A stretch of DNA of 64,000 nucleotides from Gluconacetobacter asukensis. Its GTDB lineage: Bacteria; Pseudomonadota; Alphaproteobacteria; Acetobacterales; Acetobacteraceae. Shown piece after piece: positions 1 to 64,000 of the stretch. The position numbers and the translations under genes are program-made. Every line of letters starts with the position of its first letter. Position 1 is the stretch's first letter. The DNA is taken from contig NZ_JABEQE010000002.1 of assembly GCF_014174375.1 (NCBI RefSeq), positions 248,001 to 312,000 of the forward strand, in the 5' to 3' direction. The notes beneath the pieces were generated by a model. The model was not told where the DNA came from. It did not search any database and was given only the letters and a program-made list of their open reading frames with translations.

Positions 1-1032
1 TACGCCCTCCGACGCCGTCAGGGTCAGGCGCGGGAAGAAGGCCGCCCGCGCCGCGCCGATATCGTCGTTGGCCGACAGCAGCGAGAATTCGGCGGACTGA
101 ATGTCCGGCCGCCGGTCCAGCAGGTCCGACGGCAGTCCGGCCGGCAGGTCGGCCAGGACCGTCTGCTTCCCGAACGGCGCGGGGGCCGGCAGGTTGGCAG
201 GCAGCGGGGCCCCCACCAACAGCGCCAGCTGGTTTTCGTCCTGCGCCACCTGGCGCTGGTACTGGGCATGGTTGGCCGCCGCCTGCTCCACCTGGGTCTC
301 GACCTGACGCAGGGTGAGCTGGTTGGCCTCACCGTGATCGAAGCCGGCCTGGGTCAGGCGCAGCGTCTCCTTCTGCGACGCCAGCGTCTGGTCGGTCACC
401 TTCAGCTGCTCGGTATCGGCCAGCCACGCCACATAGGTGGTCGCCACCTGCGAGATAACGCTGATCAGCAGGCTGCGCTCGCTGGCGGCCTGGCTGAGAA
501 CCTGGTCCGCCGCCTCGCGCGACAGGCTGCGAATGCGGCCGAACAGGTCGATCTCATAGGACGAGAAGCCGATACCCGCCTGGTAGAATTTGAAGACGTG
601 GCCGTCGGCATAAGGCTGGCCGCTTTTACCCTCCTGCAGGCCCGGCGCGAAGCTGAGACCCGCATTGCCCGAAGGCGCCTGGTAGACCCCCTGCCCGGTC
701 GATCCGATCTGCGGAAAGAGCGAGGCATGCTGCACCCGGTACTGGCCCTGCGCCTGCACCACGGCATAGGCCGCCGAACGCAGATCGCGATTGTCCCGCA
801 CGGCGAGCGCGATCAACGCCTGCAGCCGTTGGTCGACGAAGAATTCGCGCCAGCCCAGGTCCGAAGCCGCCGTGCCGATCTGCCCGGGAGCGCCGGCATG
901 ATAGGCCGGCCCCTGCGGCCAGGTCGACGCGACCGGCAAGGCCGGCCGCTTGTAGTCGGGAATCATGGTGCATCCCGACAGCGCCGCCAGGACCATCAGC
1001 CCGGCGCGGCGCGGAGAAAGAAACCCGTTCAT
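1..1032 (-). CDS. RND efflux outer-membrane lipoprotein (NodT/OprM type), partial
   Basis: This is the outer-membrane channel of a tripartite RND efflux system. The frame opens at the ATG at 1032 and stays open to the window edge, so the C-terminus is missing and about 344 residues are visible. The N-terminus is a lipoprotein signal with a lipobox (ALSGC, Cys21), followed by a typical outer-membrane-factor start (MIPDYKRP near residue 23) and long helical stretches with the family's alternating Ala/Gln composition. The pump gene ends only 4 bp upstream, so the order is adaptor, pump, channel in one operon. Family assignment is firm; the substrate cannot be read from sequence. Confidence 0.9.
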   Translation of the reverse strand, partial: MNGFLSPRRAGLMVLAALSGCTMIPDYKRPALPVASTWPQGPAYHAGAPGQIGTAASDLGWREFFVDQRLQALIALAVRDNRDLRSAAYAVVQAQGQYRVQHASLFPQIGSTGQGVYQAPSGNAGLSFAPGLQEGKSGQPYADGHVFKFYQAGIGFSSYEIDLFGRIRSLSREAADQVLSQAASERSLLISVISQVATTYVAWLADTEQLKVTDQTLASQKETLRLTQAGFDHGEANQLTLRQVETQVEQAAANHAQYQRQVAQDENQLALLVGAPLPANLPAPAPFGKQTVLADLPAGLPSDLLDRRPDIQSAEFSLLSANDDIGAARAAFFPRLTLTASEGV

Positions 1033-1036
1033 GAAC

Positions 1037-4000
1037 TCAGCTCTCCTGACCGGACGGCCCGGCGGGACGGGATAGATCGGCATGCGGGTCCACGCGGTCC
1101 TTCACCCGGCGAACCCGGAACAGCCGCAGCACCAGCACGAAGAACAGCGGCACGAAATAGATGGCCAGCAGGGTAGCCGACAGCATGCCGCCCACCACGG
1201 CGGTGCCGATCGCCACCCGCGCACCCGACCCGGCGCCGGTCGCGATCGCCAGCGGAAACACGCCGCAGACGAAGGCGATCGACGTCATCAGGATCGGCCG
1301 CAGGCGCTCACGTCCCGCCTTGACCACCGAGTCCAGCAGGCTGTCGCCGGATTCGAAGAAGGCCTTGGCGAATTCCACGATCAGGATCGCGTTCTTCACC
1401 GCCAGCCCCACCGTGGTCAGCAGCCCCACCTGGAAATAGACGTCGTTGGCCAGGCCCCGCCACAGCGTGGCGGTCAGCGCCCCCAGCACGCCCAGCGGAA
1501 TGACCAGCATCACCGCGAAGGGCACCGCCCAGCTTTCATACAGCGCGGCCAGACAGAGCAGGATCACCGTCCCGGCCAGCGCGTAGAGCGGGCCGGTCGA
1601 GCCGCCGGATGCCATCTGTTCGAACGACAGACCCGTCCATTCATAGCCGATTCCGGGCGGCAGCTTGGCCAGCGCCTCCTGGATCGCCACCATCGCGGTG
1701 CCGGTGCTGTAGCCCGCCGAAGGCTGGCCCAGGATTTCGTAGGCGTTCAGCCCGTTATAATCCTCGACCTTCTGCGGCCCCACGACCCAGTGGCCCGAAG
1801 CGATCGCATTGAAGGGCACCAGCCCGTTGCCCACGTTGCGCAGGTACCATTTGTTCAGGTCCTGCGGCAGCATGCGCGCGTCCGGCTCGCCCTGGATATA
1901 GACCTGCTTCACACGGTCATCGCGCATGAACTGGTTGACGTAGATCGAGCCCAGCGCGCCCTCGACCATCGTGTTGATCTCGGCATTCGTAACACCCAGC
2001 GCATTCGCCTTCTCGCGATCGATGTCGAGCTTGTATTGCGGCGCATCCTCCAGGCCGTTGGGGCGGACCGCCAGCAGGCGCGGGTCCTTCGCCGCCGCCA
2101 TCAGGATCTGGTTGCGCGCGGCCAGCAGCTTCTCATGCCCCACATGGCCGCGATCCTCCAGTTCCAGGTCGAAACCGGTCGCGTTGCCCAGTTCCAGCAC
2201 CGCGGGCGGGTTGATGGCGAAGATCTGGGCCTCGGGATCACCCCAGAAATGCATCATCACCCGCATCGCGATCGCGGCGGACGAGCGCGCGGCGCCGGGG
2301 CGCAGATCCCAATCCTTCAGCCGGATGAAGAAAGCACCGGCATTCTGGCCCTGCCCCGCGAAGTTGAACCCGTTCATCGCGAAGACCGACACCACATTGT
2401 CGCTTTCGCTCTTCAGGATGTAGTCCGTGACCTTGTGGTTGACGGCAGCCGTCTGCTCCTTGGTCGCGCCCGGCGGCAACGTCACCTGGCCGAAGATCAG
2501 CCCCTGGTCCTCGTCCGGCAGGAAGCCCTGGGGCAGACGGGCGAACAGGAACACCACCAGCCCGGTCAGCAGCACATACAGCACCAGCGACACCGCGCTG
2601 CGCCCCAGCATCCAGCGCACGCCGGACTGATAGCCGGTGTTGATGCGGGCGAAGGTGCGATTGAACCAGCCCGCCGGGCCGCGCGTCTTCTCATGCGTGC
2701 CGGGCTTGAGCATCGTGGCGCACAGGGCCGGCGTCATGATCATCGCCACCAGCACCGACAGCCACATCGCCGCGACGATGGTGATCGAGAACTGGCGATA
2801 GATCACACCGGTCGAACCGCCAAAGGCCGCCATCGGCAGGAACACGGCCGTCAGCACCAGCACGATGCCCACCAGCGCGCCCGAGATCTCGTCCATCGAG
2901 ACGCGCGCCGCCTCCCTGGGCGAGAGCTTCTTCTCCGCCATCACGCGCTCGACATTCTCGACCACCACAATGGCGTCATCGACCAGCAGGCCCACCGCCA
3001 GCACCATGGCCAGCATGGTCAGCGTGTTGATCGAGAACCCCAGCGCCCCGAGGATGCCGAACGTGCCCAGCAGCACCACCGGCACGGCGATGGTCGGGAT
3101 CAGGGTCGCGCGGAAATTCTGCAGGAAGATCAGCATCACCACAAAGACCAGCGCGATCGCTTCCGCCAGGGTGATGACGACTTCCTTGATCGACAGGACG
3201 ATGAAGGGCTCGGTATCCAGCGGATAGACGACCTTCAGCCCCGGCGGGAAGAATTTCTCGAGCTGCGCCATTTCGGCGCGGACCGCGCTTTCGGTCGTCA
3301 GCTGGTTCGCGCCCGGGGCCAGCTTCAGCGCCATGCCGACGGTCGGCTTGTTGTTGTAGAACGAACTGATATTGTAGGTCTGCGGTCCCAGCTCGACCCG
3401 TGCGACATCGCGGATGCGCACCTGCGAGCCGCCCTGGGCCACGCGCAGCAGGATGTTGCCGAATTCCTCGGGCGAGGTCAGGCGGGTCGGGCCGATGATG
3501 GTGGCATCCATCCGCGCGCCCGGGCTGGCCGGCAGGCCGCCGATCTCACCCGACGAGATCTGGATGTTCTGCTCCTGCAGCGCCGTCTGCACGTCGCTGA
3601 TCGTCAACCCGTATTTGAACAGCTTGCCCGGGTCCATCCAGATGCGCATGGCATATTCGGAGCCGAACAGCGTGTGGTCGCCCACCCCCGAAACGCGGCT
3701 GATCGGGTCGGACACGTTCGACGCCACATAATCGGCGATATCGAAGCCCGACATGCTGCCGTCGGTGGAGATGAAGGCCAGCACCAGCATGAAGTTCCTG
3801 ACCGCCTTGGTAACGGTCAGGCCCTGGGCCGTGACTTCGGTGGGCAGGCGCGGCTGGGCAAGCTGCAGCTTGTTCTGCACCTGGACCTGCGCGATGTCGG
3901 GATTGGTCCCCTGCTCGAACGTCAGGTCGATTTCCATCTGTCCGCTGGCGTAGGACTGCGCCGAGACATATTCCAGATGGTCCAGCCCGTACATCTGCTG

Positions 4001-4198
4001 CAGGATCGGCCGCACCACGGTGTTGTTCACCGTCTCGGCCGAAGCGCCGGGATAGGTCACGCTGATCGCGATCTGCGGCGGCGCGATGGAAGGATACTGG
4101 GCGATCGGCAGGCGGAAGACCGAGACCGCCCCCACCAGCATGATCACCAGCCCGATGACCCATGCGAAGATGGGCCGGTCAATGAAGAAGCGCGACAT
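1037..4198 (-). CDS. RND multidrug efflux pump, inner-membrane permease (HAE1/AcrB type)
   Basis: A proton-driven inner-membrane transporter that expels hydrophobic compounds from periplasm or membrane through the adaptor and outer-membrane channel encoded beside it. Its 1053 residues match the family's usual 1030-1050. It begins with the hallmark MSRFFIDRPIFAWV, and TM4 carries the paired acidic residues of the proton relay (GLLVDDAIVVVENVER, near residue 400). Two large periplasmic loops follow TM1 and TM7, as in AcrB. The adaptor gene lies 6 bp upstream. A divergent TetR-type gene probably represses the operon. Drug specificity is unknown. Confidence 0.96.
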   Translation of the reverse strand: MSRFFIDRPIFAWVIGLVIMLVGAVSVFRLPIAQYPSIAPPQIAISVTYPGASAETVNNTVVRPILQQMYGLDHLEYVSAQSYASGQMEIDLTFEQGTNPDIAQVQVQNKLQLAQPRLPTEVTAQGLTVTKAVRNFMLVLAFISTDGSMSGFDIADYVASNVSDPISRVSGVGDHTLFGSEYAMRIWMDPGKLFKYGLTISDVQTALQEQNIQISSGEIGGLPASPGARMDATIIGPTRLTSPEEFGNILLRVAQGGSQVRIRDVARVELGPQTYNISSFYNNKPTVGMALKLAPGANQLTTESAVRAEMAQLEKFFPPGLKVVYPLDTEPFIVLSIKEVVITLAEAIALVFVVMLIFLQNFRATLIPTIAVPVVLLGTFGILGALGFSINTLTMLAMVLAVGLLVDDAIVVVENVERVMAEKKLSPREAARVSMDEISGALVGIVLVLTAVFLPMAAFGGSTGVIYRQFSITIVAAMWLSVLVAMIMTPALCATMLKPGTHEKTRGPAGWFNRTFARINTGYQSGVRWMLGRSAVSLVLYVLLTGLVVFLFARLPQGFLPDEDQGLIFGQVTLPPGATKEQTAAVNHKVTDYILKSESDNVVSVFAMNGFNFAGQGQNAGAFFIRLKDWDLRPGAARSSAAIAMRVMMHFWGDPEAQIFAINPPAVLELGNATGFDLELEDRGHVGHEKLLAARNQILMAAAKDPRLLAVRPNGLEDAPQYKLDIDREKANALGVTNAEINTMVEGALGSIYVNQFMRDDRVKQVYIQGEPDARMLPQDLNKWYLRNVGNGLVPFNAIASGHWVVGPQKVEDYNGLNAYEILGQPSAGYSTGTAMVAIQEALAKLPPGIGYEWTGLSFEQMASGGSTGPLYALAGTVILLCLAALYESWAVPFAVMLVIPLGVLGALTATLWRGLANDVYFQVGLLTTVGLAVKNAILIVEFAKAFFESGDSLLDSVVKAGRERLRPILMTSIAFVCGVFPLAIATGAGSGARVAIGTAVVGGMLSATLLAIYFVPLFFVLVLRLFRVRRVKDRVDPHADLSRPAGPSGQES

Positions 4199-4204
4199 GG
4201 GTTC

Positions 4205-5368
4205 TTATCCCGCCTTGCCCTGCGGGGCGGGCTGGGCAGCCGCCTCGGTGGGGGAGACGGTGTCTCCGGGGTGGATCTTCTGCAGGCCGCTGACCACGAC
4301 CCGCTCGCCCGGCTTCAGCCCGGCGGTGACGATCCAGTCGCTTCCCGCCGCCGGCCCGGTCGTGATGCCGCGAATGGAGACCTTGTTGTCCGCGCTCACG
4401 ACCATGACCGTGGGGTCGCCGTGCGAATTGCGGGTGACCGCATCCTGCGGCACGCGCAGCGCCGTGGGGTCGACACCTTCTTCCAGCCGTGCATGCACAT
4501 ACATGCCGGGCAGCAGCATGTGCGCCGCATTCGGCATCACCGCACGGACCACCACGGTCGCCGTCGTCTCGTCCACGTTCACTTCCGAGAATTCCAGCCG
4601 GCCCGGCTGCTCGTAGGTGCTGCCATCCTCCAGCGTCAGGGTAACAGTGGCGGCGTCCTGCCCCGCGCGCTGCAGCCGCCCCTGCTCCAGCTCACGCCGC
4701 AGTTCCAGCAGCCTTGTCGCCGGCAAATTCACATCCACATAGATCGGGTCCAGCCGGGTGACGATCGACAGGTTGCTGCTCTGCCCAACCGTGGCCAGCG
4801 CGCCGACCGTCATCAGCGACCGGCCGATCCGGCCGGAAATCGGCGCCAGCACGCGGGTATAGTTCAGGTTGACCGTCGCACTTTCCACATTCGCACGGGC
4901 CTGGGCGATGTCGGCATCGGCCTCGCGCGCCGCCGCCAGGGCATCGTCATAATCCTGCCGGCTGACGGCATGGGCACGCACCAGCGGGCCGTACCGGTCC
5001 AGCTTCGCCTGGGCGGTCACCTTTGCCGCCTGCGCGTGCAGAAGCTGCGCCTTGGCCGCGTCATAGGTCGCCTGATAGGCCGACGGGTCGATCTGGTAGA
5101 GCTGCTGGCCCGCCGTGACGTCGGTGCCTTCGACGAACAGGCGCTTCTGGATCACCCCGTTCACCTGCGGACGGACCTGGGCGATCTCGATCGCCTCGGT
5201 CCGGCCCGGCAGGTCGGTGGTGACGCTGAACGGCGCCGCGCGCAGGGTCAGGACACCGACCTGCTGCGGGGGGGGGGCGGGGGGCGCTGCCTGGCGCTTG
5301 CATCCGGCCAGCGCCAGAGACGCACAGGCGGCAAGAAGGACGGCGCGATGGGGACGGGGGTACGTCAT
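4205..5368 (-). CDS. RND efflux periplasmic adaptor lipoprotein (membrane fusion protein)
   Basis: The periplasmic adaptor that couples the RND pump to the outer-membrane channel. I start it at the ATG at 5368, which gives a clean lipoprotein signal ending in the lipobox LAGC; the frame also runs open to 5470, but that extension has no export signal. The order is lipobox, Pro/Ala-rich linker, barrel-sandwich halves (VRPQVNGVIQKRLFVEGTDV and APISGRIGRS), alpha-hairpin, beta-barrel, membrane-proximal domain. It is 387 residues, typical for AcrA/MexA. The linker is encoded by a run of ten identical bases (5268-5277 on the + strand), a possible slippage site just after the signal peptide. Confidence 0.94.
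   Translation of the reverse strand: MTYPRPHRAVLLAACASLALAGCKRQAAPPAPPPQQVGVLTLRAAPFSVTTDLPGRTEAIEIAQVRPQVNGVIQKRLFVEGTDVTAGQQLYQIDPSAYQATYDAAKAQLLHAQAAKVTAQAKLDRYGPLVRAHAVSRQDYDDALAAAREADADIAQARANVESATVNLNYTRVLAPISGRIGRSLMTVGALATVGQSSNLSIVTRLDPIYVDVNLPATRLLELRRELEQGRLQRAGQDAATVTLTLEDGSTYEQPGRLEFSEVNVDETTATVVVRAVMPNAAHMLLPGMYVHARLEEGVDPTALRVPQDAVTRNSHGDPTVMVVSADNKVSIRGITTGPAAGSDWIVTAGLKPGERVVVSGLQKIHPGDTVSPTEAAAQPAPQGKAG
5268..5277 (-). repeat. Ten-base homopolymer inside the efflux adaptor gene
   Basis: Ten G on the + strand (C on the coding strand) are followed by one C and six more G. They encode the Pro-rich linker right after the lipobox of the adaptor. Homopolymers this long inside coding sequence can slip; one base gained or lost would frameshift the protein directly after its signal peptide. 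Confidence 0.8.
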
Positions 5369-5472
5369 TGCGTGATTGAGCCCTGCGGAAACATAGGTCG
5401 CCGGCCCTGGCCGGGAAGCGGGAACGCAACGCCTGCGGCCTCGCGAAACCGTCCCATGCAGTACCGGCATAT

Positions 5473-5513
5473 GGAAACCGAGTGGTTTTCTTGATCGGAA
5501 ACTATTTCGTTTC
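5473..5513. promoter_or_regulatory. Two inverted repeats between efflux operon and TetR gene (candidate operators)
   Basis: Repeat one: GGAAACC (5473-5479) facing GGTTTTC (5484-5490), arms matching 6 of 7. Repeat two: GAAAC (5498-5502) facing GTTTC (5509-5513), a perfect 5-bp arm. Their centres are 24 bp apart and share the GGAAAC half-site. They lie between the divergent starts of the adaptor gene (5368) and the regulator (5575), where a TetR-family dimer normally binds. Operator function is inferred. Confidence 0.55.
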
Positions 5514-5574
5514 TAAACTCCGGTCAATGCTCGCCCAGCCAGGGGCCCCCTCGAGACACGAAGGAATTGCCGGA

Positions 5575-6288
5575 ATGCCCGTTACCGGGGCGACGACATC
5601 GGATCTTGTGCTTCCCCGCCCCCGCGAGCCCGAGGAATTGTGCCCGGAGAAGCGATGCGCGGGCCGCCCCCCCGTGCTGGAAGGTGGCGAACGGCGGGAA
5701 CTGATCCTGAACGCGGCCTGCCAGGTTCTGGACAATCACGGCTATCATAACGCGTCGATGGACAAGCTGGCCCAGTTGTCGGGCATGTCCAAGAAGACGA
5801 TCTACCAGATGTTTGCGTCCAAGGAGGACCTGTTCCGCACCCTGATCAGCGAGCGGCTGTTCGACATCAAGTATCTGGCGGTCCATTGCCCGGCCGGCAT
5901 CACGCCCGAGGCCGAGCTGGTCCATATCCTGATGGCGATCGCGATGCGGGTGCTGGCGCCCGAGCGGATGTGCCTGGTCCGCGCCATCGTCGGCGAGATC
6001 CGGGATTCCGCCGAGATCCGCCGCATCATGCAGAGCATCGAGCTGTGCGGAAACTGCAACCAGATCGAGAAGTGGCTGGAGCGGCAGCAGCAGGCCGGAA
6101 CCTGGCCCATCGACGATGTCGAGGATCTGGGAATCGGCCTGTTCAACATGACGGTGGGCAAGCTGATCCTCGGGGAACTGTTCCATTCCCGCGACCTGGT
6201 GACCCCGGACGAGATCGAGGCCAATATCCGCCGCTGGGTCCGCATCTTCCTGACCGGCCTGAAGGCCATCGAACCGGCCCATCCCTGA
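5575..6288 (+). CDS. TetR/AcrR-family transcriptional regulator
   Basis: Probable repressor of the adjacent RND operon. The ATG at 5575 is chosen because AAGGAA lies 8 bases upstream; the frame also extends back to 5482 without support. It is 237 residues. The N-terminal helix-turn-helix occupies roughly residues 40-90 and contains the family pattern ILNAACQVLDNHGY...MDKLAQLSGMSKKTIYQMFASKEDLF. The C-terminal half is the variable helical ligand-binding domain. The divergent arrangement and the inverted repeats at 5473-5513 fit negative autoregulation with control of the pump. The inducer is unknown. Confidence 0.92.
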   Translation: MPVTGATTSDLVLPRPREPEELCPEKRCAGRPPVLEGGERRELILNAACQVLDNHGYHNASMDKLAQLSGMSKKTIYQMFASKEDLFRTLISERLFDIKYLAVHCPAGITPEAELVHILMAIAMRVLAPERMCLVRAIVGEIRDSAEIRRIMQSIELCGNCNQIEKWLERQQQAGTWPIDDVEDLGIGLFNMTVGKLILGELFHSRDLVTPDEIEANIRRWVRIFLTGLKAIEPAHP

Positions 6289-6406
6289 CCGCCGCCTTTC
6301 CGCCACCATCTTCGGCCATGGTCAGGTGCCTGCAACGGGCCACCGTCCGCGCGGCACATGCATGATCGGGCTTTCGCGCGGCAGGAAAGAGGCTATCATC
6401 CGGACA

Positions 6407-7948
6407 ATGATCCCAGGACCCTCAGGCAGGGCCGCGCGCGGCACCGGCGGCGCGGCCGGACGCGCAGCCGGGCCGGGCAAGGACGCGGCCCCCGTGAGGC
6501 CCTGCCGTCCCGCCCGTTTCTGCTCCGGCGACATCATGCGCCATGTGGTGGTCATGGCCGGCACCGGGGCAATCGGGCTGATGGCCGTGTTCGCCGTCGA
6601 CCTGCTGAACCTGTTCTATATTTCACGGCTGAACGATCCGGCACTCACGGCCGCTATCGGCTTTACCGGCGCGGTCGGCTATGTCCAGATCGCGGTCTCG
6701 ATCGGCATGTCGATCGGGCTGGGCGCGGTTACGGCCCGCCAGATCGGCGCCGGCCGGCATGACCGGGCGCGGCGCATCGCCTCATCCTTCCTGCTGGTCA
6801 TGACGATCGTCATGGTCGCCCTGGGGCTGGCAACGGCCCTCTTCTCAACGCCGATCCTGCATCTGTTCGGCGCGACGGGGCAGGTAGCGGAACAGGCCGG
6901 CCAGTATATCCGCATCGTCTCGCCCGCCTTGTGGCTTGTCGCAGCAGGCATGGGCTGCTCCAGCCTGCTGCGCGCGGTCGGCGACGCCAAACAATCGATG
7001 AACGTCACTTTGATCGGCGCGCTGGCCTCGGCCATGCTCGACCCGCTGCTGATCTTCTGGCTGCATCTGGGGCTGGAAGGGGCCGCCATCAGCACCATCC
7101 TGTCCCGGGGGCTGGTCGCCGTTCTGGGCTATCTGGCAGTGCGGCAGCACGACCTGCTGACCATGCCGTCCACGCGCTATGTCCTGCACGACGCCAGACT
7201 GGTCGGCGGCGTGGCGATGCCGGCGATCCTGACCAATCTGGCCACCCCGATCGGCGGCCTGTTCGTCACCCACGCAATGGCCAAGTTTGGCCTGGCGGCC
7301 GTGGCCGGGCAGGCGACGATCGACCGGATCGTGCCCGTCGCTTTCGCCTTCGTCTTCGCGCTGACGGGCTCGGTGGGGCCGATCATGTCGCAGAACCAGG
7401 GCGCGGGCCATCTGGACCGGGTACGCCAGACGCTGGTGGCCGCTCTGAAACTGGTGGCGATCTGCGTCGCCCTGACCTGGGCGATTCTCCTGCCGGCGCA
7501 AAATCTCGTGGTCCAGGTCTTCGCCGCGCAGGGCGCCACGGCAGACCTGATCCGCCTGTTCTGCACCTGGACCGTCGGCGGCTATCTGTTCATCGGCATG
7601 CTGTTCGTCGCCAACACGGCGTTCAACAATCTGGGCTTCCCGCTCTATTCGACCCTGTTCAACTGGGGGCGGGCAACGCTGGGCACCATTCCGTTCGTCT
7701 GGATCGGCATGCGCTTCGGCCCCTGCGGGGTGCAGGTGGGGCAGGTGCTGGGCAGCGTCGTCTTCGGCGCCTGGGCCGTGCTGACGGCCTTCTCGGTCGT
7801 ACGCAACCTCAAGCCCGGACGGGTGGCGCCCGGCCTGGCCGCCGAACTGCCGGGACGGACCGCCAAGAGCGCAATGGCCGAACTGAACGAACTGGACGAG
7901 GAAGAACAGATCGCCGACGACATGGCCGACCAGTCGGCACGAGCATGA
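6407..7948 (+). CDS. MATE family efflux transporter
   Basis: An inner-membrane multidrug/toxin extrusion transporter driven by H+ or Na+. The hydrophobic core begins at GDIMRHVVVMAGTGAIGLMAVF and holds twelve predicted membrane segments in two similar halves. Starting at the ATG at 6407 gives 513 residues, longer than the usual 440-470 because of an Ala/Gly/Arg-rich N-terminus and an acidic C-terminal tail (ELNELDEEEQIADD). GTG at 6326 and ATG at 6362 are other possible starts; none has a good ribosome-binding site. A small gene follows 42 bp downstream. Confidence 0.88.
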   Translation: MIPGPSGRAARGTGGAAGRAAGPGKDAAPVRPCRPARFCSGDIMRHVVVMAGTGAIGLMAVFAVDLLNLFYISRLNDPALTAAIGFTGAVGYVQIAVSIGMSIGLGAVTARQIGAGRHDRARRIASSFLLVMTIVMVALGLATALFSTPILHLFGATGQVAEQAGQYIRIVSPALWLVAAGMGCSSLLRAVGDAKQSMNVTLIGALASAMLDPLLIFWLHLGLEGAAISTILSRGLVAVLGYLAVRQHDLLTMPSTRYVLHDARLVGGVAMPAILTNLATPIGGLFVTHAMAKFGLAAVAGQATIDRIVPVAFAFVFALTGSVGPIMSQNQGAGHLDRVRQTLVAALKLVAICVALTWAILLPAQNLVVQVFAAQGATADLIRLFCTWTVGGYLFIGMLFVANTAFNNLGFPLYSTLFNWGRATLGTIPFVWIGMRFGPCGVQVGQVLGSVVFGAWAVLTAFSVVRNLKPGRVAPGLAAELPGRTAKSAMAELNELDEEEQIADDMADQSARA

Positions 7949-7990
7949 CCCTTCGCACCGGCGAAGGGACAGAGGGAAAGGACCGAAGCG

Positions 7991-8194
7991 ATGTCCAGAC
8001 TGACCGAGGAAGAACGGAACGCCCTGCCGGACGAGGCCTTCGCCCTGCCCGGACGGCGCTACCCGATCCATGACGCGGCCCATGCGCGCGACGCGCTGAC
8101 CCGGGCGAGCGCCATGCTCCACGAAGGCCATCTGAGCCAGACCGAGTACGAGACGGTCGTGCGCCGGGCGCGCGCGGTACTGGGCGAAGACTGA
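7991..8194 (+). CDS. Small conserved protein of unknown function (67 aa)
   Basis: Sixty-seven residues with a good ribosome-binding site (AAGGA, 8 bases before the ATG). The middle contains RRYPIHDAAHARDALTRASAM, a pattern I recall from small proteins of unknown function and some phage structural-region proteins, usually written as YPIHD.AHARNALAR. No membrane segment or signal is visible, and function cannot be assigned. It probably shares a transcript with the MATE gene upstream. The chemoreceptor gene converges from the other side, 42 bp away. Confidence 0.7.
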   Translation: MSRLTEEERNALPDEAFALPGRRYPIHDAAHARDALTRASAMLHEGHLSQTEYETVVRRARAVLGED

Positions 8195-8236
8195 AGGCGC
8201 CGGCCGGGATCGGCGCCCCGGCCCACTCGCCGGTTT

Positions 8237-10441
8237 TCAGGCGCGCGTGCGCAGCCGGCGTTCCACCCCGGCGCTGCGTCCGGGCAGCAGGAACCGGTTG
8301 ACATGGTTCGCCAGCTTTTCCGTCTCGCCCGTCAGGCGGCGCGATGCGGCGCGGGAATGGTCGGCCACGGCGGCGTTCTGCTGGGTCGCCTGGTCCATGG
8401 TGCCGACCGCGATATTGATCTCCGACAGGGTGGCGGATTGCTCCTGTGCCGACACCAGGATCTGGTTCAGATTGTCGCTGATCCGGTCGATGAAGACCGA
8501 GATATCCTTCAACGCCGTCCCGGTATCGCCGACCCGCTGCGCGCCGGTCTTGATATCCGATCCGGTCTTCCTGACCAGCACATTGATGTCCCGCGCCGCC
8601 TCGGTGCATCGCAGGGCAAGGGCCCGGACTTCGCTGGCGACGACCGCGAAGCCACGACCGGCATCTCCGGCCCTGGCCGCCTCGACAGCCGCGTTGAGCG
8701 CCAGGATATTCGTCTGGAACGCGATGCCGTCGATCGCCTCGACAATCGAGACGATCTGTTTCGCATTGTCCTCGATCCGCTGCATCGCCTCCTGGGTCTG
8801 GCGCATGATGTCCGAGGACGCGGTGGCGGAACCGCGCGCCAGCAGGCCCACTTTCTGCGCATCGCCGATCTGCGTGGTCGAGCTGCTGACGCTCTGCGTA
8901 ATCTCGTTGACGGCGGCGGCGGTCTGCTCGAGCGAGGCGGCCTGCTGCTCGGCGCGCTGGGCCAGGTTTCCCGCGTCGGACGCAACCTCTGCCATGCCCT
9001 TGCGGATGACCTGGCCCGACATGGCAATATCGGACAGCGCATCGGCGAGCTGACGGACGGACTGATTGAAATTCCGCCGCAGCGGCTCGAATTCGGCTGA
9101 CAGGCAATCATCCAGTTCGAAGGACAGGTCGCCCTTTGCCAGCCTGTCCAGGCCCGCGCCCATCGTCCTGACGACCTTGTCGATGCTCCGCAGCTTCAGT
9201 TCCTCTTCCTGCCGGGTCTTCCGTTCCAGCTGCTCATGCCGGCGCCGGGCCTCCGCCGCTTCCGCTTCGGTCAGCCTGGCCTGCAGCAGCGAGGCGCGGA
9301 AGCCTTCCAGGCCATGGGCCACCATGCCGATTTCATCGTGACGGTCCGTCCCCGAAATCCTGCCATCATATCTGCCGCCGCTGAGGTCGGAGACCGAGGC
9401 CAGCAGGCCGCCGAACGGTTTCTTGATCAGCCGTCCGGAGATGAGATAGACGACCAGCACCGCCAGCACCATGAAGACCAGACCCGACGTCACGAGTGCG
9501 ACGACATTGTCACGCACCGGCGTCGTCAGGGCGGATACGGGCACATCGACGACCAGGGTCCAGACATTGTCGAAGCCCGGGATCACGAAGGGGATCAGGA
9601 TACGTTCCTGCGTGCCGCCCAGGAAACCACGCAGGATCCGGACCTTGCGGTCCTGGATCGCCCCGGACAGCGCGTCTTTCCCTTCTCCCTGATAAGGCTG
9701 CATCAGCAGCGTCTCGTCCGGGTTCGCGATCCAGAGCATGTCGTCGGAGAGCAGCGCGATGTTCCTGCTGCCGAATATATGCGCATTGCCCAGCAGGGTG
9801 ACGATCCAGTCGAGCGGCGTATCGATGCCGGTCACCCCGATCTTCTTGCCGTCGAAGACCACGGGATAGGCGAAGGAGACCATTTCCACATGGTTGCTCT
9901 CCGCCACATAGGGGGCGGTCAGGATGCCGCTCCCCCGCGCCATCGGCAATGTGTACCAGGGATGGTCGTACTGGTCCTTGATGGCATGGTATGCAATCGT
10001 CCTGTCGGCCCTCCGGGTAAAATAGGGAAAGAAGATCCCGTTCGCATTGCTGCCGATCGCCTGCGGGTCCCTGCGACCATCGAAGCCCGAGGGCGCTTCC
10101 TCCATCCACATGCCGAAACTGTCGGTGAAGCGCGTCTCGCTTTCATTGAGCAGGCTGAGGACCGCCGCCCGGCTGCCGGTCCCGGCCTTGTGAGAGGCCT
10201 CGATCGACGCGGCCGTACTGCGGACGATGGCATTCTGCTCGGACATGCGCAGCACGATCTGGTCCACCAGGATCCGGCTCTGCGCGACAGCCTCCGAAAA
10301 GACGCTTTTTTCGACCTGGGACTTCATCATTCCGGCCGAGATCGTCACGGCCATCGCCTGGATGACGATGAAGGCAAGGCCGCACATCAGGACAATGCGC
10401 GTGGACAGGCTGTTCCACAAACGATTCGAATGACCGGGCAT
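8237..10441 (-). CDS. Methyl-accepting chemotaxis protein with Cache sensor domain
   Basis: A membrane chemoreceptor that signals to CheA/CheW. I start it at the ATG at 10441 (AAAGGAC upstream), giving 734 residues; the open frame to 10669 upstream lacks family similarity. Order: cytoplasmic N-tip, TM1 (about 15-40), a large periplasmic region with double-Cache features (GFDGRRDP, the PWYTLPMARGSGILTAPYVAES stretch, VTGIDTPLDWI), TM2, HAMP, coiled-coil signalling hairpin with the conserved tip IDGIAFQTNILALNAAVEAA. No C-terminal CheR-binding pentapeptide is present. No other chemotaxis gene is nearby, so it is an orphan receptor; the ligand is unknown, small carboxylates or amino acids being usual for Cache domains. 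Confidence 0.95.
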   Translation of the reverse strand: MPGHSNRLWNSLSTRIVLMCGLAFIVIQAMAVTISAGMMKSQVEKSVFSEAVAQSRILVDQIVLRMSEQNAIVRSTAASIEASHKAGTGSRAAVLSLLNESETRFTDSFGMWMEEAPSGFDGRRDPQAIGSNANGIFFPYFTRRADRTIAYHAIKDQYDHPWYTLPMARGSGILTAPYVAESNHVEMVSFAYPVVFDGKKIGVTGIDTPLDWIVTLLGNAHIFGSRNIALLSDDMLWIANPDETLLMQPYQGEGKDALSGAIQDRKVRILRGFLGGTQERILIPFVIPGFDNVWTLVVDVPVSALTTPVRDNVVALVTSGLVFMVLAVLVVYLISGRLIKKPFGGLLASVSDLSGGRYDGRISGTDRHDEIGMVAHGLEGFRASLLQARLTEAEAAEARRRHEQLERKTRQEEELKLRSIDKVVRTMGAGLDRLAKGDLSFELDDCLSAEFEPLRRNFNQSVRQLADALSDIAMSGQVIRKGMAEVASDAGNLAQRAEQQAASLEQTAAAVNEITQSVSSSTTQIGDAQKVGLLARGSATASSDIMRQTQEAMQRIEDNAKQIVSIVEAIDGIAFQTNILALNAAVEAARAGDAGRGFAVVASEVRALALRCTEAARDINVLVRKTGSDIKTGAQRVGDTGTALKDISVFIDRISDNLNQILVSAQEQSATLSEINIAVGTMDQATQQNAAVADHSRAASRRLTGETEKLANHVNRFLLPGRSAGVERRLRTRA

Positions 10442-10753
10442 CAGGCGTTCTGTCCTTTGTACGCTCGCAACCTCTCGACGGAAAATATTATCTTTATTCG
10501 CCCATATCGTTTCAAATAAAAAACGATCTGTCGCGCGAAAGGCCCTGACATCAGGAAATCCGGACGCTATTTCCCTCCCGCGAGCCCCAGAAACTGGCGG
10601 TGTCAGGCAACTCCCTGACGCATTCATTCTATCCCGATCAATAAACGAACGGCCCGTCCGTCCCCGCAATTCATGGAATGAACTGTCAGGGACAAACGGG
10701 CCGCTGAAAAAAGCTAAAAAAACCAGAGTGAGGGACGGGCAGGGCCCGGAATA
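10442..10753. other. Intergenic region upstream of the chemoreceptor and downstream of etfA
   Basis: 312 bp without a convincing gene. It holds the presumed chemoreceptor promoter (AT-rich stretch around 10480-10530) and a long imperfect hairpin at 10650-10703. The frame that extends the chemoreceptor upstream through this region has no export signal or family similarity and was not used. Confidence 0.6.
10650..10703. terminator. Long hairpin downstream of etfA (probable terminator)
   Basis: Nested inverted repeats: CGGCCCGT (10650-10657) with ACGGGCCG (10696-10703), GTCCC (10660-10664) with GGGAC (10689-10693), and TTCAT (10670-10674) with ATGAA (10678-10682). On the minus strand it is followed by a moderately T-rich stretch, consistent with ending the etf transcript. 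Confidence 0.5.
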
Positions 10754-11686
10754 TCAGCCCGCCTTGTCCAGCGCGGCTTCGACCTGCGGCAGGATGTCGA
10801 ACAGATCGCCGACCAGCCCGTAATCGGCCACCTGGAAGATCGGGGCCTCGGGGTCCTTGTTGATCGCGACGATGATTTTGCTGTCCTTCATGCCGGCCAG
10901 ATGCTGGATCGCGCCGGAAATGCCGACGGCGATATACAGTTCCGGCGCCACGATCTTGCCGGTCTGCCCGACCTGGTAATCGTTGGGCACGAAGCCGGCA
11001 TCGACAGCGGCGCGCGAAGCACCGATGGCCGCCCCCAGCCTGTCGGCCAGGGGGTTCAGCAGCTTGAAGTTTTCCTCGTTCTGCATGCCGCGACCACCCG
11101 AGACGATCACCCGCGCCGATTCCAGCTCGGGACGCTCGGACTGCGACAGCGCGATCGAGACGAATTCCGACAGCGCCGGCCCTTCCGGCACCGTCACCTG
11201 CTCGATCGGGGCCGCGCCACCCTCGGCCGGGGCCGGATCGAAGGACGAGGCACGCACCGTCAGCACCTTCTTCGCATCCGACGACTTCACCGTCGCCAGC
11301 GCGCTGCCGGCATAGATCGGGCGCACGAACGTGTCGGCATCGACGATCGACACCACGTCGGGGATCGGCTGCACATCCAGCAGGGCGGCGGCACGCGGCA
11401 GCACGTTCTTGCCGCTGGCGCCGGAGGCCGCGACGATGTGGCTGTAGGCGGGGGCGAGGTCGGCGATCACCGCCGCCAGCGGCTCGGCCAGTTCATGGGC
11501 GGCCGCGGCACCGGCCGCGCGCAACACCTTGGCCACGCCGTCAATCCGCGCCGCCGCCTCGGCCACCGAAGCGTCGCCCGTCACCAGCGCATGCACCTCG
11601 CCCAGCGCGCGTGCGGCGGTCACGGCCGAACGCGACGCCTGGCGGATGATTCCGGACTCATGATCCAGGAAAACGAGTACGGCCAT
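10754..11686 (-). CDS. etfA: Electron transfer flavoprotein, alpha subunit
   Basis: Alpha subunit of ETF, which carries electrons from acyl-CoA and related dehydrogenases to the membrane via ETF-ubiquinone oxidoreductase. It is 310 residues, the normal length. The C-terminal FAD domain is recognisable from [41 protein letters not shown] and [17 protein letters not shown], the ETF-alpha signature. It starts 2 bp after the etfB stop and is surely cotranscribed. The oxidoreductase partner is just beyond etfB, so this is a complete ETF electron-transfer branch. Confidence 0.98.
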
Positions 11687-11688
11687 GA

Positions 11689-12438
11689 TCAGATCACCTT
11701 CGCTTCGTTGCGCAGACGCGCCACCAGATCGGCGGCGGATTCGACCTTGATGCCCTGCTGGCGCGCCGGCGGCTCGGCCACCGAGACAATGGTCAGGCGC
11801 GGCGTCACATCCACGCCCAGATCGGCGGGGGCGATCGTCTCCAGCGGCTTCTTGCGCGCCTTCATGATATTGGGCAGCGAGGCATAGCGCGGCTCGTTCA
11901 GGCGCAGGTCGGCCGTCACGATGGCCGGCAGCGCCAGGGTCAGCGTCTCCAGCCCGCCATCGATCTCGCGCGTCACGGTCGCCTTGCCGTCCGCGATCTC
12001 GATCTTGCTGGCGAACGTCCCCTGGGCCCAGCCCAGCAGACCGGCCAGCATCTGGCCGGTGGCGTTCATGTCGTCGTCGATCGCCTGCTTGCCCAGCAGC
12101 ACCAGGTCCGGGCTTTCCTTGGCCACCAGCGCCTTGAGGATCTTGGCGACGCCCAGCGGTTCCACCGCCACATCGGTCAGGACCAGGATCGCGCGATCCG
12201 CCCCCATCGCCATCGCGGTGCGCAGTGTGTCCTGCGCCTGCTGCACGCCGACCGACACCGCCACCACTTCGGTCGCGATGCCCTTTTCCTTCAGACGCAC
12301 GGCTTCCTCGACCGCGATTTCGTCGAACGGATTCATCGACATCTTCACACCGGCGGTCTCGACACCCGTGCCGTCCGCCTTCACGCGCGGCTTGATGTTG
12401 AAATCGATCACGCGCTTTACGGGAACAAGAACCTTCAT
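11689..12438 (-). CDS. etfB: Electron transfer flavoprotein, beta subunit
   Basis: Beta (AMP-binding) subunit of the ETF heterodimer. The ATG at 12438 gives the canonical start [19 protein letters not shown] and 249 residues; an upstream in-frame extension to 12477 is not supported. The family signature appears as [20 protein letters not shown] and [20 protein letters not shown], and the C-terminal recognition loop for dehydrogenases ([17 protein letters not shown]) is intact. It lies between the ETF-QO gene upstream and etfA downstream on the same strand. Confidence 0.98.
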
Positions 12439-12521
12439 GGACCTCTTCGCCTGTCTGTCAGCGGGAATGTGGAGCACTCACCCCAAGGAGGGCGCCCCCA
12501 ATAGCCCATTTCGCCGGAAAA

Positions 12522-14171
12522 TCACATCCCACCGGGATAGTTCGGGCCGCCGGCGCCCTCGGGCGTCGCCCAGTCGATGTTCTGCACCGGGTCCTTGATG
12601 TCGCACGTTTTGCAATGCACGCAGTTCTGGGCGTTGATCTGCAGGCGCGGCGCGGTCTCGGCATCCGCCACTTCATAGACCCCGGCCGGGCAGTAGCGGC
12701 TCTCGGGGGCGCGGAACACATCCCAGTTCACCGTCTTCCACAGCGCGTCGCTGCGCAGCTTCAGGTGAACGGGCTGGTCTTCCTCGTGATTGGTCGCGGA
12801 CAGGAAGACCGAGGACAGCTTGTCGAACGTGATCTTGCCGTCCGGCTTGGGATAGGCGATCGGCGGCGACACGCTGGCCGATTCCAGGACCTCGTTATCC
12901 GTATGGCGGTGATGCAGGGTCCACGGTGCCCGACCCCGCAGCAGCATGGCGTCGATGCCCGAATAGAGGGCGCCACCCTTCATGCCGAAGCGCGAGAAAG
13001 CGGGGCGGACATTGCGGACCGCGCGCAGTTCCTCCCACAGCCAGGATTTGCGCACCCGTGCGGTATAGGATGTCGGCTCGACCCGGCCGCCCTCCATCGC
13101 CTCGGCCACCGCCTCGGCCACCGCCTCGGCCGCCAGCATGCCGGACTTCATCGCGGTATGGGTGCCCTTGATCTTGGGCACGTTGAGGAAGCCGGCCGTA
13201 TCGCCGATCAGCGCACCGCCGGGGAAGGTCAGGCGCGGGATCGACTGGATGCCGCCTTCCGACAGCGCCCGCGCGCCATAGGCGATGCGGCGCCCCCCCT
13301 CGAACGTGCCGCGGAAGGACGGGTGCAGCTTCAGGCGCTGCATCTCGTCGAACGGCGACAGCCAGGTGTTGGGATAGTCCAGCCCGACCACGAAGCCGTA
13401 CGAGACCAGGTTCTCGCCGAAATGATACATCCAGGCGCCGCCATAGGTCCGGTTGTCCAGCGGCCAGCCGAAACTGTGCTGCACCAGGCCGGGACGGTGC
13501 TGTTCGGCCGGGACCTCCCACAATTCCTTGATGCCCAGCCCGTAAGTCTGCGGGTCCACGCCCTTGCGCAGATTGTACATCGCCATCAGCCGCTTGGTCA
13601 GCGAGCCCCGGCACCCTTCGGCGAACAGGGTATATTTCGCGCGCAGCTCCATGCCCGGCGCGTAGTTCGGGCCGGGCTCGCCATCGCGGCCGATGCCCAT
13701 GTCACCCGTCACCACGCCCACGACGCGCCCGTCCTCGACCAGCACATCCGCGCCGGCGAAGCCGGGGTAGATCTCCACCCCCATCTCCTCGGCCCGCGCG
13801 GCCAGCCAGCGGCAGACATCGCCCAGGCTGACGATGTAATTGCCGTGGTTGCGCATGTGCGGCATCACCCGGTCCAGCATCGGCACGGCATAACCCCGGC
13901 TTTCGGTCAGGAAGAGCATCGCCTCTTCCGTCACCGGCGTATTCAGCGGGGCGCCCGTTTCGCGCCAGTCGGGCAGCAATTCGTCCAGCGCGCGCGGTTC
14001 GATCACCGCGCCGGAGAGGATATGGGCCCCGATCTCGCTGCCCTTCTCGATCAGGCACACCGTGGCCTGCGGCAGGATCTGCCGCAGGCGGATCGCCGCC
14101 GCCAGACCGGACGGGCCGCCACCGACAATGACAATATCGAATTCCATCGTCTCGCGCGCGTGTTCGGTCAT
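12522..14171 (-). CDS. Electron transfer flavoprotein-ubiquinone oxidoreductase
   Basis: A monotopic membrane flavo-iron-sulfur enzyme that oxidises ETF and reduces ubiquinone. The ATG at 14171 (AAAGG just upstream) gives 549 residues, the family's normal size. The N-terminus has the FAD dinucleotide fold (FDIVIVGGGPSGLAAAIRL). The C-terminal ferredoxin-like domain carries the [4Fe-4S] ligands in CPAGVYE and NCVHCKTCDIKDP. It sits 83 bp upstream of etfB on the same strand, giving the order ETF-QO, etfB, etfA. The gene is complete. Confidence 0.97.
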   Translation of the reverse strand: MTEHARETMEFDIVIVGGGPSGLAAAIRLRQILPQATVCLIEKGSEIGAHILSGAVIEPRALDELLPDWRETGAPLNTPVTEEAMLFLTESRGYAVPMLDRVMPHMRNHGNYIVSLGDVCRWLAARAEEMGVEIYPGFAGADVLVEDGRVVGVVTGDMGIGRDGEPGPNYAPGMELRAKYTLFAEGCRGSLTKRLMAMYNLRKGVDPQTYGLGIKELWEVPAEQHRPGLVQHSFGWPLDNRTYGGAWMYHFGENLVSYGFVVGLDYPNTWLSPFDEMQRLKLHPSFRGTFEGGRRIAYGARALSEGGIQSIPRLTFPGGALIGDTAGFLNVPKIKGTHTAMKSGMLAAEAVAEAVAEAMEGGRVEPTSYTARVRKSWLWEELRAVRNVRPAFSRFGMKGGALYSGIDAMLLRGRAPWTLHHRHTDNEVLESASVSPPIAYPKPDGKITFDKLSSVFLSATNHEEDQPVHLKLRSDALWKTVNWDVFRAPESRYCPAGVYEVADAETAPRLQINAQNCVHCKTCDIKDPVQNIDWATPEGAGGPNYPGGM

Positions 14172-14283
14172 TGCCTTTCTCGCCTCGTCCTGCAGTTGCT
14201 GCGCCATGAACGCCACGGCCTGGGTGGAAGATTTATGCCTTCCTAGAACCGAACGGGGCCGGAACGCAAAACCGGCGGACCGG

Positions 14284-14928
14284 TCAGCCCCCGGGGCCGA
14301 ACGCCAGTTCCCCGGTCGCACGCCATTCGGACGAGACGAAATTGACGATCAGCGACCGGCGCAGGCCCAGGATCGGCCGGCGCACGAACCCATGCCAGCT
14401 TTCCTCGCCGGGCACGAACATCAGGCCGGAATTGAACACGCCGCTGGCCCGCGCGACCGGCCTGCCATCCGCCGTCATCAGGTCCGTGCCCCAGTCCGCC
14501 GCCCCAGGGCCGGTGGAAAGTGAAACCAGCAGGGTCAGCTTCTTGGCCCCGATATCGGTATGCGGTTCCAGCCAGAATCCGTCCGTGTCCAGGCACAGTT
14601 CCAGCCGCAGCGCGGTGCCGGCCAGCCGGGCGCCGCAGCACGCGGCAATGGCGTCCCGGGCCTCCGCCGCGTCGAACATGCGGGCCAGCAGGTCCAGGCC
14701 CGGATCGCGGCGCGTCCGGGGCGTGACGAAGACGCGCCGGCCATTGCGGGCATCGCGCCGGCCGCCGGTATCGCCGCCATGGGCGTCCGCCCCCGGGTCC
14801 CAGGCCAGCAGCGCGGCACGGGCCGATGGCGGCAGAACGTCGTCCAGCAGCCAGTGCGCGAACGGCCACGCCCGGGCCTGCGCCCCCCGTACCGACACGG
14901 ACGCCTGATTGGGCACGGCACCGCTCAT
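14284..14928 (-). CDS. 2-oxoglutarate/Fe(II)-dependent oxygenase-like protein
   Basis: 214 residues of the prolyl-4-hydroxylase/SM-20-like 2OG-Fe(II) oxygenase fold. The Fe ligand motif HxD is seen in EPHTDIGAKKLT, the distal His in EESWHGF, and the 2-oxoglutarate-binding Arg in RRSLIVNF, so the active site looks intact. The ATG at 14928 follows a GGTGG-type site 16 bp after the hemN stop; an upstream extension to 14994 overlaps hemN and was rejected. It is the last gene of the ompW-hemN operon, so it is probably oxygen-regulated. The substrate is unknown. Confidence 0.8.
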   Translation of the reverse strand: MSGAVPNQASVSVRGAQARAWPFAHWLLDDVLPPSARAALLAWDPGADAHGGDTGGRRDARNGRRVFVTPRTRRDPGLDLLARMFDAAEARDAIAACCGARLAGTALRLELCLDTDGFWLEPHTDIGAKKLTLLVSLSTGPGAADWGTDLMTADGRPVARASGVFNSGLMFVPGEESWHGFVRRPILGLRRSLIVNFVSSEWRATGELAFGPGG

Positions 14929-14944
14929 GTCCACCCCGGCAGGC

Positions 14945-16318
14945 CTACAGCGCGCCGGCATGGCGCTTGACGCCGGCGGGCGCATGATGCCCATCGAACA
15001 TCGCCGCGATATTGCGCAGGAAGGGGCGCCCCTCCTCGGTCACGCGGATCAGGGAACCGTCCAGCACCACCAGCCCGTCCGCCTCGGCCTGGCGCAGGGC
15101 CGGCCATGCGCTGTCGTACCAGGAGGCCGGGACACCGTGGCACAGGCCCATGGCCACCGGGTCCACCCGCAGGTCGCACATCAGCCGTTCGATCACCGCG
15201 CCCCGCAGCCGGTCGTCATCGCTCCGGCACACGCCGCGCACCGCCGGCAGGCTGTCGGGCGCGGCTTCCATCGCCCGTGCGTAAAATGCCTGCGCCGGCA
15301 CGTTCTGCGTCATGCCCTGGGGAAAGCTGGAAATCGCCGAGGCGCCGATACCGACCAGCACCGGCGCGGGATCGACCGTATAGCCCTGGAAATTGCGGCG
15401 CAGCGTCCCGCTTTCGGCGGCATGGCACAGCGCATCACCCGGCAAGGCGTAATGGTCCAGCCCGATGGCGCGATATCCGGCACGCCGCAGGGCCGCATCG
15501 ATGCGCGCCCGCTGGGCCAGCCGCTCGGCCGGCGGCGGCAGCGCGCCTTCGGGCAGCAGGACCTGGCGCTTCTGCTTCCACGGCACATGGGCATAGCCGA
15601 ACACCGCCAGCCGGTCCGGCCGCAACATGTCCGCGACCGTCCGCGCGGTGTCGCCCGCCCCTTCGACCGTCTGGTAGGGCAGGCCGTAGATCAGGTCGAC
15701 ATTGATCGAGCCGATCCCGGCCGCACGCATCCGGCGCACGCAATCCTCGGTCTGTTCCAGGCTCTGTATCCGGCCGCTGGCCGCCTGCACGGCCGGATCG
15801 AGATCCTGGACCCCGAGACTGGCCCGGTTGAATCCCAGCGCACCCAGCAGCGGCGGATAGTCGGCCGGCAGGAAACGGGGATCGAGTTCGATCGCGATTT
15901 CGGCGTCCGCCTCCACGGCGAACAGGCGACGGATCGTCTCCATCACCGCGCGCATGCTCGCGGGCGGCAGGGTCGTCGGCGTACCGCCGCCCCACTGCAC
16001 ATGCCGGACCGGACGACCGGGGCCGAGCCGCGCCGCCACCCGTTGCAATTCGTCGATCAGCAGTCGGGCATAGCCGGCCCGAAGGTCGGCATCGCGTACC
16101 ACCGAGGTGTTGCACCCGCAGAACAGGCACAGCACGTCGCAGAACGGGACATGCAGGTAAAGCGAGACCGGCGTGCCCGCCGGAACCGCCCGAAGCCATG
16201 CATCGGCTTCGGCGGCGCCGACCGTGGCGTCAAACTGCGCGGCGGTCGGGTAGCTGGTATAGCGCGGCAGATTGCCCCCATACCGAACCAGAACGTCGGG
16301 AGGAGGCAATCCGTCCAT
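14945..16318 (-). CDS. hemN: Oxygen-independent coproporphyrinogen III dehydrogenase
   Basis: A radical-SAM enzyme that converts coproporphyrinogen III to protoporphyrinogen IX without oxygen, a late step in heme synthesis. It is 457 residues, full length. The N-terminus has the HemN signature RYTSYPTA and the [4Fe-4S]/SAM cluster motif CxxxCxxC (Cys60, Cys64, Cys67, followed by Cys69) in HVPFCDVLCLFCGC. GGGTPT and the conserved NVDLIYGLPYQT segment follow. It starts 5 bp after the ompW stop, and the FNR box at 17188-17201 ahead of ompW would switch both genes on at low oxygen. Confidence 0.97.
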   Translation of the reverse strand: MDGLPPPDVLVRYGGNLPRYTSYPTAAQFDATVGAAEADAWLRAVPAGTPVSLYLHVPFCDVLCLFCGCNTSVVRDADLRAGYARLLIDELQRVAARLGPGRPVRHVQWGGGTPTTLPPASMRAVMETIRRLFAVEADAEIAIELDPRFLPADYPPLLGALGFNRASLGVQDLDPAVQAASGRIQSLEQTEDCVRRMRAAGIGSINVDLIYGLPYQTVEGAGDTARTVADMLRPDRLAVFGYAHVPWKQKRQVLLPEGALPPPAERLAQRARIDAALRRAGYRAIGLDHYALPGDALCHAAESGTLRRNFQGYTVDPAPVLVGIGASAISSFPQGMTQNVPAQAFYARAMEAAPDSLPAVRGVCRSDDDRLRGAVIERLMCDLRVDPVAMGLCHGVPASWYDSAWPALRQAEADGLVVLDGSLIRVTEEGRPFLRNIAAMFDGHHAPAGVKRHAGAL

Positions 16319-16323
16319 CAGGG

Positions 16324-17112
16324 TCAGAACCGGTATTCGATACCGGCGCCAACCACGGTCGGGTCGAGCGAGTCATGCGCCTTGATGAAGGGGCTGCTGG
16401 TGCCGCGGTCATTGGCCCAGGCATGCATCCGCATGAACATCTGCTTGACGTCGAAATTGAAGAACCAGTTGCCCACCAGCTGATAATCGAAGCCCGCATT
16501 GACCGACGGGCCACCGGTAAAGCCGACATTCAGCTTCTGCACCAGGCCGCCGGCCGGCGAGACATTGTGGAACCAGGCCATCGTGCCGCCGACACCCACA
16601 TAGGGGTTGAAGCGCTTGTGCGGCCGGAAATGCCACGCCAAGGTCACGGTGGGCGGCAGCACCCAGGCGCTGCCGACATCGACATGGGCCGCCCCGCCGA
16701 CGCCCTCGGCCGCAACCTCATGCCGCGAACTGGCGGCGATCAGGTCCACCGACAGATTGTCGGTGAAGAAATATTCGAACGTCAGTTCCGGCGTGACCTG
16801 GCGCGTGGTCTTGATCCGGCCCGGCACCGCCGCGTTGTTGATCCACAGCTTGCTGTCGCGGTCTTCGGGCAGCACGCCCAGCGCGGACAGGCGGATCAGG
16901 AAATCGCCTTTACCCAGGCCGATCTTCGTGCTGGCGCAGGTCTCGAACAGGCCGCAATGGCTGCCGCGCGAGGGCGGCGGCGGGACGGCATCGGAGGTGA
17001 CAGGCGCATTGACATAGGCCGACGGCGTCGCCGTCTGGGCACGTCCCGCGCCCGGCACCAGCGCCAACAGGCCGGCCAGGGCCGGGACGACGAGGCTACG
17101 GGTCAATTTCAT
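16324..17112 (-). CDS. ompW: OmpW family outer-membrane beta-barrel protein
   Basis: An outer-membrane eight-stranded barrel forming a hydrophobic channel. The 262 residues begin with a signal peptide cut after a GAGRA-Q type site (about residue 25), then a Pro-rich stretch unusual for the family, then OmpW features: LPPTVTLAWHF, NPYVGVGGTMAWF, and a C-terminal aromatic residue (EYRF). OmpW genes of proteobacteria are commonly FNR-activated; here an FNR box lies 76 bp upstream. It is the first gene of a tight operon with hemN. The ligand is unknown. Confidence 0.93.
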   Translation of the reverse strand: MKLTRSLVVPALAGLLALVPGAGRAQTATPSAYVNAPVTSDAVPPPPSRGSHCGLFETCASTKIGLGKGDFLIRLSALGVLPEDRDSKLWINNAAVPGRIKTTRQVTPELTFEYFFTDNLSVDLIAASSRHEVAAEGVGGAAHVDVGSAWVLPPTVTLAWHFRPHKRFNPYVGVGGTMAWFHNVSPAGGLVQKLNVGFTGGPSVNAGFDYQLVGNWFFNFDVKQMFMRMHAWANDRGTSSPFIKAHDSLDPTVVGAGIEYRF

Positions 17113-17187
17113 CGTGTACGCCTTTCAACTTTCAGCGATGAATCACATCGTGTGGCGTGCATTGATCACGCACCGCCTGTCATCGCC

Positions 17188-17201
17188 TTGACATAAATCA
17201 A
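17188..17201. promoter_or_regulatory. FNR box upstream of ompW-hemN
   Basis: TTGAC-ATAA-ATCAA, one mismatch from the FNR/Anr consensus TTGAT-N4-ATCAA. It lies 76 bp upstream of the ompW start and overlaps the 3' end of the preceding gene by a few bases. Activation of ompW-hemN under oxygen limitation by the adjacent fnr product is a strong inference. Confidence 0.75.
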
Positions 17202-17674
17202 GCCATATTCTGCGATATCTCGATCAGCGTCCGAAACGACATCGGGTGGGTCATATCCCGCCCCCGCGTCGCCAGACGTGCCAGAAGGGCAGGCTGGTCC
17301 CCCGGCAGAATGACGCGCGCGCCGCCGCACCCGGCCTTGCACGCCATATTTTCCAATGCGGGCAGAAAGGCCTCCAGCACCGACCCGACCTCGCCGAAGG
17401 TCAGCGCGACGAAATGCTCCGCCGTCAGGACCCGCCCGTGGCGCATATCAGGATCGCAGCGAAAGGATATCAGTCCGCACGGCCGGCAGGCGGGGCCGTG
17501 GCGCGCCACGAGGATGCCCTGCCGGCCGTGCGGGCCCGTGCGCATGGCACGCCGCGCCAGGCGCATCCACGTTCCGCGTGCCATCGCGGGATAGGCCGTG
17601 CGCACCAGCGGATAGGCCAGCGCGACGTCCTCGGGCCGCAGAAGACCGACGACAAAGCCGGTGTCAGGGTTCAT
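17198..17674 (-). CDS. GNAT-like hypothetical protein (158 aa)
   Basis: 158 residues without a firm family. The N-terminus (VVGLLRPEDVALAYPLVRTAYP) reads like the first strand and helix of a GNAT acetyltransferase, but a clear acetyl-CoA loop (RxxGxG/A) is not obvious. Cysteines cluster in ACRPCG and ACKAGCGG. A perfect FNR box lies 62 bp upstream (17736-17749), so it is probably induced at low oxygen. Its 3' end touches the FNR box of ompW. It may be translated with ompW or alone. Confidence 0.6.
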   Translation of the reverse strand: MNPDTGFVVGLLRPEDVALAYPLVRTAYPAMARGTWMRLARRAMRTGPHGRQGILVARHGPACRPCGLISFRCDPDMRHGRVLTAEHFVALTFGEVGSVLEAFLPALENMACKAGCGGARVILPGDQPALLARLATRGRDMTHPMSFRTLIEISQNMA

Positions 17675-17735
17675 GATCGGGAGCGGCTGGGGCCATCCAT
17701 GCCTGCACGCTTGGGTCCGATGCAGTAAAAGACAT

Positions 17736-17749
17736 TGATTCAGATCAAT
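17736..17749. promoter_or_regulatory. Perfect FNR box between fnr and the GNAT-like gene
   Basis: TTGAT-TCAG-ATCAA matches the FNR/FixK consensus at every defined position. It is 62 bp upstream of the minus-strand GNAT-like gene (start 17674) and 109 bp upstream of fnr (start 17858). It could activate the former and autoregulate the latter. Confidence 0.8.
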
Positions 17750-17857
17750 TCAGCCCGCATTCTGTCCTATGTTCGGCCCGAGCGGACGGATGGCCGCCTG
17801 CGCCGAAACGACCGGCCCGCTCTCCGGCGGGCCTGAACCGGGAGGAACCCGGACGAT

Positions 17858-18610
17858 ATGTCTGACCAGACCACCTGCCGGCGCGATGCCCGCCCGCGCC
17901 GCCTGATCCTGGCCGGAGCCCACCGGCAGCCCGGCTATTGCCTGACCTGCGGCATCCGGGCCCAGAGCATATGCAGCGTCATCGACGATGACGACATCGC
18001 CCGGCTGGCCGAAACGGCGGTCGAGACGCTGGCCCTGCCCGGCCGCACCTTCATCGAGGAAGGCGCCCCGGCTACCGATTTCTACAATATCACCTCGGGC
18101 AGCGTGAAACTGTTCAAGGCGCTGCCCGACGGGCGGCGGCAGATCACGGGCTTCGCCACCACCGGGCATTTCCTGGGCCTTGCGGTGTCGGACCAGTACG
18201 CCTTCGGTGCCGAGGCGATCGACACGGTGCGGCTGTGCCGGTTTTCGCGGCCGCGCATGCGGCAGCTGATGGACGATTTCCCCCGCCTGGAACGCCGGTT
18301 GCTGGCGGAAGCGTCGAACGAGCTGGTGGCGGCGCAGAACCAGATGCTGCTGCTGGGCCGCAAGACGGCGCGCGAGCGGGTGGCCAGCTTCCTGCTGGAA
18401 CGCATGCGCGAGGCCCGGGACCCGGCCGAGGACGTGCCGCTGCCGATGACCCGGTCGGACATGGCCGATTATCTGGGCCTGACGATCGAGACCGTGAGCC
18501 GGACACTGAGCTGGATGCGCACCGAACGGCTGATCGCGATCGGCAAAGGCCACACCGTGCGCATCACCGCGATGGAGCGACTGGAAGCCCTGGCCGCAGG
18601 AGAAAGCTGA
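17858..18610 (+). CDS. Crp/Fnr-family oxygen-sensing regulator (FnrN type)
   Basis: A 250-residue activator that senses oxygen with a labile [4Fe-4S] cluster. The N-terminal cysteines form Cx2Cx7C (Cys28, Cys31, Cys39 in CLTCGIRAQSIC), the spacing of FnrN-type proteins, and the fourth ligand is likely Cys127 in TVRLCRFSR. The cyclic-nucleotide-binding fold spans about 45-160. The recognition helix ETVSRTLSWM (Glu211, Ser214, Arg215) has the E..SR residues that read TTGAT-N4-ATCAA. Two matching sites lie nearby (17188-17201 and 17736-17749). It likely controls ompW-hemN and itself. Confidence 0.95.
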   Translation: MSDQTTCRRDARPRRLILAGAHRQPGYCLTCGIRAQSICSVIDDDDIARLAETAVETLALPGRTFIEEGAPATDFYNITSGSVKLFKALPDGRRQITGFATTGHFLGLAVSDQYAFGAEAIDTVRLCRFSRPRMRQLMDDFPRLERRLLAEASNELVAAQNQMLLLGRKTARERVASFLLERMREARDPAEDVPLPMTRSDMADYLGLTIETVSRTLSWMRTERLIAIGKGHTVRITAMERLEALAAGES

Positions 18611-18628
18611 AAAGCTTAGGCGCGGCTC

Positions 18629-19858
18629 CTACTCCACCTCATGGCTTGGCTCGGCAACGACGGCGGGCGGATGCGCCTTCGGGCCGCGCGTGGGGCCGCC
18701 CACGATGTGGCCGATCGGCGTCAGCACCTCGACATGGTCGCAGATGATCTTGAAGACCGCGAGCATCGGCACCGACAGGAAGGCCCCCCAGACCCCCCAC
18801 AGCCAGTCCCAGAACATCAGCGACCCCATGACCAGCACCGGATTGAGCGTGAAGCGCCGGGCCAGGACCATCGGGGTGATCGTCTCGCCTTCCATCAGAT
18901 GGATGCACAGATAGACCATCGGCGGCAGCAGCGCCTGAAGGACCGAGGGAAAGACGAACAGGCTGATGACGAAATAGATCACGATCCCGGTCAGCGGGCC
19001 GATGATGGGGATGTAGTTCAGCAGAAAGGCCAGCACGCCCCACAGCAGCGGGTTGGGTAGGCCGAACGCCCAGCATTGCAGCATGTTCGCCAGCCCGACC
19101 AGCACGTTGATGATCGTGATCGTCGTCAGGTACAGCGAGACGTTGCGTTCGATCTGGTAGGCGATCTGCACCGCGCGGCGCTTGTCGGCGAAGGTCGGCA
19201 TGATCTCCACGAAGCGCCGCAGCAGGCTGTCGCCCTGCGCCAGCAGGAAGAACAGCATCAGCATCATGGTGAAGAGCTGGCCCACGAACGCCCGCGTCCC
19301 CAGCAGCACGCTGGAACCAAAGGTGCCCAGCCCCCCTTCGGCCGACGGCGCGGACGGCGCCAGCAGCGCGACGTGCCCACCGCCATGGCCGCTCCGGCCG
19401 CTGACCACGGCCAGGAAGTTCTCGATCCGTTCGTTGGCGGCCTGGATCATCCGCAGCGGCCCGCCCAGGACCGCCATATGGGTCTGGATCGCGGCCATGG
19501 TCTGCGGCGCACGGCTGATCCAGCCGGCGGCGGGCACCGAAATGGCGGTGCCGATCGCCCCCACCACCCCGAACAGGCACAGGATCAGGAACAGCGCCGC
19601 CAGCGTCTTGGGCAGCCGCAACCGTGCATGCAGCACGCGCATCGGCGCGGACAGAAGCAGGTTGGCAACCAGCGCCAGCACGATCGGCAAGATGATCGCC
19701 GCCGCGAAATACAATGTGTAGAAGACCGCCAGCACCGTCAGGATCAGCAGGCAGATCGTCTGCGCGCTAAAGCGGCTGCGGCGCACGACCTCTCTGGCCC
19801 GCTGCTGCTGGCGCGCCTCGAACGTATCGGCTTCTTCGCTCTCGGGAGCCAACTGCAT
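18629..19858 (-). CDS. AI-2E family (PerM-like) membrane transporter
   Basis: 409 residues with about eight membrane segments, of the AI-2E/PerM family, whose members act as putative transporters of autoinducer-2 or as Na+/H+ antiporters. The ATG at 19858 (GAGG 8 bases upstream) is preferred to the longer frame starting near 20023, which has an Arg-rich non-family leader. Family features include the segment NYIPIIGPLTGIVIYFVISL and a central hydrophilic loop (here with a Gly/His stretch SGRSGHGGGH). It converges with fnr, their stops 18 bp apart. Substrate not assignable. Confidence 0.9.
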   Translation of the reverse strand: MQLAPESEEADTFEARQQQRAREVVRRSRFSAQTICLLILTVLAVFYTLYFAAAIILPIVLALVANLLLSAPMRVLHARLRLPKTLAALFLILCLFGVVGAIGTAISVPAAGWISRAPQTMAAIQTHMAVLGGPLRMIQAANERIENFLAVVSGRSGHGGGHVALLAPSAPSAEGGLGTFGSSVLLGTRAFVGQLFTMMLMLFFLLAQGDSLLRRFVEIMPTFADKRRAVQIAYQIERNVSLYLTTITIINVLVGLANMLQCWAFGLPNPLLWGVLAFLLNYIPIIGPLTGIVIYFVISLFVFPSVLQALLPPMVYLCIHLMEGETITPMVLARRFTLNPVLVMGSLMFWDWLWGVWGAFLSVPMLAVFKIICDHVEVLTPIGHIVGGPTRGPKAHPPAVVAEPSHEVE

Positions 19859-20157
19859 GCCCCAGCCTCGCCAACGGCAACCGGCGGACAGGACCCGTCC
19901 CAACCGCCATGGGAGGTGGCGTAGTCCCCCGCCCGCGCCGACGCAAGGCATAACGCGTATCAGCATTGGTGCCGCGCGTCGGGCGCGGCGCATGGGGGGT
20001 CCTCTTCGGCCGCCTGAATTCACAGAAACGTGAGTGATCCCGACGGCAATGGTCCGGAAAATGCCGTGATCAAGACTTGAAAGCCGGCGCCATCGGGCGT
20101 CACATCCACCTTGAAAGCGGGAGCCCCGCCTTCATGACCTGAATGATGGAGGATCAC
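19859..20157. other. Intergenic region holding the pqq promoter
   Basis: About 300 bp between the divergent AI-2E gene and pqqA. The only clear structure is a tandem 16-bp imperfect repeat at 20076-20125. No convincing small gene is seen. Confidence 0.5.
20076..20125 (+). repeat. Tandem 16-bp repeat upstream of pqqA
   Basis: CTTGAAAGCCGGCGCC (20076-20091) and CTTGAAAGCGGGAGCC (20110-20125) match at 14 of 16 positions and start 34 bp apart. They precede pqqA by 32 bp and could be paired regulator sites or lie in the 5' leader. Confidence 0.55.
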
Positions 20158-20238
20158 ATGGCCTGGACTGCTCCGAAGATCACCGAAGTTCCGCTGGGCG
20201 CGGAAATCAACAGCTACGTCTGCGGCCAGAAGAAATAA
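20158..20238 (+). CDS. pqqA: Coenzyme PQQ precursor peptide PqqA
   Basis: The 26-residue ribosomally made substrate of PQQ biosynthesis. The peptide contains the conserved Glu16 and Tyr20 (GAEINSY), which PqqE cross-links through carbon and which become the PQQ skeleton. A strong ribosome-binding site (GGAGGA, 5 bases upstream of the ATG) suits high expression of a peptide that is consumed stoichiometrically. It is first in the operon and is separated from pqqB by a two-hairpin element that may lower expression of the enzyme genes. Confidence 0.97.
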   Translation: MAWTAPKITEVPLGAEINSYVCGQKK

Positions 20239-20239
20239 G

Positions 20240-20280
20240 CCGCACGAGACGCCGCCCAGCCTCGTGCGGGCGGCGTTTCT
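20240..20280 (+). terminator. Paired overlapping hairpins between pqqA and pqqB (attenuator-like)
   Basis: Hairpin A: CCGCACGAG (20240-20248) with CTCGTGCGG (20261-20269), 9 bp perfect. Hairpin B: ACGCCGCC (20249-20256) with GGCGGCGT (20269-20276), 8 bp perfect, then TTTCTGTTCT. Each loop contains an arm of the other, so the two are alternatives or form a pseudoknot. Hairpin B plus the T-rich tail looks like an intrinsic terminator. The element lies 1 bp after pqqA and 22 bp before pqqB. Confidence 0.7.
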
Positions 20281-20298
20281 GTTCTAGATATCTGCGCC

Positions 20299-21222
20299 AT
20301 GATCGACATCATCGTTCTCGGCGCGGCCGCTGGCGGCGGCTTTCCGCAATGGAATTCCAACGCACCCGGATGCCGGCGCGCCCGATCGGGCGACCCCGAC
20401 GCCCTGCCCCGGACCCAGGCCTCGATCGCCATCAGCGGCGATGGCGCCCACTGGTTCGTCGTCAATGCCTCCCCGGACCTGCGCACGCAGATCGGCCAGA
20501 CGCCGGCGCTGCACCCGCATGAGGGCCTGCGCTCCACCCCCATCGCCGGGGTGATCCTGACCGGGGGCGAGGTCGATACCGTGACCGGCCTGCTGACCCT
20601 GCGCGAACGCCAGCCCTTCGCCCTGCTGGGCACGCGCCCGGTGCTGGACCTGCTGGACGCCAACCCGATCTTCGAGGCACTGGACCGCGCCATCGTGCCG
20701 CGCCTGGCCCTGGCGCTGGACGCGCCCCATGCGCTGACCCTGCCCAATGGAAAGCCGGCCGGGCTGACGATCACCCCCTTCGCGGTGCCGGGCAAGGTGC
20801 CGCTCTATGCCGAAACCGGCCCCGACCCCGCCGCCATCGTCGAGAATGGCGAAACCGTGGGGCTGGCGATCACCGACGGCACACGCCATGTCTTCTTCAT
20901 TCCCGGCTGTGCGCGCATGACCGACGCGCTGCGGGCACGCCTGCGGGGGGCGGATATCGTGTTCTTCGACGGCACGCTCTGGACCGACGACGAGATGCTG
21001 CGCGCAGGCGTGGGGCAGAAGACCGGGCAGCGCATGGGCCATATGTCGGTCAGCGGCACGGACGGCACGATCAGCGCGCTGGCCGATCTGGAGATCGGGC
21101 ACAGGATCCTGATCCACATCAACAATTCCAACCCCGTCCTGCTGGCCGACAGCCCCGAGCGCGCGGCAGCCCGCGCGGCGGGATGGGACGTGGCCTTCGA
21201 CGGTATGAGGATGACGGTATGA
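20299..21222 (+). CDS. pqqB: PQQ biosynthesis protein PqqB
   Basis: Metallo-beta-lactamase-fold protein of PQQ biosynthesis, known as an iron-dependent hydroxylase acting on the cross-linked Glu-Tyr intermediate. It is 307 residues, the normal length, with the family start IDIIVLGAAAGGGFPQWNSN. The position of the usual HxHxDH motif is replaced by the PqqB-type GVILTGGEVDTVTGL. LINNTNP-type ending ILIHINNSNPVLL is present. Its stop overlaps the pqqC start (ATGA), implying coupled translation. Confidence 0.98.
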   Translation: MIDIIVLGAAAGGGFPQWNSNAPGCRRARSGDPDALPRTQASIAISGDGAHWFVVNASPDLRTQIGQTPALHPHEGLRSTPIAGVILTGGEVDTVTGLLTLRERQPFALLGTRPVLDLLDANPIFEALDRAIVPRLALALDAPHALTLPNGKPAGLTITPFAVPGKVPLYAETGPDPAAIVENGETVGLAITDGTRHVFFIPGCARMTDALRARLRGADIVFFDGTLWTDDEMLRAGVGQKTGQRMGHMSVSGTDGTISALADLEIGHRILIHINNSNPVLLADSPERAAARAAGWDVAFDGMRMTV

Positions 21223-21956
21223 CGGGCCTTCCACTCTCCCCTGACGAACTGGAGGCCGCGCTGCGCGCCATCGGCGCCGAGCGCTACCACAATCTGCACC
21301 CGTTCCACCGGGCGCTGCATGACGGCCGCCTGACGAAGGGCCAGGTCCAGGCCTGGGCGCTGAACCGCTATTATTACCAGTGCCGCATCCCCGCCAAGGA
21401 CGCGACCCTGCTGGCCCGGCTGCCGACGGCGGAGCTGCGCCGCGAATGGCGGCGGCGGCTGGTCGATCATGACGGCGACGCCCCGGGCACCGGCGGCGTG
21501 GCCCGCTGGCTGAAGCTCACCGACGGCGTGGGGCTGGACCGCGCCTATGTCGAGTCGCTGGAAGGGCTGCTGCCCGCCACGCGCTTCGCGGTCGATGCCT
21601 ATGTCGATTTCGTGCGCGACCGCTCGATCCTGGAAGCCATCGCCTCATCGCTGACCGAACTGTTCTCGCCCACCATCATCAGCGAGCGCGTGGCGGGCAT
21701 GCTGCACCATTATGATTTCGTCACCCCGGAAACGCTGGCCTATTTCCAGCCCCGGCTGACCCAGGCCCCGCGCGATTCCGACTTCGCCCTGGCCTATGTC
21801 CGCGAACATGCCCGCACCATTGCCGAGCAGAAAGCGGTGCTGGACGCGCTGACCTTCAAATGCGCCGTGCTGTGGTCGATGCTGGACGCGCTGGATTACG
21901 CCTATGTCGTCCCCGGCCGCATCCCGCCCGGCGCCTTCACGCCCGAACCCGCATGA
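21219..21956 (+). CDS. pqqC: Pyrroloquinoline-quinone synthase PqqC
   Basis: The cofactorless oxidase that catalyses the last ring closure and oxidation to PQQ. The ATG at 21219 overlaps the pqqB stop as ATGA, giving 245 residues. Typical PqqC features: ERYHNLHPFH near the N-terminus, LNRYYYQCRIPAKDA, and the heme-oxygenase-like helical fold with RVAGMLHHYDFV and the C-terminal ALDYAYV. It overlaps pqqD by the same ATGA arrangement. Confidence 0.98.
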   Translation: MTGLPLSPDELEAALRAIGAERYHNLHPFHRALHDGRLTKGQVQAWALNRYYYQCRIPAKDATLLARLPTAELRREWRRRLVDHDGDAPGTGGVARWLKLTDGVGLDRAYVESLEGLLPATRFAVDAYVDFVRDRSILEAIASSLTELFSPTIISERVAGMLHHYDFVTPETLAYFQPRLTQAPRDSDFALAYVREHARTIAEQKAVLDALTFKCAVLWSMLDALDYAYVVPGRIPPGAFTPEPA

Positions 21957-22246
21957 CCGACACCCCCACCCCGCCGGTCGCCGAAGACAGTGTCGTGCGC
22001 TTCCTGCGCGGGACCCGCTTGCAGCACGACCGGGTGCGCGACCAGTGGGTGATCCAGGCGCCGGAACGCGCCTTCATCGCCGACCCGATCGCCGCCGAGA
22101 TCCTGCGCCTGGTGGACGGCACGCGGCCGGTCGCCGCCATCATCGACATCCTGGCCGAACGGTTCGCCGCCCCCCGCCCGGTCATCGCCCATGACGTGCT
22201 GGAGATGATCGCCAGCCTGGCCCAGCGGCAGGTACTGACCGCATGA
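21953..22246 (+). CDS. pqqD: PQQ biosynthesis chaperone PqqD
   Basis: A small peptide-binding protein that presents PqqA to the radical-SAM enzyme PqqE. It is 97 residues starting at the ATG overlapping the pqqC stop. The RRE-like winged-helix core is recognisable from [17 protein letters not shown], then [23 protein letters not shown]. It overlaps pqqE by ATGA. It is a separate protein here, not fused to PqqC or PqqE as in some methylotrophs. Confidence 0.97.
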
Positions 22247-23343
22247 CCAACGCCCCCGTCCTGCCACCGATGAGCCTGCTGGCCGAGCTGACGCACCGCT
22301 GTCCGCTGCAATGCCCGTACTGCTCCAACCCGCTGGCACTGGACGGGCGGGAAAACGAGCTGGCGACGGAAGACTGGCTCCGCGTGCTGGACCAGGCGGC
22401 GGAACTGGGCGTGCTGCAGGTCCATTTTTCGGGCGGCGAGCCGATGGCCCGCCGCGACCTGCCGCAACTGGTGCGTCACGCAGCCTCGCTGGGACTGTAC
22501 AGCAACCTCATCACCTCCGGCGTGCTGCTGACCGAAGCCACCCTGGCGCAACTGGCCGAGGCCGGGCTGGACCATGTGCAGCTCTCGTTCCAGGACGTCG
22601 ATACCGCCCCGGCCGAGACCATGGGCGGCATGCCGGGCGCGCAGGCGAAGAAACTGGCGGCCGCACGCCTGATCGTGGCCGAGGGCACGCCGCTGACGAC
22701 GAATTTCGTCATCCATCGCGGCAATGTCAGCCGTATCGGCCGCATGCTGGACCTGGCGGTGGAACTGGGCGCGCGCCGGGCCGAAATCGCCCACACCCAA
22801 TATTACGGCTGGGGGCTGGTGAACCGCGCCGCCCTGATGCCCAGCCGCGCCCAGCTTGAAGAAGCGACCCGGGCGGTGGAAGAGGCCCGCACGCGGCTGG
22901 CCGGCAAGCTCGCGATCGACTACGTCACCCCCGATTATTACGCCGACCAGCCCAAGCCCTGCATGGGCGGCTGGGGGCGGCGCTTCGTCAATGTCTCGCC
23001 CATCGGGCACGTCCTGCCCTGCCATGCCGCCGAGACAATCAAGAGTGTACCCATCCCCGACGTCCGCACCGACAGCCTGGCAGCAATCTGGGCCGACGCG
23101 CCGCTCTTCCGCCTGTTTCGCGGCACGGACTGGATGCCCGAACCCTGTCGCGGCTGCGACCTGCGGGAACAGGATTGGGGCGGCTGCCGCTGCCAGGCCC
23201 TGGCCCTGCTGGGTGATGCCGCGGCCACCGACCCGGTCTGCACCCGCTCGCCCGACCATGCCCGGATCAGCAAGATCCTGGCCGACCTGCCCGAGACACC
23301 GCCGCCCCTGGTCTATCGCCGCTACGGCAACGCGCCGGGCTGA
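22243..23343 (+). CDS. pqqE: PqqA peptide cyclase PqqE (radical SAM)
   Basis: A radical-SAM/SPASM enzyme that forms the C-C bond between Glu16 and Tyr20 of PqqA. It is 366 residues. The N-terminus has CxxxCxxC in [15 protein letters not shown]. The C-terminal SPASM cysteines are seen in CMGGWG, LPCHAAE and [18 protein letters not shown]. It is the last gene of pqqBCDE; no pqqF or pqqG protease gene follows, as is usual in acetic acid bacteria, so PqqA cleavage depends on a protease encoded elsewhere or on an unrecognised one. Confidence 0.98.
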
Positions 23344-23350
23344 GGGTAGC

Positions 23351-23402
23351 GGCAAGGACTTTGCCCTTGACCCACCAAAGGGCAAAGCCCTTTGGAAACC
23401 CA
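23351..23402. repeat. Dispersed repeat family R1, half copy
   Basis: Contains GGCAAGGACTTTGCCC and the AAAGGGCAAAGCCCTTTGGAAACC core shared with copies at 49424-49537 and 53209-53331 but lacks their right half. It lies 8 bp after pqqE, between same-strand genes. It can form short hairpins (GGGCAAAGCCC) and may act as a weak terminator. Confidence 0.8.
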
Positions 23403-23479
23403 TTCGTTATCGGGCGCGCCTTGCTTGTCACAAGAAACAGAACGACACTCATATGGAATAATTGATTCTCGGATTCATC

Positions 23480-24361
23480 ATGTCCTTTTCTCCGCGCAAC
23501 GCCCTATCGACTGTTACTCCGGTTGCGGGATATTTTATTCTTTCGTTTCTGGTGCTCAGATATATCCACCTGCCGGGCTTTGCCCGACTTGCCGACATGC
23601 CTGGTTCGGACCCTGCCGCACACGCCATCGCAAAGCTGGGCAACATGTGCCTGAGCGAGCTTTTCCTCCTGTTTCTGATCTGCTGCGTCACCGCGGCTTT
23701 CGCCGCGATCGAACACAGGGACGCTGCCTTCTGCGGTTTTCCCCTTAACCGGACGGCCTTCGTCCGCATCGCGCAGGGCTGCGGATTATCGCTTGTCGGT
23801 GCCCTGATATTGGCGGCATTCGAATATCTCTTCGGCGGCTTGCGCTTTACCGGCCTGATATGGAGCGGCCCGGTCACGATCAGCATCATCCTGCTCTCGG
23901 CCCTCACGCTCGCCGCCGTCGGCTTTACGGAAGAATTGTGGTTCCGTGGTTATCCGCAGCGGCGGCTCGAAGACGGCATCGGCTGGTGGCCGGCCGCTTT
24001 CATAACGTCCCTGGTCTTTGCCCTGTGCCATCTGGCGAATCAGGGGGAAAATATCGTCGAAATTATCCTGCTGTTTCTGTCCGGGCTCGTATTGTGCGGC
24101 CTTCGCCGTGTCACCTTCTCTCTCTGGCTGGGTGTCGGCGCCCATGCCGTCGCCGATTTCTCCGACATCATCCTCGGCTCGCCCGATCCACATGCCGACG
24201 ACAGCCCGTTCCAGATCGTGCACCTGCTTGTCGACGGCCCCGCCTGGCTCAACGGAGGAGATAACGGCGTCATGTTCAGCGTTCCGGGCATCAGCACGCA
24301 GTATCTGATGATGCTCGTCGCCATCCTGCTTTTCAGGCCATCCCAACCGAAAGGATCCTGA
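23480..24361 (+). CDS. CPBP family intramembrane metalloprotease
   Basis: A multi-pass membrane protease of the CPBP/Abi family (Rce1-like fold). It is 293 residues from the ATG at 23480; a TTG at 23462 is the alternative. The family motifs are in order: EExxxR in GFTEELWFRGYPQRR, FxxxH in LVFALCHLANQG, and HxxxD in VGAHAVADF. CPBP proteins act in bacteriocin self-immunity, protein maturation or membrane proteolysis; the target here is unknown. Base composition is less GC-rich than pqq, suggesting separate origin. It follows pqqE after an R1 half repeat. Confidence 0.88.
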   Translation: MSFSPRNALSTVTPVAGYFILSFLVLRYIHLPGFARLADMPGSDPAAHAIAKLGNMCLSELFLLFLICCVTAAFAAIEHRDAAFCGFPLNRTAFVRIAQGCGLSLVGALILAAFEYLFGGLRFTGLIWSGPVTISIILLSALTLAAVGFTEELWFRGYPQRRLEDGIGWWPAAFITSLVFALCHLANQGENIVEIILLFLSGLVLCGLRRVTFSLWLGVGAHAVADFSDIILGSPDPHADDSPFQIVHLLVDGPAWLNGGDNGVMFSVPGISTQYLMMLVAILLFRPSQPKGS

Positions 24362-24433
24362 CCGCCTTCACCTTGCCTGCGTCGCGCCTCCCCCATGAGC
24401 GACCCCGGTCAGGGGGGGGCCGAGCGCCTCCGC

Positions 24434-24910
24434 TCAGAACCATTCTTTCTGATGGGCAACATACGTCTCGTAGAAATCCTGATCGGACTTCGAGATGTAA
24501 ATAATGCCCTCGATAAAGGCTATCAGCCAGATAACCGCACCCGGTATCCCAAAAAAGATAAAGCCGAACATCGTAACAAGAAGCATTACGATACCGGCCT
24601 TGTTGTACCCCAGATAGAATTTATGGATACCGAACCCGCCCAGAAAAAACGCCAGCAGGCCCGCGACGACCTTCGACTTTTCCCCTGACGTATTGATATC
24701 TATATTGATGCTGCCCACCGGCGGATCAGGCATGACGAATATCGAGAGCGCCTCGCCATTGCTCTGATCGAAATCGACTTTCGCGCCTTTCTTCAAGGAA
24801 GAAAAATCGGATCTTACGCTCGTTCCCTTGAATGTGTATCGATTATTATCGTCCCCGCTGATCAAGCCTTCTCCATTTCTGGGGTCATAATCAAGAACGG
24901 TTCCGCGCAT
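24434..24910 (-). CDS. TM2 domain protein with N-terminal cold-shock-like domain
   Basis: 158 residues in two parts. Residues 1-60 resemble a small OB-fold/cold-shock-like domain (GTVLDYDPRNGEGLISGDDNNRY resembles the start of a CSD). Residues 75-145 form a TM2 domain: two membrane helices with the pattern AFFLGGFGIHKFYLGYNKAGI. Such fusions exist in bacteria, but function is not established. The gene and its upstream 170 bp are clearly AT-richer than the window, a sign of recent acquisition. The ATG at 24910 is used. It converges with the CPBP gene, 72 bp away. Confidence 0.82.
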   Translation of the reverse strand: MRGTVLDYDPRNGEGLISGDDNNRYTFKGTSVRSDFSSLKKGAKVDFDQSNGEALSIFVMPDPPVGSINIDINTSGEKSKVVAGLLAFFLGGFGIHKFYLGYNKAGIVMLLVTMFGFIFFGIPGAVIWLIAFIEGIIYISKSDQDFYETYVAHQKEWF

Positions 24911-25079
24911 TTTGTTTCACCCGCAAATCTTATGCCGACTCTGTCAACTTAGAGATGCGGGATAATTTTCGTCAATTCGAAACGCCTGGCGTTTATAATT
25001 AAATTATATTCCAAACGGATGTAAAATAAACGGAAACATGGCGGGTGAATAGCAGAAGATCGCATCAATCCTGCACTCG

Positions 25080-26534
25080 TCAGGAACCGCGTGGACTATC
25101 CGGACCGATCGGCCCGGCGCCTGTCCCTCTCCCGGCCAGCCGCACCGGCAGCAAGCGGGTTGTGAGGAACAGCACCGCATGCAGCACGCACAACAGACCG
25201 AACGCCATGACAAAGAGCCGCGACGTCATGAACGGGCTGGCGGATGCCCGCCCGCCCAGGGTCATCGCGCACAGCGTCGTCCAGATCGGCCCCCCCAGCC
25301 TCTGCACGATATTCAGCGCCGTCGTCGCCACCGGCAGGTCCTGCCGCTTCACCGCGGCATATCCCGCGCTCATCGACGGAATGCCGATCGCGCCCATCCC
25401 GGCCCCCCGCAGAAACAGCGCACCGGCCAGGATTGAAAAAGCGATCCCATGCAGGGCAAGAAACACAAGCAGCAGAGTACCCGCAAACGCCGCCAGCGCA
25501 CCGCATTTCGTCAGTTTGCGGATACCGAACCGCTCCGTGAGCCGCCCCATCAGAGGATAGGCGCACATCATGCCCAGCCCCATCGGGGTCATCATCCAGC
25601 CAACCCGGTCGGGCGACAGGCCACATCCATGGATCAGCCAGACCGGCACGAGCATCTGCCCGGCGAACAGGGCACCGTTCAGCAGGAACAGGGTGGCGAC
25701 CGAAGCGGAAAAGACCCGCCCCCCGAACAACCGCAGGTCGATCAGGGCCCCATCGCCCTTCCGATGCGCCCACGCGCCATACAGCGCGAAGAGCAACAGC
25801 CCACAGCAGACCAGCGCGCCGCCCATTCGCTGGCCAAGACGATCGATACCGTAAAGAAAGAACACAAGAGCCGGCGAGAGCAGCGCCAGACCGGTCAGGT
25901 CGAGTACGCGCGGGCGCGTCTGCTGCCTGTCATCGGGCAGGAAATGCCACGCGAGTACAAAAGCCAGAAGACCGACCGGCAGGTTGAAGAGAAAGATCCA
26001 GCGCCAGGAGGCAAATGTCAGAATCCCGCCCGCGACGACCGGCCCCAGAAGCGGCGCCAGCAGGACCGGCATCACCACCATGCTGGCCACGCGCGGCATG
26101 TGCCGGCCGGCGGCGCGCGCGACCAGCATCTGCGCCATCGGTGCCAGCAGGCCGCCCGCCATGCCCTGCAACACGCGAAAACCGATCAGAGACGGTGCCG
26201 ACCATGCCAGTCCGCACAGGCCCGATGCCAGGGTGAATGCGGCGAAACACCACAGATACAGCGCCCTGGCACCGATGCGATCGACCAGCCAGCCATTGAG
26301 CGGCAATGTGAGCGCCAGCGCCAGCAGATACCCGCTCATGACCCATTGGATGGTCGGAAATGCCGCATGCAGCGTGCCCGCCAGCCCCGGCAGCGAGACG
26401 TTCACGATCGTGGCGTCGAGCTGCGACATGAACGAACCGATGGCCGCAACACTGGCAATTTTCCAGATGCCGGGCGGCAGGCGGTCGCTCTCGCCCGGCG
26501 AGGCGGGCGCGGCTGCCTCCGGGACGCGGCTCAT
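25080..26534 (-). CDS. MFS drug transporter, DHA2 (14-TM, EmrB/QacA) family
   Basis: An inner-membrane drug:H+ antiporter. It is 484 residues with 14 predicted membrane segments. The family motifs are visible: LDATIVNVSLPGLAGTL in TM1, NGWLVDRIGARALYL (motif A) and the motif-C-like GPVVAGGILTFASWRWIFLFNLPVGLL. The downstream isochorismatase-like gene lies on the same strand 34 bp upstream, so the two form one operon, divergent from the TetR-type gene at 27244. Substrate unknown. Confidence 0.93.
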   Translation of the reverse strand: MSRVPEAAAPASPGESDRLPPGIWKIASVAAIGSFMSQLDATIVNVSLPGLAGTLHAAFPTIQWVMSGYLLALALTLPLNGWLVDRIGARALYLWCFAAFTLASGLCGLAWSAPSLIGFRVLQGMAGGLLAPMAQMLVARAAGRHMPRVASMVVMPVLLAPLLGPVVAGGILTFASWRWIFLFNLPVGLLAFVLAWHFLPDDRQQTRPRVLDLTGLALLSPALVFFLYGIDRLGQRMGGALVCCGLLLFALYGAWAHRKGDGALIDLRLFGGRVFSASVATLFLLNGALFAGQMLVPVWLIHGCGLSPDRVGWMMTPMGLGMMCAYPLMGRLTERFGIRKLTKCGALAAFAGTLLLVFLALHGIAFSILAGALFLRGAGMGAIGIPSMSAGYAAVKRQDLPVATTALNIVQRLGGPIWTTLCAMTLGGRASASPFMTSRLFVMAFGLLCVLHAVLFLTTRLLPVRLAGRGTGAGPIGPDSPRGS

Positions 26535-26568
26535 GCTGAAAAGCCGGGGCTGGGCATGCGGCGGTGGT

Positions 26569-27138
26569 TCAGGCCGTCAGTTCGACGGCATCGGTGGCCG
26601 TCACCCGGCCGAGCATCGGAAAGATATGGTCGAAGGCAAAACGATGCATCTCCACCGACAGGCCGGACGTCGCGTCCTCCGCCACCACCACCGCATAGCC
26701 ATGCTCATGCGCCGCCCGGGCGGTGGATTCCACGCCCATATTGGTCGCAATCCCGCCGAGTACGATCGTCGTGATACCGCGCCGGCGCAGTTGCAGGTCC
26801 AGATCCGTGCCGTAGAAGGCGCCCCATTGGCGCTTCGTGACCATCAGGTCGCCCGGTTCGGCCAGACCGTCCACCAGTTCGGTCCAGTCCTCGGCAAAGC
26901 CACCCGGCGGCGGGGAAAACGGCCGATCGACCGGTGTACGTAGCGCATCGGCGAAATCGGGCGCGAAGGCGACATTGACCAGCACCACCGGCGCACCGGC
27001 CGCACGGAAACGACCAGCCAGCCGCCTGCCGCGCGCCACCACGCCGTCCCCCGGGTACGGCGCCAGGGCGCGGCCGACGATGCCTTTCTGGAGGTCGATC
27101 AACACCAGGGCGGTCCGGGAAGCGGAAAGGGATATCAT
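26569..27138 (-). CDS. Isochorismatase-family hydrolase
   Basis: A small hydrolase of the isochorismatase/cysteine-hydrolase fold, 189 residues from the ATG at 27138. The catalytic Asp is in ALVLIDLQKG and the Lys in MVTKRQWGAFYGTDLD. The position normally holding the nucleophilic Cys is Gly (GGIATNMGVESTARAAHEHG). The Cys-less D-K-G arrangement is that of true isochorismatases such as EntB, so thioester chemistry of the nicotinamidase type is unlikely. It is the first gene of an operon with the MFS transporter and is divergent from the TetR regulator. Confidence 0.9.
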   Translation of the reverse strand: MISLSASRTALVLIDLQKGIVGRALAPYPGDGVVARGRRLAGRFRAAGAPVVLVNVAFAPDFADALRTPVDRPFSPPPGGFAEDWTELVDGLAEPGDLMVTKRQWGAFYGTDLDLQLRRRGITTIVLGGIATNMGVESTARAAHEHGYAVVVAEDATSGLSVEMHRFAFDHIFPMLGRVTATDAVELTA

Positions 27139-27208
27139 GATGCGGTTCCGATATCGTTGCGCTCGTTCCCCCCGGCGCGTTGCCGGCTCGGGCGGGGGTC
27201 GATAGAAT

Positions 27209-27253
27209 TTGAGGATAAACTCAAGCAGGGGCATTATTTGAGCATGTGCTCAA
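27209..27253. promoter_or_regulatory. Paired TetR operators TTGAG-N6-CTCAA
   Basis: Two sites with identical half-sites and spacing: TTGAG-GATAAA-CTCAA at 27209-27224 and TTGAG-CATGTG-CTCAA at 27238-27253. The second extends to a 7-bp arm (TTGAGCA/TGCTCAA) and covers the start codon of the TetR gene (27244). Centres are 29 bp apart. They lie in the divergent promoter region of the isochorismatase-MFS operon, so control of both directions is expected. Confidence 0.8.
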
Positions 27254-27873
27254 CTTCGTCAAGGACCCATCGCACCGCGTTGCAGCCCCAGCGCGCGGTC
27301 GGCCGCCAGCGGGTGGCGGACCTGCTGGTGGCGGCATCCGACCTGATCGCCGAACACGGATACGAGGCAACGACCATGGCCGCGATCGCGAAACGGGCGG
27401 GCGCCCGGGTCGGGTCGCTCTATCGTTTTTTCCCGAACAAGGAGGCGATCGCCGATACCCTGCTGCACCAGCATCTCGACATACTGCGCGAGGCGTATGA
27501 CGCGCTCGGCCAGCGCGCGGCCGGCGCCACGCCCGAGGAACTGGCCGATCTCCTGATCGATCTGCTGACCACGCTCTATCCGCGCGTGAAATCGCTTCCC
27601 GCCCTGATGGATGTCCGCACCGACCGGACCGAACTCAGCCGGCAGTCACGGGCCACGGCGCTGGGCGGTATTTCCGCCGCGCTGATCGCCTGCGCGCCGA
27701 AGCTGGACCGGCAGGAGGCCGACGATATCGCGACCGTGATGCTCAACAGCATGAAGACGATGCTGGGCATGGCCCTGAAGACCGTGCCGACATCGCCGGG
27801 CGCGCCGGCCGAACTGCGCCTGATGAACCGGCTCTACCTCGCAGCCCGATTGACGCCGTTGCGGTCGGGATAA
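27244..27873 (+). CDS. TetR-family transcriptional regulator
   Basis: 209 residues from the ATG at 27244, which lies inside a palindromic operator. The helix-turn-helix is at about residues 20-65 (LLVAASDLIAEHGYEATTMAAIAKRAGARVGSLYRFFPNKEAI). The C-terminal ligand domain is of the TetR_C variety with a conserved Pro/Arg segment (LPALMDVRTDRTEL). It probably represses itself and the divergent isochorismatase-MFS operon through the TTGAG-N6-CTCAA sites. The gene's last 40 bp overlap the end of the opposite-strand beta-lactamase-like gene. Confidence 0.92.
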   Translation: MCSTSSRTHRTALQPQRAVGRQRVADLLVAASDLIAEHGYEATTMAAIAKRAGARVGSLYRFFPNKEAIADTLLHQHLDILREAYDALGQRAAGATPEELADLLIDLLTTLYPRVKSLPALMDVRTDRTELSRQSRATALGGISAALIACAPKLDRQEADDIATVMLNSMKTMLGMALKTVPTSPGAPAELRLMNRLYLAARLTPLRSG

Positions 27874-28775
27874 GGCGCGGCCCGGCGATGATAGGCCGCG
27901 AAGACGGTCTCCGAAATGGCGTTCAGCACCTTGATGCCCGCCGCTTCATCAGGCAGGTCGCGGCTCAGTTCCACCAGGATATAGTGCGCCCCGTTCGGCA
28001 GGAAGACGATCGCGGCATCGTTGCGCACGCCATGGACCCACCCGGTCTTGTGGGCCACCGGCGTGCCTGCGGGCAGGCCGGGCGGGATGATGTCGTTGAA
28101 GGTCTGGCCGAGCATGACGCCGATCATCGCCCGGCTCTCGGCAGGGCCGACGATGGCACCATGGTCGAGCTTCTGCAGGAACCCACCCAGCCCGCGCGCG
28201 GTGACCCGATTGCGAATACCCTCCGCGTCGGCATCGAAATCCTCGATCATGCGGCCGAAGACAATGCCCTCCAGCCCCTGCCGCGCGACGACGGCACGGA
28301 TCGGCATCACACCCAGCCGCTCGATCATCAGATTGGTGGCAAGGTTGCTGCTGTACTGGATCATCACCCGCAGCAGCTCGGTCACGGTGACGGACCTGCC
28401 GGCCTGGGCATAAAGCGGATCGTAGGAATCCTCTTTCTGGTCCAGCGAAAAGCTGCGCGTACCGACCAGCGAATGGAAGCGGTTATGGACGGTAACCGCT
28501 TCGTCCGGCTTCAGCGTACCGTCGCGGAAGGCAGCATAGGCGGCATCGAGGACAAGGAGCTTGATGGTGCTGGCGGCATTGATGGGTTCGTCACAGCGCA
28601 GGCACACATCCGGCGCCTGTCCCGACGGCGCGGCATAGACGGCAAATGCCCCCGGCTGGCCGGCGGTAATCCGCGCGACCGAATCCGCCAGAGCCTCCGC
28701 GCGGGCCGGCCGGGCCGCCGCGACCAGAAAAGCCAGCGCGCACAGGGCAGCGCCGCCGCATGTCAGAAAGCGCAT
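27834..28775 (-). CDS. Class A beta-lactamase-like serine hydrolase, exported
   Basis: A periplasmic penicillin-interacting serine hydrolase with a signal peptide (cut after ARPARA). I use the ATG at 28775 (313 residues); a TTG at 28811 would extend it. Catalytic motifs: SxxK as STIK (Ser69, Lys72), an SxN loop as YSSN, and KTG as HKTGW (243-245). The Omega-loop Glu166 pattern (ExxLN) of true class A lactamases is not evident; the segment reads EGIVFGRMIED. It may therefore be slow on beta-lactams or act as a DD-peptidase. A candidate minus-strand promoter (TTGGTA-18-TATAAC, 28832-28861) has a LysR-type palindrome centred about 64 bp upstream of its start. Confidence 0.82.
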   Translation of the reverse strand: MRFLTCGGAALCALAFLVAAARPARAEALADSVARITAGQPGAFAVYAAPSGQAPDVCLRCDEPINAASTIKLLVLDAAYAAFRDGTLKPDEAVTVHNRFHSLVGTRSFSLDQKEDSYDPLYAQAGRSVTVTELLRVMIQYSSNLATNLMIERLGVMPIRAVVARQGLEGIVFGRMIEDFDADAEGIRNRVTARGLGGFLQKLDHGAIVGPAESRAMIGVMLGQTFNDIIPPGLPAGTPVAHKTGWVHGVRNDAAIVFLPNGAHYILVELSRDLPDEAAGIKVLNAISETVFAAYHRRAAPYPDRNGVNRAAR

Positions 28776-28882
28776 TCCGGATAGCGGCACGTTCGATCTC
28801 CTCGCCGGCAAATTCGTCTCGTTATGAAAAGGTTATAATCTTCGTTTCCCGATCATACCAATTCACCGAGGTTCTTGCGGGT

Positions 28883-28895
28883 TAGCCTTGGGTTA
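28883..28895. promoter_or_regulatory. LysR-type box 1 (T-N11-A)
   Basis: TAGCC-TTG-GGTTA, same 5-3-5 layout as the sites at 31726-31738 and 33611-33623. It lies between the divergent beta-lactamase-like gene and the D-amino-acid oxidase-like gene. Confidence 0.55.
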
Positions 28896-28989
28896 TGACC
28901 TGTGGAAAAATTTGGCCTTCCTAAGCGGGCCGCGATCGGCGAAGGAGGATGGAGCGGTCGATAAAGTAGCGGGGCGGTGCGGCGTGGTC

Positions 28990-30237
28990 ATGGATACAGG
29001 CAGGATTCTTTCGCGCCGAGGCGTGTTCGCAGGCGGGGCCGCCCTGGGCGCGGTCACGATGATGGCGGGCGAACGCGTGCTGCTGCCGCATGCCGCATCG
29101 GCAGGGGATGCCCTGGCCCCACAGCACCGGCCCCGGCTGGCACCGCTGCATCCGCGCGTGGACCAGATCACCGACATCAAGGTCTGTATCCGGCCGTTTC
29201 GCGCCGCCGGCCCAAGGCTGGATGTCGAGCGGATCGGGGACAAGACAATCTTCCATAATTACGGCCATGGCGGCAGCGGCTGGTCCCTGTCCTGGGGTTC
29301 GGCCAATCTGGTGGTCGGCAAGGTCGCGGCGACACTGAACCGCAGGGTCGCCGTCATCGGCTGCGGCATCGTCGGACTGACGGCCGCGCTGACGGCGCAG
29401 CGCGCGGGCTTCGACGTGACGATCTATACGCGCGACCTGCTGCCGCACACACGCTCGGTCCGCGCCAACGGAAGCTGGACGCCGGATTCCCGGGTCGCGC
29501 TGACCCAGACCGCCGGTCCCGCCTTCGCCGACCAGTGGGAGCAGATGGCGCGATTCTCATGGGCCACCTACCGGACCTATCTCGGCCTGCCCGGCGCGCC
29601 GATCATGTTCGAGGATAATTACATCCTCTCGGACAAGCCCTTCGACGACAAGCCGCCACCTGCCCCGCCCGCCGGCGCTCCCGGGAGAATGCCGCGCGCA
29701 ACGGAAGATTTCGCAATCTATGAAAGCAGGATCAGCGACATCGTCCCGGCGGTCGAGGATATTCCGGAAGCGGAAAACCCGTTCGCCGCGCCGCACGCGC
29801 GGCGCCAGTCGCTGATGATCTACAATTTCGGCGCCTATGGCCATCTGCTGCTGTCGGAGTTCCATCAGGCCGGCGGCCGCATCGTCATCCGCGAATTCCA
29901 CAGCCCGCAGGATCTGACATCATTGCCCGAGAAGGTGATCATCAACTGTCCCGGCTACGCGGCGCGGGACTGGTGGCGCGATGACAGCCTGATTCCCGTC
30001 CGGGGCCAGACGGCGTGGCTACCGCCCCGGCCTGAGGCACCCTACGGCCTCGATTACCGGGGCGCGGCCCTGCTGTCGAAGACCGACGGCGTGATGATCC
30101 AGGCCGTCGATCTCGACGGGCTGGGCGAGATGACGGGCGTGGGCAATTCCTTCGAACATCCCGACCCGACGGAGGCCGCACGCGCCATCGGCGTATTCGC
30201 CGACCTGTTCGCGCGCATGCCAATGGTGGGCGGGTGA
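28990..30237 (+). CDS. Tat-exported FAD oxidoreductase, circularly permuted D-amino-acid oxidase-like
   Basis: 415 residues from the ATG at 28990. A twin-arginine signal is visible (SRRGVF, residues 8-13, then a hydrophobic stretch). The mature part starts with segments that belong at the C-terminus of ordinary D-amino-acid oxidases: IRPFR (68-71, the substrate-carboxylate Arg region) and HNYGHGGSGWSLSWG (89-103). Only then comes the FAD dinucleotide-binding motif GCGIVGL (124-130), normally at the N-terminus. The C-terminus ends where the ordinary protein would continue into its RPxR segment, so the fold looks circularly permuted. A cytochrome c gene follows 4 bp later, suggesting electrons go to the respiratory chain rather than oxygen. 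Confidence 0.82.
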   Translation: MDTGRILSRRGVFAGGAALGAVTMMAGERVLLPHAASAGDALAPQHRPRLAPLHPRVDQITDIKVCIRPFRAAGPRLDVERIGDKTIFHNYGHGGSGWSLSWGSANLVVGKVAATLNRRVAVIGCGIVGLTAALTAQRAGFDVTIYTRDLLPHTRSVRANGSWTPDSRVALTQTAGPAFADQWEQMARFSWATYRTYLGLPGAPIMFEDNYILSDKPFDDKPPPAPPAGAPGRMPRATEDFAIYESRISDIVPAVEDIPEAENPFAAPHARRQSLMIYNFGAYGHLLLSEFHQAGGRIVIREFHSPQDLTSLPEKVIINCPGYAARDWWRDDSLIPVRGQTAWLPPRPEAPYGLDYRGAALLSKTDGVMIQAVDLDGLGEMTGVGNSFEHPDPTEAARAIGVFADLFARMPMVGG

Positions 30238-30241
30238 CCTG

Positions 30242-30652
30242 ATGATGCGGATCAAAGACATGATAACCCGCAGCGTGACCGCCTTCGCGCTCGGCCTCGC
30301 CCTTCTGCCCGGCCCGGCCCCGGCACGGCCGCCTGCCGCCAGCACGGCCTGCACCGAACTGGCGCACGGCGCGGACCTCTATCGCGCAGCCTGCGCGATG
30401 TGCCATGGCGCACGGCTGGACGGGAATTTCGAAACCCCGGCACTGACCGGCCGCTTTGTCGCCAACTGGGCAGGCGCACCGGTTTCGGCGCTTGAGGCCT
30501 ATGTCCATCGGGCCATGCCGCTGATGGCACCGGGCACATTGTCGCCGGACGATACACGGGCGATCGTCGCGTTCCTGCTGGAGGCGAACAACCTCCCGCA
30601 GGGCAAGACCGTGCGCGTCGGGGTGCGGAAGGCGCTGGCCTGTCCATCGTAG
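30242..30652 (+). CDS. Periplasmic cytochrome c (class I)
   Basis: 136 residues with a signal peptide (about 1-29) and one heme c site, CAMCH (Cys51, Cys54, His55), preceded by GADLYRAAC as in class I cytochromes. The axial Met is probably in MPLMAPGTLSPDD. It starts 4 bp after the oxidoreductase stop and almost certainly takes electrons from that flavoprotein. The last residues (LACPS) contain an extra Cys. Confidence 0.92.
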   Translation: MMRIKDMITRSVTAFALGLALLPGPAPARPPAASTACTELAHGADLYRAACAMCHGARLDGNFETPALTGRFVANWAGAPVSALEAYVHRAMPLMAPGTLSPDDTRAIVAFLLEANNLPQGKTVRVGVRKALACPS

Positions 30653-30667
30653 AACCGGGTTTTATGT

Positions 30668-30796
30668 TCTCTTCTTTTTCTGAAGAAAAAGAAGCAAAAA
30701 GACTTTTATCCGTTCAGGGTCATCGTGTGTCCCCTGCACAAGGCTCCTGAACGAATCAAAAGTTTTTTGGTTCTTTTTTTCAAAAAAGAACAGAAA
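30668..30796 (+). repeat. Dispersed repeat family R2, copy 1
   Basis: About 130 bp. It opens with an AT-rich hairpin (CTTCTTTTT...AAGAAAAAGAAG), has a middle with AAGGCTCCTG and ACGAATCAAA, and closes with GGTTC(T)n CAAAAAAGAAC, a terminator-like hairpin. It matches 33433-33562 along its whole length and in the same orientation. It separates the cytochrome c gene from the LysR gene. Confidence 0.85.
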
Positions 30797-30821
30797 CTCA
30801 CCCAAGGGAGTCCAGACCGCC

Positions 30822-31712
30822 ATGCGCCTGCGCCAGATCGAAGTCTTCTACGCGATCATGACGACGGGCTCGCTACGGCGTGCCGCCGAAGTTCTGCATG
30901 TCTCGCAGCCGGCCGCGAGCAAGGTGCTGCGCTACGCCGAACAATCGCTGGGGTTTGCACTGTTCGAGCGGGCAGGCGGCCGGCTGGTGCCGACGCGCGA
31001 GGCGCGGATCATGCTGCCGCATGTGAATGCCATTTTCGAAAAACTGTCGGACCTCAAACGCCTGACCGACAATCTGCGCTATGCGCGCGACGGGCATTCG
31101 ATCAGCATCGGGTGCGTGCCGAGCCTGGGGTTGAGCCTGGTGCCGCGCGTGGTGCAACGGTACCGCGCCGACCACCCGGGCATGGAACTGACGATCGACG
31201 CGCTGCACGGCACCGAAATCGTGTCGCATATCCTCAACCATGATCTCGACCTCGGGATCGTGTTCGGCGATTACACGCGCGACGGGCTGACCGCGCTGCA
31301 TATCGCCGATATTCCGCTGCTGATGATCGACGGCCAGGGCGGGGAGGGTCCCGTCAGCCTCGCCGCGATCGATCCGGCGCGCTATATCGGCCTGAGCGAG
31401 AACGATCCCACGGCCCGCCTGCTCGACATGGCGTTGGACGAGGCAGGGATTCCGGCCGCGGCCCCGGTGCGGGTACGCACCCATTTCATGGCGGCCGAAC
31501 TCGTGCGCCTCGGCGGGGGCTGCGCCATCGTGGACGCCCTGACCGCGCTGCATCACCCGGGCCTGCCCCGGCCGCGCCCGCTCTCTCCGCCGCTGAGCGT
31601 GACCTGCACCGTCCTGTTCCGCGCCGACCACGCGCTGTCGCACATCTCGCAGAGTATTCTTGCCTTGTTGCGGAGCGAACTGGAAATCGATCTGGCCACC
31701 CTGGTGGCATGA
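30822..31712 (+). CDS. LysR-family transcriptional regulator
   Basis: 296 residues, full length. The winged helix-turn-helix is at the N-terminus (MRLRQIEVFYAIMTTGSLRRAAEVLHVSQPAASKVLRYAEQ), followed by the linker helix and a periplasmic-binding-protein-like effector domain starting near SISIGCVPSLGLSL. Three palindromes of the LysR T-N11-A type (28883-28895, 31726-31738, 33611-33623) lie ahead of neighbouring hydrolase and amino-acid-oxidation genes, so it is the likely local regulator. Effector unknown; a D-amino acid is a reasonable guess. It lies between two direct copies of repeat R2. Confidence 0.94.
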   Translation: MRLRQIEVFYAIMTTGSLRRAAEVLHVSQPAASKVLRYAEQSLGFALFERAGGRLVPTREARIMLPHVNAIFEKLSDLKRLTDNLRYARDGHSISIGCVPSLGLSLVPRVVQRYRADHPGMELTIDALHGTEIVSHILNHDLDLGIVFGDYTRDGLTALHIADIPLLMIDGQGGEGPVSLAAIDPARYIGLSENDPTARLLDMALDEAGIPAAAPVRVRTHFMAAELVRLGGGCAIVDALTALHHPGLPRPRPLSPPLSVTCTVLFRADHALSHISQSILALLRSELEIDLATLVA

Positions 31713-31725
31713 CGCGTCGGGACGA

Positions 31726-31738
31726 TTACCCCAGGTTA
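31726..31738. promoter_or_regulatory. LysR-type box 2 (T-N11-A)
   Basis: TTACC-CCA-GGTTA, 116 bp ahead of the class C-type serine hydrolase. It is centred about 65 bp upstream of the start predicted from a weak -10 (CTTAAT, 31785-31790), the classic LysR activation position. Confidence 0.55.
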
Positions 31739-31853
31739 AGGGAGACGTGCATCTGGGGAGGGGACGGGCCGAACGTTTCGTGCTCTTAATGGAACAGTTT
31801 CCCTTGCGGCCCGTCCATCATCCGGGGCCGGAATTTCGCCTTCAGGACCGTCG

Positions 31854-33473
31854 ATGATCCAGCGTTTCCGACATTCATGCATGATGGCCGTCTCGGCGGT
31901 CGCTCTCCTGTCCGCGCCTTGCGCAACCCGCGCGGCATCGTTGCCGCCGGGACTGACGGAGCAGACAATCGGCACGACGGTCGAACGCGCCCGGCAGGCC
32001 TTCGACGTTCCCGGCATCGCTGTGGCGGTGGTGCAGGACGGACAGATCGTGTTCAGCCACGGCTATGGACGCCGGGCGGAGGACAAGGCCAGCGCGCCGG
32101 TCGACGGGCGCACCCTGTTCGCCATCGGCTCCAACACCAAGGAATTCACCGCGACGGCGCTGGCGCTTCTGGTCGATCAGGGCAAGCTGGACTGGGACGA
32201 CCGCGTCATCGACCATATGCCGGATTTTCGCGTCGCCGATCCGTCGATCACGCGGGATTTCCGCGTGTCGGACCTGCTGACCCACCATAGCGGCATGGGT
32301 CAGGGTGCCGGGGACCTGATGCTGTTCTCGCACAGTACGCTGACGCGGCCGGAAATCCTCGCGGGCCTTCCCTTCATGCCCTTCACGGCGCCATTCCGCA
32401 CCCAGTACGCCTATAACAATCTTCTGTATGTCGTGGCCGGCGCGCTGGTCGAACGGCTGACGGGGCAAAGCTGGGAAGATGTGGTCCAGAAGCGCCTGAT
32501 CGACGCGGCGGCCCTGCCGGCCTGCCAGAGCACGCCCCCCGTCAGGGGCCAGACGAACGTGGCCACCGGCGAGGGCGAAAGCGGCATCCTGCCCGACAAG
32601 GCATCGCGCCGGCTGCCTGGCGTGGCCCCCGCCGGCGGCATCTGGTGCAGCGTGGACGGCATGGCCCGCTGGGCCCAGACCTATCTCAATGGCGGCCGCA
32701 CGCCGGACGGCAAACAGGTCTTCAGCCAGGCCAGCCGCGACGCGCTATGGGCACCGCATGCACTGCTGCCCCTGCCCGATACGGCGGAGGCGACCAGGAC
32801 CCATTTCCGTGCCTATGGCTATGGCTGGTTCATGGAGGATTTCTTCGGCCACAAGCGCGTCTGGCATACCGGGACCATCGACGGCATGGTCAGCTACGTG
32901 ACCTTCCTGCCGGAGTTGAAGACCGGCATCGTCATCCTGACCAACCATGACGACCATAACGCCACCTATTCCATCGCGACCACGCTGAGCGCCTATGCCG
33001 CAACCGGCACCAGCGCGGACTGGGTCACGCACTGGCACGACGCGGAGAACGCCAAACGCGCGGCAGAGGCAAAGGCGGCCACCAGCACCGGCCCCGGCTC
33101 GCCCGCGCGTCCCTTCATCACACTGTCCGAAAGCACGCAGCAGGACTATGTCGGCACCTATCGCGACGATTGGCGCGGCCCGATCACCATAAGCCGACGC
33201 GGGCAGGACCTGCGGATGGCGTTCAGCCACACCGATGGCCTGACCGGAACACTCTCGGCCCTGCCGCACGATCTGTTCGTGGTCCGGTGGGACGATCGCG
33301 GGCAGGATGGTGGCGACGATGCCTATGTGCAGTTCGAACGCGATGTCTCGGGCAACGTAATCGCGATGAGCATGCGCCTGATCGGGTCCGATTTCAGCTT
33401 CGATGCACAGGATCTGCATCCGAAGAAAGTAAGTTCTTCTTTTGATGAAGAAAAAGAAGCAAAAGGGCTTTAA
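31854..33473 (+). CDS. Class C beta-lactamase-type serine hydrolase / D-aminopeptidase-like, exported
   Basis: 539 residues with a signal peptide (about 1-28). The penicillin-binding fold motifs are present: SxxK as SNTK (Ser93, Lys96), YxN as YNN (187-189) and HTG (338-340). A C-terminal lipocalin-like domain (about 410-520, QQDYVGTYRDDWRGPITI) follows, as in many esterase/D-aminopeptidase relatives. AGGA lies 7 bases before the ATG. Relatives act as D-aminopeptidases, DD-peptidases or esterases. The last 13 or so residues (SSSFDEEKEAKGL) are encoded by the dispersed repeat R2, so the native stop was probably replaced by repeat insertion. Confidence 0.9.
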   Translation: MIQRFRHSCMMAVSAVALLSAPCATRAASLPPGLTEQTIGTTVERARQAFDVPGIAVAVVQDGQIVFSHGYGRRAEDKASAPVDGRTLFAIGSNTKEFTATALALLVDQGKLDWDDRVIDHMPDFRVADPSITRDFRVSDLLTHHSGMGQGAGDLMLFSHSTLTRPEILAGLPFMPFTAPFRTQYAYNNLLYVVAGALVERLTGQSWEDVVQKRLIDAAALPACQSTPPVRGQTNVATGEGESGILPDKASRRLPGVAPAGGIWCSVDGMARWAQTYLNGGRTPDGKQVFSQASRDALWAPHALLPLPDTAEATRTHFRAYGYGWFMEDFFGHKRVWHTGTIDGMVSYVTFLPELKTGIVILTNHDDHNATYSIATTLSAYAATGTSADWVTHWHDAENAKRAAEAKAATSTGPGSPARPFITLSESTQQDYVGTYRDDWRGPITISRRGQDLRMAFSHTDGLTGTLSALPHDLFVVRWDDRGQDGGDDAYVQFERDVSGNVIAMSMRLIGSDFSFDAQDLHPKKVSSSFDEEKEAKGL

Positions 33474-33562
33474 TCCCTTCAGGGACATCACACGCCCCCA
33501 ACCCAAGGCTCCTGCACGAATCAAAGGTTTTCTGGTTCTTTTTTTTCAAAAAAGAACCGAAA
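33433..33562 (+). repeat. Dispersed repeat family R2, copy 2
   Basis: Full copy in the same orientation as copy 1, with the opening AT-rich hairpin, the middle AAGGCTCCTG element and the closing GGTTC(T)n...GAACC hairpin. Its first 40 bases form the 3' end of the serine hydrolase gene. The closing hairpin with a T-run resembles an intrinsic terminator. Confidence 0.85.
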
Positions 33563-33610
33563 CCACCGCCCTGCCATCCACCGGCTCGTTATGACAAAAT
33601 AACAACCCCT

Positions 33611-33623
33611 TAACCACAGGTTA
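33611..33623. promoter_or_regulatory. LysR-type box 3 (T-N11-A)
   Basis: TAACC-ACA-GGTTA, a perfect palindrome with 5-bp arms, 84 bp ahead of the DadA-like gene. A second inverted repeat GTTAT-N6-ATAAC lies immediately upstream (33589-33604). Confidence 0.65.
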
Positions 33624-33706
33624 TGAATGGATGGCCTCTTTGCATTGGCTGGAACGGTCCCTGACTTCTAGGCTCGCTCCATTGCCTATCGAGACGCGGG
33701 AACCCC

Positions 33707-34927
33707 ATGGCCGGCAGACGGAGCATTACCATCATCGGCGGGGGCGTCATCGGTCTCACCGCCGCCTACACCCTGGCCCGAGAGGGGCACGACGTCACGC
33801 TGATCGAGCGCCGCGAGGATGTCGGGCAGGAAGCCAGTTTCGCGAATGGCGGGCAACTCAGCTACCATTATGTCACCCCGCTGGCCGATGCCGGTGTAGC
33901 GCGCGACGCTCTGGGCTGGCTGCTGCGCCGGCATGCGCCGATTTCGCTGCGGCTGCGGGCCGATCCGCATCAATGGCGCTGGCTGCTCGGCTTTCTGGGC
34001 GCATGCAACCGGCGCACCAATCGCAAGAATGCCGCCATCCTGCTCGATCTTGCCCTGAGCGGCCAGGCGGGACTCCAGACATGGCGCAATGCCGGACTGG
34101 ACGATTTCCTGTGGCGCCGCCCCGGAAAGCTGGTTCTGTATCGCAATCCTTCGCAATTCCGCAAAGCGGCGCACACCATTACCGACCCGGAACGGCAACA
34201 CACGCTGTCGCCCTCCGAATGCACGGCGATCGAACCTGCATTCGCCGGCCTGCAATCGCGGCTCGCGGGCGGGATCTTCTCGCCCGAGGACGAGGTCGGC
34301 GACTGTTTCCTGTTCTGCACGGCACTGCACAAGGCGCTGGCGGCGGAGCCGGGTTTTCGCCTTGTGCGTGGGCAGGCCGAACTCCGCCCCGGCTCGGGCG
34401 ACCGGTGCGCCCTTGCTGTCAATGGCAGACCGTTCGAGACCGACCTCGTCATCCTCGCGGCGGGCATCGCCTCCCGCGCGCTGGCACGGCCGCTGGGGAT
34501 CGACCTGCCGCTTTACGGCCTGAAGGGGTACAGCCTCACCACGCGGCCGCAACCCGGCACTCTGCCTTCGGTCAGCGTGACGGATTACGACAATCGCGTG
34601 GTCTATGCCGGGCTGGGCGACCGGCTGCGGGCGGCCGCGATGGTCGATATCGGGGCGGAAGACACCGTGCCCACCCCCCGACGCCTGGCCGAACTGCGCG
34701 CACTGGTGGCGGAGACGCTGCCGGGCGCATTCGGACAGGGCGAGGATACGCCCTGGGCCGGCCTGCGCCCGGCGACGCCAACCGGCGTGCCGGTCATCGG
34801 GCGCACCCGGTATGCCAATCTGCTGCTCAATGTCGGGCATGGCGCCCTCGGCTTCACGCTGTCGGTCGGCTCGGCGCTGCGGCTGAAAGAGATCGTGGCC
34901 GGGGTCGATGCCCAGGCCATCAGGTAA
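33707..34927 (+). CDS. D-amino-acid dehydrogenase-like FAD oxidoreductase (DadA type)
   Basis: 406 residues. The N-terminal FAD motif is SITIIGGGVIGLTAAYTLAREGHDVTLIERRE. DadA-like features follow (ASFANGGQLSYHYVTPLAD; C-terminal GLRPATPTGVPVIGRT and NVGHGALGFTLSVGSA). The enzyme would deaminate D-amino acids to 2-oxo acids, passing electrons to the quinone pool at the inner face of the membrane. No dadX racemase is adjacent. It is followed by the penicillin-acylase-family gene 31 bp later, as part of the same operon. Confidence 0.92.
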   Translation: MAGRRSITIIGGGVIGLTAAYTLAREGHDVTLIERREDVGQEASFANGGQLSYHYVTPLADAGVARDALGWLLRRHAPISLRLRADPHQWRWLLGFLGACNRRTNRKNAAILLDLALSGQAGLQTWRNAGLDDFLWRRPGKLVLYRNPSQFRKAAHTITDPERQHTLSPSECTAIEPAFAGLQSRLAGGIFSPEDEVGDCFLFCTALHKALAAEPGFRLVRGQAELRPGSGDRCALAVNGRPFETDLVILAAGIASRALARPLGIDLPLYGLKGYSLTTRPQPGTLPSVSVTDYDNRVVYAGLGDRLRAAAMVDIGAEDTVPTPRRLAELRALVAETLPGAFGQGEDTPWAGLRPATPTGVPVIGRTRYANLLLNVGHGALGFTLSVGSALRLKEIVAGVDAQAIR

Positions 34928-34958
34928 CGAGCCATCAGGTAAGGAGGAAGAGGTCTTG

Positions 34959-37346
34959 ATGCAGGCAACCCGTCGTGCGGTTCTTCTTGGCGGCGTCGCC
35001 GCGACCCTGTCCATTCCGATGCGCGGTGCCGGGGCCGCCCCCGTGCCGGCGGGCCTCGCCGGGCTCGACGGGCCGGTCGAGATTCTGGAAGATCGCTGGG
35101 GCGTGCCCCATGTACGGGCCCGGACCATCCCGGACGCCTTCTTCGCCGACGGGTATCTGGTGGCGCGGGACCGGCTGTGGGAACTGGATTTCGGCCACCG
35201 CCGCTCACTGGGCCGGCTGGCCGAAATTTTCGGCTCGGCGTTCGTGCCCTCCGACACCGCCAACCGGCTGGTGCTGTTCCGGGGCGATGCCGATCGGGAA
35301 CTCGCAGCCTTTCCATCGCTGGTGCAGGACTGCGCACGCGCCTATGTCGCCGGGATCAACGCACGGATCGCCGAGGTGACGGCCACGCCATCACTGCTGC
35401 CGCCGGAATTCGCCATCTTCGCCTGCACGCCGCTGGAATGGGATGTCCTGGACCTGATCCGCATGCGCGCCGAAGTCGCGGGCAACACCCGCACCGAGAT
35501 CCGCCGGGCGCGGCTGGCGGCACGGGGGGCACTGGCCTACGACGCCCTCGTGACACCACTGGAGCCGGCCCATGTGCCCCGCGTGCCGGACGGTCTGGAT
35601 GTGGCGGCGGTGACCGAAGCCGATCTCGGACTGTTCGGCGTGTTGCAGGCCCCCCTGCCGCTGCACGGCCTGCACGCGGCGGCCGATAACGAGACAAGGC
35701 GGCGCAACGAGGGCAGCAATGCCTGGGTCATCGCCCCCACCCGCACCGCGACCGGGCGGCCCATCCTGGCGAACGATCCGCATCTGGGATTCGGCGCGCC
35801 GGGTCCGCGCCATGTCGTGCATCTGACGGCGCCGGGGCTGGATGTGATCGGCGGCGGCTCGCCGGGCATGCCGGGCGTCATGCAGGGCCACAACGCACGG
35901 ATCGCCTTCGGGCGCACGAACTTCCATATCGATCAGGAAGATCTGTTCATCCTGCGCACCGATCCGGATGACCCGCTGCGCTATGCCCACCAGGGCGGCT
36001 GGAAGCGGATGGAGCAGGTCGAGACACGGATCGCGGTGCGTGGCGAGGCCGAGCGGGTGGTGAGCCTGTTCTATTCCGTGCACGGGCCGGTGGTGGCGCG
36101 GGACCCGGCCCGGCACCGCGCGACGGCGGTTTCGGCCACCTGGCTGGCCCCCGGCGCGAACGGCATGCTGGCCAATATCGGCATCGACCTCGCCCATGAC
36201 TGGGCCAGTTTCCGCGAGGCGCTGCGGGTCCATACCAGCCCCACCAACTTCACCTATGCCGATATCGACGGGAATATCGGCTGGCAGGCCGCCGGCGGCC
36301 TGCCCCATCGCGCCGACGGCCATGACGGGCTGCTGCCCGCGCCGGGCGACGGGCGATACGACTGGCAGGGTCTGCAACCGCTGGAGGCACTGCCCAGCAG
36401 CTTCAACCCCGCGCTGGGCTGGTTCGGCACCTCCAACGAGATGAACCTGCCCCCGGACTACCCGGCCGAGGAACGGCGCGTCAGCTTCGAATGGCGCGAC
36501 CGCTTCCGCCACGAGCGCGTGGCCCAGATGCTGGACGCGACCCCACGTGCGACCCTGGCGGACAGCGTGGCGCTGCAGCATGACACGCTGTCCGTGCTGG
36601 CCTTGCAGATGGTGCGGCTGCTGCCCGACATGCCGCCCGCCCTGGCCGCCGAGGCCGCGCTGCTGCGCGCATGGAACGGCCGCGTCGACGCCGACAGCGC
36701 GGCGGCGGCGCTGTATGAAGTCTGGTGGACGCGGCTGGAACGCGCGCTGCACGCGCTGATCATCCCTCCGTCCCTGCACGACCTGCTGCCCGGTCCGGTC
36801 AACGCCACGGTGCAGCTTTCCCTGTTCCAGTCGCCCGATTCCCGGTTCGGCGCCGACCCGGCGCAGGCCCGGGACAGGATGCTGGCCGACACGTTCGGCG
36901 CGGCAGTGGCCGAACTGCGCGAGCGGCTGGGTCCCCTGCCGGCCGCCTGGCGATGGGGCGCGCTGCACACCATCACCCTGCGCCATTCCCTGGCCGGCGT
37001 CCCGGCCGTGGCGGCGGCCTTTCCCGCCATTGGCGGCCCGGAAGCGGAAAGCGGCGGCGACCCGTACACCGTCATGGCCCGCTGGTACACCCCGATGGCG
37101 GGCGCGGCGCACGCCTATGCCGCGACCGGCGGGGCAAGCTACCTGATGGTGTGCGATGTCGGAGACTGGGACCGCTCCCTGTACCTCAATTTCCCCGGCC
37201 AGTCGGCCGACCCGCAGTCGCCGCATTACGCCGATTTCCTGCCCGTCTGGCTGCGGGGCGCGATGCAGAAACTGACCTTCAGCCCACGCAGCGTCGACGC
37301 GGCCACGATCCGGCGACTGACCCTTCAGCCGAAGCAGCAGCGATGA
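34959..37346 (+). CDS. Penicillin acylase family Ntn hydrolase, exported
   Basis: 795 residues from the ATG at 34959 (GAGG upstream). The N-terminus looks like a Tat-type signal (TRRAVLLGGVAATLS). The order is alpha chain, spacer and beta chain, with the autocatalytic cleavage before Ser253 in EGSNAWV; the new N-terminal Ser is the nucleophile. NDPHLGF shortly after is the usual oxyanion/substrate segment. Family members hydrolyse amides: penicillins, cephalosporins or N-acyl-homoserine lactones. Specificity cannot be decided from sequence. It overlaps the next small reading frame by ATGA. Confidence 0.93.
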   Translation: MQATRRAVLLGGVAATLSIPMRGAGAAPVPAGLAGLDGPVEILEDRWGVPHVRARTIPDAFFADGYLVARDRLWELDFGHRRSLGRLAEIFGSAFVPSDTANRLVLFRGDADRELAAFPSLVQDCARAYVAGINARIAEVTATPSLLPPEFAIFACTPLEWDVLDLIRMRAEVAGNTRTEIRRARLAARGALAYDALVTPLEPAHVPRVPDGLDVAAVTEADLGLFGVLQAPLPLHGLHAAADNETRRRNEGSNAWVIAPTRTATGRPILANDPHLGFGAPGPRHVVHLTAPGLDVIGGGSPGMPGVMQGHNARIAFGRTNFHIDQEDLFILRTDPDDPLRYAHQGGWKRMEQVETRIAVRGEAERVVSLFYSVHGPVVARDPARHRATAVSATWLAPGANGMLANIGIDLAHDWASFREALRVHTSPTNFTYADIDGNIGWQAAGGLPHRADGHDGLLPAPGDGRYDWQGLQPLEALPSSFNPALGWFGTSNEMNLPPDYPAEERRVSFEWRDRFRHERVAQMLDATPRATLADSVALQHDTLSVLALQMVRLLPDMPPALAAEAALLRAWNGRVDADSAAAALYEVWWTRLERALHALIIPPSLHDLLPGPVNATVQLSLFQSPDSRFGADPAQARDRMLADTFGAAVAELRERLGPLPAAWRWGALHTITLRHSLAGVPAVAAAFPAIGGPEAESGGDPYTVMARWYTPMAGAAHAYAATGGASYLMVCDVGDWDRSLYLNFPGQSADPQSPHYADFLPVWLRGAMQKLTFSPRSVDAATIRRLTLQPKQQR

Positions 37347-37432
37347 ATCCGCCAGGCACCTCTCCATCATTCACCCGTGCCGAGGACGAGATCTTCACCG
37401 CCCTCGCCGGAGCCGGAAAGCAAGCCGCATGA
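37343..37432 (+). CDS. Small coupled reading frame (29 aa)
   Basis: A 29-codon frame whose start overlaps the penicillin-acylase stop (ATGA) and whose stop overlaps the start of the S9 peptidase (ATGA). The peptide is hydrophilic and ends in AGKQAA; no family is recognised. The double overlap suggests translational coupling through this region. It may be a genuine small protein or merely a relay that carries ribosomes to the next gene. Confidence 0.4.
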   Translation: MNPPGTSPSFTRAEDEIFTALAGAGKQAA

Positions 37433-39516
37433 CCGTCCGATCCTCCCTTCTTGCCGCCTCCCTTCTTGCTGGCACGATGCTGCTGGCTGCCTCCATCCTC
37501 CCGGCACGCGCCGCACCGGCGGAGGACGGAACCCGCCTGGCCGGCCTGCTGGCGATGCCCTATGCCAACGGCCTGACCGGCGCCGCCGGCGCGCCGCGCG
37601 TGGCTTGGGTGGAGCGCCGGGACGGCGTGCGCAATATCCTGGTCTCGGACGGCGGCGCGGCGCCCCGCCGGGTGACGGCGTACACGAAGGATGACGGGAC
37701 CGACCTGTGGGGGCTCGCCCTCAGCCCCGACGGACGGATGCTCGCCTTCGTCGAGGGAGGCGACGCGGAATATCCCGACGATGCACCACCGAACGCCGGC
37801 AATGCGCCGGTTCCCGGAAAGCAGACGGTGCGCGTCGTCCTGCCCGACGGGCGGATCGTCACGGCGGGGGAAGGGCATGCGCCCACCTTCTCGCCGGACG
37901 GGCACCTGCTGGCCTTCGCGCATGGCGGCACATTGCTGGTCGGCAGGGCCGGCGGCGCCCCCAAAGCAGTGCTGACGACGCGGGGAGCGATTACCGCCCT
38001 GCACTGGTCGCCGGACGGCGCGCGGCTGGCGATCGAAATCGATCGCGGATCGCATGATGTGATCGCCTTGTGGCAGGAGAAGTCCGGCGATGAAGCGCCC
38101 GTCTTCCTGCCCGCCGCCCTGGCTCATGACCAGATGCCGGCCTTCTCGCCCGACGGGCGCTCCATCGCCTTCCTGCGGGTGCGCAAGCCCCTGCCGACGG
38201 CGGAGCGCGGGAAGGGGCGCTTCTGGTCGATACAGGTCTATGACATCGCGACCGGCACGGAGCGCACACTCTGGACAGCGCCGGAAGGGGCGGGAAGCCG
38301 CTTCTGGGCGCCGGAAGATGTCGGGCTGGCATGGACGGGCGACGGCCGGCTGCTCTTTCCGTGGGAAGGCAGCGGCTGGCTGCGGCTGTGCGCGCTCACG
38401 ACCGCCGCCACGCCGGCGGAACCGCGCTGCCTGACGCCGGACGGCGCCGAAATCGCGTCCTACCGCCTGTCGCCGGACGGCACACGCCTGCTCTATACGG
38501 CGAATGCCGGCGACGTGGACCATTGGCGCGCCTGGTCGCAGCCGCTCGACGGCGGCCCGGCCAGCCCGCTGACCGGCGAGGACGAGCAGGTCATGGACCT
38601 GACGACCGCCGGTCCGGCCATCGCGGTCATGGCCACGGGCGTCACCATGCCAGCCCATCCTGTGGTGCTGCAGGGCGGGACACGGCGGGTCCCGGTCGAA
38701 CCCGCCGCCCCGGCCGGCTTCGCCTTCGTCACGCCCCGGATCGTCCATGTCCGTGGCGAGGACGGACGCGACATCCACGGGCAATTGTTCCTGCCGCCGG
38801 CCGGAACAGCGGGTCCGCACCCGGCACTGGTCTTCGTCCATGGCGGGCCGAGGCGGCAGATGCTGCCGGCCTTCAACCCGATGGGCTATTATTCCAACGC
38901 CTACATCATGAACCAGGTGCTGGCGGCACGGGGCTATGTCGTCCTGTCGGTGAATTATCGCAGCGGCACCGGCTATGGCCTGGCCTTCCGCGATGCGCCC
39001 GGCATCGGGCGGGCCGGCGCCAGCGAATATGGCGACGCGCACGCAGCCGGGCTCTACCTGCGCGCGCGCTCCGATGTGGTACCGGGCCGGATCGGGATCT
39101 GGGGCGGAAGCTGGGGCGGCTACCTGACGGCGCTGGCCCTGGCCCGCGACAGCAGCCTGTTCGCGGCCGGCGCCGATTTCCACGGCGTGCACGACCTGAC
39201 CAAGGCCAGCCATCCCGGCCTGTCGCCCGAGGAGAGGCAGCAGGCGCAGGAGATCGAATGGCGCTCGTCACCAGCCGCCGATATCGCGCACTGGCGCGCC
39301 CCGGTGCTGCTGATCCACGGGGATGACGACCGTAATGTGGACTTCGAACAATCCGTCCTGCTGGCCAACCTGCTGACGGCGCACGGCGTACCGTTCGAGG
39401 ATCACACCTTCCCCGGCGAGCGCCACGCCTTTCTCCGCACGCAGGACTGGCTCACCGCCTATCTGTGGACCCTGCGCTTTCTCGACGCCCATCTGCAGGC
39501 CGGGCACGCGCCGTAA
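37429..39516 (+). CDS. S9 family serine peptidase (acylaminoacyl-peptidase/prolyl oligopeptidase type), exported
   Basis: 695 residues. A signal peptide (about 1-28, cut near ARA-APAEDG) sends it to the periplasm. Residues about 60-430 form a beta-propeller with WD-type repeats (SPDGRMLAFVE, SPDGHLLAFAHGG, SPDGTRLLYTA), and the C-terminal alpha/beta-hydrolase has the nucleophile in GIWGGSWGGYL (Ser561), the Asp near 634 (HGDDDRNV) and the His near 666 (GERHAF). It would remove residues or acylated residues from short peptides. Its start overlaps the upstream 29-codon frame, so it belongs to the DadA-acylase operon. It converges with the histidine kinase. Confidence 0.93.
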   Translation: MTVRSSLLAASLLAGTMLLAASILPARAAPAEDGTRLAGLLAMPYANGLTGAAGAPRVAWVERRDGVRNILVSDGGAAPRRVTAYTKDDGTDLWGLALSPDGRMLAFVEGGDAEYPDDAPPNAGNAPVPGKQTVRVVLPDGRIVTAGEGHAPTFSPDGHLLAFAHGGTLLVGRAGGAPKAVLTTRGAITALHWSPDGARLAIEIDRGSHDVIALWQEKSGDEAPVFLPAALAHDQMPAFSPDGRSIAFLRVRKPLPTAERGKGRFWSIQVYDIATGTERTLWTAPEGAGSRFWAPEDVGLAWTGDGRLLFPWEGSGWLRLCALTTAATPAEPRCLTPDGAEIASYRLSPDGTRLLYTANAGDVDHWRAWSQPLDGGPASPLTGEDEQVMDLTTAGPAIAVMATGVTMPAHPVVLQGGTRRVPVEPAAPAGFAFVTPRIVHVRGEDGRDIHGQLFLPPAGTAGPHPALVFVHGGPRRQMLPAFNPMGYYSNAYIMNQVLAARGYVVLSVNYRSGTGYGLAFRDAPGIGRAGASEYGDAHAAGLYLRARSDVVPGRIGIWGGSWGGYLTALALARDSSLFAAGADFHGVHDLTKASHPGLSPEERQQAQEIEWRSSPAADIAHWRAPVLLIHGDDDRNVDFEQSVLLANLLTAHGVPFEDHTFPGERHAFLRTQDWLTAYLWTLRFLDAHLQAGHAP

Positions 39517-39525
39517 CGCGGCCCG

Positions 39526-41349
39526 TCATTTCTGGGCCGGACGCCGCGTGGGGGGGGCCGCCCCCTCCCCACCGCCGCGCGGCAGGGTGACGACGAAGCG
39601 CGCGCCCATCACCTGCCCGTCCGGTGCCATGCGGTTCTCGGCACGGATCGTGCCGCGCAGGGCCTCGACGATCTGGCGGCTGATGGACAGGCCCAGGCCC
39701 GAATGCTGGCCGAAATTCTCACTGGTCGGCCGTTCGGAATAGAACCGGTCGAAAATGCTGCCCAGCTTGGCGACGGGAATGCCCGGCCCCTGGTCGGTCA
39801 CCGCGATTTCCACCATCCCGCCGGAGACGGCAGCGGCACTGAGCACGATCCGGCCGTCCGGCGGGGAGAACGAGATCGCGTTGCCGATCAGGTTGCGCAG
39901 CACCTGCACCAGCCGGTCCTCGACCGCCATCACGGTCAGCGGCCTGTCGGGCGAGGCCGCGCTGCTGACGCTGAGAATCGGCTGGCCGGGGCTGCGCGTC
40001 GCCTGATGGATTTCAGCCAGTACCGACAGCATCGGCACCACCGCCACCGGTTCGGCCCGCGCGCGCGACAGTTCGGCATCCACCCGGCTGGCATCGGAAA
40101 TATCGGTGATCAGCCGGTCCAGCCGGCGCACATCGTCATTGATGATCGAAAGCAGCCGGCGCTGGCGGTTCAGGTCCTCGATCCGCAGCAGGGTTTCGAT
40201 CGCCGAGCGGATCGAGGACAGGGGGTTCTTGATCTCATGGCTGACATCGGCGGCGAAACGTTCGATCGCATCCATGCGCGCCCACAGCGCCCGGGCGCTG
40301 TCCTGCAGGGCCCGCGCGACCTCGCCGATCTCGTCCCGGCGGGCCAGCAGGCGCGGCGGCACGCTGTCCGACCGGCCCGACGCTTCGCGGATGACATGGG
40401 CCGACGCCGCCAGCCGCAGCAGCGGCCGCGCGATGGTCAGCGACAGGTACCATGACAGCAGCACGGTGAGGGCCAGCGCCACCAGCACCAGCGACAGGAT
40501 CGACGACCGCACCGCGAACAGCGACCGGTCGACATCGCGCGCCTGGCGCGTCAACTGGATGATGCCGACCGTCTGGCCCTCATGCATCACCGGCTCGGCC
40601 ACGGTCACGATCAGGTGGCGGTTGGCGGTGCGGCGGATATAGGGCGGCATTTCCGGCGCCGCCTGCCCGCCCCCCGCCACGGGCTGGACCGAGGGATCGG
40701 TATCAGGCGTGTCCAGCGTGATGATCCGCGTGCCCGACAGGGTCGGCAGCATCGACAGCAGCCGGTCATAGAACCGCTCGACAAACCCCACATTGGGGGC
40801 GCTGTCGACAATCCGGTCGTCGCCATCATCGCCCGCGACGGGCGAGGGCAGGGGCTGGGCATCGATCTGGCCGCGCACCCGGCGATGCCGGACCGCCGCC
40901 GCCTCGACCCGGCTGTCCGCCACCAACTGCCCATCGGGGGCGAACAGCCGCGCATGGGCGCTGGGGCTGGGCTCGGTCAGGCGCAGCAGCAGCGGCCGCG
41001 CCTGGCTGGCGTCCAGCACCGGGTCCGCCCCGCGGCCGGACGTCACCGCATTCTGCCCCAGCGCGCCGGCATAGATGCGCGCCTGTTCGCGCAGCGCCAT
41101 GACCTCGGCTTCCAGCAGACTGTTCTGGAACTGGTTCAGATAGACCAGGGTCAGCGCCAGCAGCATCAGCGGCAGCGCGTTGACCAGCAGGATACGCCGC
41201 ATGAGCGGCGAGACGAGGCGCGTCCGATATTCATGGAAGGCCGACGCGGCATCATGGGTCTGGATCTCGGCCCATGACGTCATCGCCCGGCGGGCCTGCG
41301 CCAGCAGCCCGGACGGCGACACTCTTCCCGCCCCGCCGCGCACCGGCAT
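39526..41349 (-). CDS. chvG: Sensor histidine kinase, ChvG/ExoS type
   Basis: 607 residues. Order: cytoplasmic N-terminus (about 1-50), TM1, a periplasmic sensor about 200 residues long, TM2, HAMP, HisKA with the phosphorylated His in FAADVSHEIKNPLSS, and the ATPase domain with NLIGNAISFSPP, DQGPGIP and GLGLSI. ChvG homologues respond to acid or envelope stress in Alphaproteobacteria, which suits an acid-producing bacterium. Its start codon overlaps the chvI stop by one base. The PTS genes (hprK etc.) that often follow chvG are absent; an S9 peptidase converges instead. Confidence 0.93.
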   Translation of the reverse strand: MPVRGGAGRVSPSGLLAQARRAMTSWAEIQTHDAASAFHEYRTRLVSPLMRRILLVNALPLMLLALTLVYLNQFQNSLLEAEVMALREQARIYAGALGQNAVTSGRGADPVLDASQARPLLLRLTEPSPSAHARLFAPDGQLVADSRVEAAAVRHRRVRGQIDAQPLPSPVAGDDGDDRIVDSAPNVGFVERFYDRLLSMLPTLSGTRIITLDTPDTDPSVQPVAGGGQAAPEMPPYIRRTANRHLIVTVAEPVMHEGQTVGIIQLTRQARDVDRSLFAVRSSILSLVLVALALTVLLSWYLSLTIARPLLRLAASAHVIREASGRSDSVPPRLLARRDEIGEVARALQDSARALWARMDAIERFAADVSHEIKNPLSSIRSAIETLLRIEDLNRQRRLLSIINDDVRRLDRLITDISDASRVDAELSRARAEPVAVVPMLSVLAEIHQATRSPGQPILSVSSAASPDRPLTVMAVEDRLVQVLRNLIGNAISFSPPDGRIVLSAAAVSGGMVEIAVTDQGPGIPVAKLGSIFDRFYSERPTSENFGQHSGLGLSISRQIVEALRGTIRAENRMAPDGQVMGARFVVTLPRGGGEGAAPPTRRPAQK

Positions 41350-42059
41350 TATTCTTCCTTGTACCGGTAGCCGATGCCGTACAGCGTCTCGATCTGGTTG
41401 AAATCCTCGTCCACCTGGCGGAATTTCTTGCGCACGCGCTTGATGTGGCTGTCGATGGTCCGGTCATCGACATAGATGTTCTCGCCATAGGCGGCGTCGA
41501 TCAGCTGGTCGCGCGACTTGACCAGGCCGGGCCGGGCCGCAAGCGCCTTGACCAGCAGGAATTCCGTCACCGTCAGCTGGATGTCCTTGCCGCGCCACAG
41601 GCACTGGTGCCGGGTTTCATCCAGCGACAGGTCGCCGCGCACCAGGCTGCCGCCGGCGGCCGGGCCACCGGCCTCGACCCGGTTGACCTCGTTGCGGCGC
41701 AGCAGCGCGCGGATGCGCTCCAGCAGCAGCCGCTGCGAGAACGGCTTGGTGATGTAGTCGTCGGCTCCCAGGCGCAGGCCCATCAGCTGGTCCACCTCCT
41801 CATCCTTCGAGGACAGGAAGATGACCGGCAGCTGCGAGCGCGCCCGCAGGCGCTGCAACAGTTCCATGCCATCCATGCGGGGCATCTTGATGTCCAGCAC
41901 CGCCAGGTCGACCGGACGGCTCATCAGCCCGTGCAGCGCGCTTTCGCCGTCGGTATAGGTGCGGACGTTGAACCCTTCGGCCTCCAGCGTCATCTGGACC
42001 GACGCCAGGATATTCCGGTCGTCATCGACCAGGGCGATCGTGTGTTTCGTCGGCTCCAT
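41349..42059 (-). CDS. chvI: Response regulator, ChvI type (OmpR family)
   Basis: 236 residues from the ATG at 42059. The N-terminal receiver has the acidic pocket in IALVDDDRN and the phosphoacceptor Asp in [13 protein letters not shown], with the switch Lys in DDYITKPF. The C-terminal OmpR-type winged helix has the typical ChvI end [17 protein letters not shown]...[13 protein letters not shown]. It is first in the operon with chvG. Confidence 0.96.
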
Positions 42060-42316
42060 CGCGGCGTTCTCGCTCCCTTCCAGGCCGGGGTCGGCCTTCC
42101 TCATGTCCGGCCGGGGCGGTGGTGCGGCCCCTCACAGTCCGGGCGGCATCTTAGACCCGGCCATGTGCCGATGTCATGACTGCCTGCTCATGACGATCCA
42201 TCCATCTTCGTCCCACGCATTCCTGCCCCGCACGGGCCGGAAAGCCGCATGAACATCACGTTGATGGTGGTCGTTACGCCTTGTCCAAGGGCGCGGGCTC
42301 ACCTACTTCAGAAGGC

Positions 42317-42946
42317 ATGAGCCACGATACAGACCCCACCCACGTCGCCGACTCTCCGAGCGGAGAGACCGGGGCGTCCGCGCCGGGCCAACACCCCGGT
42401 CACGATCAGGACACGGTCCGGCCGGAAAGCGGCCAGACCGAGGCCACCCACCCCCATATCCAGGAGCTGGAAACAGCCCTGGAAGAAATGCGCGAAAAAT
42501 GGCTGCGCTCCGAGGCGGAGATGCAGAACCTGCGCACCCGCACCAAGCGCGAGGTGGAAGATGCGCGGCAATATGCCACGCAGAAATTCGCCCGCGACGT
42601 CGTCGAGGCCGCGGAAAACCTGAAGCGCGCCCTGGGCAGCCTGCCCCCGGCCGCCGAAGGCGAGGATGCGCTGATCACCCGCATGCGCGAAGGGATCGAG
42701 AGCACCGAGCGGTCGTTCCTGGGCATCCTGGAGCGCAACGGCATTTCCGCCACCGATCCGGCCGGACATCCGTTCGACGCCCACCACCACCAGGCGATGG
42801 CCGAACAGCATAGCGACGAGCACGCGCATGGCACCGTGATCCAGGCCTGGACACCGGCCTGGACGCTGCATGGCCGCCTGCTGAAGCCGGCGATGGTCGT
42901 CGTCTCCAAGGGCGCCACCCCGGCGGCGGACAAGCCGGCGGGCTGA
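42317..42946 (+). CDS. grpE: Nucleotide exchange factor GrpE
   Basis: The 209-residue nucleotide exchange factor for DnaK. The ATG at 42317 has AGAAGG upstream. The long N-terminal helix (about 55-110, ELETALEEMREKWLRSEAEMQNLRTR) and the C-terminal beta-wing with the signature GHPFDAHHHQAM...GTVIQAWTPAWTLHGRLLKPAMVVV are clear. It precedes dnaK by about 200 bp on the same strand. A hairpin follows the stop at 42960-42991. Confidence 0.97.
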   Translation: MSHDTDPTHVADSPSGETGASAPGQHPGHDQDTVRPESGQTEATHPHIQELETALEEMREKWLRSEAEMQNLRTRTKREVEDARQYATQKFARDVVEAAENLKRALGSLPPAAEGEDALITRMREGIESTERSFLGILERNGISATDPAGHPFDAHHHQAMAEQHSDEHAHGTVIQAWTPAWTLHGRLLKPAMVVVSKGATPAADKPAG

Positions 42947-42959
42947 AACCGTCGGGCAG

Positions 42960-42991
42960 GAGGGCGGCCGCCGTCCGGCGACGGCGCCCTC
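42960..42991 (+). terminator. Hairpin after grpE
   Basis: GAGGGCG (42960-42966) pairs with CGCCCTC (42985-42991), and GCCGTC (42970-42975) with GACGGC (42980-42985). Only TT follows, so it is a weak terminator or a pause or processing site between grpE and dnaK. Confidence 0.4.
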
Positions 42992-43148
42992 TTGAAACGA
43001 ACGCCATGGCTGAATACATGCTGAACACGGCCATGGCGGCACGGGCGGATGTGGTAAAACAGTCCAGTCATTCCGCCACACGGCAGATTTTCTAGGGTCC
43101 ATTCCGGTGCTTCGGGCCGGTCCGGGCCGCTGACAGGAGAGAAGATAC

Positions 43149-45050
<1,902 letters not shown>

Positions 45051-45124
45051 GCAGTCGGCCAGACAGGCCGGCGTTTACCGCGCGGCATGCGCCGGCCTTC
45101 GGGCCGGCGCCCTGCCCAAGCGAG

Positions 45125-45154
45125 GCGCCCCCTTCCCTGAAGGTGGGCGCTTTT
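45125..45154 (+). terminator. Intrinsic terminator between dnaK and dnaJ
   Basis: GCGCCC (45125-45130) pairs with GGGCGC (45145-45150), and CCTTC (45131-45135) with GAAGG (45139-45143), followed by TTTT. It is a textbook stem with a T-run, so much dnaK transcription should end before dnaJ. Confidence 0.8.
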
Positions 45155-45240
45155 CCATTGCATGACTGACAGGGCCGCATTCCGGCCGGCGCAACGATGC
45201 TCCGGTCTGTCGCGAAGCGGTCCCGCCAATGAGGACCATG

Positions 45241-46365
45241 ATGGCCACCAAGCTTGATTACTACGCCGTACTTGAAGTCTCCCGCGATGCGAATGGCGAC
45301 GAGGTGAAGAAGGCGTATCGCAGGCTGGCCATGCAGTACCATCCGGACCGCAATCCCGGCGACGCGTCGGCCGAGGCCCGGTTCAAGGACATCAGCGAAG
45401 CCTACGATGTCCTGAAGGACGACCAGAAGCGCGCCGCCTACGACCGGTTCGGCCATGCGGCGTTCGAGGGCGGCGGCCCCGGCGCCGGCGGCTTCGATTT
45501 TGGCGGCGGGCTGGGCGACATCTTCGAGCAGATGTTCGGCGACATGATGGGCGGCCGCCGCAGCGGCCGCCGGTCGGGCAGCGACATCCAGGTCCAGATC
45601 TCGATTTCCTTCACCGAGGCATTTTCGGGCGTCAAGAAGCCCATCACGGTGCCGACGCGCGTGGCATGTGAATCCTGCGACGGCACCGGCTCGGCCGACC
45701 GCGACCAGGGGGCCGAGACCTGCCCGACCTGCCACGGCGCGGGCAAGGTGCGCGCACAGCAGGGCTTCTTCTTGGTCGAGCGTGCCTGCCCGACCTGCCA
45801 TGGCGCGGGCAAGGTGGTGCGCAACCCCTGCACCGCCTGCCGCGGCACCGGCACGGTCGAGCGCGACCGGACGCTGGAAATCGCGATCCCGGCCGGAGTC
45901 GAGGATGGCACCCGCATCCGCCTGTCGGGCGAGGGCGAGGCCGGCGGCAAGGGCGCCCAGCCGGGCGACCTGTATGTGCATATTGCGGTCGAGCCGCACC
46001 CGATCTTCCAGCGCGACGGGGCGAACATCTATTGCCGGGTGCCGCTGCGCATGACCCAGGCCGCCCTGGGCACCGAGGTCGAGGTCCCGGTCGTCGACGG
46101 GTCCCGCGCCAAGGTGAAGGTGCCCGCCGGCACCCAGACCGGCGAGAATTTCCGCCTGCGCGGCAAGGGGTTCTCGGTCCTGCGCTCTTCCGCGCGGGGG
46201 GATATGTATATCCAGGTTTCGGTCGAGACACCGCATCACCTGACCAAGCGCCAGCGCGAATTGCTGGAGGAGTTCGAGGCCGAGGCCGACGACCACGCGC
46301 GCGCCAATCCGGAGAATACGGGCTTCTTCAGCAAGGTCCGCGATTTCTTCGAAGGCAAGCTCTGA
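45241..46365 (+). CDS. dnaJ: Molecular chaperone DnaJ (Hsp40)
   Basis: 374 residues from the ATG at 45241 (GAGGA just upstream; ATGs at 45229 and 45238 are in frame). The J-domain has HPD in MQYHPDRNPGD, followed by a Gly/Phe-rich region (GGGPGAGGFDFGGGLG). The zinc-finger domain has four CxxCxGxG repeats (CESCDGTG, CPTCHGAG, CPTCHGAG, CTACRGTG), then the C-terminal substrate-binding domains. It is a full type I DnaJ. Confidence 0.98.
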   Translation: MATKLDYYAVLEVSRDANGDEVKKAYRRLAMQYHPDRNPGDASAEARFKDISEAYDVLKDDQKRAAYDRFGHAAFEGGGPGAGGFDFGGGLGDIFEQMFGDMMGGRRSGRRSGSDIQVQISISFTEAFSGVKKPITVPTRVACESCDGTGSADRDQGAETCPTCHGAGKVRAQQGFFLVERACPTCHGAGKVVRNPCTACRGTGTVERDRTLEIAIPAGVEDGTRIRLSGEGEAGGKGAQPGDLYVHIAVEPHPIFQRDGANIYCRVPLRMTQAALGTEVEVPVVDGSRAKVKVPAGTQTGENFRLRGKGFSVLRSSARGDMYIQVSVETPHHLTKRQRELLEEFEAEADDHARANPENTGFFSKVRDFFEGKL

Positions 46366-46410
46366 CAGTCGGCGGCTGTACCGACGATACGCGCAGTTGA
46401 ACGCCCTTTT

Positions 46411-46469
46411 GGTTGGGGGTAGAAAATCCGCTTATCCATGGTGATCCCCCCAACTCGCACCATGGATAA
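46411..46469 (+). promoter_or_regulatory. Pseudoknot-like inverted repeats upstream of dapB
   Basis: TTATCCATGGTG (46432-46443) and CACCATGGATAA (46458-46469) form a perfect 12-bp stem with a 14-nt loop. The loop contains CCCCCAAC (46447-46454), which is complementary to GTTGGGGG (46412-46419) upstream of the stem. The arm order A-B-A'-B' is that of an H-type pseudoknot. No T-run follows, so it is not an ordinary terminator. It lies 55 bp before dapB. Confidence 0.5.
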
Positions 46470-46523
46470 TCCAGGCGGCGCGATCCCCCGGTCGCGCCGC
46501 CACCCGTTTTCCGGACTCATGAC

Positions 46524-47300
46524 ATGACGACAGACAGGATGCGGATCGGCATCGCCGGCATCAACGGGCGCGTCGGGCGCCTCCTGCGCGAAGAGGTCAC
46601 GGCGGCCGGCGCCACCCTGGCCGGCGGCACCAGCCGCGCCCCGCATGCCGACAGGTCCGAGGGCCTGTTCGCCACGCTCGACGAACTGGCCCCGCTCTGT
46701 AATGCGGTGATCGACTTCACCCATGCCGTCACCGTCCGCGCGCACGCCGCCGCCCTGGCGAAAGCGGGGGTGGCCTGGGTGCTGGGCACGACCGGCCTGT
46801 CGGACATCGATCAGGACGCCGTCGCCACGGCCGCCCGCACCATCCCCGTGGTGCAGGCCGCGAATTACTCACCGGGCGTCACCCTGGTCACGCGCCTGGC
46901 GCGCCAGATGGCCGAAGTGCTGCCCTCCGCCGTCTATGACGCCGAAATCCTGGAAATGCACCACCGGCAGAAAGTCGACGCACCATCCGGCACCGCGCTC
47001 GCGATCGGCCAGGCAGTGGCCGACGGGCGGGGCATCGACCTGCCCAGCCATATGGAATCCGGGCGCACCGGCCATACCGGCCCGCGCCAGGCCGACGCGA
47101 TCGGTTTCGCATCCCTGCGCGGCGGGCAGATCGTGGGGGAACATACGCTGACCTTCACGTCGGCCGGCGAACAGATCGCCCTGACACATCGCGCCTTCGA
47201 CCGGCGCGTCTTCGCCACCGGCGCGGTGCGGGCGGCGCTGTGGCTGCGGGGCCGCCCGCCGGGGCTGTACACCATGGAAGACGTTCTGGGGCTTCACTGA
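46524..47300 (+). CDS. dapB: 4-hydroxy-tetrahydrodipicolinate reductase
   Basis: An NAD(P)H-dependent reductase of lysine and meso-diaminopimelate synthesis. It is 258 residues. The N-terminal Rossmann motif is MRIGIAGINGRVGRLL (GxxGxxG), followed by VLGTTGLS and the catalytic segment EMHHRQKVDAPSGTAL, which holds the His/Lys pair of the active site. A structured leader precedes it. metK follows 168 bp downstream. Confidence 0.97.
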   Translation: MTTDRMRIGIAGINGRVGRLLREEVTAAGATLAGGTSRAPHADRSEGLFATLDELAPLCNAVIDFTHAVTVRAHAAALAKAGVAWVLGTTGLSDIDQDAVATAARTIPVVQAANYSPGVTLVTRLARQMAEVLPSAVYDAEILEMHHRQKVDAPSGTALAIGQAVADGRGIDLPSHMESGRTGHTGPRQADAIGFASLRGGQIVGEHTLTFTSAGEQIALTHRAFDRRVFATGAVRAALWLRGRPPGLYTMEDVLGLH

Positions 47301-47303
47301 ATA

Positions 47304-47360
47304 GTTTCGCGGCCCGAAACGATCCGTCACGGCAATTCCCTTGTGGGATCGTGGTATCCC
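47304..47360 (+). promoter_or_regulatory. Structured leader upstream of metK
   Basis: GTTTCG (47304-47309) pairs with CGAAAC (47315-47320) just after the dapB stop. GATCC (47321-47325) can pair with GGATC (47346-47350), while GGGAT (47345-47349) can instead pair with ATCCC (47356-47360); the last two are mutually exclusive. A -35-like TTGACG (47371-47376) follows. I cannot match it to a known SAM riboswitch class. Confidence 0.35.
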
Positions 47361-47467
47361 GCAAAAATACTTGACGATTTGTAGGTACTCGGCCAAACGG
47401 ACCCGCCCGGACCCCGCATGCGTGGCGGTGTCGTTCCCTATCCCCGTACGAGACAGACAGGACCATC

Positions 47468-48655
47468 ATGCGTAACAAAGGTGATTTTCTGTTCACATCG
47501 GAATCGGTATCCGAAGGCCATCCCGACAAGGTTGCCGACCGGATCAGCGATACGGTGCTGGACGCCTATCTGGCGGCCGATGGCGAATCCCGTGTTGCGT
47601 GCGAGACCCTGGTCACCACCAATCGCGTGGTCCTGGCCGGCGAAGTCCGTGGCCCGGCCTCCGTCACCACCGAGGCCCTGATCGAAGGCGCCCGCGCCGC
47701 GATCCGCGACATCGGCTATGACCAGTCCGGCTTCTCGTGGAAGAACGCGACGATCGAATCCTACCTGCACGCGCAGTCCGCCGACATCGCCGTCGGCGTC
47801 GACAGCGCCGGCGACAAGGATGAAGGCGCGGGCGACCAGGGCATCATGTTCGGCTTCGCCACCCGCGAGACCGAGACGCTGATGCCGGCGCCGCTGTTCT
47901 ATTCCCATGCCATCCTGCATCGCATCCGCGACCTGCGTAAGGCCGGCGACGCGCGCGTGGCCAACCTGCAGCCCGACGCCAAGAGCCAGGTCACGCTGCG
48001 CTATGTCGACGGCCGCCCGGTGGGTGCCACCTCGGTCGTCATTTCGACCCAGCATGACGAAGGCGCCAGCCAGACCGCGATCCGCGAGGCCCTGCGCGAG
48101 ATCGTGGTGGACGTGCTGCCGGAAGGCTGGATGTGCCCGGATGACGAATTCTACGCCAACCCGACCGGCGTGTTCGTCGTCGGCGGTCCCGATGGCGATT
48201 GCGGCCTGACCGGGCGCAAGATCATCGTCGACACCTACGGCGGCGCGGCCCCGCATGGCGGCGGCGCGTTCTCGGGCAAGGACCCGACCAAGGTCGACCG
48301 TTCGGCGGCCTATGCCTGCCGCTACCTGGCCAAGAACGTGGTCGCGGCCGGCCTGGCCGATCGCTGCACGCTGCAGATTTCCTACGCCATCGGCGTGTCG
48401 CACCCGCTCTCGGTCTATGTCGACCTGGACGGCACCGGCCGCGACGTGGACGAGGAAAAGCTGGGCCGCGTGCTGCGCGAAGTCATGAACCTGACGCCGC
48501 GCGGCATCCGCAAGCATCTGCGCCTGAACCGTCCGATCTATACCGAAACCTCGGCCTACGGTCATTTCGGCCGCACGCCCGACGCCGCCCGCGACAATTT
48601 CACGTGGGAACAGACCGATCTGGTGGACGCGCTGCGTGGTGCGTTCAACCGCTGA
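47468..48655 (+). CDS. metK: S-adenosylmethionine synthase
   Basis: Makes S-adenosylmethionine from methionine and ATP. It is 395 residues. Signatures: [20 protein letters not shown] at the N-terminus, [10 protein letters not shown] (the ATP motif), [19 protein letters not shown] (P-loop-like), and the C-terminal region [11 protein letters not shown]. It is followed at once by trmB, whose frame begins within 20 bp of the metK stop, as in related bacteria. Confidence 0.98.
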
Positions 48656-48671
48656 TCACACCGGGGACCCC

Positions 48672-49421
48672 GTGACGGTATCCGAAACGACAACCCCTGC
48701 CTCGGCTGACGAGGCAGGGACGCCCACGGTTTCCGTCAAGGCGTCACCCGACCGGCTCTATGGCCGCCAGCGCGGCCACCCGCTGCGCCCGCGCCAGCAG
48801 CGCCTGCTGGACGAAACCCTGCCCCGCCTGCGCCTCGACCAGAGCCTTCTGGACGATCCCGCGCGCGCCTTCGGCCGCGTACCGGCCGAAATCTGGCTGG
48901 AGGTCGGCTTCGGCGGCGGCGAACATTCGCTGGCGCAGCACGAAGCCCACCCCGATGTCGGCTACATCGCCAGCGAAGTCTTCGAAAACGGCCTGTGTTC
49001 CCTGCTGTCGCGCCTGGTGCCCGACGATCAGGAGGCCACGGCCCCGGTCCCCGACCTGCTGCGGATCTGGGACGAAGACGCGCGCATCCTCCTGCGCGCC
49101 CTGCCCGAACGGTCGCTCGACCGCATGTTCCTGATGTTCCCCGATCCCTGGCCCAAGGCCCGGCACGCCAAGCGGCGCTTCGTCCACCCGGCCAATATCG
49201 CCCTGGTCGCCCGCGCGCTGAAACAAGGCGCGATCTGGCGCGTCGCCAGCGACGATCCGACCTACCAGGCCTGGGTCGAAGAGGTCATGGGCGCACAGGA
49301 CCTGTTCGACACTGCGCCCCCCGCCACGACCCGCCCCGAAGGCTGGCCGCCCACGCGCTACGAGGCCAAGGCCCTGAAAGCCGGCCGCCAGCCGCTGTAC
49401 TGGACCTTCATCCGCCGGTAA
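48672..49421 (+). CDS. trmB: tRNA (guanine-N7)-methyltransferase
   Basis: A SAM-dependent methyltransferase that makes m7G46 in tRNA. The GTG at 48672 gives 249 residues; a GTG at 48636 inside metK would extend it. Signatures: the SAM-binding LEVGFGGGEHSLAQ, the active-site segment FLMFPDPWPKARHAKRRFVH and the C-terminal TRYEAKALKAGRQPLYWTF. It lies directly after the SAM synthase gene. Repeat R1 follows its stop. Confidence 0.95.
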   Translation: MTVSETTTPASADEAGTPTVSVKASPDRLYGRQRGHPLRPRQQRLLDETLPRLRLDQSLLDDPARAFGRVPAEIWLEVGFGGGEHSLAQHEAHPDVGYIASEVFENGLCSLLSRLVPDDQEATAPVPDLLRIWDEDARILLRALPERSLDRMFLMFPDPWPKARHAKRRFVHPANIALVARALKQGAIWRVASDDPTYQAWVEEVMGAQDLFDTAPPATTRPEGWPPTRYEAKALKAGRQPLYWTFIRR

Positions 49422-49423
49422 GA

Positions 49424-49537
49424 GCGGGGCTCTGCCCCGCACCCCGCCAAAGGCTGAGCCTTTGGAAACGCACCAAATGATCGGGTTTCCAAAGGGCGAC
49501 TGCCCTTTGGTGGGGGTTCGGGGGCAAAGCCCCCGAG
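49424..49537. repeat. Dispersed repeat family R1, full copy between trmB and SDR gene
   Basis: About 115 bp, roughly self-complementary. The left side has GGGGCTCTGCCCC and CCAAAGGCTGAGCCTTTGG; the right side has GGGTTTCCAAAGGG...CCCTTTGG and GGGGGCAAAGCCCCC. It fills the space between two convergent genes and ends 1 bp before the SDR stop. Likely a bidirectional terminator or REP-like element. Confidence 0.85.
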
Positions 49538-49538
49538 A

Positions 49539-50486
49539 TCAGGACAGCGCAACCCCTGTCAGGCGCTCCGAAACACTCCACAGACGCCGCGCCACCGACA
49601 GGCTGAGGGCCTGTGGCGGAATGCGCGCCTCCGTCACCCGGCCGCGCCGCTCGCCCCGTCCGCCCGGGCCGTAATAGCCGCCATCCCGCGCATCGGGCGC
49701 CGTGGCGGCGAACAGGATCGGCCGCGCCCCGGCCTCGGCCGACTGGCCCAGATAGCGAAACCCCACGCGGACGAGGCGGCGCATCAGCCGTTCGGCAATG
49801 CCCTGCGGCGCCGAGGAACGGCTGACGGCAATGTCGGTCCGCGCCCAGCCGGGATGGGCGGCGATGGAATGCAGGCGCCAGCCGGCAGATTGCGCCACGC
49901 GGTTGAGTTCCAGCGCGAAGATCAGGTTGGCCAGCTTGCTCTGCTGATAGGCGCTGAAGGGCGTGTAGCGATGCCGGCCCTGAAGATCGTCGAAGACCAT
50001 ATGCCCCTGCCACGCCGCCAGACTGGCCACGCTGACCACCCGGCCGCCGCCCGCCGCGCGCAGCAGCAGGGGGCGCAGGCGGCCGGTCAGGGCGAAATGG
50101 CCCAGATAATTGGTGCCGAACTGCAATTCGAACCCATCCGCCGTTTCCTGCCGGCGCGGCGAGGCCATCACGCCGGCATTGTTCACCAGAATATCGAGCC
50201 CGTCGGTCCGTTGCGTCAGGTCCCGCACGAAATCGGCGACCGACCGCAGGCTGGCCAGGTCGAGCGGCAGAAACTCCACCCGCGCATCCGCCACCTGCTC
50301 GCGCAGCGCCTCCAGCGCCCGCGCCCCGCGTGCCGGATCGCGCCCCGTCAACAGCACACTCGCCCCGCGCGAGGCCAGGCCCCGCGCAACCTCATACCCC
50401 AGCCCGCCCGTCGCTCCGGTCACGACGGCAGTACGGCCCGTCAGGTCCGGTGCCCGGTCGATGGTCCATTTCGCGGCAATGCTCAT
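49539..50486 (-). CDS. Short-chain dehydrogenase/reductase (retinol dehydrogenase-like)
   Basis: 315 residues of the classical-to-extended SDR type. The cofactor motif is VVTGATGGLGYEVARGL (TGxxxGxG), then LVNNAGVM, and the catalytic YxxxK as AYQQSKLAN. The Arg in LLTGRDPARG after the second strand favours NADP(H). Its start overlaps the DedA gene stop by ATGA. The length and sequence style fit the retinol dehydrogenase/oxidoreductase branch; the substrate is unknown. Confidence 0.92.
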   Translation of the reverse strand: MSIAAKWTIDRAPDLTGRTAVVTGATGGLGYEVARGLASRGASVLLTGRDPARGARALEALREQVADARVEFLPLDLASLRSVADFVRDLTQRTDGLDILVNNAGVMASPRRQETADGFELQFGTNYLGHFALTGRLRPLLLRAAGGGRVVSVASLAAWQGHMVFDDLQGRHRYTPFSAYQQSKLANLIFALELNRVAQSAGWRLHSIAAHPGWARTDIAVSRSSAPQGIAERLMRRLVRVGFRYLGQSAEAGARPILFAATAPDARDGGYYGPGGRGERRGRVTEARIPPQALSLSVARRLWSVSERLTGVALS

Positions 50487-51100
50487 GGCACGGACTCTCC
50501 TTGCTGTTCCCGCTCGGCGGCACGGGTCGCTTCGTCGGTCAGACGGATTTCGTTCTTCTTCAGAAAGATGAAGCTGCCACCCAGGACAAGGGCGGCAACG
50601 ACGCCGAGCGTGATTCCAACCGGGCCGGAGAGGCTGAGGACCTTGTGCCCCAGATAATACGCCCCCAGCGCATAGCCACCGGCCCAGCCGATGCCGCCCA
50701 ACGCATTGAAAAACAGGAACGTATGCCAGGGCATCTGGTTCGCCCCCGCCAGCAGCGCGACGAAGACGCGCAGGACGGCGATGAAGCGGCCGAAGAACAC
50801 CACCTTGCCGCCATGGCGCCGGAACAGATAGCGCCCCAGCATCAGCCGGCGCTCGTTCAGGCCCACCTTGCCGCCATGACGTTCCAGCAGGCGATGGCCG
50901 TAGGTGCGACCGATCAGATAACCGAAATTATCGCCCATGATGGCGCCAACGATCGCCGCCACGGCGACCCAGGTAATATCCAGCCGATGCGTCGCGGCGC
51001 AATAGAGCGCCGAGGAAATGATCAGCGTTTCGGCCGGCAGGGGCAGCCCCATGCTTTCGAGCATGACGACGACCGCGATCACGCCGTACCCGTAATGCAC
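50483..51100 (-). CDS. DedA family membrane protein
   Basis: 205 residues with the DedA/SNARE-associated domain. The family pattern ESMGLPLPAETLII is near the N-terminus, followed by GAIMGDNFGYLIGRTYG and FFGRFIAVLRVFVALLAGANQMPW, which contains the essential Arg residues. DedA proteins are flippase-like, moving undecaprenyl phosphate or phosphatidylethanolamine. The GTG at 51100 has no good ribosome-binding site, and similar sequence continues upstream in frame (LDGSGPLLHSF), so the true start may be a rarer codon. It is coupled to the SDR gene. Confidence 0.88.
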   Translation of the reverse strand: MHYGYGVIAVVVMLESMGLPLPAETLIISSALYCAATHRLDITWVAVAAIVGAIMGDNFGYLIGRTYGHRLLERHGGKVGLNERRLMLGRYLFRRHGGKVVFFGRFIAVLRVFVALLAGANQMPWHTFLFFNALGGIGWAGGYALGAYYLGHKVLSLSGPVGITLGVVAALVLGGSFIFLKKNEIRLTDEATRAAEREQQGESVP

Positions 51101-51228
51101 GAAAAGAGATTCGAAGGAATGAAGCAGCGGACCAGACCCGTCCAGTGAGGCAAAGAGGGTGAGGAACCGTCTGGTCAGCGCGCTGTCAAGTCAATACGAC
51201 AGACCGGCACCCATGACTGGAGGACCGC

Positions 51229-53205
51229 ATGACCGACCCGACCGCCGGGACCGGCCCCGAACCCGCCATCCGCCCCTACGGCACATGGCCATCCCCCGTG
51301 ACGGCGGCTCTGGTGGCCGGCAAGACAATGGGGCTGGGAAGCGTGCAGGCCTATGGCGAAGCCGTCTACTGGCTGGAGACACGTCCGGCCGAGGCAGGGC
51401 GGACGGTGCTGGTACGCTGGACCGCCGCCGACGGCATCCACGACGTGACCCCGGCACCGTTCGATATCGGCACAAGGGCCCATGAATATGGCGGCGGCGC
51501 CTATGTCGCGGCAGGCGGACGCATCGCCTTCAGCCATCGGCCGGATGGCAGCCTCTGGATCATCACGCCCGGCGCCACCCCGCGCGCCCTGAGCGACGTG
51601 GCCGGGCTGCGCTTCGCCGATTTCGCCTTCTCGCCCGACGGCAGCACACTGTTCTGCGTGCGCGAGGACCATCGCGCACCGGGCGAGCCGGTCTCCACCC
51701 TGGTCGCCTTCGCCGCCGACAGCGACACCGACCCGGCGGAACAGGCCGGCCATGTGCTGGTCTCCGGCCCCGATTTCGTCAGTTCCCCCCGCCCGTCGCC
51801 CGACGGCACCTGGCTGGCCTGGATCGAATGGGATCATCCCGCCATGCCCTGGGACGCCACGCGGCTGCGGCTCGCCCGGCTGGCCCCCGACGGCACGCGG
51901 GGCGTCGCGCTGGCCGACATCCGGACGCTGGCCGATGACGGGGCCTCGGTCATCGAACCGGCATGGGCCGGGCCCGCCACGCTGCTGGCCGCCTCCGACC
52001 GCGACGGCTGGTGGAACCTGACGCGCTGGACCGTCCCTGACGGAACGGCGGTGGCCATCGCGCCGATGGAGGCCGAAATCGGCCTGCCGCACTGGGTGTT
52101 CGGCCTGCGCAGCTACCAGCCACTGCCCGACGGCACGATCCTGGCCATCGCCATCGAGCACGGCCAGGCCCGCACCCTGCATCTCACCGGGTCGGTCGCG
52201 CGCCCGGTGGCGCTGGGCCATCCCGCGCAATGCCCAGCAATGCTGGCCGACGGATCGTTCGCCTGGCTCGACACCCCGCCAGACGGCGCGCCCGCCGTGC
52301 GCCATGGCCGGATGGACGCACCGTCACGCGTGCTGCGTGCCGCCACCACGCTGGGCCTGGCACCCGGCGACATCGCCCATGCGGAGACGATCCGCTTTTC
52401 CTTGCCCGACGGGCAGCATACCGGCCACGCCTTCTTCTATCCCCCCGCCAACAGCCGCTTCCGTGGCCCGGCGGATGAAAAGCCGCCACTGATCGTCATG
52501 GCCCATGGCGGCCCGACCGGCCGGGCCAGCAGCGCCTTCGCCTTCAAGGTCCAGTGGTGGACCAGCCGGGGCTTCGCGGTGGTCGATGTCAATTATCGCG
52601 GCTCCACCGGTTTCGGCCGCGCCTATCGCCGTCAACTGGAAGGGCATTGGGGTGTTGCGGATGTGGAAGACTGCGTCGCCGCCTGCCGCCACCTGATCGC
52701 CACCGGCCGCGTCGATCCCAACCGCATCGCCATTCGCGGCAGCAGCGCCGGTGGCCTGACCGTATTGCTGGCGCTCGCCGGGTCGGACCTGTTCGCCGCC
52801 GGCGCCAGCCTGTACGGCGTCACCGACCTGCGCGCCCTGGCGCAGGAAACCCACAAATTCGAATCCCGCTATCTCGACAGTCTGGTCGGCCCCTGGCCCG
52901 AGGCCGAAGCCACCTATCTGGCCCGCTCGCCCCTGACCCAGGCCGACGCCATCCGCACGCCGGTCCTGTTCCTGCACGGCCTTGCCGACACCGTGGTCCC
53001 GCCCGCGCAGGCACAGGCCATGGCCGATGCCTTGGCGGCCAGTAACGTCCCTTACGCACATTATACCTTCGAAGGCGAAGCCCATGGCTTTCGGCGCGAA
53101 GAAACGGTTCGCCGCGCGCTGGAACTGGAACTGGATTTCTATGGCCGGATCTTCGGGTTTACCGTTCCCGATGTGACGGAACGGGTGGTGTTGTCCGGCG
53201 TGTGA
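51229..53205 (+). CDS. S9 family peptidase (prolyl oligopeptidase type), cytoplasmic
   Basis: 658 residues without a signal peptide; GGAGG lies 7 bases before the ATG. The N-terminal beta-propeller covers about 1-400 (FSPDGSTLFCVRED, SPDGTWLAWIEWD). The C-terminal alpha/beta-hydrolase has the nucleophile in IRGSSAGGLTVLLAL, the acid in LHGLADTVVPPAQ and the His in EGEAHGFR. It cleaves short peptides in the cytoplasm. Unlike the S9 peptidase at 37429 it is not exported, and it stands alone. Repeat R1 follows. Confidence 0.93.
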   Translation: MTDPTAGTGPEPAIRPYGTWPSPVTAALVAGKTMGLGSVQAYGEAVYWLETRPAEAGRTVLVRWTAADGIHDVTPAPFDIGTRAHEYGGGAYVAAGGRIAFSHRPDGSLWIITPGATPRALSDVAGLRFADFAFSPDGSTLFCVREDHRAPGEPVSTLVAFAADSDTDPAEQAGHVLVSGPDFVSSPRPSPDGTWLAWIEWDHPAMPWDATRLRLARLAPDGTRGVALADIRTLADDGASVIEPAWAGPATLLAASDRDGWWNLTRWTVPDGTAVAIAPMEAEIGLPHWVFGLRSYQPLPDGTILAIAIEHGQARTLHLTGSVARPVALGHPAQCPAMLADGSFAWLDTPPDGAPAVRHGRMDAPSRVLRAATTLGLAPGDIAHAETIRFSLPDGQHTGHAFFYPPANSRFRGPADEKPPLIVMAHGGPTGRASSAFAFKVQWWTSRGFAVVDVNYRGSTGFGRAYRRQLEGHWGVADVEDCVAACRHLIATGRVDPNRIAIRGSSAGGLTVLLALAGSDLFAAGASLYGVTDLRALAQETHKFESRYLDSLVGPWPEAEATYLARSPLTQADAIRTPVLFLHGLADTVVPPAQAQAMADALAASNVPYAHYTFEGEAHGFRREETVRRALELELDFYGRIFGFTVPDVTERVVLSGV

Positions 53206-53208
53206 GCA

Positions 53209-53331
53209 AGGCAAGGGCTTTGCCCTTGGACCCACCAAAGGGCAGTCGCCCTTTGGAAACCCAGTCATTATACAGAATGGTTTCCAAAGGCCGCCGGCCT
53301 TTGGTGGGGGTTCGGGGGCAAAGCCCCCGAT
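53209..53331. repeat. Dispersed repeat family R1, full copy between S9 peptidase and sugar transporter
   Basis: About 123 bp and closely like the copy at 49424-49537: left half with GGGCTTTGCCC and AAAGGGCAGTCGCCCTTT, right half with GGTTTCCAAAGGC...GCCTTTGGTGGGGGTTCG and GGGGGCAAAGCCCCC. It again fills a convergent intergenic gap, ending 5 bp before the transporter stop. Confidence 0.88.
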
Positions 53332-53336
53332 GGACG

Positions 53337-54785
53337 TTACTGTTCCACGATGGCCGTCTGTCCCCGACGCGGCCGGAAGCGCCCTTCCTGCAGCGCCTTC
53401 TCGATATCCTCAAGCGAGGCACCGCGCGTTTCCGGTACCAGGAAATAGACGAACAGGACCGATGCCAGGTTGACCCCGGCATAGAACCACATCGTCCCGC
53501 CCAGCGAGATCGTCTGCACCAGCGTCAGCGCCGTGCTGGTCACCAGCAGGTTGCTGCCCCACAGGGTGGCGGCATGCAGGCTGGTGGCGGTGCCGCGCAT
53601 CGGCAGCGGGAACATCTCGGCCCCCAGCAGCCAGCCGACGACCTGAATGCCGCCCGAATTGAACATCATGAACAGCAGCAGGAAGACAATGATCATCCAG
53701 CTGCCGACACTGCCCTTGTCGGGATGAAGCATGAACATCAGCCCCAGCCCGATCAGGCTGAGGACCGAACCCGGCCCCATGATCAGCATCAGGCGCCGAC
53801 GGCCGACCCGATCGACGACCAGCGAACCGGTCAGCGTCATCGCCAGATAGACGACCGCCACGCCCACGCTGGCCAGCAGCGCCGCCGAATGGCCGAACCC
53901 GGCATCCGACAGGAAGGTGGGGGCGTAATAGATCATCATCTCCAGCCCGCCGCACTGGGTGAAGAACGCCACACCGAACGCCGCGATCAGGGCCGGCCGC
54001 ACCCAGGGCTGGGACAGACCGCGCCATCCCCGCTGATCGTCGGAAACATTTTCGGCAGCCGCGTGAATCTTCTTGATTTCCTTATGGATTTCACGATGAC
54101 TCGTGCGAACCTTGATCAGTTCGCGGATCGCTGCCTTCAACCCCCGGTTCTCCGCCGTCCAGCGCGGGCTGCGCGGCAGGAAGAACATGGCAATGAACAC
54201 GAACAGCGCCGGCCCGGCCGCGATCGCGATCATCGGCCGCCAGCCCCACGCATCGCGCATCGCAAAACCGACGATATTGGCAAGAAAGATGCCAATCCCG
54301 ATCGCCACGTTGAACAGCGTGACCAGCCGCCCGCGCTTTGCCGCCGGCGCCAGTTCCGAAATATACATCGGCACCACCTGCGTCGATCCGCCGACGCCGA
54401 GGCCCAGATAGATACGGGCCGCGATCAGCGTGCCGACATCGGGCGCCATCGAACAGGCCAGCGCCCCCGTCACGAAGACGGCGGTGACGATCATGACGGT
54501 GGTGCGGCGGCCGAACCGTTCGGACAGCCAGCCGGTGCCCACGGCACCGATCACGGCGCCGGCCAGGATCGCCGAGGCCACCAACTCCTGCGCCGTGCTG
54601 CTCAGATGAAAATCCCGCGTGATCAGCAGCAAGGCACCCGAAATGATGCCGGTGTCGTAGCCGTAGAGGCCGCCACATATGGCGGCCACGGCGGCTGCGA
54701 GCCAGAGGGTCAGCCGCGCGTTATCCGAAATCTCGTATTCGGACACATGGGCCAGGCTTGTCGCTTGCGGTGAGAAATTCTGCAT
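53337..54785 (-). CDS. Sugar porter family MFS transporter
   Basis: An inner-membrane sugar:H+ symporter of the GalP/XylE/GLUT family. The ATG at 54785 (GGAG upstream) gives 482 residues. Twelve membrane segments; motifs include GYDTGIISGALLL in TM1, GWLSERFGRRTTVM (motif A), PMYISELAPAAKRGRLV, the TM7 segment QCGGLEMMIYYAPTF and the C-terminal PETRG. In acetic acid bacteria such porters bring glucose, galactose or xylose into the cytoplasm beside periplasmic oxidation. The sugar cannot be read from sequence. Confidence 0.94.
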   Translation of the reverse strand: MQNFSPQATSLAHVSEYEISDNARLTLWLAAAVAAICGGLYGYDTGIISGALLLITRDFHLSSTAQELVASAILAGAVIGAVGTGWLSERFGRRTTVMIVTAVFVTGALACSMAPDVGTLIAARIYLGLGVGGSTQVVPMYISELAPAAKRGRLVTLFNVAIGIGIFLANIVGFAMRDAWGWRPMIAIAAGPALFVFIAMFFLPRSPRWTAENRGLKAAIRELIKVRTSHREIHKEIKKIHAAAENVSDDQRGWRGLSQPWVRPALIAAFGVAFFTQCGGLEMMIYYAPTFLSDAGFGHSAALLASVGVAVVYLAMTLTGSLVVDRVGRRRLMLIMGPGSVLSLIGLGLMFMLHPDKGSVGSWMIIVFLLLFMMFNSGGIQVVGWLLGAEMFPLPMRGTATSLHAATLWGSNLLVTSTALTLVQTISLGGTMWFYAGVNLASVLFVYFLVPETRGASLEDIEKALQEGRFRPRRGQTAIVEQ

Positions 54786-54886
54786 TCTGTTCTCCGTGTT
54801 CGGAAAAAACTGCCCTGGAACTCCTTGCTCCACAGACGCCCCCGGATGGCCGGATTGCCATGCCGGTATCCCGAACCGTGCCGCCG

Positions 54887-56305
54887 TCAGGCAGCAGGCG
54901 AAAGGGCAGCCTTCATGTCCCGGATCGACGCGAGCGTGTCATTGAGCATGCTCCAGTCATCCTGGTCCGCAATCGGCTGCCATATCCGCTCCACTGCGTC
55001 GATCAGCATGGTGCAGGGGACGGATCGGGAAAAATACGGACTGGAAAGATCCAGATCCGGTCGCGGGGAATAGGCATCGATCTGCCGACGCAGCGGCTCG
55101 AACTCCGCACCCGCATAGAAATGGGCATTGGGCCCGTTGAGCGCCCGATGCCTGCTCTGTGTTCCACCATACCAGTCGAAGAACAAATTTTCAAATCCTA
55201 TTCCCGATCGTTCCAGAAACGTCCATGTCTCCGCCGACAGATCGCGGTCCTCATTTCTGGAAAGCGGTGACAAACCAAGGCGTTTCACGATGACGCCGTT
55301 CATCTCAACTTCATAACGATCCGGGAAATCGTCGAAGATCTTCTGAAGATCTTCGATTTCCGTCAGGGGAATCAGGCATTCCGCGAGGCGCGCCAGGGTC
55401 CACAGCGCGGCCTCGGGCTGGCGCCCGAACGCATACAGGCCCGACTGGTCGAAATAGGCTGCGACGAACGAAGGGTCGTATCGGGGCAAGAAGCGCCACG
55501 GGCCGTAATCGAAGCTTTCGCCCGTGATGTTGATATTGTCCGTATTCAGCACACCATGCACAAATCCCGCCCCCATCCACTGGGCCGCCAGACGCGCGAT
55601 GCGGGTGCAGGCAATGTCGAACAGCGACGTCGCCGCATTGTCCCCGCCATGAGTGTCGGGGAAGTAGGTGGCCATGACATAGTCCACCAGCCGCGTCAGG
55701 CTGGCCCGGTCTTCCAGCGCGGCAAGGCGCTGGAAAGTTCCCACACGGATATGCGAATGGCTCAGCCGCGCCAGCACGCACGACCGGGTGGGCGACGGCT
55801 CGTCCCCACGCTGCAGCCGCTCGCCGGTCTCGATCACGCTCAGCGTCCGCGAGGTGTTCACGCCCAGCGCGTCCAGCATTTCACTGGCCAGGATCTCGCG
55901 CACCCCGCCCTTCAGGGTCAGGCGCCCGTCCCCGCCGCGCGACCACGGCGTGCGGCCGCTGCCCTTGGTACCGATATCCAGCAGCCTGCCGTCGCGCGCA
56001 TCCCGCATCTGCGCGAACAGGAAGCCCCGCCCATCGCCCAGGTCGGGATTGTACTGGCGGAACTGGTGCCCGTGATAGCGCAGCGCCAGCGGCGCCGGCA
56101 GCCCGTCGGGCAGCGGGACGAAGCGCCCCAGATGATCGATCCATTCCGCGTCGGTCAGCGTATCCAGCCCGATCCGCGCCGCCGCGTCCTGGTTGCGGAA
56201 GCGCAGGATATGTTCGGGAAAGCGCGCCGCTTCCACCGGGTCGTAGAACGCATCCCCCAGCGTCAGATGCTCACGGGCGGGATGATAGGCGGCAGAGAAC
56301 GGCAT
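54887..56305 (-). CDS. selO: Protein adenylyltransferase SelO (YdiU)
   Basis: A pseudokinase-fold enzyme that transfers AMP from ATP to hydroxyl side chains of target proteins and is linked to oxidative-stress response. It is 472 residues, near the family's 480. Characteristic segments: LRYHGHQFRQYNPDLGDGRG, DIGTKGSGRTPWSRGGDGRLTLKGGVRE (the flipped nucleotide-binding site) and HGVLNTDNINITGESFDYGPW (catalytic and metal Asp). No selenocysteine motif is present. It stands alone, with 70 bp to the next gene. Confidence 0.95.
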   Translation of the reverse strand: MPFSAAYHPAREHLTLGDAFYDPVEAARFPEHILRFRNQDAAARIGLDTLTDAEWIDHLGRFVPLPDGLPAPLALRYHGHQFRQYNPDLGDGRGFLFAQMRDARDGRLLDIGTKGSGRTPWSRGGDGRLTLKGGVREILASEMLDALGVNTSRTLSVIETGERLQRGDEPSPTRSCVLARLSHSHIRVGTFQRLAALEDRASLTRLVDYVMATYFPDTHGGDNAATSLFDIACTRIARLAAQWMGAGFVHGVLNTDNINITGESFDYGPWRFLPRYDPSFVAAYFDQSGLYAFGRQPEAALWTLARLAECLIPLTEIEDLQKIFDDFPDRYEVEMNGVIVKRLGLSPLSRNEDRDLSAETWTFLERSGIGFENLFFDWYGGTQSRHRALNGPNAHFYAGAEFEPLRRQIDAYSPRPDLDLSSPYFSRSVPCTMLIDAVERIWQPIADQDDWSMLNDTLASIRDMKAALSPAA

Positions 56306-56375
56306 GGGTCAAAACCTCGGATCGAGGGTATGGGGCGACTGCCCAAAGGGGCGCGAAGGGGGAAACGGCGCGCGA

Positions 56376-57431
56376 TCACGCCGGTTCGGGAAAGACGGGC
56401 AGGTCCAGCGTATCGGGGCGGGGGGCGAAACAGGCCTCGATCGCCGCATCGCCCAGCGCCTCACCCTCCATCCAGCGCGGCGCGTTGTCCTTGTCGACGA
56501 TCTTGGCCCGCACGCCCTCGGTGAAATCGGGCAGGCGGATCAGGTTGCCGACCAGGCGATATTCCTGCTCCAGCACCGTGTTCAGATCCGGCAGGCGGCG
56601 CGCGGCATGCCAGGCGCGGAACGTGACAAGCAGCGACAGGGGCGAGGCCTGCTCCATCGCCTCGCGGTCTTCGGCCGCCCACGGCTCGGCACTGCACGCC
56701 AGCCGGTCGCGGATCGTCCCCAGGTCCGGCGCGTCATAGAGCGCGTTGATCGCCGCCAGCTCCTCCTGGACCGGGCGCGGGACGGCAGGGGCCAGATCCA
56801 CCACCTCACCCGCCGGCCGCCGGGCGAGGGCGGCCGCCAGTTCCGGCAGGTCCGACGCCGCCAGCATCCGGTCGGCAAAGCCCGCGACCACGGCCTGCCC
56901 GCCCTGCATCCGGCCGCCCGTCAGGGCCAGGCGCAACCCGTACAGCCCCGGCGCGCGGGACAGCAGGTACGACCCGCCCGCATCGGGCGTCAGCCCGATC
57001 GCAACCTCCGGCATGGCCAGCACGCTGCGTTCGGTCACGATCCGGTGACGGACATGCGCACCCAGCCCGACCCCGCCGCCCATCGTGATCCCGTCCATGA
57101 ACGACACGACCGGCTTGGGATATCCCGCCAGGACCGAGACCAGCCGATAGCCCGCACGGAACACCTGCGCCGCCGCATCGGGCCCCGCGTCGCGCGCCAG
57201 GGTGTAAAGGGCCCGCAGGTCCCCGCCGGCCGAAAACGCCCGGGGGCTGGTACTGTCGATCAGCACCGTCTCGACCGCCGGGTCATCCCGCCACGCGGCG
57301 AGCACCGCAGCGATCCCGCGATAGAGCGTAATATCCAGCGCATTCAGCGCCTTGGGGCGATTGACCGTCAGCCGCCCCAGGCGGCCCTGGCGGGAAATCA
57401 GCAGCGTATCGTCCGTCGCGTCGGCCTGCAT
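56376..57431 (-). CDS. Enoyl-CoA hydratase/isomerase family, 3-hydroxyisobutyryl-CoA hydrolase-like
   Basis: 351 residues, the length of 3-hydroxyisobutyryl-CoA hydrolases rather than of short enoyl-CoA hydratases (about 260). The oxyanion-hole segment is AFSAGGDLRALY, followed by GITMGGGVGLGAH, and the catalytic-Glu segment MPEVAIGLTPDAGGSYLLSR closely matches that subfamily. It would act in valine degradation or as a general acyl-CoA hydrolase. No other valine-catabolic gene lies nearby, so the pathway assignment is moderate. Confidence 0.88.
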   Translation of the reverse strand: MQADATDDTLLISRQGRLGRLTVNRPKALNALDITLYRGIAAVLAAWRDDPAVETVLIDSTSPRAFSAGGDLRALYTLARDAGPDAAAQVFRAGYRLVSVLAGYPKPVVSFMDGITMGGGVGLGAHVRHRIVTERSVLAMPEVAIGLTPDAGGSYLLSRAPGLYGLRLALTGGRMQGGQAVVAGFADRMLAASDLPELAAALARRPAGEVVDLAPAVPRPVQEELAAINALYDAPDLGTIRDRLACSAEPWAAEDREAMEQASPLSLLVTFRAWHAARRLPDLNTVLEQEYRLVGNLIRLPDFTEGVRAKIVDKDNAPRWMEGEALGDAAIEACFAPRPDTLDLPVFPEPA

Positions 57432-57536
57432 GATGATGAGTTCCTTCCGTTTTCCCTGTCGTGATACTATGCCAGAACGATCAATGATGAAGATGTCGCC
57501 CCTACAGGAATGGAGGACGGCAGGAAGGGCGCGGGC

Positions 57537-58034
57537 ATGAGTGTGGATTCCCAGACCTATCGGGACGCGATGGCGCGGCTGGGCGCGGCAGTGAATGTGG
57601 TCACGACCGGCACGCTGGCCGACCCGGTGGGCTTCACCGCTTCGGCCGTCTGTTCCGTCAGCGACGCCCCGCCCACACTGCTGGTGTGCATGAACCGCGC
57701 ATCACGTGCGCGCGATGCCTTTCATACCGGCGGGCCGATCTGCATCAATGTCCTGTCCGCCGGCCAGCGCGACATTTCAGGCACCTTCGCCGGGCCGCTG
57801 GACATGTACGAGCGGTTTACGGTCGGCCATTGGACGACGCTGGCGACCGGCGCGCCGGCGCTGGAGGAGGCCGTGGCCTCCTTCGACTGCCGGATCGACC
57901 GGATTGTCGAGGTCGGCACCCACAGCGTCATATTCGGTGTGGTCGAAGCCATCCGCATCGGCGCGCCGGTGGGGGGCCTAGTCTATTTCAACCGTGCTTA
58001 TCACGTGCTGCCGCATGGCGGCCACGACCACTGA
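57537..58034 (+). CDS. Flavin reductase family protein (HpaC/RutF-like)
   Basis: 165 residues from the ATG at 57537 (GGAAGG 8 bases upstream). It has the split-barrel FMN-binding fold of NAD(P)H:flavin reductases: VNVVTTGTLADPVGFTASAVCSVSDAPPTLLVCMNR, then INVLSAGQ and a C-terminal LVYFNRAYHVL. Such proteins supply reduced flavin to a partner monooxygenase, but none is encoded nearby. It is divergent from the enoyl-CoA hydratase-type gene. Confidence 0.9.
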   Translation: MSVDSQTYRDAMARLGAAVNVVTTGTLADPVGFTASAVCSVSDAPPTLLVCMNRASRARDAFHTGGPICINVLSAGQRDISGTFAGPLDMYERFTVGHWTTLATGAPALEEAVASFDCRIDRIVEVGTHSVIFGVVEAIRIGAPVGGLVYFNRAYHVLPHGGHDH

Positions 58035-58071
58035 CCCCGCTTGCCGATCCCACTGTCTGGAGACATGCGCG

Positions 58072-58197
58072 ATGTCCTCACGCCGCCGCCTGGAACACCC
58101 GCCGGTCATTGACGGCCGGATGCTGCTTGCCCTGCATGCCGGGCTGGGAACCGTGCTGGCCCTGATGGCATGGTGGTGCTGGTCCCTGCCGCCCTGA
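58072..58197 (+). CDS. Small single-membrane-segment protein (41 aa)
   Basis: A 41-codon frame with GGAG about 9 bases before the ATG, 37 bp after the flavin reductase stop. The first half is basic and hydrophilic (MSSRRRLEHPPV), and the second is one predicted membrane helix (LLALHAGLGTVLALMAWWCW). No family is recognised. It may be a small membrane protein cotranscribed with the flavin reductase, or chance. Confidence 0.4.
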   Translation: MSSRRRLEHPPVIDGRMLLALHAGLGTVLALMAWWCWSLPP

Positions 58198-58257
58198 ACA
58201 GGGCCGACAAGGCAGGGGACGAACCAGGATCGGAAAGCGGGTCGAAAGCCCGTTCCA

Positions 58258-59073
58258 TCAGGTTTCGTCGGTACTTTCACGCCCCCCGGTGAAGCGCCAG
58301 GTGCCGACGGCCAGATAAAAGCCCGTGCTGAGCGCGCTGATCCAGAACGAGGCCGGGCAATCGGTCCACCAGGACAGGGCCAGTCCACCCCAACCCGCCC
58401 CGATTGCAAACAGGACCGACAACACGATCCCCCATCCCGGCGTGGCCGTCAGGCGCTGCGCCGTCGCCGCCGGCCCGACCATCAGCGCGAAGACCAGCAG
58501 CACGCCGGTAATCTGCACGCATTCCGCCGTCACAACCGCAACGATGGCCAGGAAGATGGTGGATACCATGCGCAGCTTTACACCACGGGCCTCCGCCGTC
58601 TCGGGCTGGAGGCTGGCGAACAGCAGCGGCCGCGACAGCGCCGCCATGGCCAGCACGCATCCCACACCCAGCACCAGCAGCCACCCCAGCATCGACCGGT
58701 CCACCCCCAGTACGTTGCCGAACAGCAGCGCCGTGGCGCGGGTGGCCGATGTGGTCAGGAAGTGCAGGAACAGAAGACCGCAGCCCAGCATGCAGGACAG
58801 GACCAGCCCGATGGTGACATCCCGCCCCTGCGTGGTGCCGCGCCCACCCAGCCCCATGGCCACCCCGGCCAGGACCGTGGCGCCCATCAGCCCCCAGAAG
58901 GGCGGCATGCCCACCAGCAGCGCGCCGGTCGCCCCCGCAAAGCCGACATGCGACAGCGCGTGGCCGGCAAAGCTCTCGCCCCGCAGCACCATGAAATAAC
59001 CGACCAGCCCGGAGAGGATCGCAACGATACCCGTCGCGGCAAAGGCATGGCGCATGAATTCGAAGGCGAACAT
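58258..59073 (-). CDS. znuB: Zinc ABC transporter permease
   Basis: An inner-membrane permease of a class 3 metal ABC importer, 271 residues with about eight membrane helices. Family features: GYFMVLRGESFAGHALSHVGFAGATGALLVG near the N-terminus and the central VKLRMVSTIFLAIVAVVTAECVQITGVLLVFALMVGPAATAQRL. It is downstream of znuC on the same strand and completes znuA-znuC-znuB. Zinc is inferred from the adjacent Zur-type regulator and site. Confidence 0.94.
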   Translation of the reverse strand: MFAFEFMRHAFAATGIVAILSGLVGYFMVLRGESFAGHALSHVGFAGATGALLVGMPPFWGLMGATVLAGVAMGLGGRGTTQGRDVTIGLVLSCMLGCGLLFLHFLTTSATRATALLFGNVLGVDRSMLGWLLVLGVGCVLAMAALSRPLLFASLQPETAEARGVKLRMVSTIFLAIVAVVTAECVQITGVLLVFALMVGPAATAQRLTATPGWGIVLSVLFAIGAGWGGLALSWWTDCPASFWISALSTGFYLAVGTWRFTGGRESTDET

Positions 59074-59131
59074 GATCGGATGCTACCGGTTCCGGACAGA
59101 AAAACAGAAAAGAAGAAGCGCCACCGCCCGC

Positions 59132-59977
59132 TCACGACTGCACCACCCCGTCAGCAACGACAAAGATGCGCCCGTTCGCCCGGATCACCTCGACCGGCAT
59201 GCCATACAGGGCACTCAGCACCGGGCCGGTCACGACCTCATCCACCGTGCCCAGTCGCGCCGCCCCGCGCCCCACATACAGCACCCGGTCCATCACCCCC
59301 AGCAGCGGGTTGAGATCATGGGTGGAAAACAGCACCGCGATGCCGAGCTGGCGGCGGATCGTATCCACCAGCGCCACGACTTCCCGCGCGCGATGGGGGT
59401 CGAGGCTGGCCAGCGGTTCGTCCAGCAGCAGCAGGCGGGGCCGCCCCAGCAGGGCCTGCGCCAGCAGCAACCGCTGGCGTTCGCCGCCCGAAAGATGGTC
59501 GATCGGCCGGCGCGCCAGATGCATGGCCCCCACCAGATCCAGCACCCGGTCGATTTCCATCGCATCATGGCGGCGATGCCGGCCGGGGCGCCAGTCGCAG
59601 GGCAGGCCCCAGCGTTCGCCATGCAGGGCGGCGGCAATGAAGCTGCGCCCGTCCAGGCGCGGCGCCGAGCGGGCCGGGAATTGCGGCAGATAGCCGATAT
59701 CGTGATTGCCCCGCCCCACCGGCCGGCCGAAGACCGAAATCCGCCCGGCCGCCACCGGCACCACGCCCAGAATGGCGCGGATCAGGCTGCTCTTGCCCGC
59801 GCCGTTCGGCCCCAGCATGCCGACGAAAGCCCCGGCAGGCACCGTCAGCCCGACATCGGACAGGATAATGCGGTCGCCGATGCGCAGCGTGACATGCGCC
59901 ATGTCGACCGGCGGCATGGCGGGGGATGCCGGCGCGGGCGGTCCGCCGCAGCACCCATGGCCGTCATGACCGTTCAT
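59132..59977 (-). CDS. znuC: Zinc ABC transporter ATP-binding protein
   Basis: The ATPase of the importer, 281 residues. Walker A is GPNGAGKSS, the signature is LSGGERQRLLLAQAL, and Walker B is LLLLDEPLASLD. The N-terminus carries an extra Cys/His-rich stretch (NGHDGHGCCGG, residues 2-12) that could bind metal and is not part of the standard domain. Its start overlaps the znuA stop by ATGA, implying coupled translation. Confidence 0.95.
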   Translation of the reverse strand: MNGHDGHGCCGGPPAPASPAMPPVDMAHVTLRIGDRIILSDVGLTVPAGAFVGMLGPNGAGKSSLIRAILGVVPVAAGRISVFGRPVGRGNHDIGYLPQFPARSAPRLDGRSFIAAALHGERWGLPCDWRPGRHRRHDAMEIDRVLDLVGAMHLARRPIDHLSGGERQRLLLAQALLGRPRLLLLDEPLASLDPHRAREVVALVDTIRRQLGIAVLFSTHDLNPLLGVMDRVLYVGRGAARLGTVDEVVTGPVLSALYGMPVEVIRANGRIFVVADGVVQS

Positions 59978-60915
59978 GCGGGCCCCTGGGCCGATCCTTG
60001 GGCGAGGGCCTGTTCCAGACGGTCCAGCACCCCGCCGATCCAGTCCTGATAGCGCGTGCCCGGCGGCAGGCTTTCGCCGACCCGCAGCACGGCAATGCCC
60101 GCCCCCCGCGCCAGATGGTCCAGCCGTTCGGTGGCCGGGCCGGTCGTCTGTTCGTTCAGGATCAGGACCCGCACCCGCCGCGCCGTCAGGTCCTGTTCGA
60201 ACCCGGCAACCTCCGCGGGACCGGGATCGGTGCCGTTCATGACCGCACGCTGGAAGTCCGCATCATGCATCGTCAGACCGATCTGCCGTGTCATCAGGCC
60301 GAAGATCGGTTCGGACGCGGCCACCGGCACCCCATGATACCGTTCCCTCAGCAGCGCGATCCGCTGCTGAAGCGGCACCAGCGTGTCCAGGAACCGTTGC
60401 AGGCGGGCCTGCAATGCCGCACGGCGATCGGGGCGGATCGCGCCGCAATCGGCGGCGAATGCCGTCGCGACCGCGCGCACCATCGACAGGTCGTACCAGA
60501 AATGGGCATTGTCGCCGTCCCGCCAGCCGACCAGTGCCGCGACGGTCAGCACGACCGGCCGGTCGGCGCTACCGCCCCCCTCCATCAGCCGATCGATCCA
60601 GCCGTCATATCCTCCGCCATTGGCGATCACGATCCGTGCCGTGCCCAGCCGTCGCCCATCCATCGGACTGGCCTCGAACGCATGCGGGTCGGTGGCGGGA
60701 TTGGTCAGGATGCTGCTCACGGCGACATCGGCCCCCCCGACCTGGCGCGCGATATCGCCCCAGACCGCTTCGGCGGCAACAACGGCAATCGGACTGTCGG
60801 CACGGGCCGACCGCCCCACCGATGCCGCCAGCATGACAGCCATCAGCCAGGCGCAGACCAGGCGAACCAGGCCCGACCGGGCGAGACGAAGGGGCAATAT
60901 AAGGTCAGCAGACAC
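59974..60915 (-). CDS. znuA: Zinc ABC transporter substrate-binding protein
   Basis: A periplasmic cluster A-I metal-binding protein, 313 residues with a signal peptide cut after SARA. Presumed metal ligands are His in DPHAFEASP and His in AHFWYD; the third position reads ASEPIFG, so Glu or another residue replaces the usual His, and the acidic NEQTTGP follows. The long His-rich loop of ZnuA is absent. Zinc is favoured by the Zur box 37 bp upstream, but Mn cannot be excluded. The start is a GTG at 60915 with no clear ribosome-binding site. Confidence 0.88.
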   Translation of the reverse strand: MSADLILPLRLARSGLVRLVCAWLMAVMLAASVGRSARADSPIAVVAAEAVWGDIARQVGGADVAVSSILTNPATDPHAFEASPMDGRRLGTARIVIANGGGYDGWIDRLMEGGGSADRPVVLTVAALVGWRDGDNAHFWYDLSMVRAVATAFAADCGAIRPDRRAALQARLQRFLDTLVPLQQRIALLRERYHGVPVAASEPIFGLMTRQIGLTMHDADFQRAVMNGTDPGPAEVAGFEQDLTARRVRVLILNEQTTGPATERLDHLARGAGIAVLRVGESLPPGTRYQDWIGGVLDRLEQALAQGSAQGPA

Positions 60916-60951
60916 GCGACAGGCCGTCAGCAGGAGGGTTGGCAGGTCAAA

Positions 60952-60972
60952 ATACGTTATAATGTAACATAT
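60952..60972. promoter_or_regulatory. Zur box between znuA and zur
   Basis: ATACGTTATA-A-TGTAACATAT, a palindrome matching at 8 of 10 paired positions, with the GTTATANTNTAAC core typical of alphaproteobacterial Zur boxes. It lies 37 bp upstream of znuA and 96 bp upstream of zur, in their shared divergent promoter. Repression by Zn-loaded Zur is a strong inference. Confidence 0.75.
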
Positions 60973-61067
60973 TTGAAGCCTTCATATAACGCGCTTTCCG
61001 GCGTATGGAAACCAGGGTGCCGCTCGGGCGGCATCTCTGAACAGATCGGGGGCATGGCGCGGCAGGT

Positions 61068-61559
61068 ATGGCGGGGACGAGTTTCGCCGAAAAGACCGAG
61101 ACACGGCTGGATAATGCCGAGCGCTTGTGCGCCGCGCATGGCTCGCGGTTGACCGATCTGCGGCGCCAGGTGCTGGGCCTGGTGCTGGAGGCCGCGCGCC
61201 CGGTCGGCGCCTATGACCTGCTGGACGGATTGCGCGCCGACAAGAAGGGCGCCGCCCCGCCTACGGTCTACCGCGCACTGGATTTTCTGCTGGAAGAGGG
61301 GCTGATCCACAAGATCGAGCGCCTGTCGGCTTTCGTGGGCTGCACGCATGCGCTGGATGGCAGCCATACCGAGGCAGGCCATCCTCATGCGGCGCAATTT
61401 CTGATCTGTACCGGCTGCGGCCAGGTGACCGAACTGGACGACCACGGCATCCTGCATGCGCTGATCGATGCCACGCGGCATATCGGCTTCACGGTGCGCC
61501 ACTCGACCGTCGAGGCAGAAGGGCTATGCGCCGCCTGCCGCGACGTCGCAACGGCCTAA
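61068..61559 (+). CDS. zur: Fur-family zinc-responsive regulator Zur
   Basis: 163 residues of the Fur superfamily. The N-terminal winged helix (RLTDLRRQVLGLVLEAARPVGAYDLLDGLR...APPTVYRALDFLLEEGLIHKIERLSAFVGC) and the C-terminal Cys pairs FLICTGCG and LCAACR are those of Zur proteins rather than Fur. It is divergent from znuACB across a palindromic Zur box. It represses zinc uptake when zinc is sufficient. Confidence 0.93.
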   Translation: MAGTSFAEKTETRLDNAERLCAAHGSRLTDLRRQVLGLVLEAARPVGAYDLLDGLRADKKGAAPPTVYRALDFLLEEGLIHKIERLSAFVGCTHALDGSHTEAGHPHAAQFLICTGCGQVTELDDHGILHALIDATRHIGFTVRHSTVEAEGLCAACRDVATA

Positions 61560-61623
61560 GGCGCGGGCCGGCTGGCATGGCGGTCCACTTCAGACTTCAC
61601 GGCGAACGGCACGACTGAGGATT

Positions 61624-62406
61624 ATGGTGAGCAACGGCTACAGGGTCAGGCCGACCGGCCTGACGACCCGGAATTCGGAACGCATGATCTTCCGGATAGA
61701 CGATATGCAGGGGCGGCCGCGCGCGCGGATCGCCGCGAAAGATGGTGCCCAGGCCCTGATGCTGTTCTGGCAACGGCGCGGCCGGCAGATCATGGCCGAA
61801 GCCCTGCCCGACCCTGACCCCGTAGCCACCCTGCGACGGAATTTCGACATGGCACGCATCCTCCCGGATACCGCCGAACTGCCGCTGCCCGAACCGGCAC
61901 CCCGCGCCGCCACACAGCCCGCGACCCGCCGGCCGCGCACACCGCGCCCGGTGCGCGACACCACAGACGCCGGACAGAACGATTTGTTCGCATCGGCCGC
62001 CGCCAGCCCGCCGCCTGCCGCCCCGCCAAAAGCCGAACCCACGCCACCTCGGCGGCAGGTCAGGCATCTGGATGCCGAGACCCTGCAACTGGCGCGCGTC
62101 CATTTTCGCGGGCTTCAGGCGTCCGACCCCGCCGACAGCTATCTGTACCACATCACGACCGAAGAAAATGCCGACGCCATGCTGCGCGACGGCCTAGCCA
62201 TGAGCCGCCGCCATCCTCTGCTGCTGACCGAGCGGGGCGGCGTGCCCTACTGGCTGTCCCTGGTGGCTGATGACGATGATGCCAGCGAAGCCGATATCGC
62301 CGTGCTGCGCATGAAGCGCTTCATGATCGACGATCTGATCGAGGACGATCCGGATTCGACGCGCAGCTCGGGCAGCCCGAGCTACTTCCTGACCGGCAAC
62401 ACCTGA
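61624..62406 (+). CDS. Unknown protein with possible ADP-ribosyltransferase-like C-terminal domain
   Basis: 260 residues from the ATG at 61624 (GAGGAT upstream). Residues about 95-155 are Pro/Ala/Arg-rich linker. The C-terminal part (about 175-260) reads SYLYHITTEENADAMLRDGLAMSRRHPLLLTERGG and later VLRMKRFMIDDLIEDD...YFLTGN. The H-x-T start, the helix ending in GL and the L-x-T strand recall ADP-ribosyltransferase-fold proteins (KptA, DarT, PARP-like); this is pattern resemblance only. It follows zur and precedes the asparaginase gene by 22 bp, so it is probably cotranscribed with asparaginase. Confidence 0.65.
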   Translation: MVSNGYRVRPTGLTTRNSERMIFRIDDMQGRPRARIAAKDGAQALMLFWQRRGRQIMAEALPDPDPVATLRRNFDMARILPDTAELPLPEPAPRAATQPATRRPRTPRPVRDTTDAGQNDLFASAAASPPPAAPPKAEPTPPRRQVRHLDAETLQLARVHFRGLQASDPADSYLYHITTEENADAMLRDGLAMSRRHPLLLTERGGVPYWLSLVADDDDASEADIAVLRMKRFMIDDLIEDDPDSTRSSGSPSYFLTGNT

Positions 62407-62428
62407 CCCCCGAGGACGACACCCAGCC

Positions 62429-63427
62429 ATGGAAACAGCAATCGCCGAGATCGAACGCGGCGGCCGCGTCGAATCCCGCCATGCCGGTATCGCCGTGGTG
62501 GTGGATGCCGATGGCAACGTGCTGTTCGCGCTGGGCGACATCGCGCAGCCGACCTATCCGCGCTCGGCGGTCAAGGCCTTCCTGGCCCTGCCGCTGGTCG
62601 AAAGCGGCGCCGCCGACCGGCTGGGGCTGGACGACGAGGAACTGGCGCTGGCCTGTGCCTCGCATAACGGCGAGCCGGCCCATGTCGCGGTCGCGGCACG
62701 GATGCTGGGCCGGGTGAGCCGCGACGTCGCCTGCCTGGAATGCGGCACCCACTGGCCGACCCATGCCGATGCCGCGCACGCGCTGGCCCGCTCGGGCGGC
62801 GCGCCCAATGCCCTGCATAATAATTGCTCCGGCAAGCATGCCGGCTTCGTCTGCCTGGCCTGCGACCGGGACGAGGATCTGGCGGGCTACATCCAGCCGG
62901 CCCACCCGATCATGCGCGAGGTCACGGCGGCGCTGGCCGACGTGACGGATGCAGCCCATGGGGAGGACAATCGCGGCATCGACGGCTGTTCGATCCCCAC
63001 CTACGCCATCCCGCTGCGCGCCCTGGCCCATGGCTTCGCACGCTTCGGCACCGGCCACGGTCTGGGCCCGGAACGCGCGCGCGCGGCGGCACGGCTGCGC
63101 ACCGCCGTGGCCCGCGCCCCCTTCATGGTCGGCGGCAGCGGGCGCTTCGACACCGTGCTGATGCAGGCGCTGGGATCAGCCGTGTTCAGCAAGATGGGGG
63201 CGGAGGGCATCATGGCAGCCAGCCTGCCGGAGCAGGGGCTGGGCATCGCGGTGAAATGCCATGACGGCGCCCCCCGCGCGGCCGAAGTCGCAATGGCCGC
63301 CCTGCTGACGCGCTTCCTGGGCCCGGAGACCCGCGACCACACGGTGCTGCGCGATCTGGCGACCCACGATATCCGCAACTGGAACGGAATGACGGTCGGC
63401 CGCGTCCGCGCTGCCGCCTTCATCTGA
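62429..63427 (+). CDS. L-asparaginase II (Rhizobium etli AsnA/ReAV type)
   Basis: Hydrolyses asparagine to aspartate and ammonia. It is 332 residues of the thermolabile asparaginase II family, unrelated to the E. coli enzymes. The SxxK pair is in YPRSAVKAF, CASHNGE follows, and the metal/active-site Cys-Lys segment is NNCSGKHAGFVCLAC. GIDGCSIPTYAIPL and the C-terminal GCHDG-like KCHDGAPRA are typical. It precedes the deformylase-like gene by 17 bp. Confidence 0.93.
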   Translation: METAIAEIERGGRVESRHAGIAVVVDADGNVLFALGDIAQPTYPRSAVKAFLALPLVESGAADRLGLDDEELALACASHNGEPAHVAVAARMLGRVSRDVACLECGTHWPTHADAAHALARSGGAPNALHNNCSGKHAGFVCLACDRDEDLAGYIQPAHPIMREVTAALADVTDAAHGEDNRGIDGCSIPTYAIPLRALAHGFARFGTGHGLGPERARAAARLRTAVARAPFMVGGSGRFDTVLMQALGSAVFSKMGAEGIMAASLPEQGLGIAVKCHDGAPRAAEVAMAALLTRFLGPETRDHTVLRDLATHDIRNWNGMTVGRVRAAAFI

Positions 63428-63444
63428 TCCCAAGAGGCGTCCGA

Positions 63445-63957
63445 ATGACCGCGCGCCCGATCGTCATGTTTCCGGACCAGCGCCTGCGCCAGGCGGCGGA
63501 GCCGGTTACACTCTTCGACGCGGCGCTGCGCACACTGGCCGCCGACCTGCTCGACACGATGCGCGCCGCCCCCGGTATCGGCATCACGGCGCCGCATATC
63601 GGCGTGGCACTGCGCGTCGTGGTACTGGACCTGCGCGACACATCGGGGCCCCGGACCTATATCAATCCGGAGATCATCTGGACGTCCGACGAGACGATCC
63701 GGCATGAGGAAGGCAGCGTTTCCATGCCGGGCGTCATCGAGCAGATCGAGCGCCCGGCCAAAGTGCGCGTACGGTACCAGGATCTCGATGGCCAGGAGCA
63801 TATCGAAGAGTCCGAAGGCCTGCGCGCGATCTGCCACCAGCACGAAATCGACCAGCTGGACGGGATATTCTGGATCCAGCGCCTCTCCGCCCTGCGCCGC
63901 AATCGGCTGGTGGCACGTTATGAGAAGATCCTGCGCGCCACAGGACAAAGGCGGTAA
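63445..63957 (+). CDS. Peptide deformylase paralogue with degenerate metal site
   Basis: 170 residues of the deformylase fold. All three motifs are recognisable but altered. Motif 1 is GIGITAPH (44-51), with His for the usual Gln. Motif 2 is EGSVS, where Ser91 replaces the metal-ligand Cys. Motif 3 is QHEIDQL, keeping His133 and the catalytic Glu134 but with Gln137 in place of the second His ligand. Two of three metal ligands are lost, so deformylase activity is doubtful; it may be a pseudoenzyme. It follows the asparaginase gene with AGAGG before the ATG. A true deformylase must lie outside the window. Confidence 0.88.
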   Translation: MTARPIVMFPDQRLRQAAEPVTLFDAALRTLAADLLDTMRAAPGIGITAPHIGVALRVVVLDLRDTSGPRTYINPEIIWTSDETIRHEEGSVSMPGVIEQIERPAKVRVRYQDLDGQEHIEESEGLRAICHQHEIDQLDGIFWIQRLSALRRNRLVARYEKILRATGQRR

Positions 63958-64000
63958 AGAAGATCTTCTTTTGTCTTCCGAAAAAGAAGCAAAAAGACTT
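63958..64000 (+). repeat. Dispersed repeat family R2, copy 3 (cut by window end)
   Basis: The opening of repeat R2 (AGATCTTCTTTTGTCTTCC then GAAAAAGAAGCAAAAAGACTT) directly after the deformylase-like stop, same orientation as copies at 30668 and 33433. The rest lies beyond the window. Confidence 0.75.

Follow-up and report, generated by a model that had tools for sequence, protein, structure and literature searches.

Sequence evidence for a circularly permuted D-amino-acid oxidase order beside a cytochrome c gene in Gluconacetobacter asukensis

The 64,000-nt stretch of the Gluconacetobacter asukensis genome analysed here (the window; contig NZ_JABEQE010000002.1, positions 248,001 to 312,000) contains a gene for a putative FAD oxidoreductase in which motifs of the C-terminus of D-amino-acid oxidase (DAAO) lie near the N-terminus. 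This raises the question whether the parts of a DAAO have changed places in this protein and, if so, what role it may have beside a cytochrome c gene. DAAO is a flavoenzyme known from textbooks, with applications in medicine and industry. The fold is known; this order, the permuted family and its pairing with a cytochrome c, all reported below, appear to be undescribed. Among the open-licence papers listed in literature searches, none seemed to deal with a natural permuted DAAO; PMC8102297 has a heterologous DAAO as its subject.

Order of the two DAAO pieces

The features of the gene, all on the forward strand, are as follows.

28990..30237, +, permuted DAAO-like FAD oxidoreductase, 415 amino acids, ATG at 28990; PF01266 and swapped-order DAAO matches
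28990..29103, +, twin-arginine signal region, residues 1-38 (MDTGRILSRRGVF...AASA), read from the sequence; putative cleavage site
29167..29337, +, moved segment, residues 60-116, equivalent to the DAAO C-terminus (RPFR strand, HNYGHGGSGWSLSWG, helix); profile match and model
29191..29202, +, RPFR, residues 68-71; R68 in the same column as the first RPxR Arg of DAAO
29254..29298, +, HNYGHGGSGWSLSWG, residues 89-103; sequence and conserved columns
29338..30234, +, residues 117-415, FAD Rossmann and substrate domain, corresponding approximately to pig DAAO 1-269 (VIA-align)
29359..29376, +, GCGIVG dinucleotide-binding glycine motif, residues 124-129; G124, G126 and G129 invariant

The sequence-only reading of this DNA had proposed that RPFR and the HNYGHGG segment precede GCGIVG, and this is the order that we find: residues 68-71 and 89-103, with HNYGHGG at 89-95, stand upstream of the FAD motif at 124-129. 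The PF01266 DAO domain covers residues 119-400 (E 1.4e-20; 74.6 bits against a cut-off of 27.9). Downstream of the FAD motif neither RPxR nor HxYxHGG was found in the window protein, which ends with ...FARMPMVGG. A second segment at the C-terminus had been named as evidence against the proposal; none was present in the window protein or in the other permuted ORFs collected, among which no intermediate carrying the segment at both ends was seen.

To place both parts of the protein on known DAAOs, PDB sequences were searched. The window protein alone matched the fungal DAAO 7ct4 (E 7.2e-10) in two pieces, residues 65-116 on chain positions 325-376 with 29.2 bits and residues 118-342 on positions 24-240, the latter weak when taken alone (7.4 bits). 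With a profile made from an alignment of 19 relatives (A1), 20 distinct PDB sequences were obtained at E<=1e-6, 17 of them DAAO or D-aspartate oxidase (DASPO), and 16 of these 17 showed two significant stretches. Both of the alignments displayed (two sequences) had the swapped order. The best match was again 7ct4 (E 5.7e-41), with profile positions 107-384 on 19-303 (85.5 bits) and 54-112 on 320-378 (56.3 bits). No permuted member was found among the PDB sequences matched at this threshold, the order having been seen in two. The three matches other than DAAO or DASPO shared the Rossmann motif only (37-38 bits) and were set aside. As the two-piece match to 7ct4 was already obtained with the single query, and both pieces became strong in the same swapped order with the 19-row profile, we do not attribute it to chance.

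For a rearrangement test, the 19 A1 sequences were put into ordinary order and profiles were built in both orders, to be compared with six ordinary DAAOs (five from Acidobacteriota genomes, and 7ct4). Under the native-order profile all six aligned in two or three out-of-order pieces, and under the rearranged profile all six aligned in one unbroken piece that began at position 2-6 and ended at 346-348 of 350. The summed bits barely differed between the rearranged and the native profile (for example 180.1 vs. 179.7, and 148.0 vs. 141.1 for 7ct4), and un-permuting the single window sequence gave no higher score in the PDB search (40.1 bits vs. 41.5 for the native order). Both of these results count against our reading. 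The latter, from the single sequence, is also the sole point in favor of a view without any permutation, in which HNYGHGG near the N-terminus would have arisen by chance, would be an unrelated motif or would stem from faulty annotation. Against this view, homology spans the whole moved segment, the 143 ORFs described in the next section are collinear over more than 300 profile positions, the order is conserved across phyla and a second copy is lacking; already contradicted by the profile matches, it seems to us scarcely credible. Both pieces are homologous to one DAAO, they are swapped, and each is present once. Judged by its sequence, the window gene is thus a naturally circularly permuted form of the DAAO order.

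Structure prediction, which the sequence-only reading had called for, gave a DAAO-like core. The AlphaFold2 model of the window protein had a mean pLDDT of 84.3 and a pTM of 0.83, with pLDDT below 50 at residues 1-46 and 413-415 and block means of 93-98 for residues 51-120, moved segment included. Secondary structure predicted for this segment comprises strands at 62-71, 79-82 and 85-89 and a helix at 94-112. Human DAAO ranked first in Foldseek (E 1.1e-13). VIA-align placed model residues 118-409 on residues 1-269 of pig DAAO (1kif_A) with Z 19.6, 250 residues, rmsd 2.8 A and 22% identity, and its best chain was human D-aspartate oxidase (Z 20.7). From this alignment, the chain ends approximately where pig DAAO continues into the RPxR strand, in agreement with the C-terminus proposed earlier. 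The structural alignments reported cover residues 118-409, residues 60-116 falling outside the aligned range; homology and model confidence suggest that the moved segment would pack at the DAAO-like place.

Compared with DAAO and DASPO (pig 1kif, human 6rkf, Rasamsonia emersonii 7ct4), the window protein shares the FAD core, the RPxR Arg, HNYGHGG, homology in two pieces and the fold of residues 118-409, but differs in having the pieces swapped, a twin-arginine signal, a lost Tyr and GGT (see below) and a cytochrome c partner gene. DadA, which is FAD-dependent and linked to the respiratory chain, performs a job similar to the one that we propose for the window protein, yet the DadA-type match (PRK00711) to the latter is limited to residues 119-161 (31.7 bits, cut-off 383).

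Extent and descent of the permuted family

Relatives were sought in 84,980 species genomes with a pattern that also fits ordinary DAAOs. At least 590 stretches matched and at least 566 of them are relatives, the order being read in the best 80 of these, the loci most like the window protein. In all 80 a HNYGHGG-type motif lies ahead of the core, and in 76 the glycine motif follows it by about 35 residues, the other four being outside the pattern. From the loci collected, 143 ORFs (duplicates included) were collinear with the A1 profile in permuted order; beyond these we obtained one permuted ORF cut by a contig end, five ordinary-order DAAO-like ORFs and six Rossmann-only matches. The window gene is hence no one-off but belongs to a large family. 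Its own genome encodes a permuted paralogue with 67% identity (L172; G000:C7:109261-110511).

In Pseudomonadota, where four candidates were scored per genome, 20 of 398 genomes gave a match at E<=1e-12, and all 21 matches were in permuted order. Permuted forms occurred in 10 of 149 Acidobacteriota genomes and ordinary forms in 6. Actinomycetota were represented by one record, Nonomuraea gerenzanensis (L130), with a permuted form that has no obvious signal peptide. A permuted protein, again with no obvious signal peptide, is encoded on the Bradyrhizobium elkanii plasmid pK03D-1 (L131:3935-4987), which is typed as conjugative. There the gene sits between an FAD-binding oxidoreductase gene and a ThDP-dependent decarboxylase-like gene; the latter comes next after the permuted gene, and its product is similar to indolepyruvate/phenylpyruvate decarboxylase (207 bits vs. 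a cut-off of 554.5) and would use a 2-oxo acid. Relatives in permuted order were also seen on three IMG/VR contigs (L184:3886-4980, L185:3536-4630 and L183:1414-2451). Of five matches in plasmid records, the three that are annotated carry just the label 'FAD-dependent oxidoreductase', so that the family is easily overlooked.

For the tree, 69 chosen permuted rows were rearranged to ordinary order and combined with six ordinary rows, using a quick method. Six permuted rows with variable motifs fell outside the first cutting pattern and were treated by a looser rule; five of these six, plus L142, were chosen or available. Permuted and ordinary rows lie on opposite sides of one branch with SH-aLRT 99, and the permuted rows form three groups, A with 49 rows (including the window protein), B with 16 and C with 4. 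The Acidobacteriota ordinary-order proteins (L167-L171) share segments and motifs with the permuted family but differ from it in their ordinary order and in their position across this branch. The tree is consistent with one permutation event, with thin sampling of ordinary forms and long branches. A natural permutant kept across phyla indicates that the DAAO fold can be re-cut and yet maintained, and the family provides an existing permuted scaffold on which engineering could build.

Active site, probable export and the putative cytochrome c partner

In DAAO a hydride is transferred directly from the substrate alpha carbon to flavin N5, and the substrate carboxylate is held by the Arg of RPxR. 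The corresponding R68, the first Arg of the motif and presumably the counterpart of pig R283, is kept in all rows of groups A (49/49), B (16/16) and C (4/4) and in all six ordinary rows, which makes the same reaction likely in the window protein. H89, G92, H93, G94 and G95 are identical in 75 of 75 rows; the Y91 column has F in one B row, and one A row carries L in place of the second RPxR Arg. HNYGHGG at 89-95 fits H-[NHA]-Y-G-x-G-G, a pattern that we take to be the DAAO signature.

Other columns set group A apart. At the position of the DAAO active-site Tyr (which we assume to be pig Y228; Y in 7ct4), Y is present in 5/6 ordinary, 4/4 C and 11/16 B rows, the other five B rows having H. Within the 49 rows of group A the commonest residues are S (23), Y (6), N (6) and A (3), and the window protein has A360. 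Likewise GGT, with S for T in few rows, is kept in ordinary, B and C rows and lost in group A; the window protein has Q371-A372-V373 at these columns. Group A has invariants of its own, C66, W98, S167 and R168 (49/49 each). These columns indicate that group A keeps the carboxylate anchor in a remodelled pocket, B and C being nearer to plain DAAOs.

The loss of GGT and of the DAAO Tyr in group A, and the invariants peculiar to this group, mean that the protein may act on something other than a plain D-amino acid. A permuted DAAO fold with another substrate, such as a dipeptide, an ester of an amino acid, or an amino acid that is modified, cyclic, N-acylated or N-alkylated, would agree with the loss of the Y228 equivalent in most and of GGT in all of the 49 A rows, with the mostly DAAO-like state of B and C, and with the acylase and hydrolase genes adjoining the window gene. 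What speaks against a different substrate is R68 itself, invariant in group A, together with the DadA-like protein and the amino-acid-releasing types of enzyme encoded next door. We consider this alternative unlikely, though not negligible; with the carboxylate-binding Arg kept, D-amino acids are the likely substrates.

As for location, Tat export of folded, cofactor-loaded proteins is normal. The twin-arginine signal noticed earlier could be verified: SRRGVF stands at residues 8-13, and R9 and R10 are nearly invariant in the 19 rows of A1. RRx[FLMVIAW] occurs inside the first 45 residues in 75 of the 80 best loci, in 44 together with a lipobox, both counts leaning upward since starts in these loci were picked to favour RR. 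From these sequence features the window protein is probably exported.

The gene is followed by its putative partner:

30242..30652, +, cytochrome c, 136 amino acids, one CxxCH (CAMCH), signal-peptide-like N-terminus; PF13442, E 3.6e-11

Four bases lie between the stop of the window gene and the cytochrome c ATG at 30242, as had been pointed out, and the pairing is conserved throughout one clade. Cytochrome c is the next gene in 15 of the 80 best loci, eight of these 15 with a 4-base overlap. Gene calls in the relatives were mechanical and missed 11 of the 80 focal genes; the cytochrome c counts come from a separate scan, and a tblastn cross-check of the 80 loci returned the same 15. On the tree the pairing marks one clade, spanning Acetobacteraceae and sphingomonads, in which it is present in 16/16 rows as opposed to 0/53 other permuted rows, which amounts to one change. 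With duplicates included, cytochrome c is directly downstream of 28 of 144 permuted ORFs. No CxxCH, as expected of a fusion with cytochrome c, was found in the 143 permuted ORFs. The paralogue L172 has a cytochrome c gene of its own and is without the hydrolase/DadA set described below. At one locus outside the paired clade (L058), a cytochrome c gene and an L-amino-acid-oxidase-like gene lie just upstream. At L056 a PF07969 amidohydrolase gene follows cytochrome c.

The adjoining gene suggests cytochrome c as the electron acceptor. The matched PDB relatives carry oxidase names, however, and 116 of the 144 permuted ORFs (duplicates included), exported ones among them, have no cytochrome c directly downstream, as would be expected if the permuted fold were an ordinary oxygen-using oxidase and cytochrome c were used otherwise or only partly. 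We regard such an oxidase as rather improbable, given cytochrome c as the next gene in every row of a clade that unites Acetobacteraceae and sphingomonads and given the overlapping genes in about half of the paired loci. Confinement of the pairing to one clade makes the choice between oxidase and dehydrogenase testable inside one family.

Neighbouring genes and proposed role

The genes around the permuted gene and cytochrome c are the following.

27834-28811, -, class A beta-lactamase-fold protein; PF13354, 85.8 bits vs. a class A beta-lactamase cut-off of 200
30822..31712, +, LysR-type regulator; PF03466 and PF00126; conserved neighbour
31854..33473, +, serine hydrolase of beta-lactamase/D-aminopeptidase fold; PF00144 and DUF3471, below every NCBIfam cut-off; conserved neighbour
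33707..34927, +, DadA-like D-amino acid dehydrogenase in ordinary order; PRK00711, 363.8 bits, cut-off 383; conserved neighbour
34908..37346, +, penicillin-acylase family protein; PF01804, E 3e-184; conserved neighbour
37429..39516, +, S9-family peptidase; PF00326; also beside the permuted gene in Kozakia

Among six loci with a close orthologue, the LysR-hydrolase-DadA-acylase set adjoins the permuted gene in the four same-genus loci examined, and the divergent gene at 27834-28811 is kept beside it in the same-genus loci, four examined. In Kozakia the LysR, hydrolase, DadA-like and S9 genes are present, and a match to the acylase was not found. The same set also lies beside a different permuted lineage in Gluconobacter wancherniae, where LysR is partly within the examined stretch, and G. 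albidus (loci L104 and L111). This Gluconobacter lineage is 41-42% identical, belongs to another branch of the tree and has no cytochrome c gene directly downstream. The occurrence of two permuted lineages beside one gene set argues for a functional link.

Recurring neighbours in other lineages (regulators, helicase, ABC transporter and the like) gave few clear links. RidA hydrolyses imino acids, and 7 of the 80 best loci have a RidA homologue no more than 6 kb away, with a signal-like N-terminus in those read; L-amino-acid-oxidase-like genes are near the permuted gene in 3 of the 80, in both cases in sphingomonads and relatives. In four Dyella loci the next gene is a PF00144 serine hydrolase (domain tested in L108) that is 26-30% identical to that of the window. 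Seven loci, six from the Xanthomonas group and one from Caulobacter, have an amino acid permease gene at a distance of about 3 kb (domain tested in L123). The DadA-like, hydrolase and acylase neighbours, and elsewhere the RidA and L-amino-acid-oxidase-like ones, fit periplasmic amino-acid oxidation.

Considering the locus as a whole, the best explanation, to which we assign a probability of about 0.6, is a permuted DAAO fold exported by the Tat system that oxidises amino acids with cytochrome c as acceptor. The protein would begin with the elements that close a DAAO, namely a strand, a glycine-rich turn and the last helix, and these would run straight into the FAD Rossmann core, the new C-terminus being the point at which an ordinary DAAO enters the RPxR strand. 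The two pieces should together make up one DAAO-like domain with FAD between them, and the Tat system would export the folded protein with FAD bound. In the periplasm an amino acid bound by R68, most probably a D-amino acid or close analogue, would lose a hydride from its alpha carbon, and the imino acid produced would be hydrolysed to a 2-oxo acid. In the cytochrome-paired clade the flavin would probably be re-oxidised by the adjoining cytochrome c rather than by oxygen. Such a protein points to an undescribed periplasmic route by which acetic acid bacteria and sphingomonads would oxidise amino acids.

A broader history can be sketched more tentatively, and we hold it as possible without favouring it: one ancient permutation of a DAAO may have founded a large bacterial family, one branch of which remodelled the pocket, and an inner clade of that branch may have exchanged oxygen for a dedicated cytochrome c. 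Its partners in periplasmic amino-acid oxidation would then be a RidA imine hydrolase or an L-amino-acid-oxidase-like enzyme, each of them exported, or else a set of D-peptide/acyl-amino-acid hydrolases.

Further along the window, a reverse-strand reading frame at 43092-44765 matches PF10712, 'NAD-specific glutamate dehydrogenase' (E 1.9e-193). It is antisense to a 633-amino-acid ORF at 43149-45050 on the forward strand, beside dnaJ at 45229-46365, and PF10712 here is probably a spurious family that arose from the antisense strand of dnaK.
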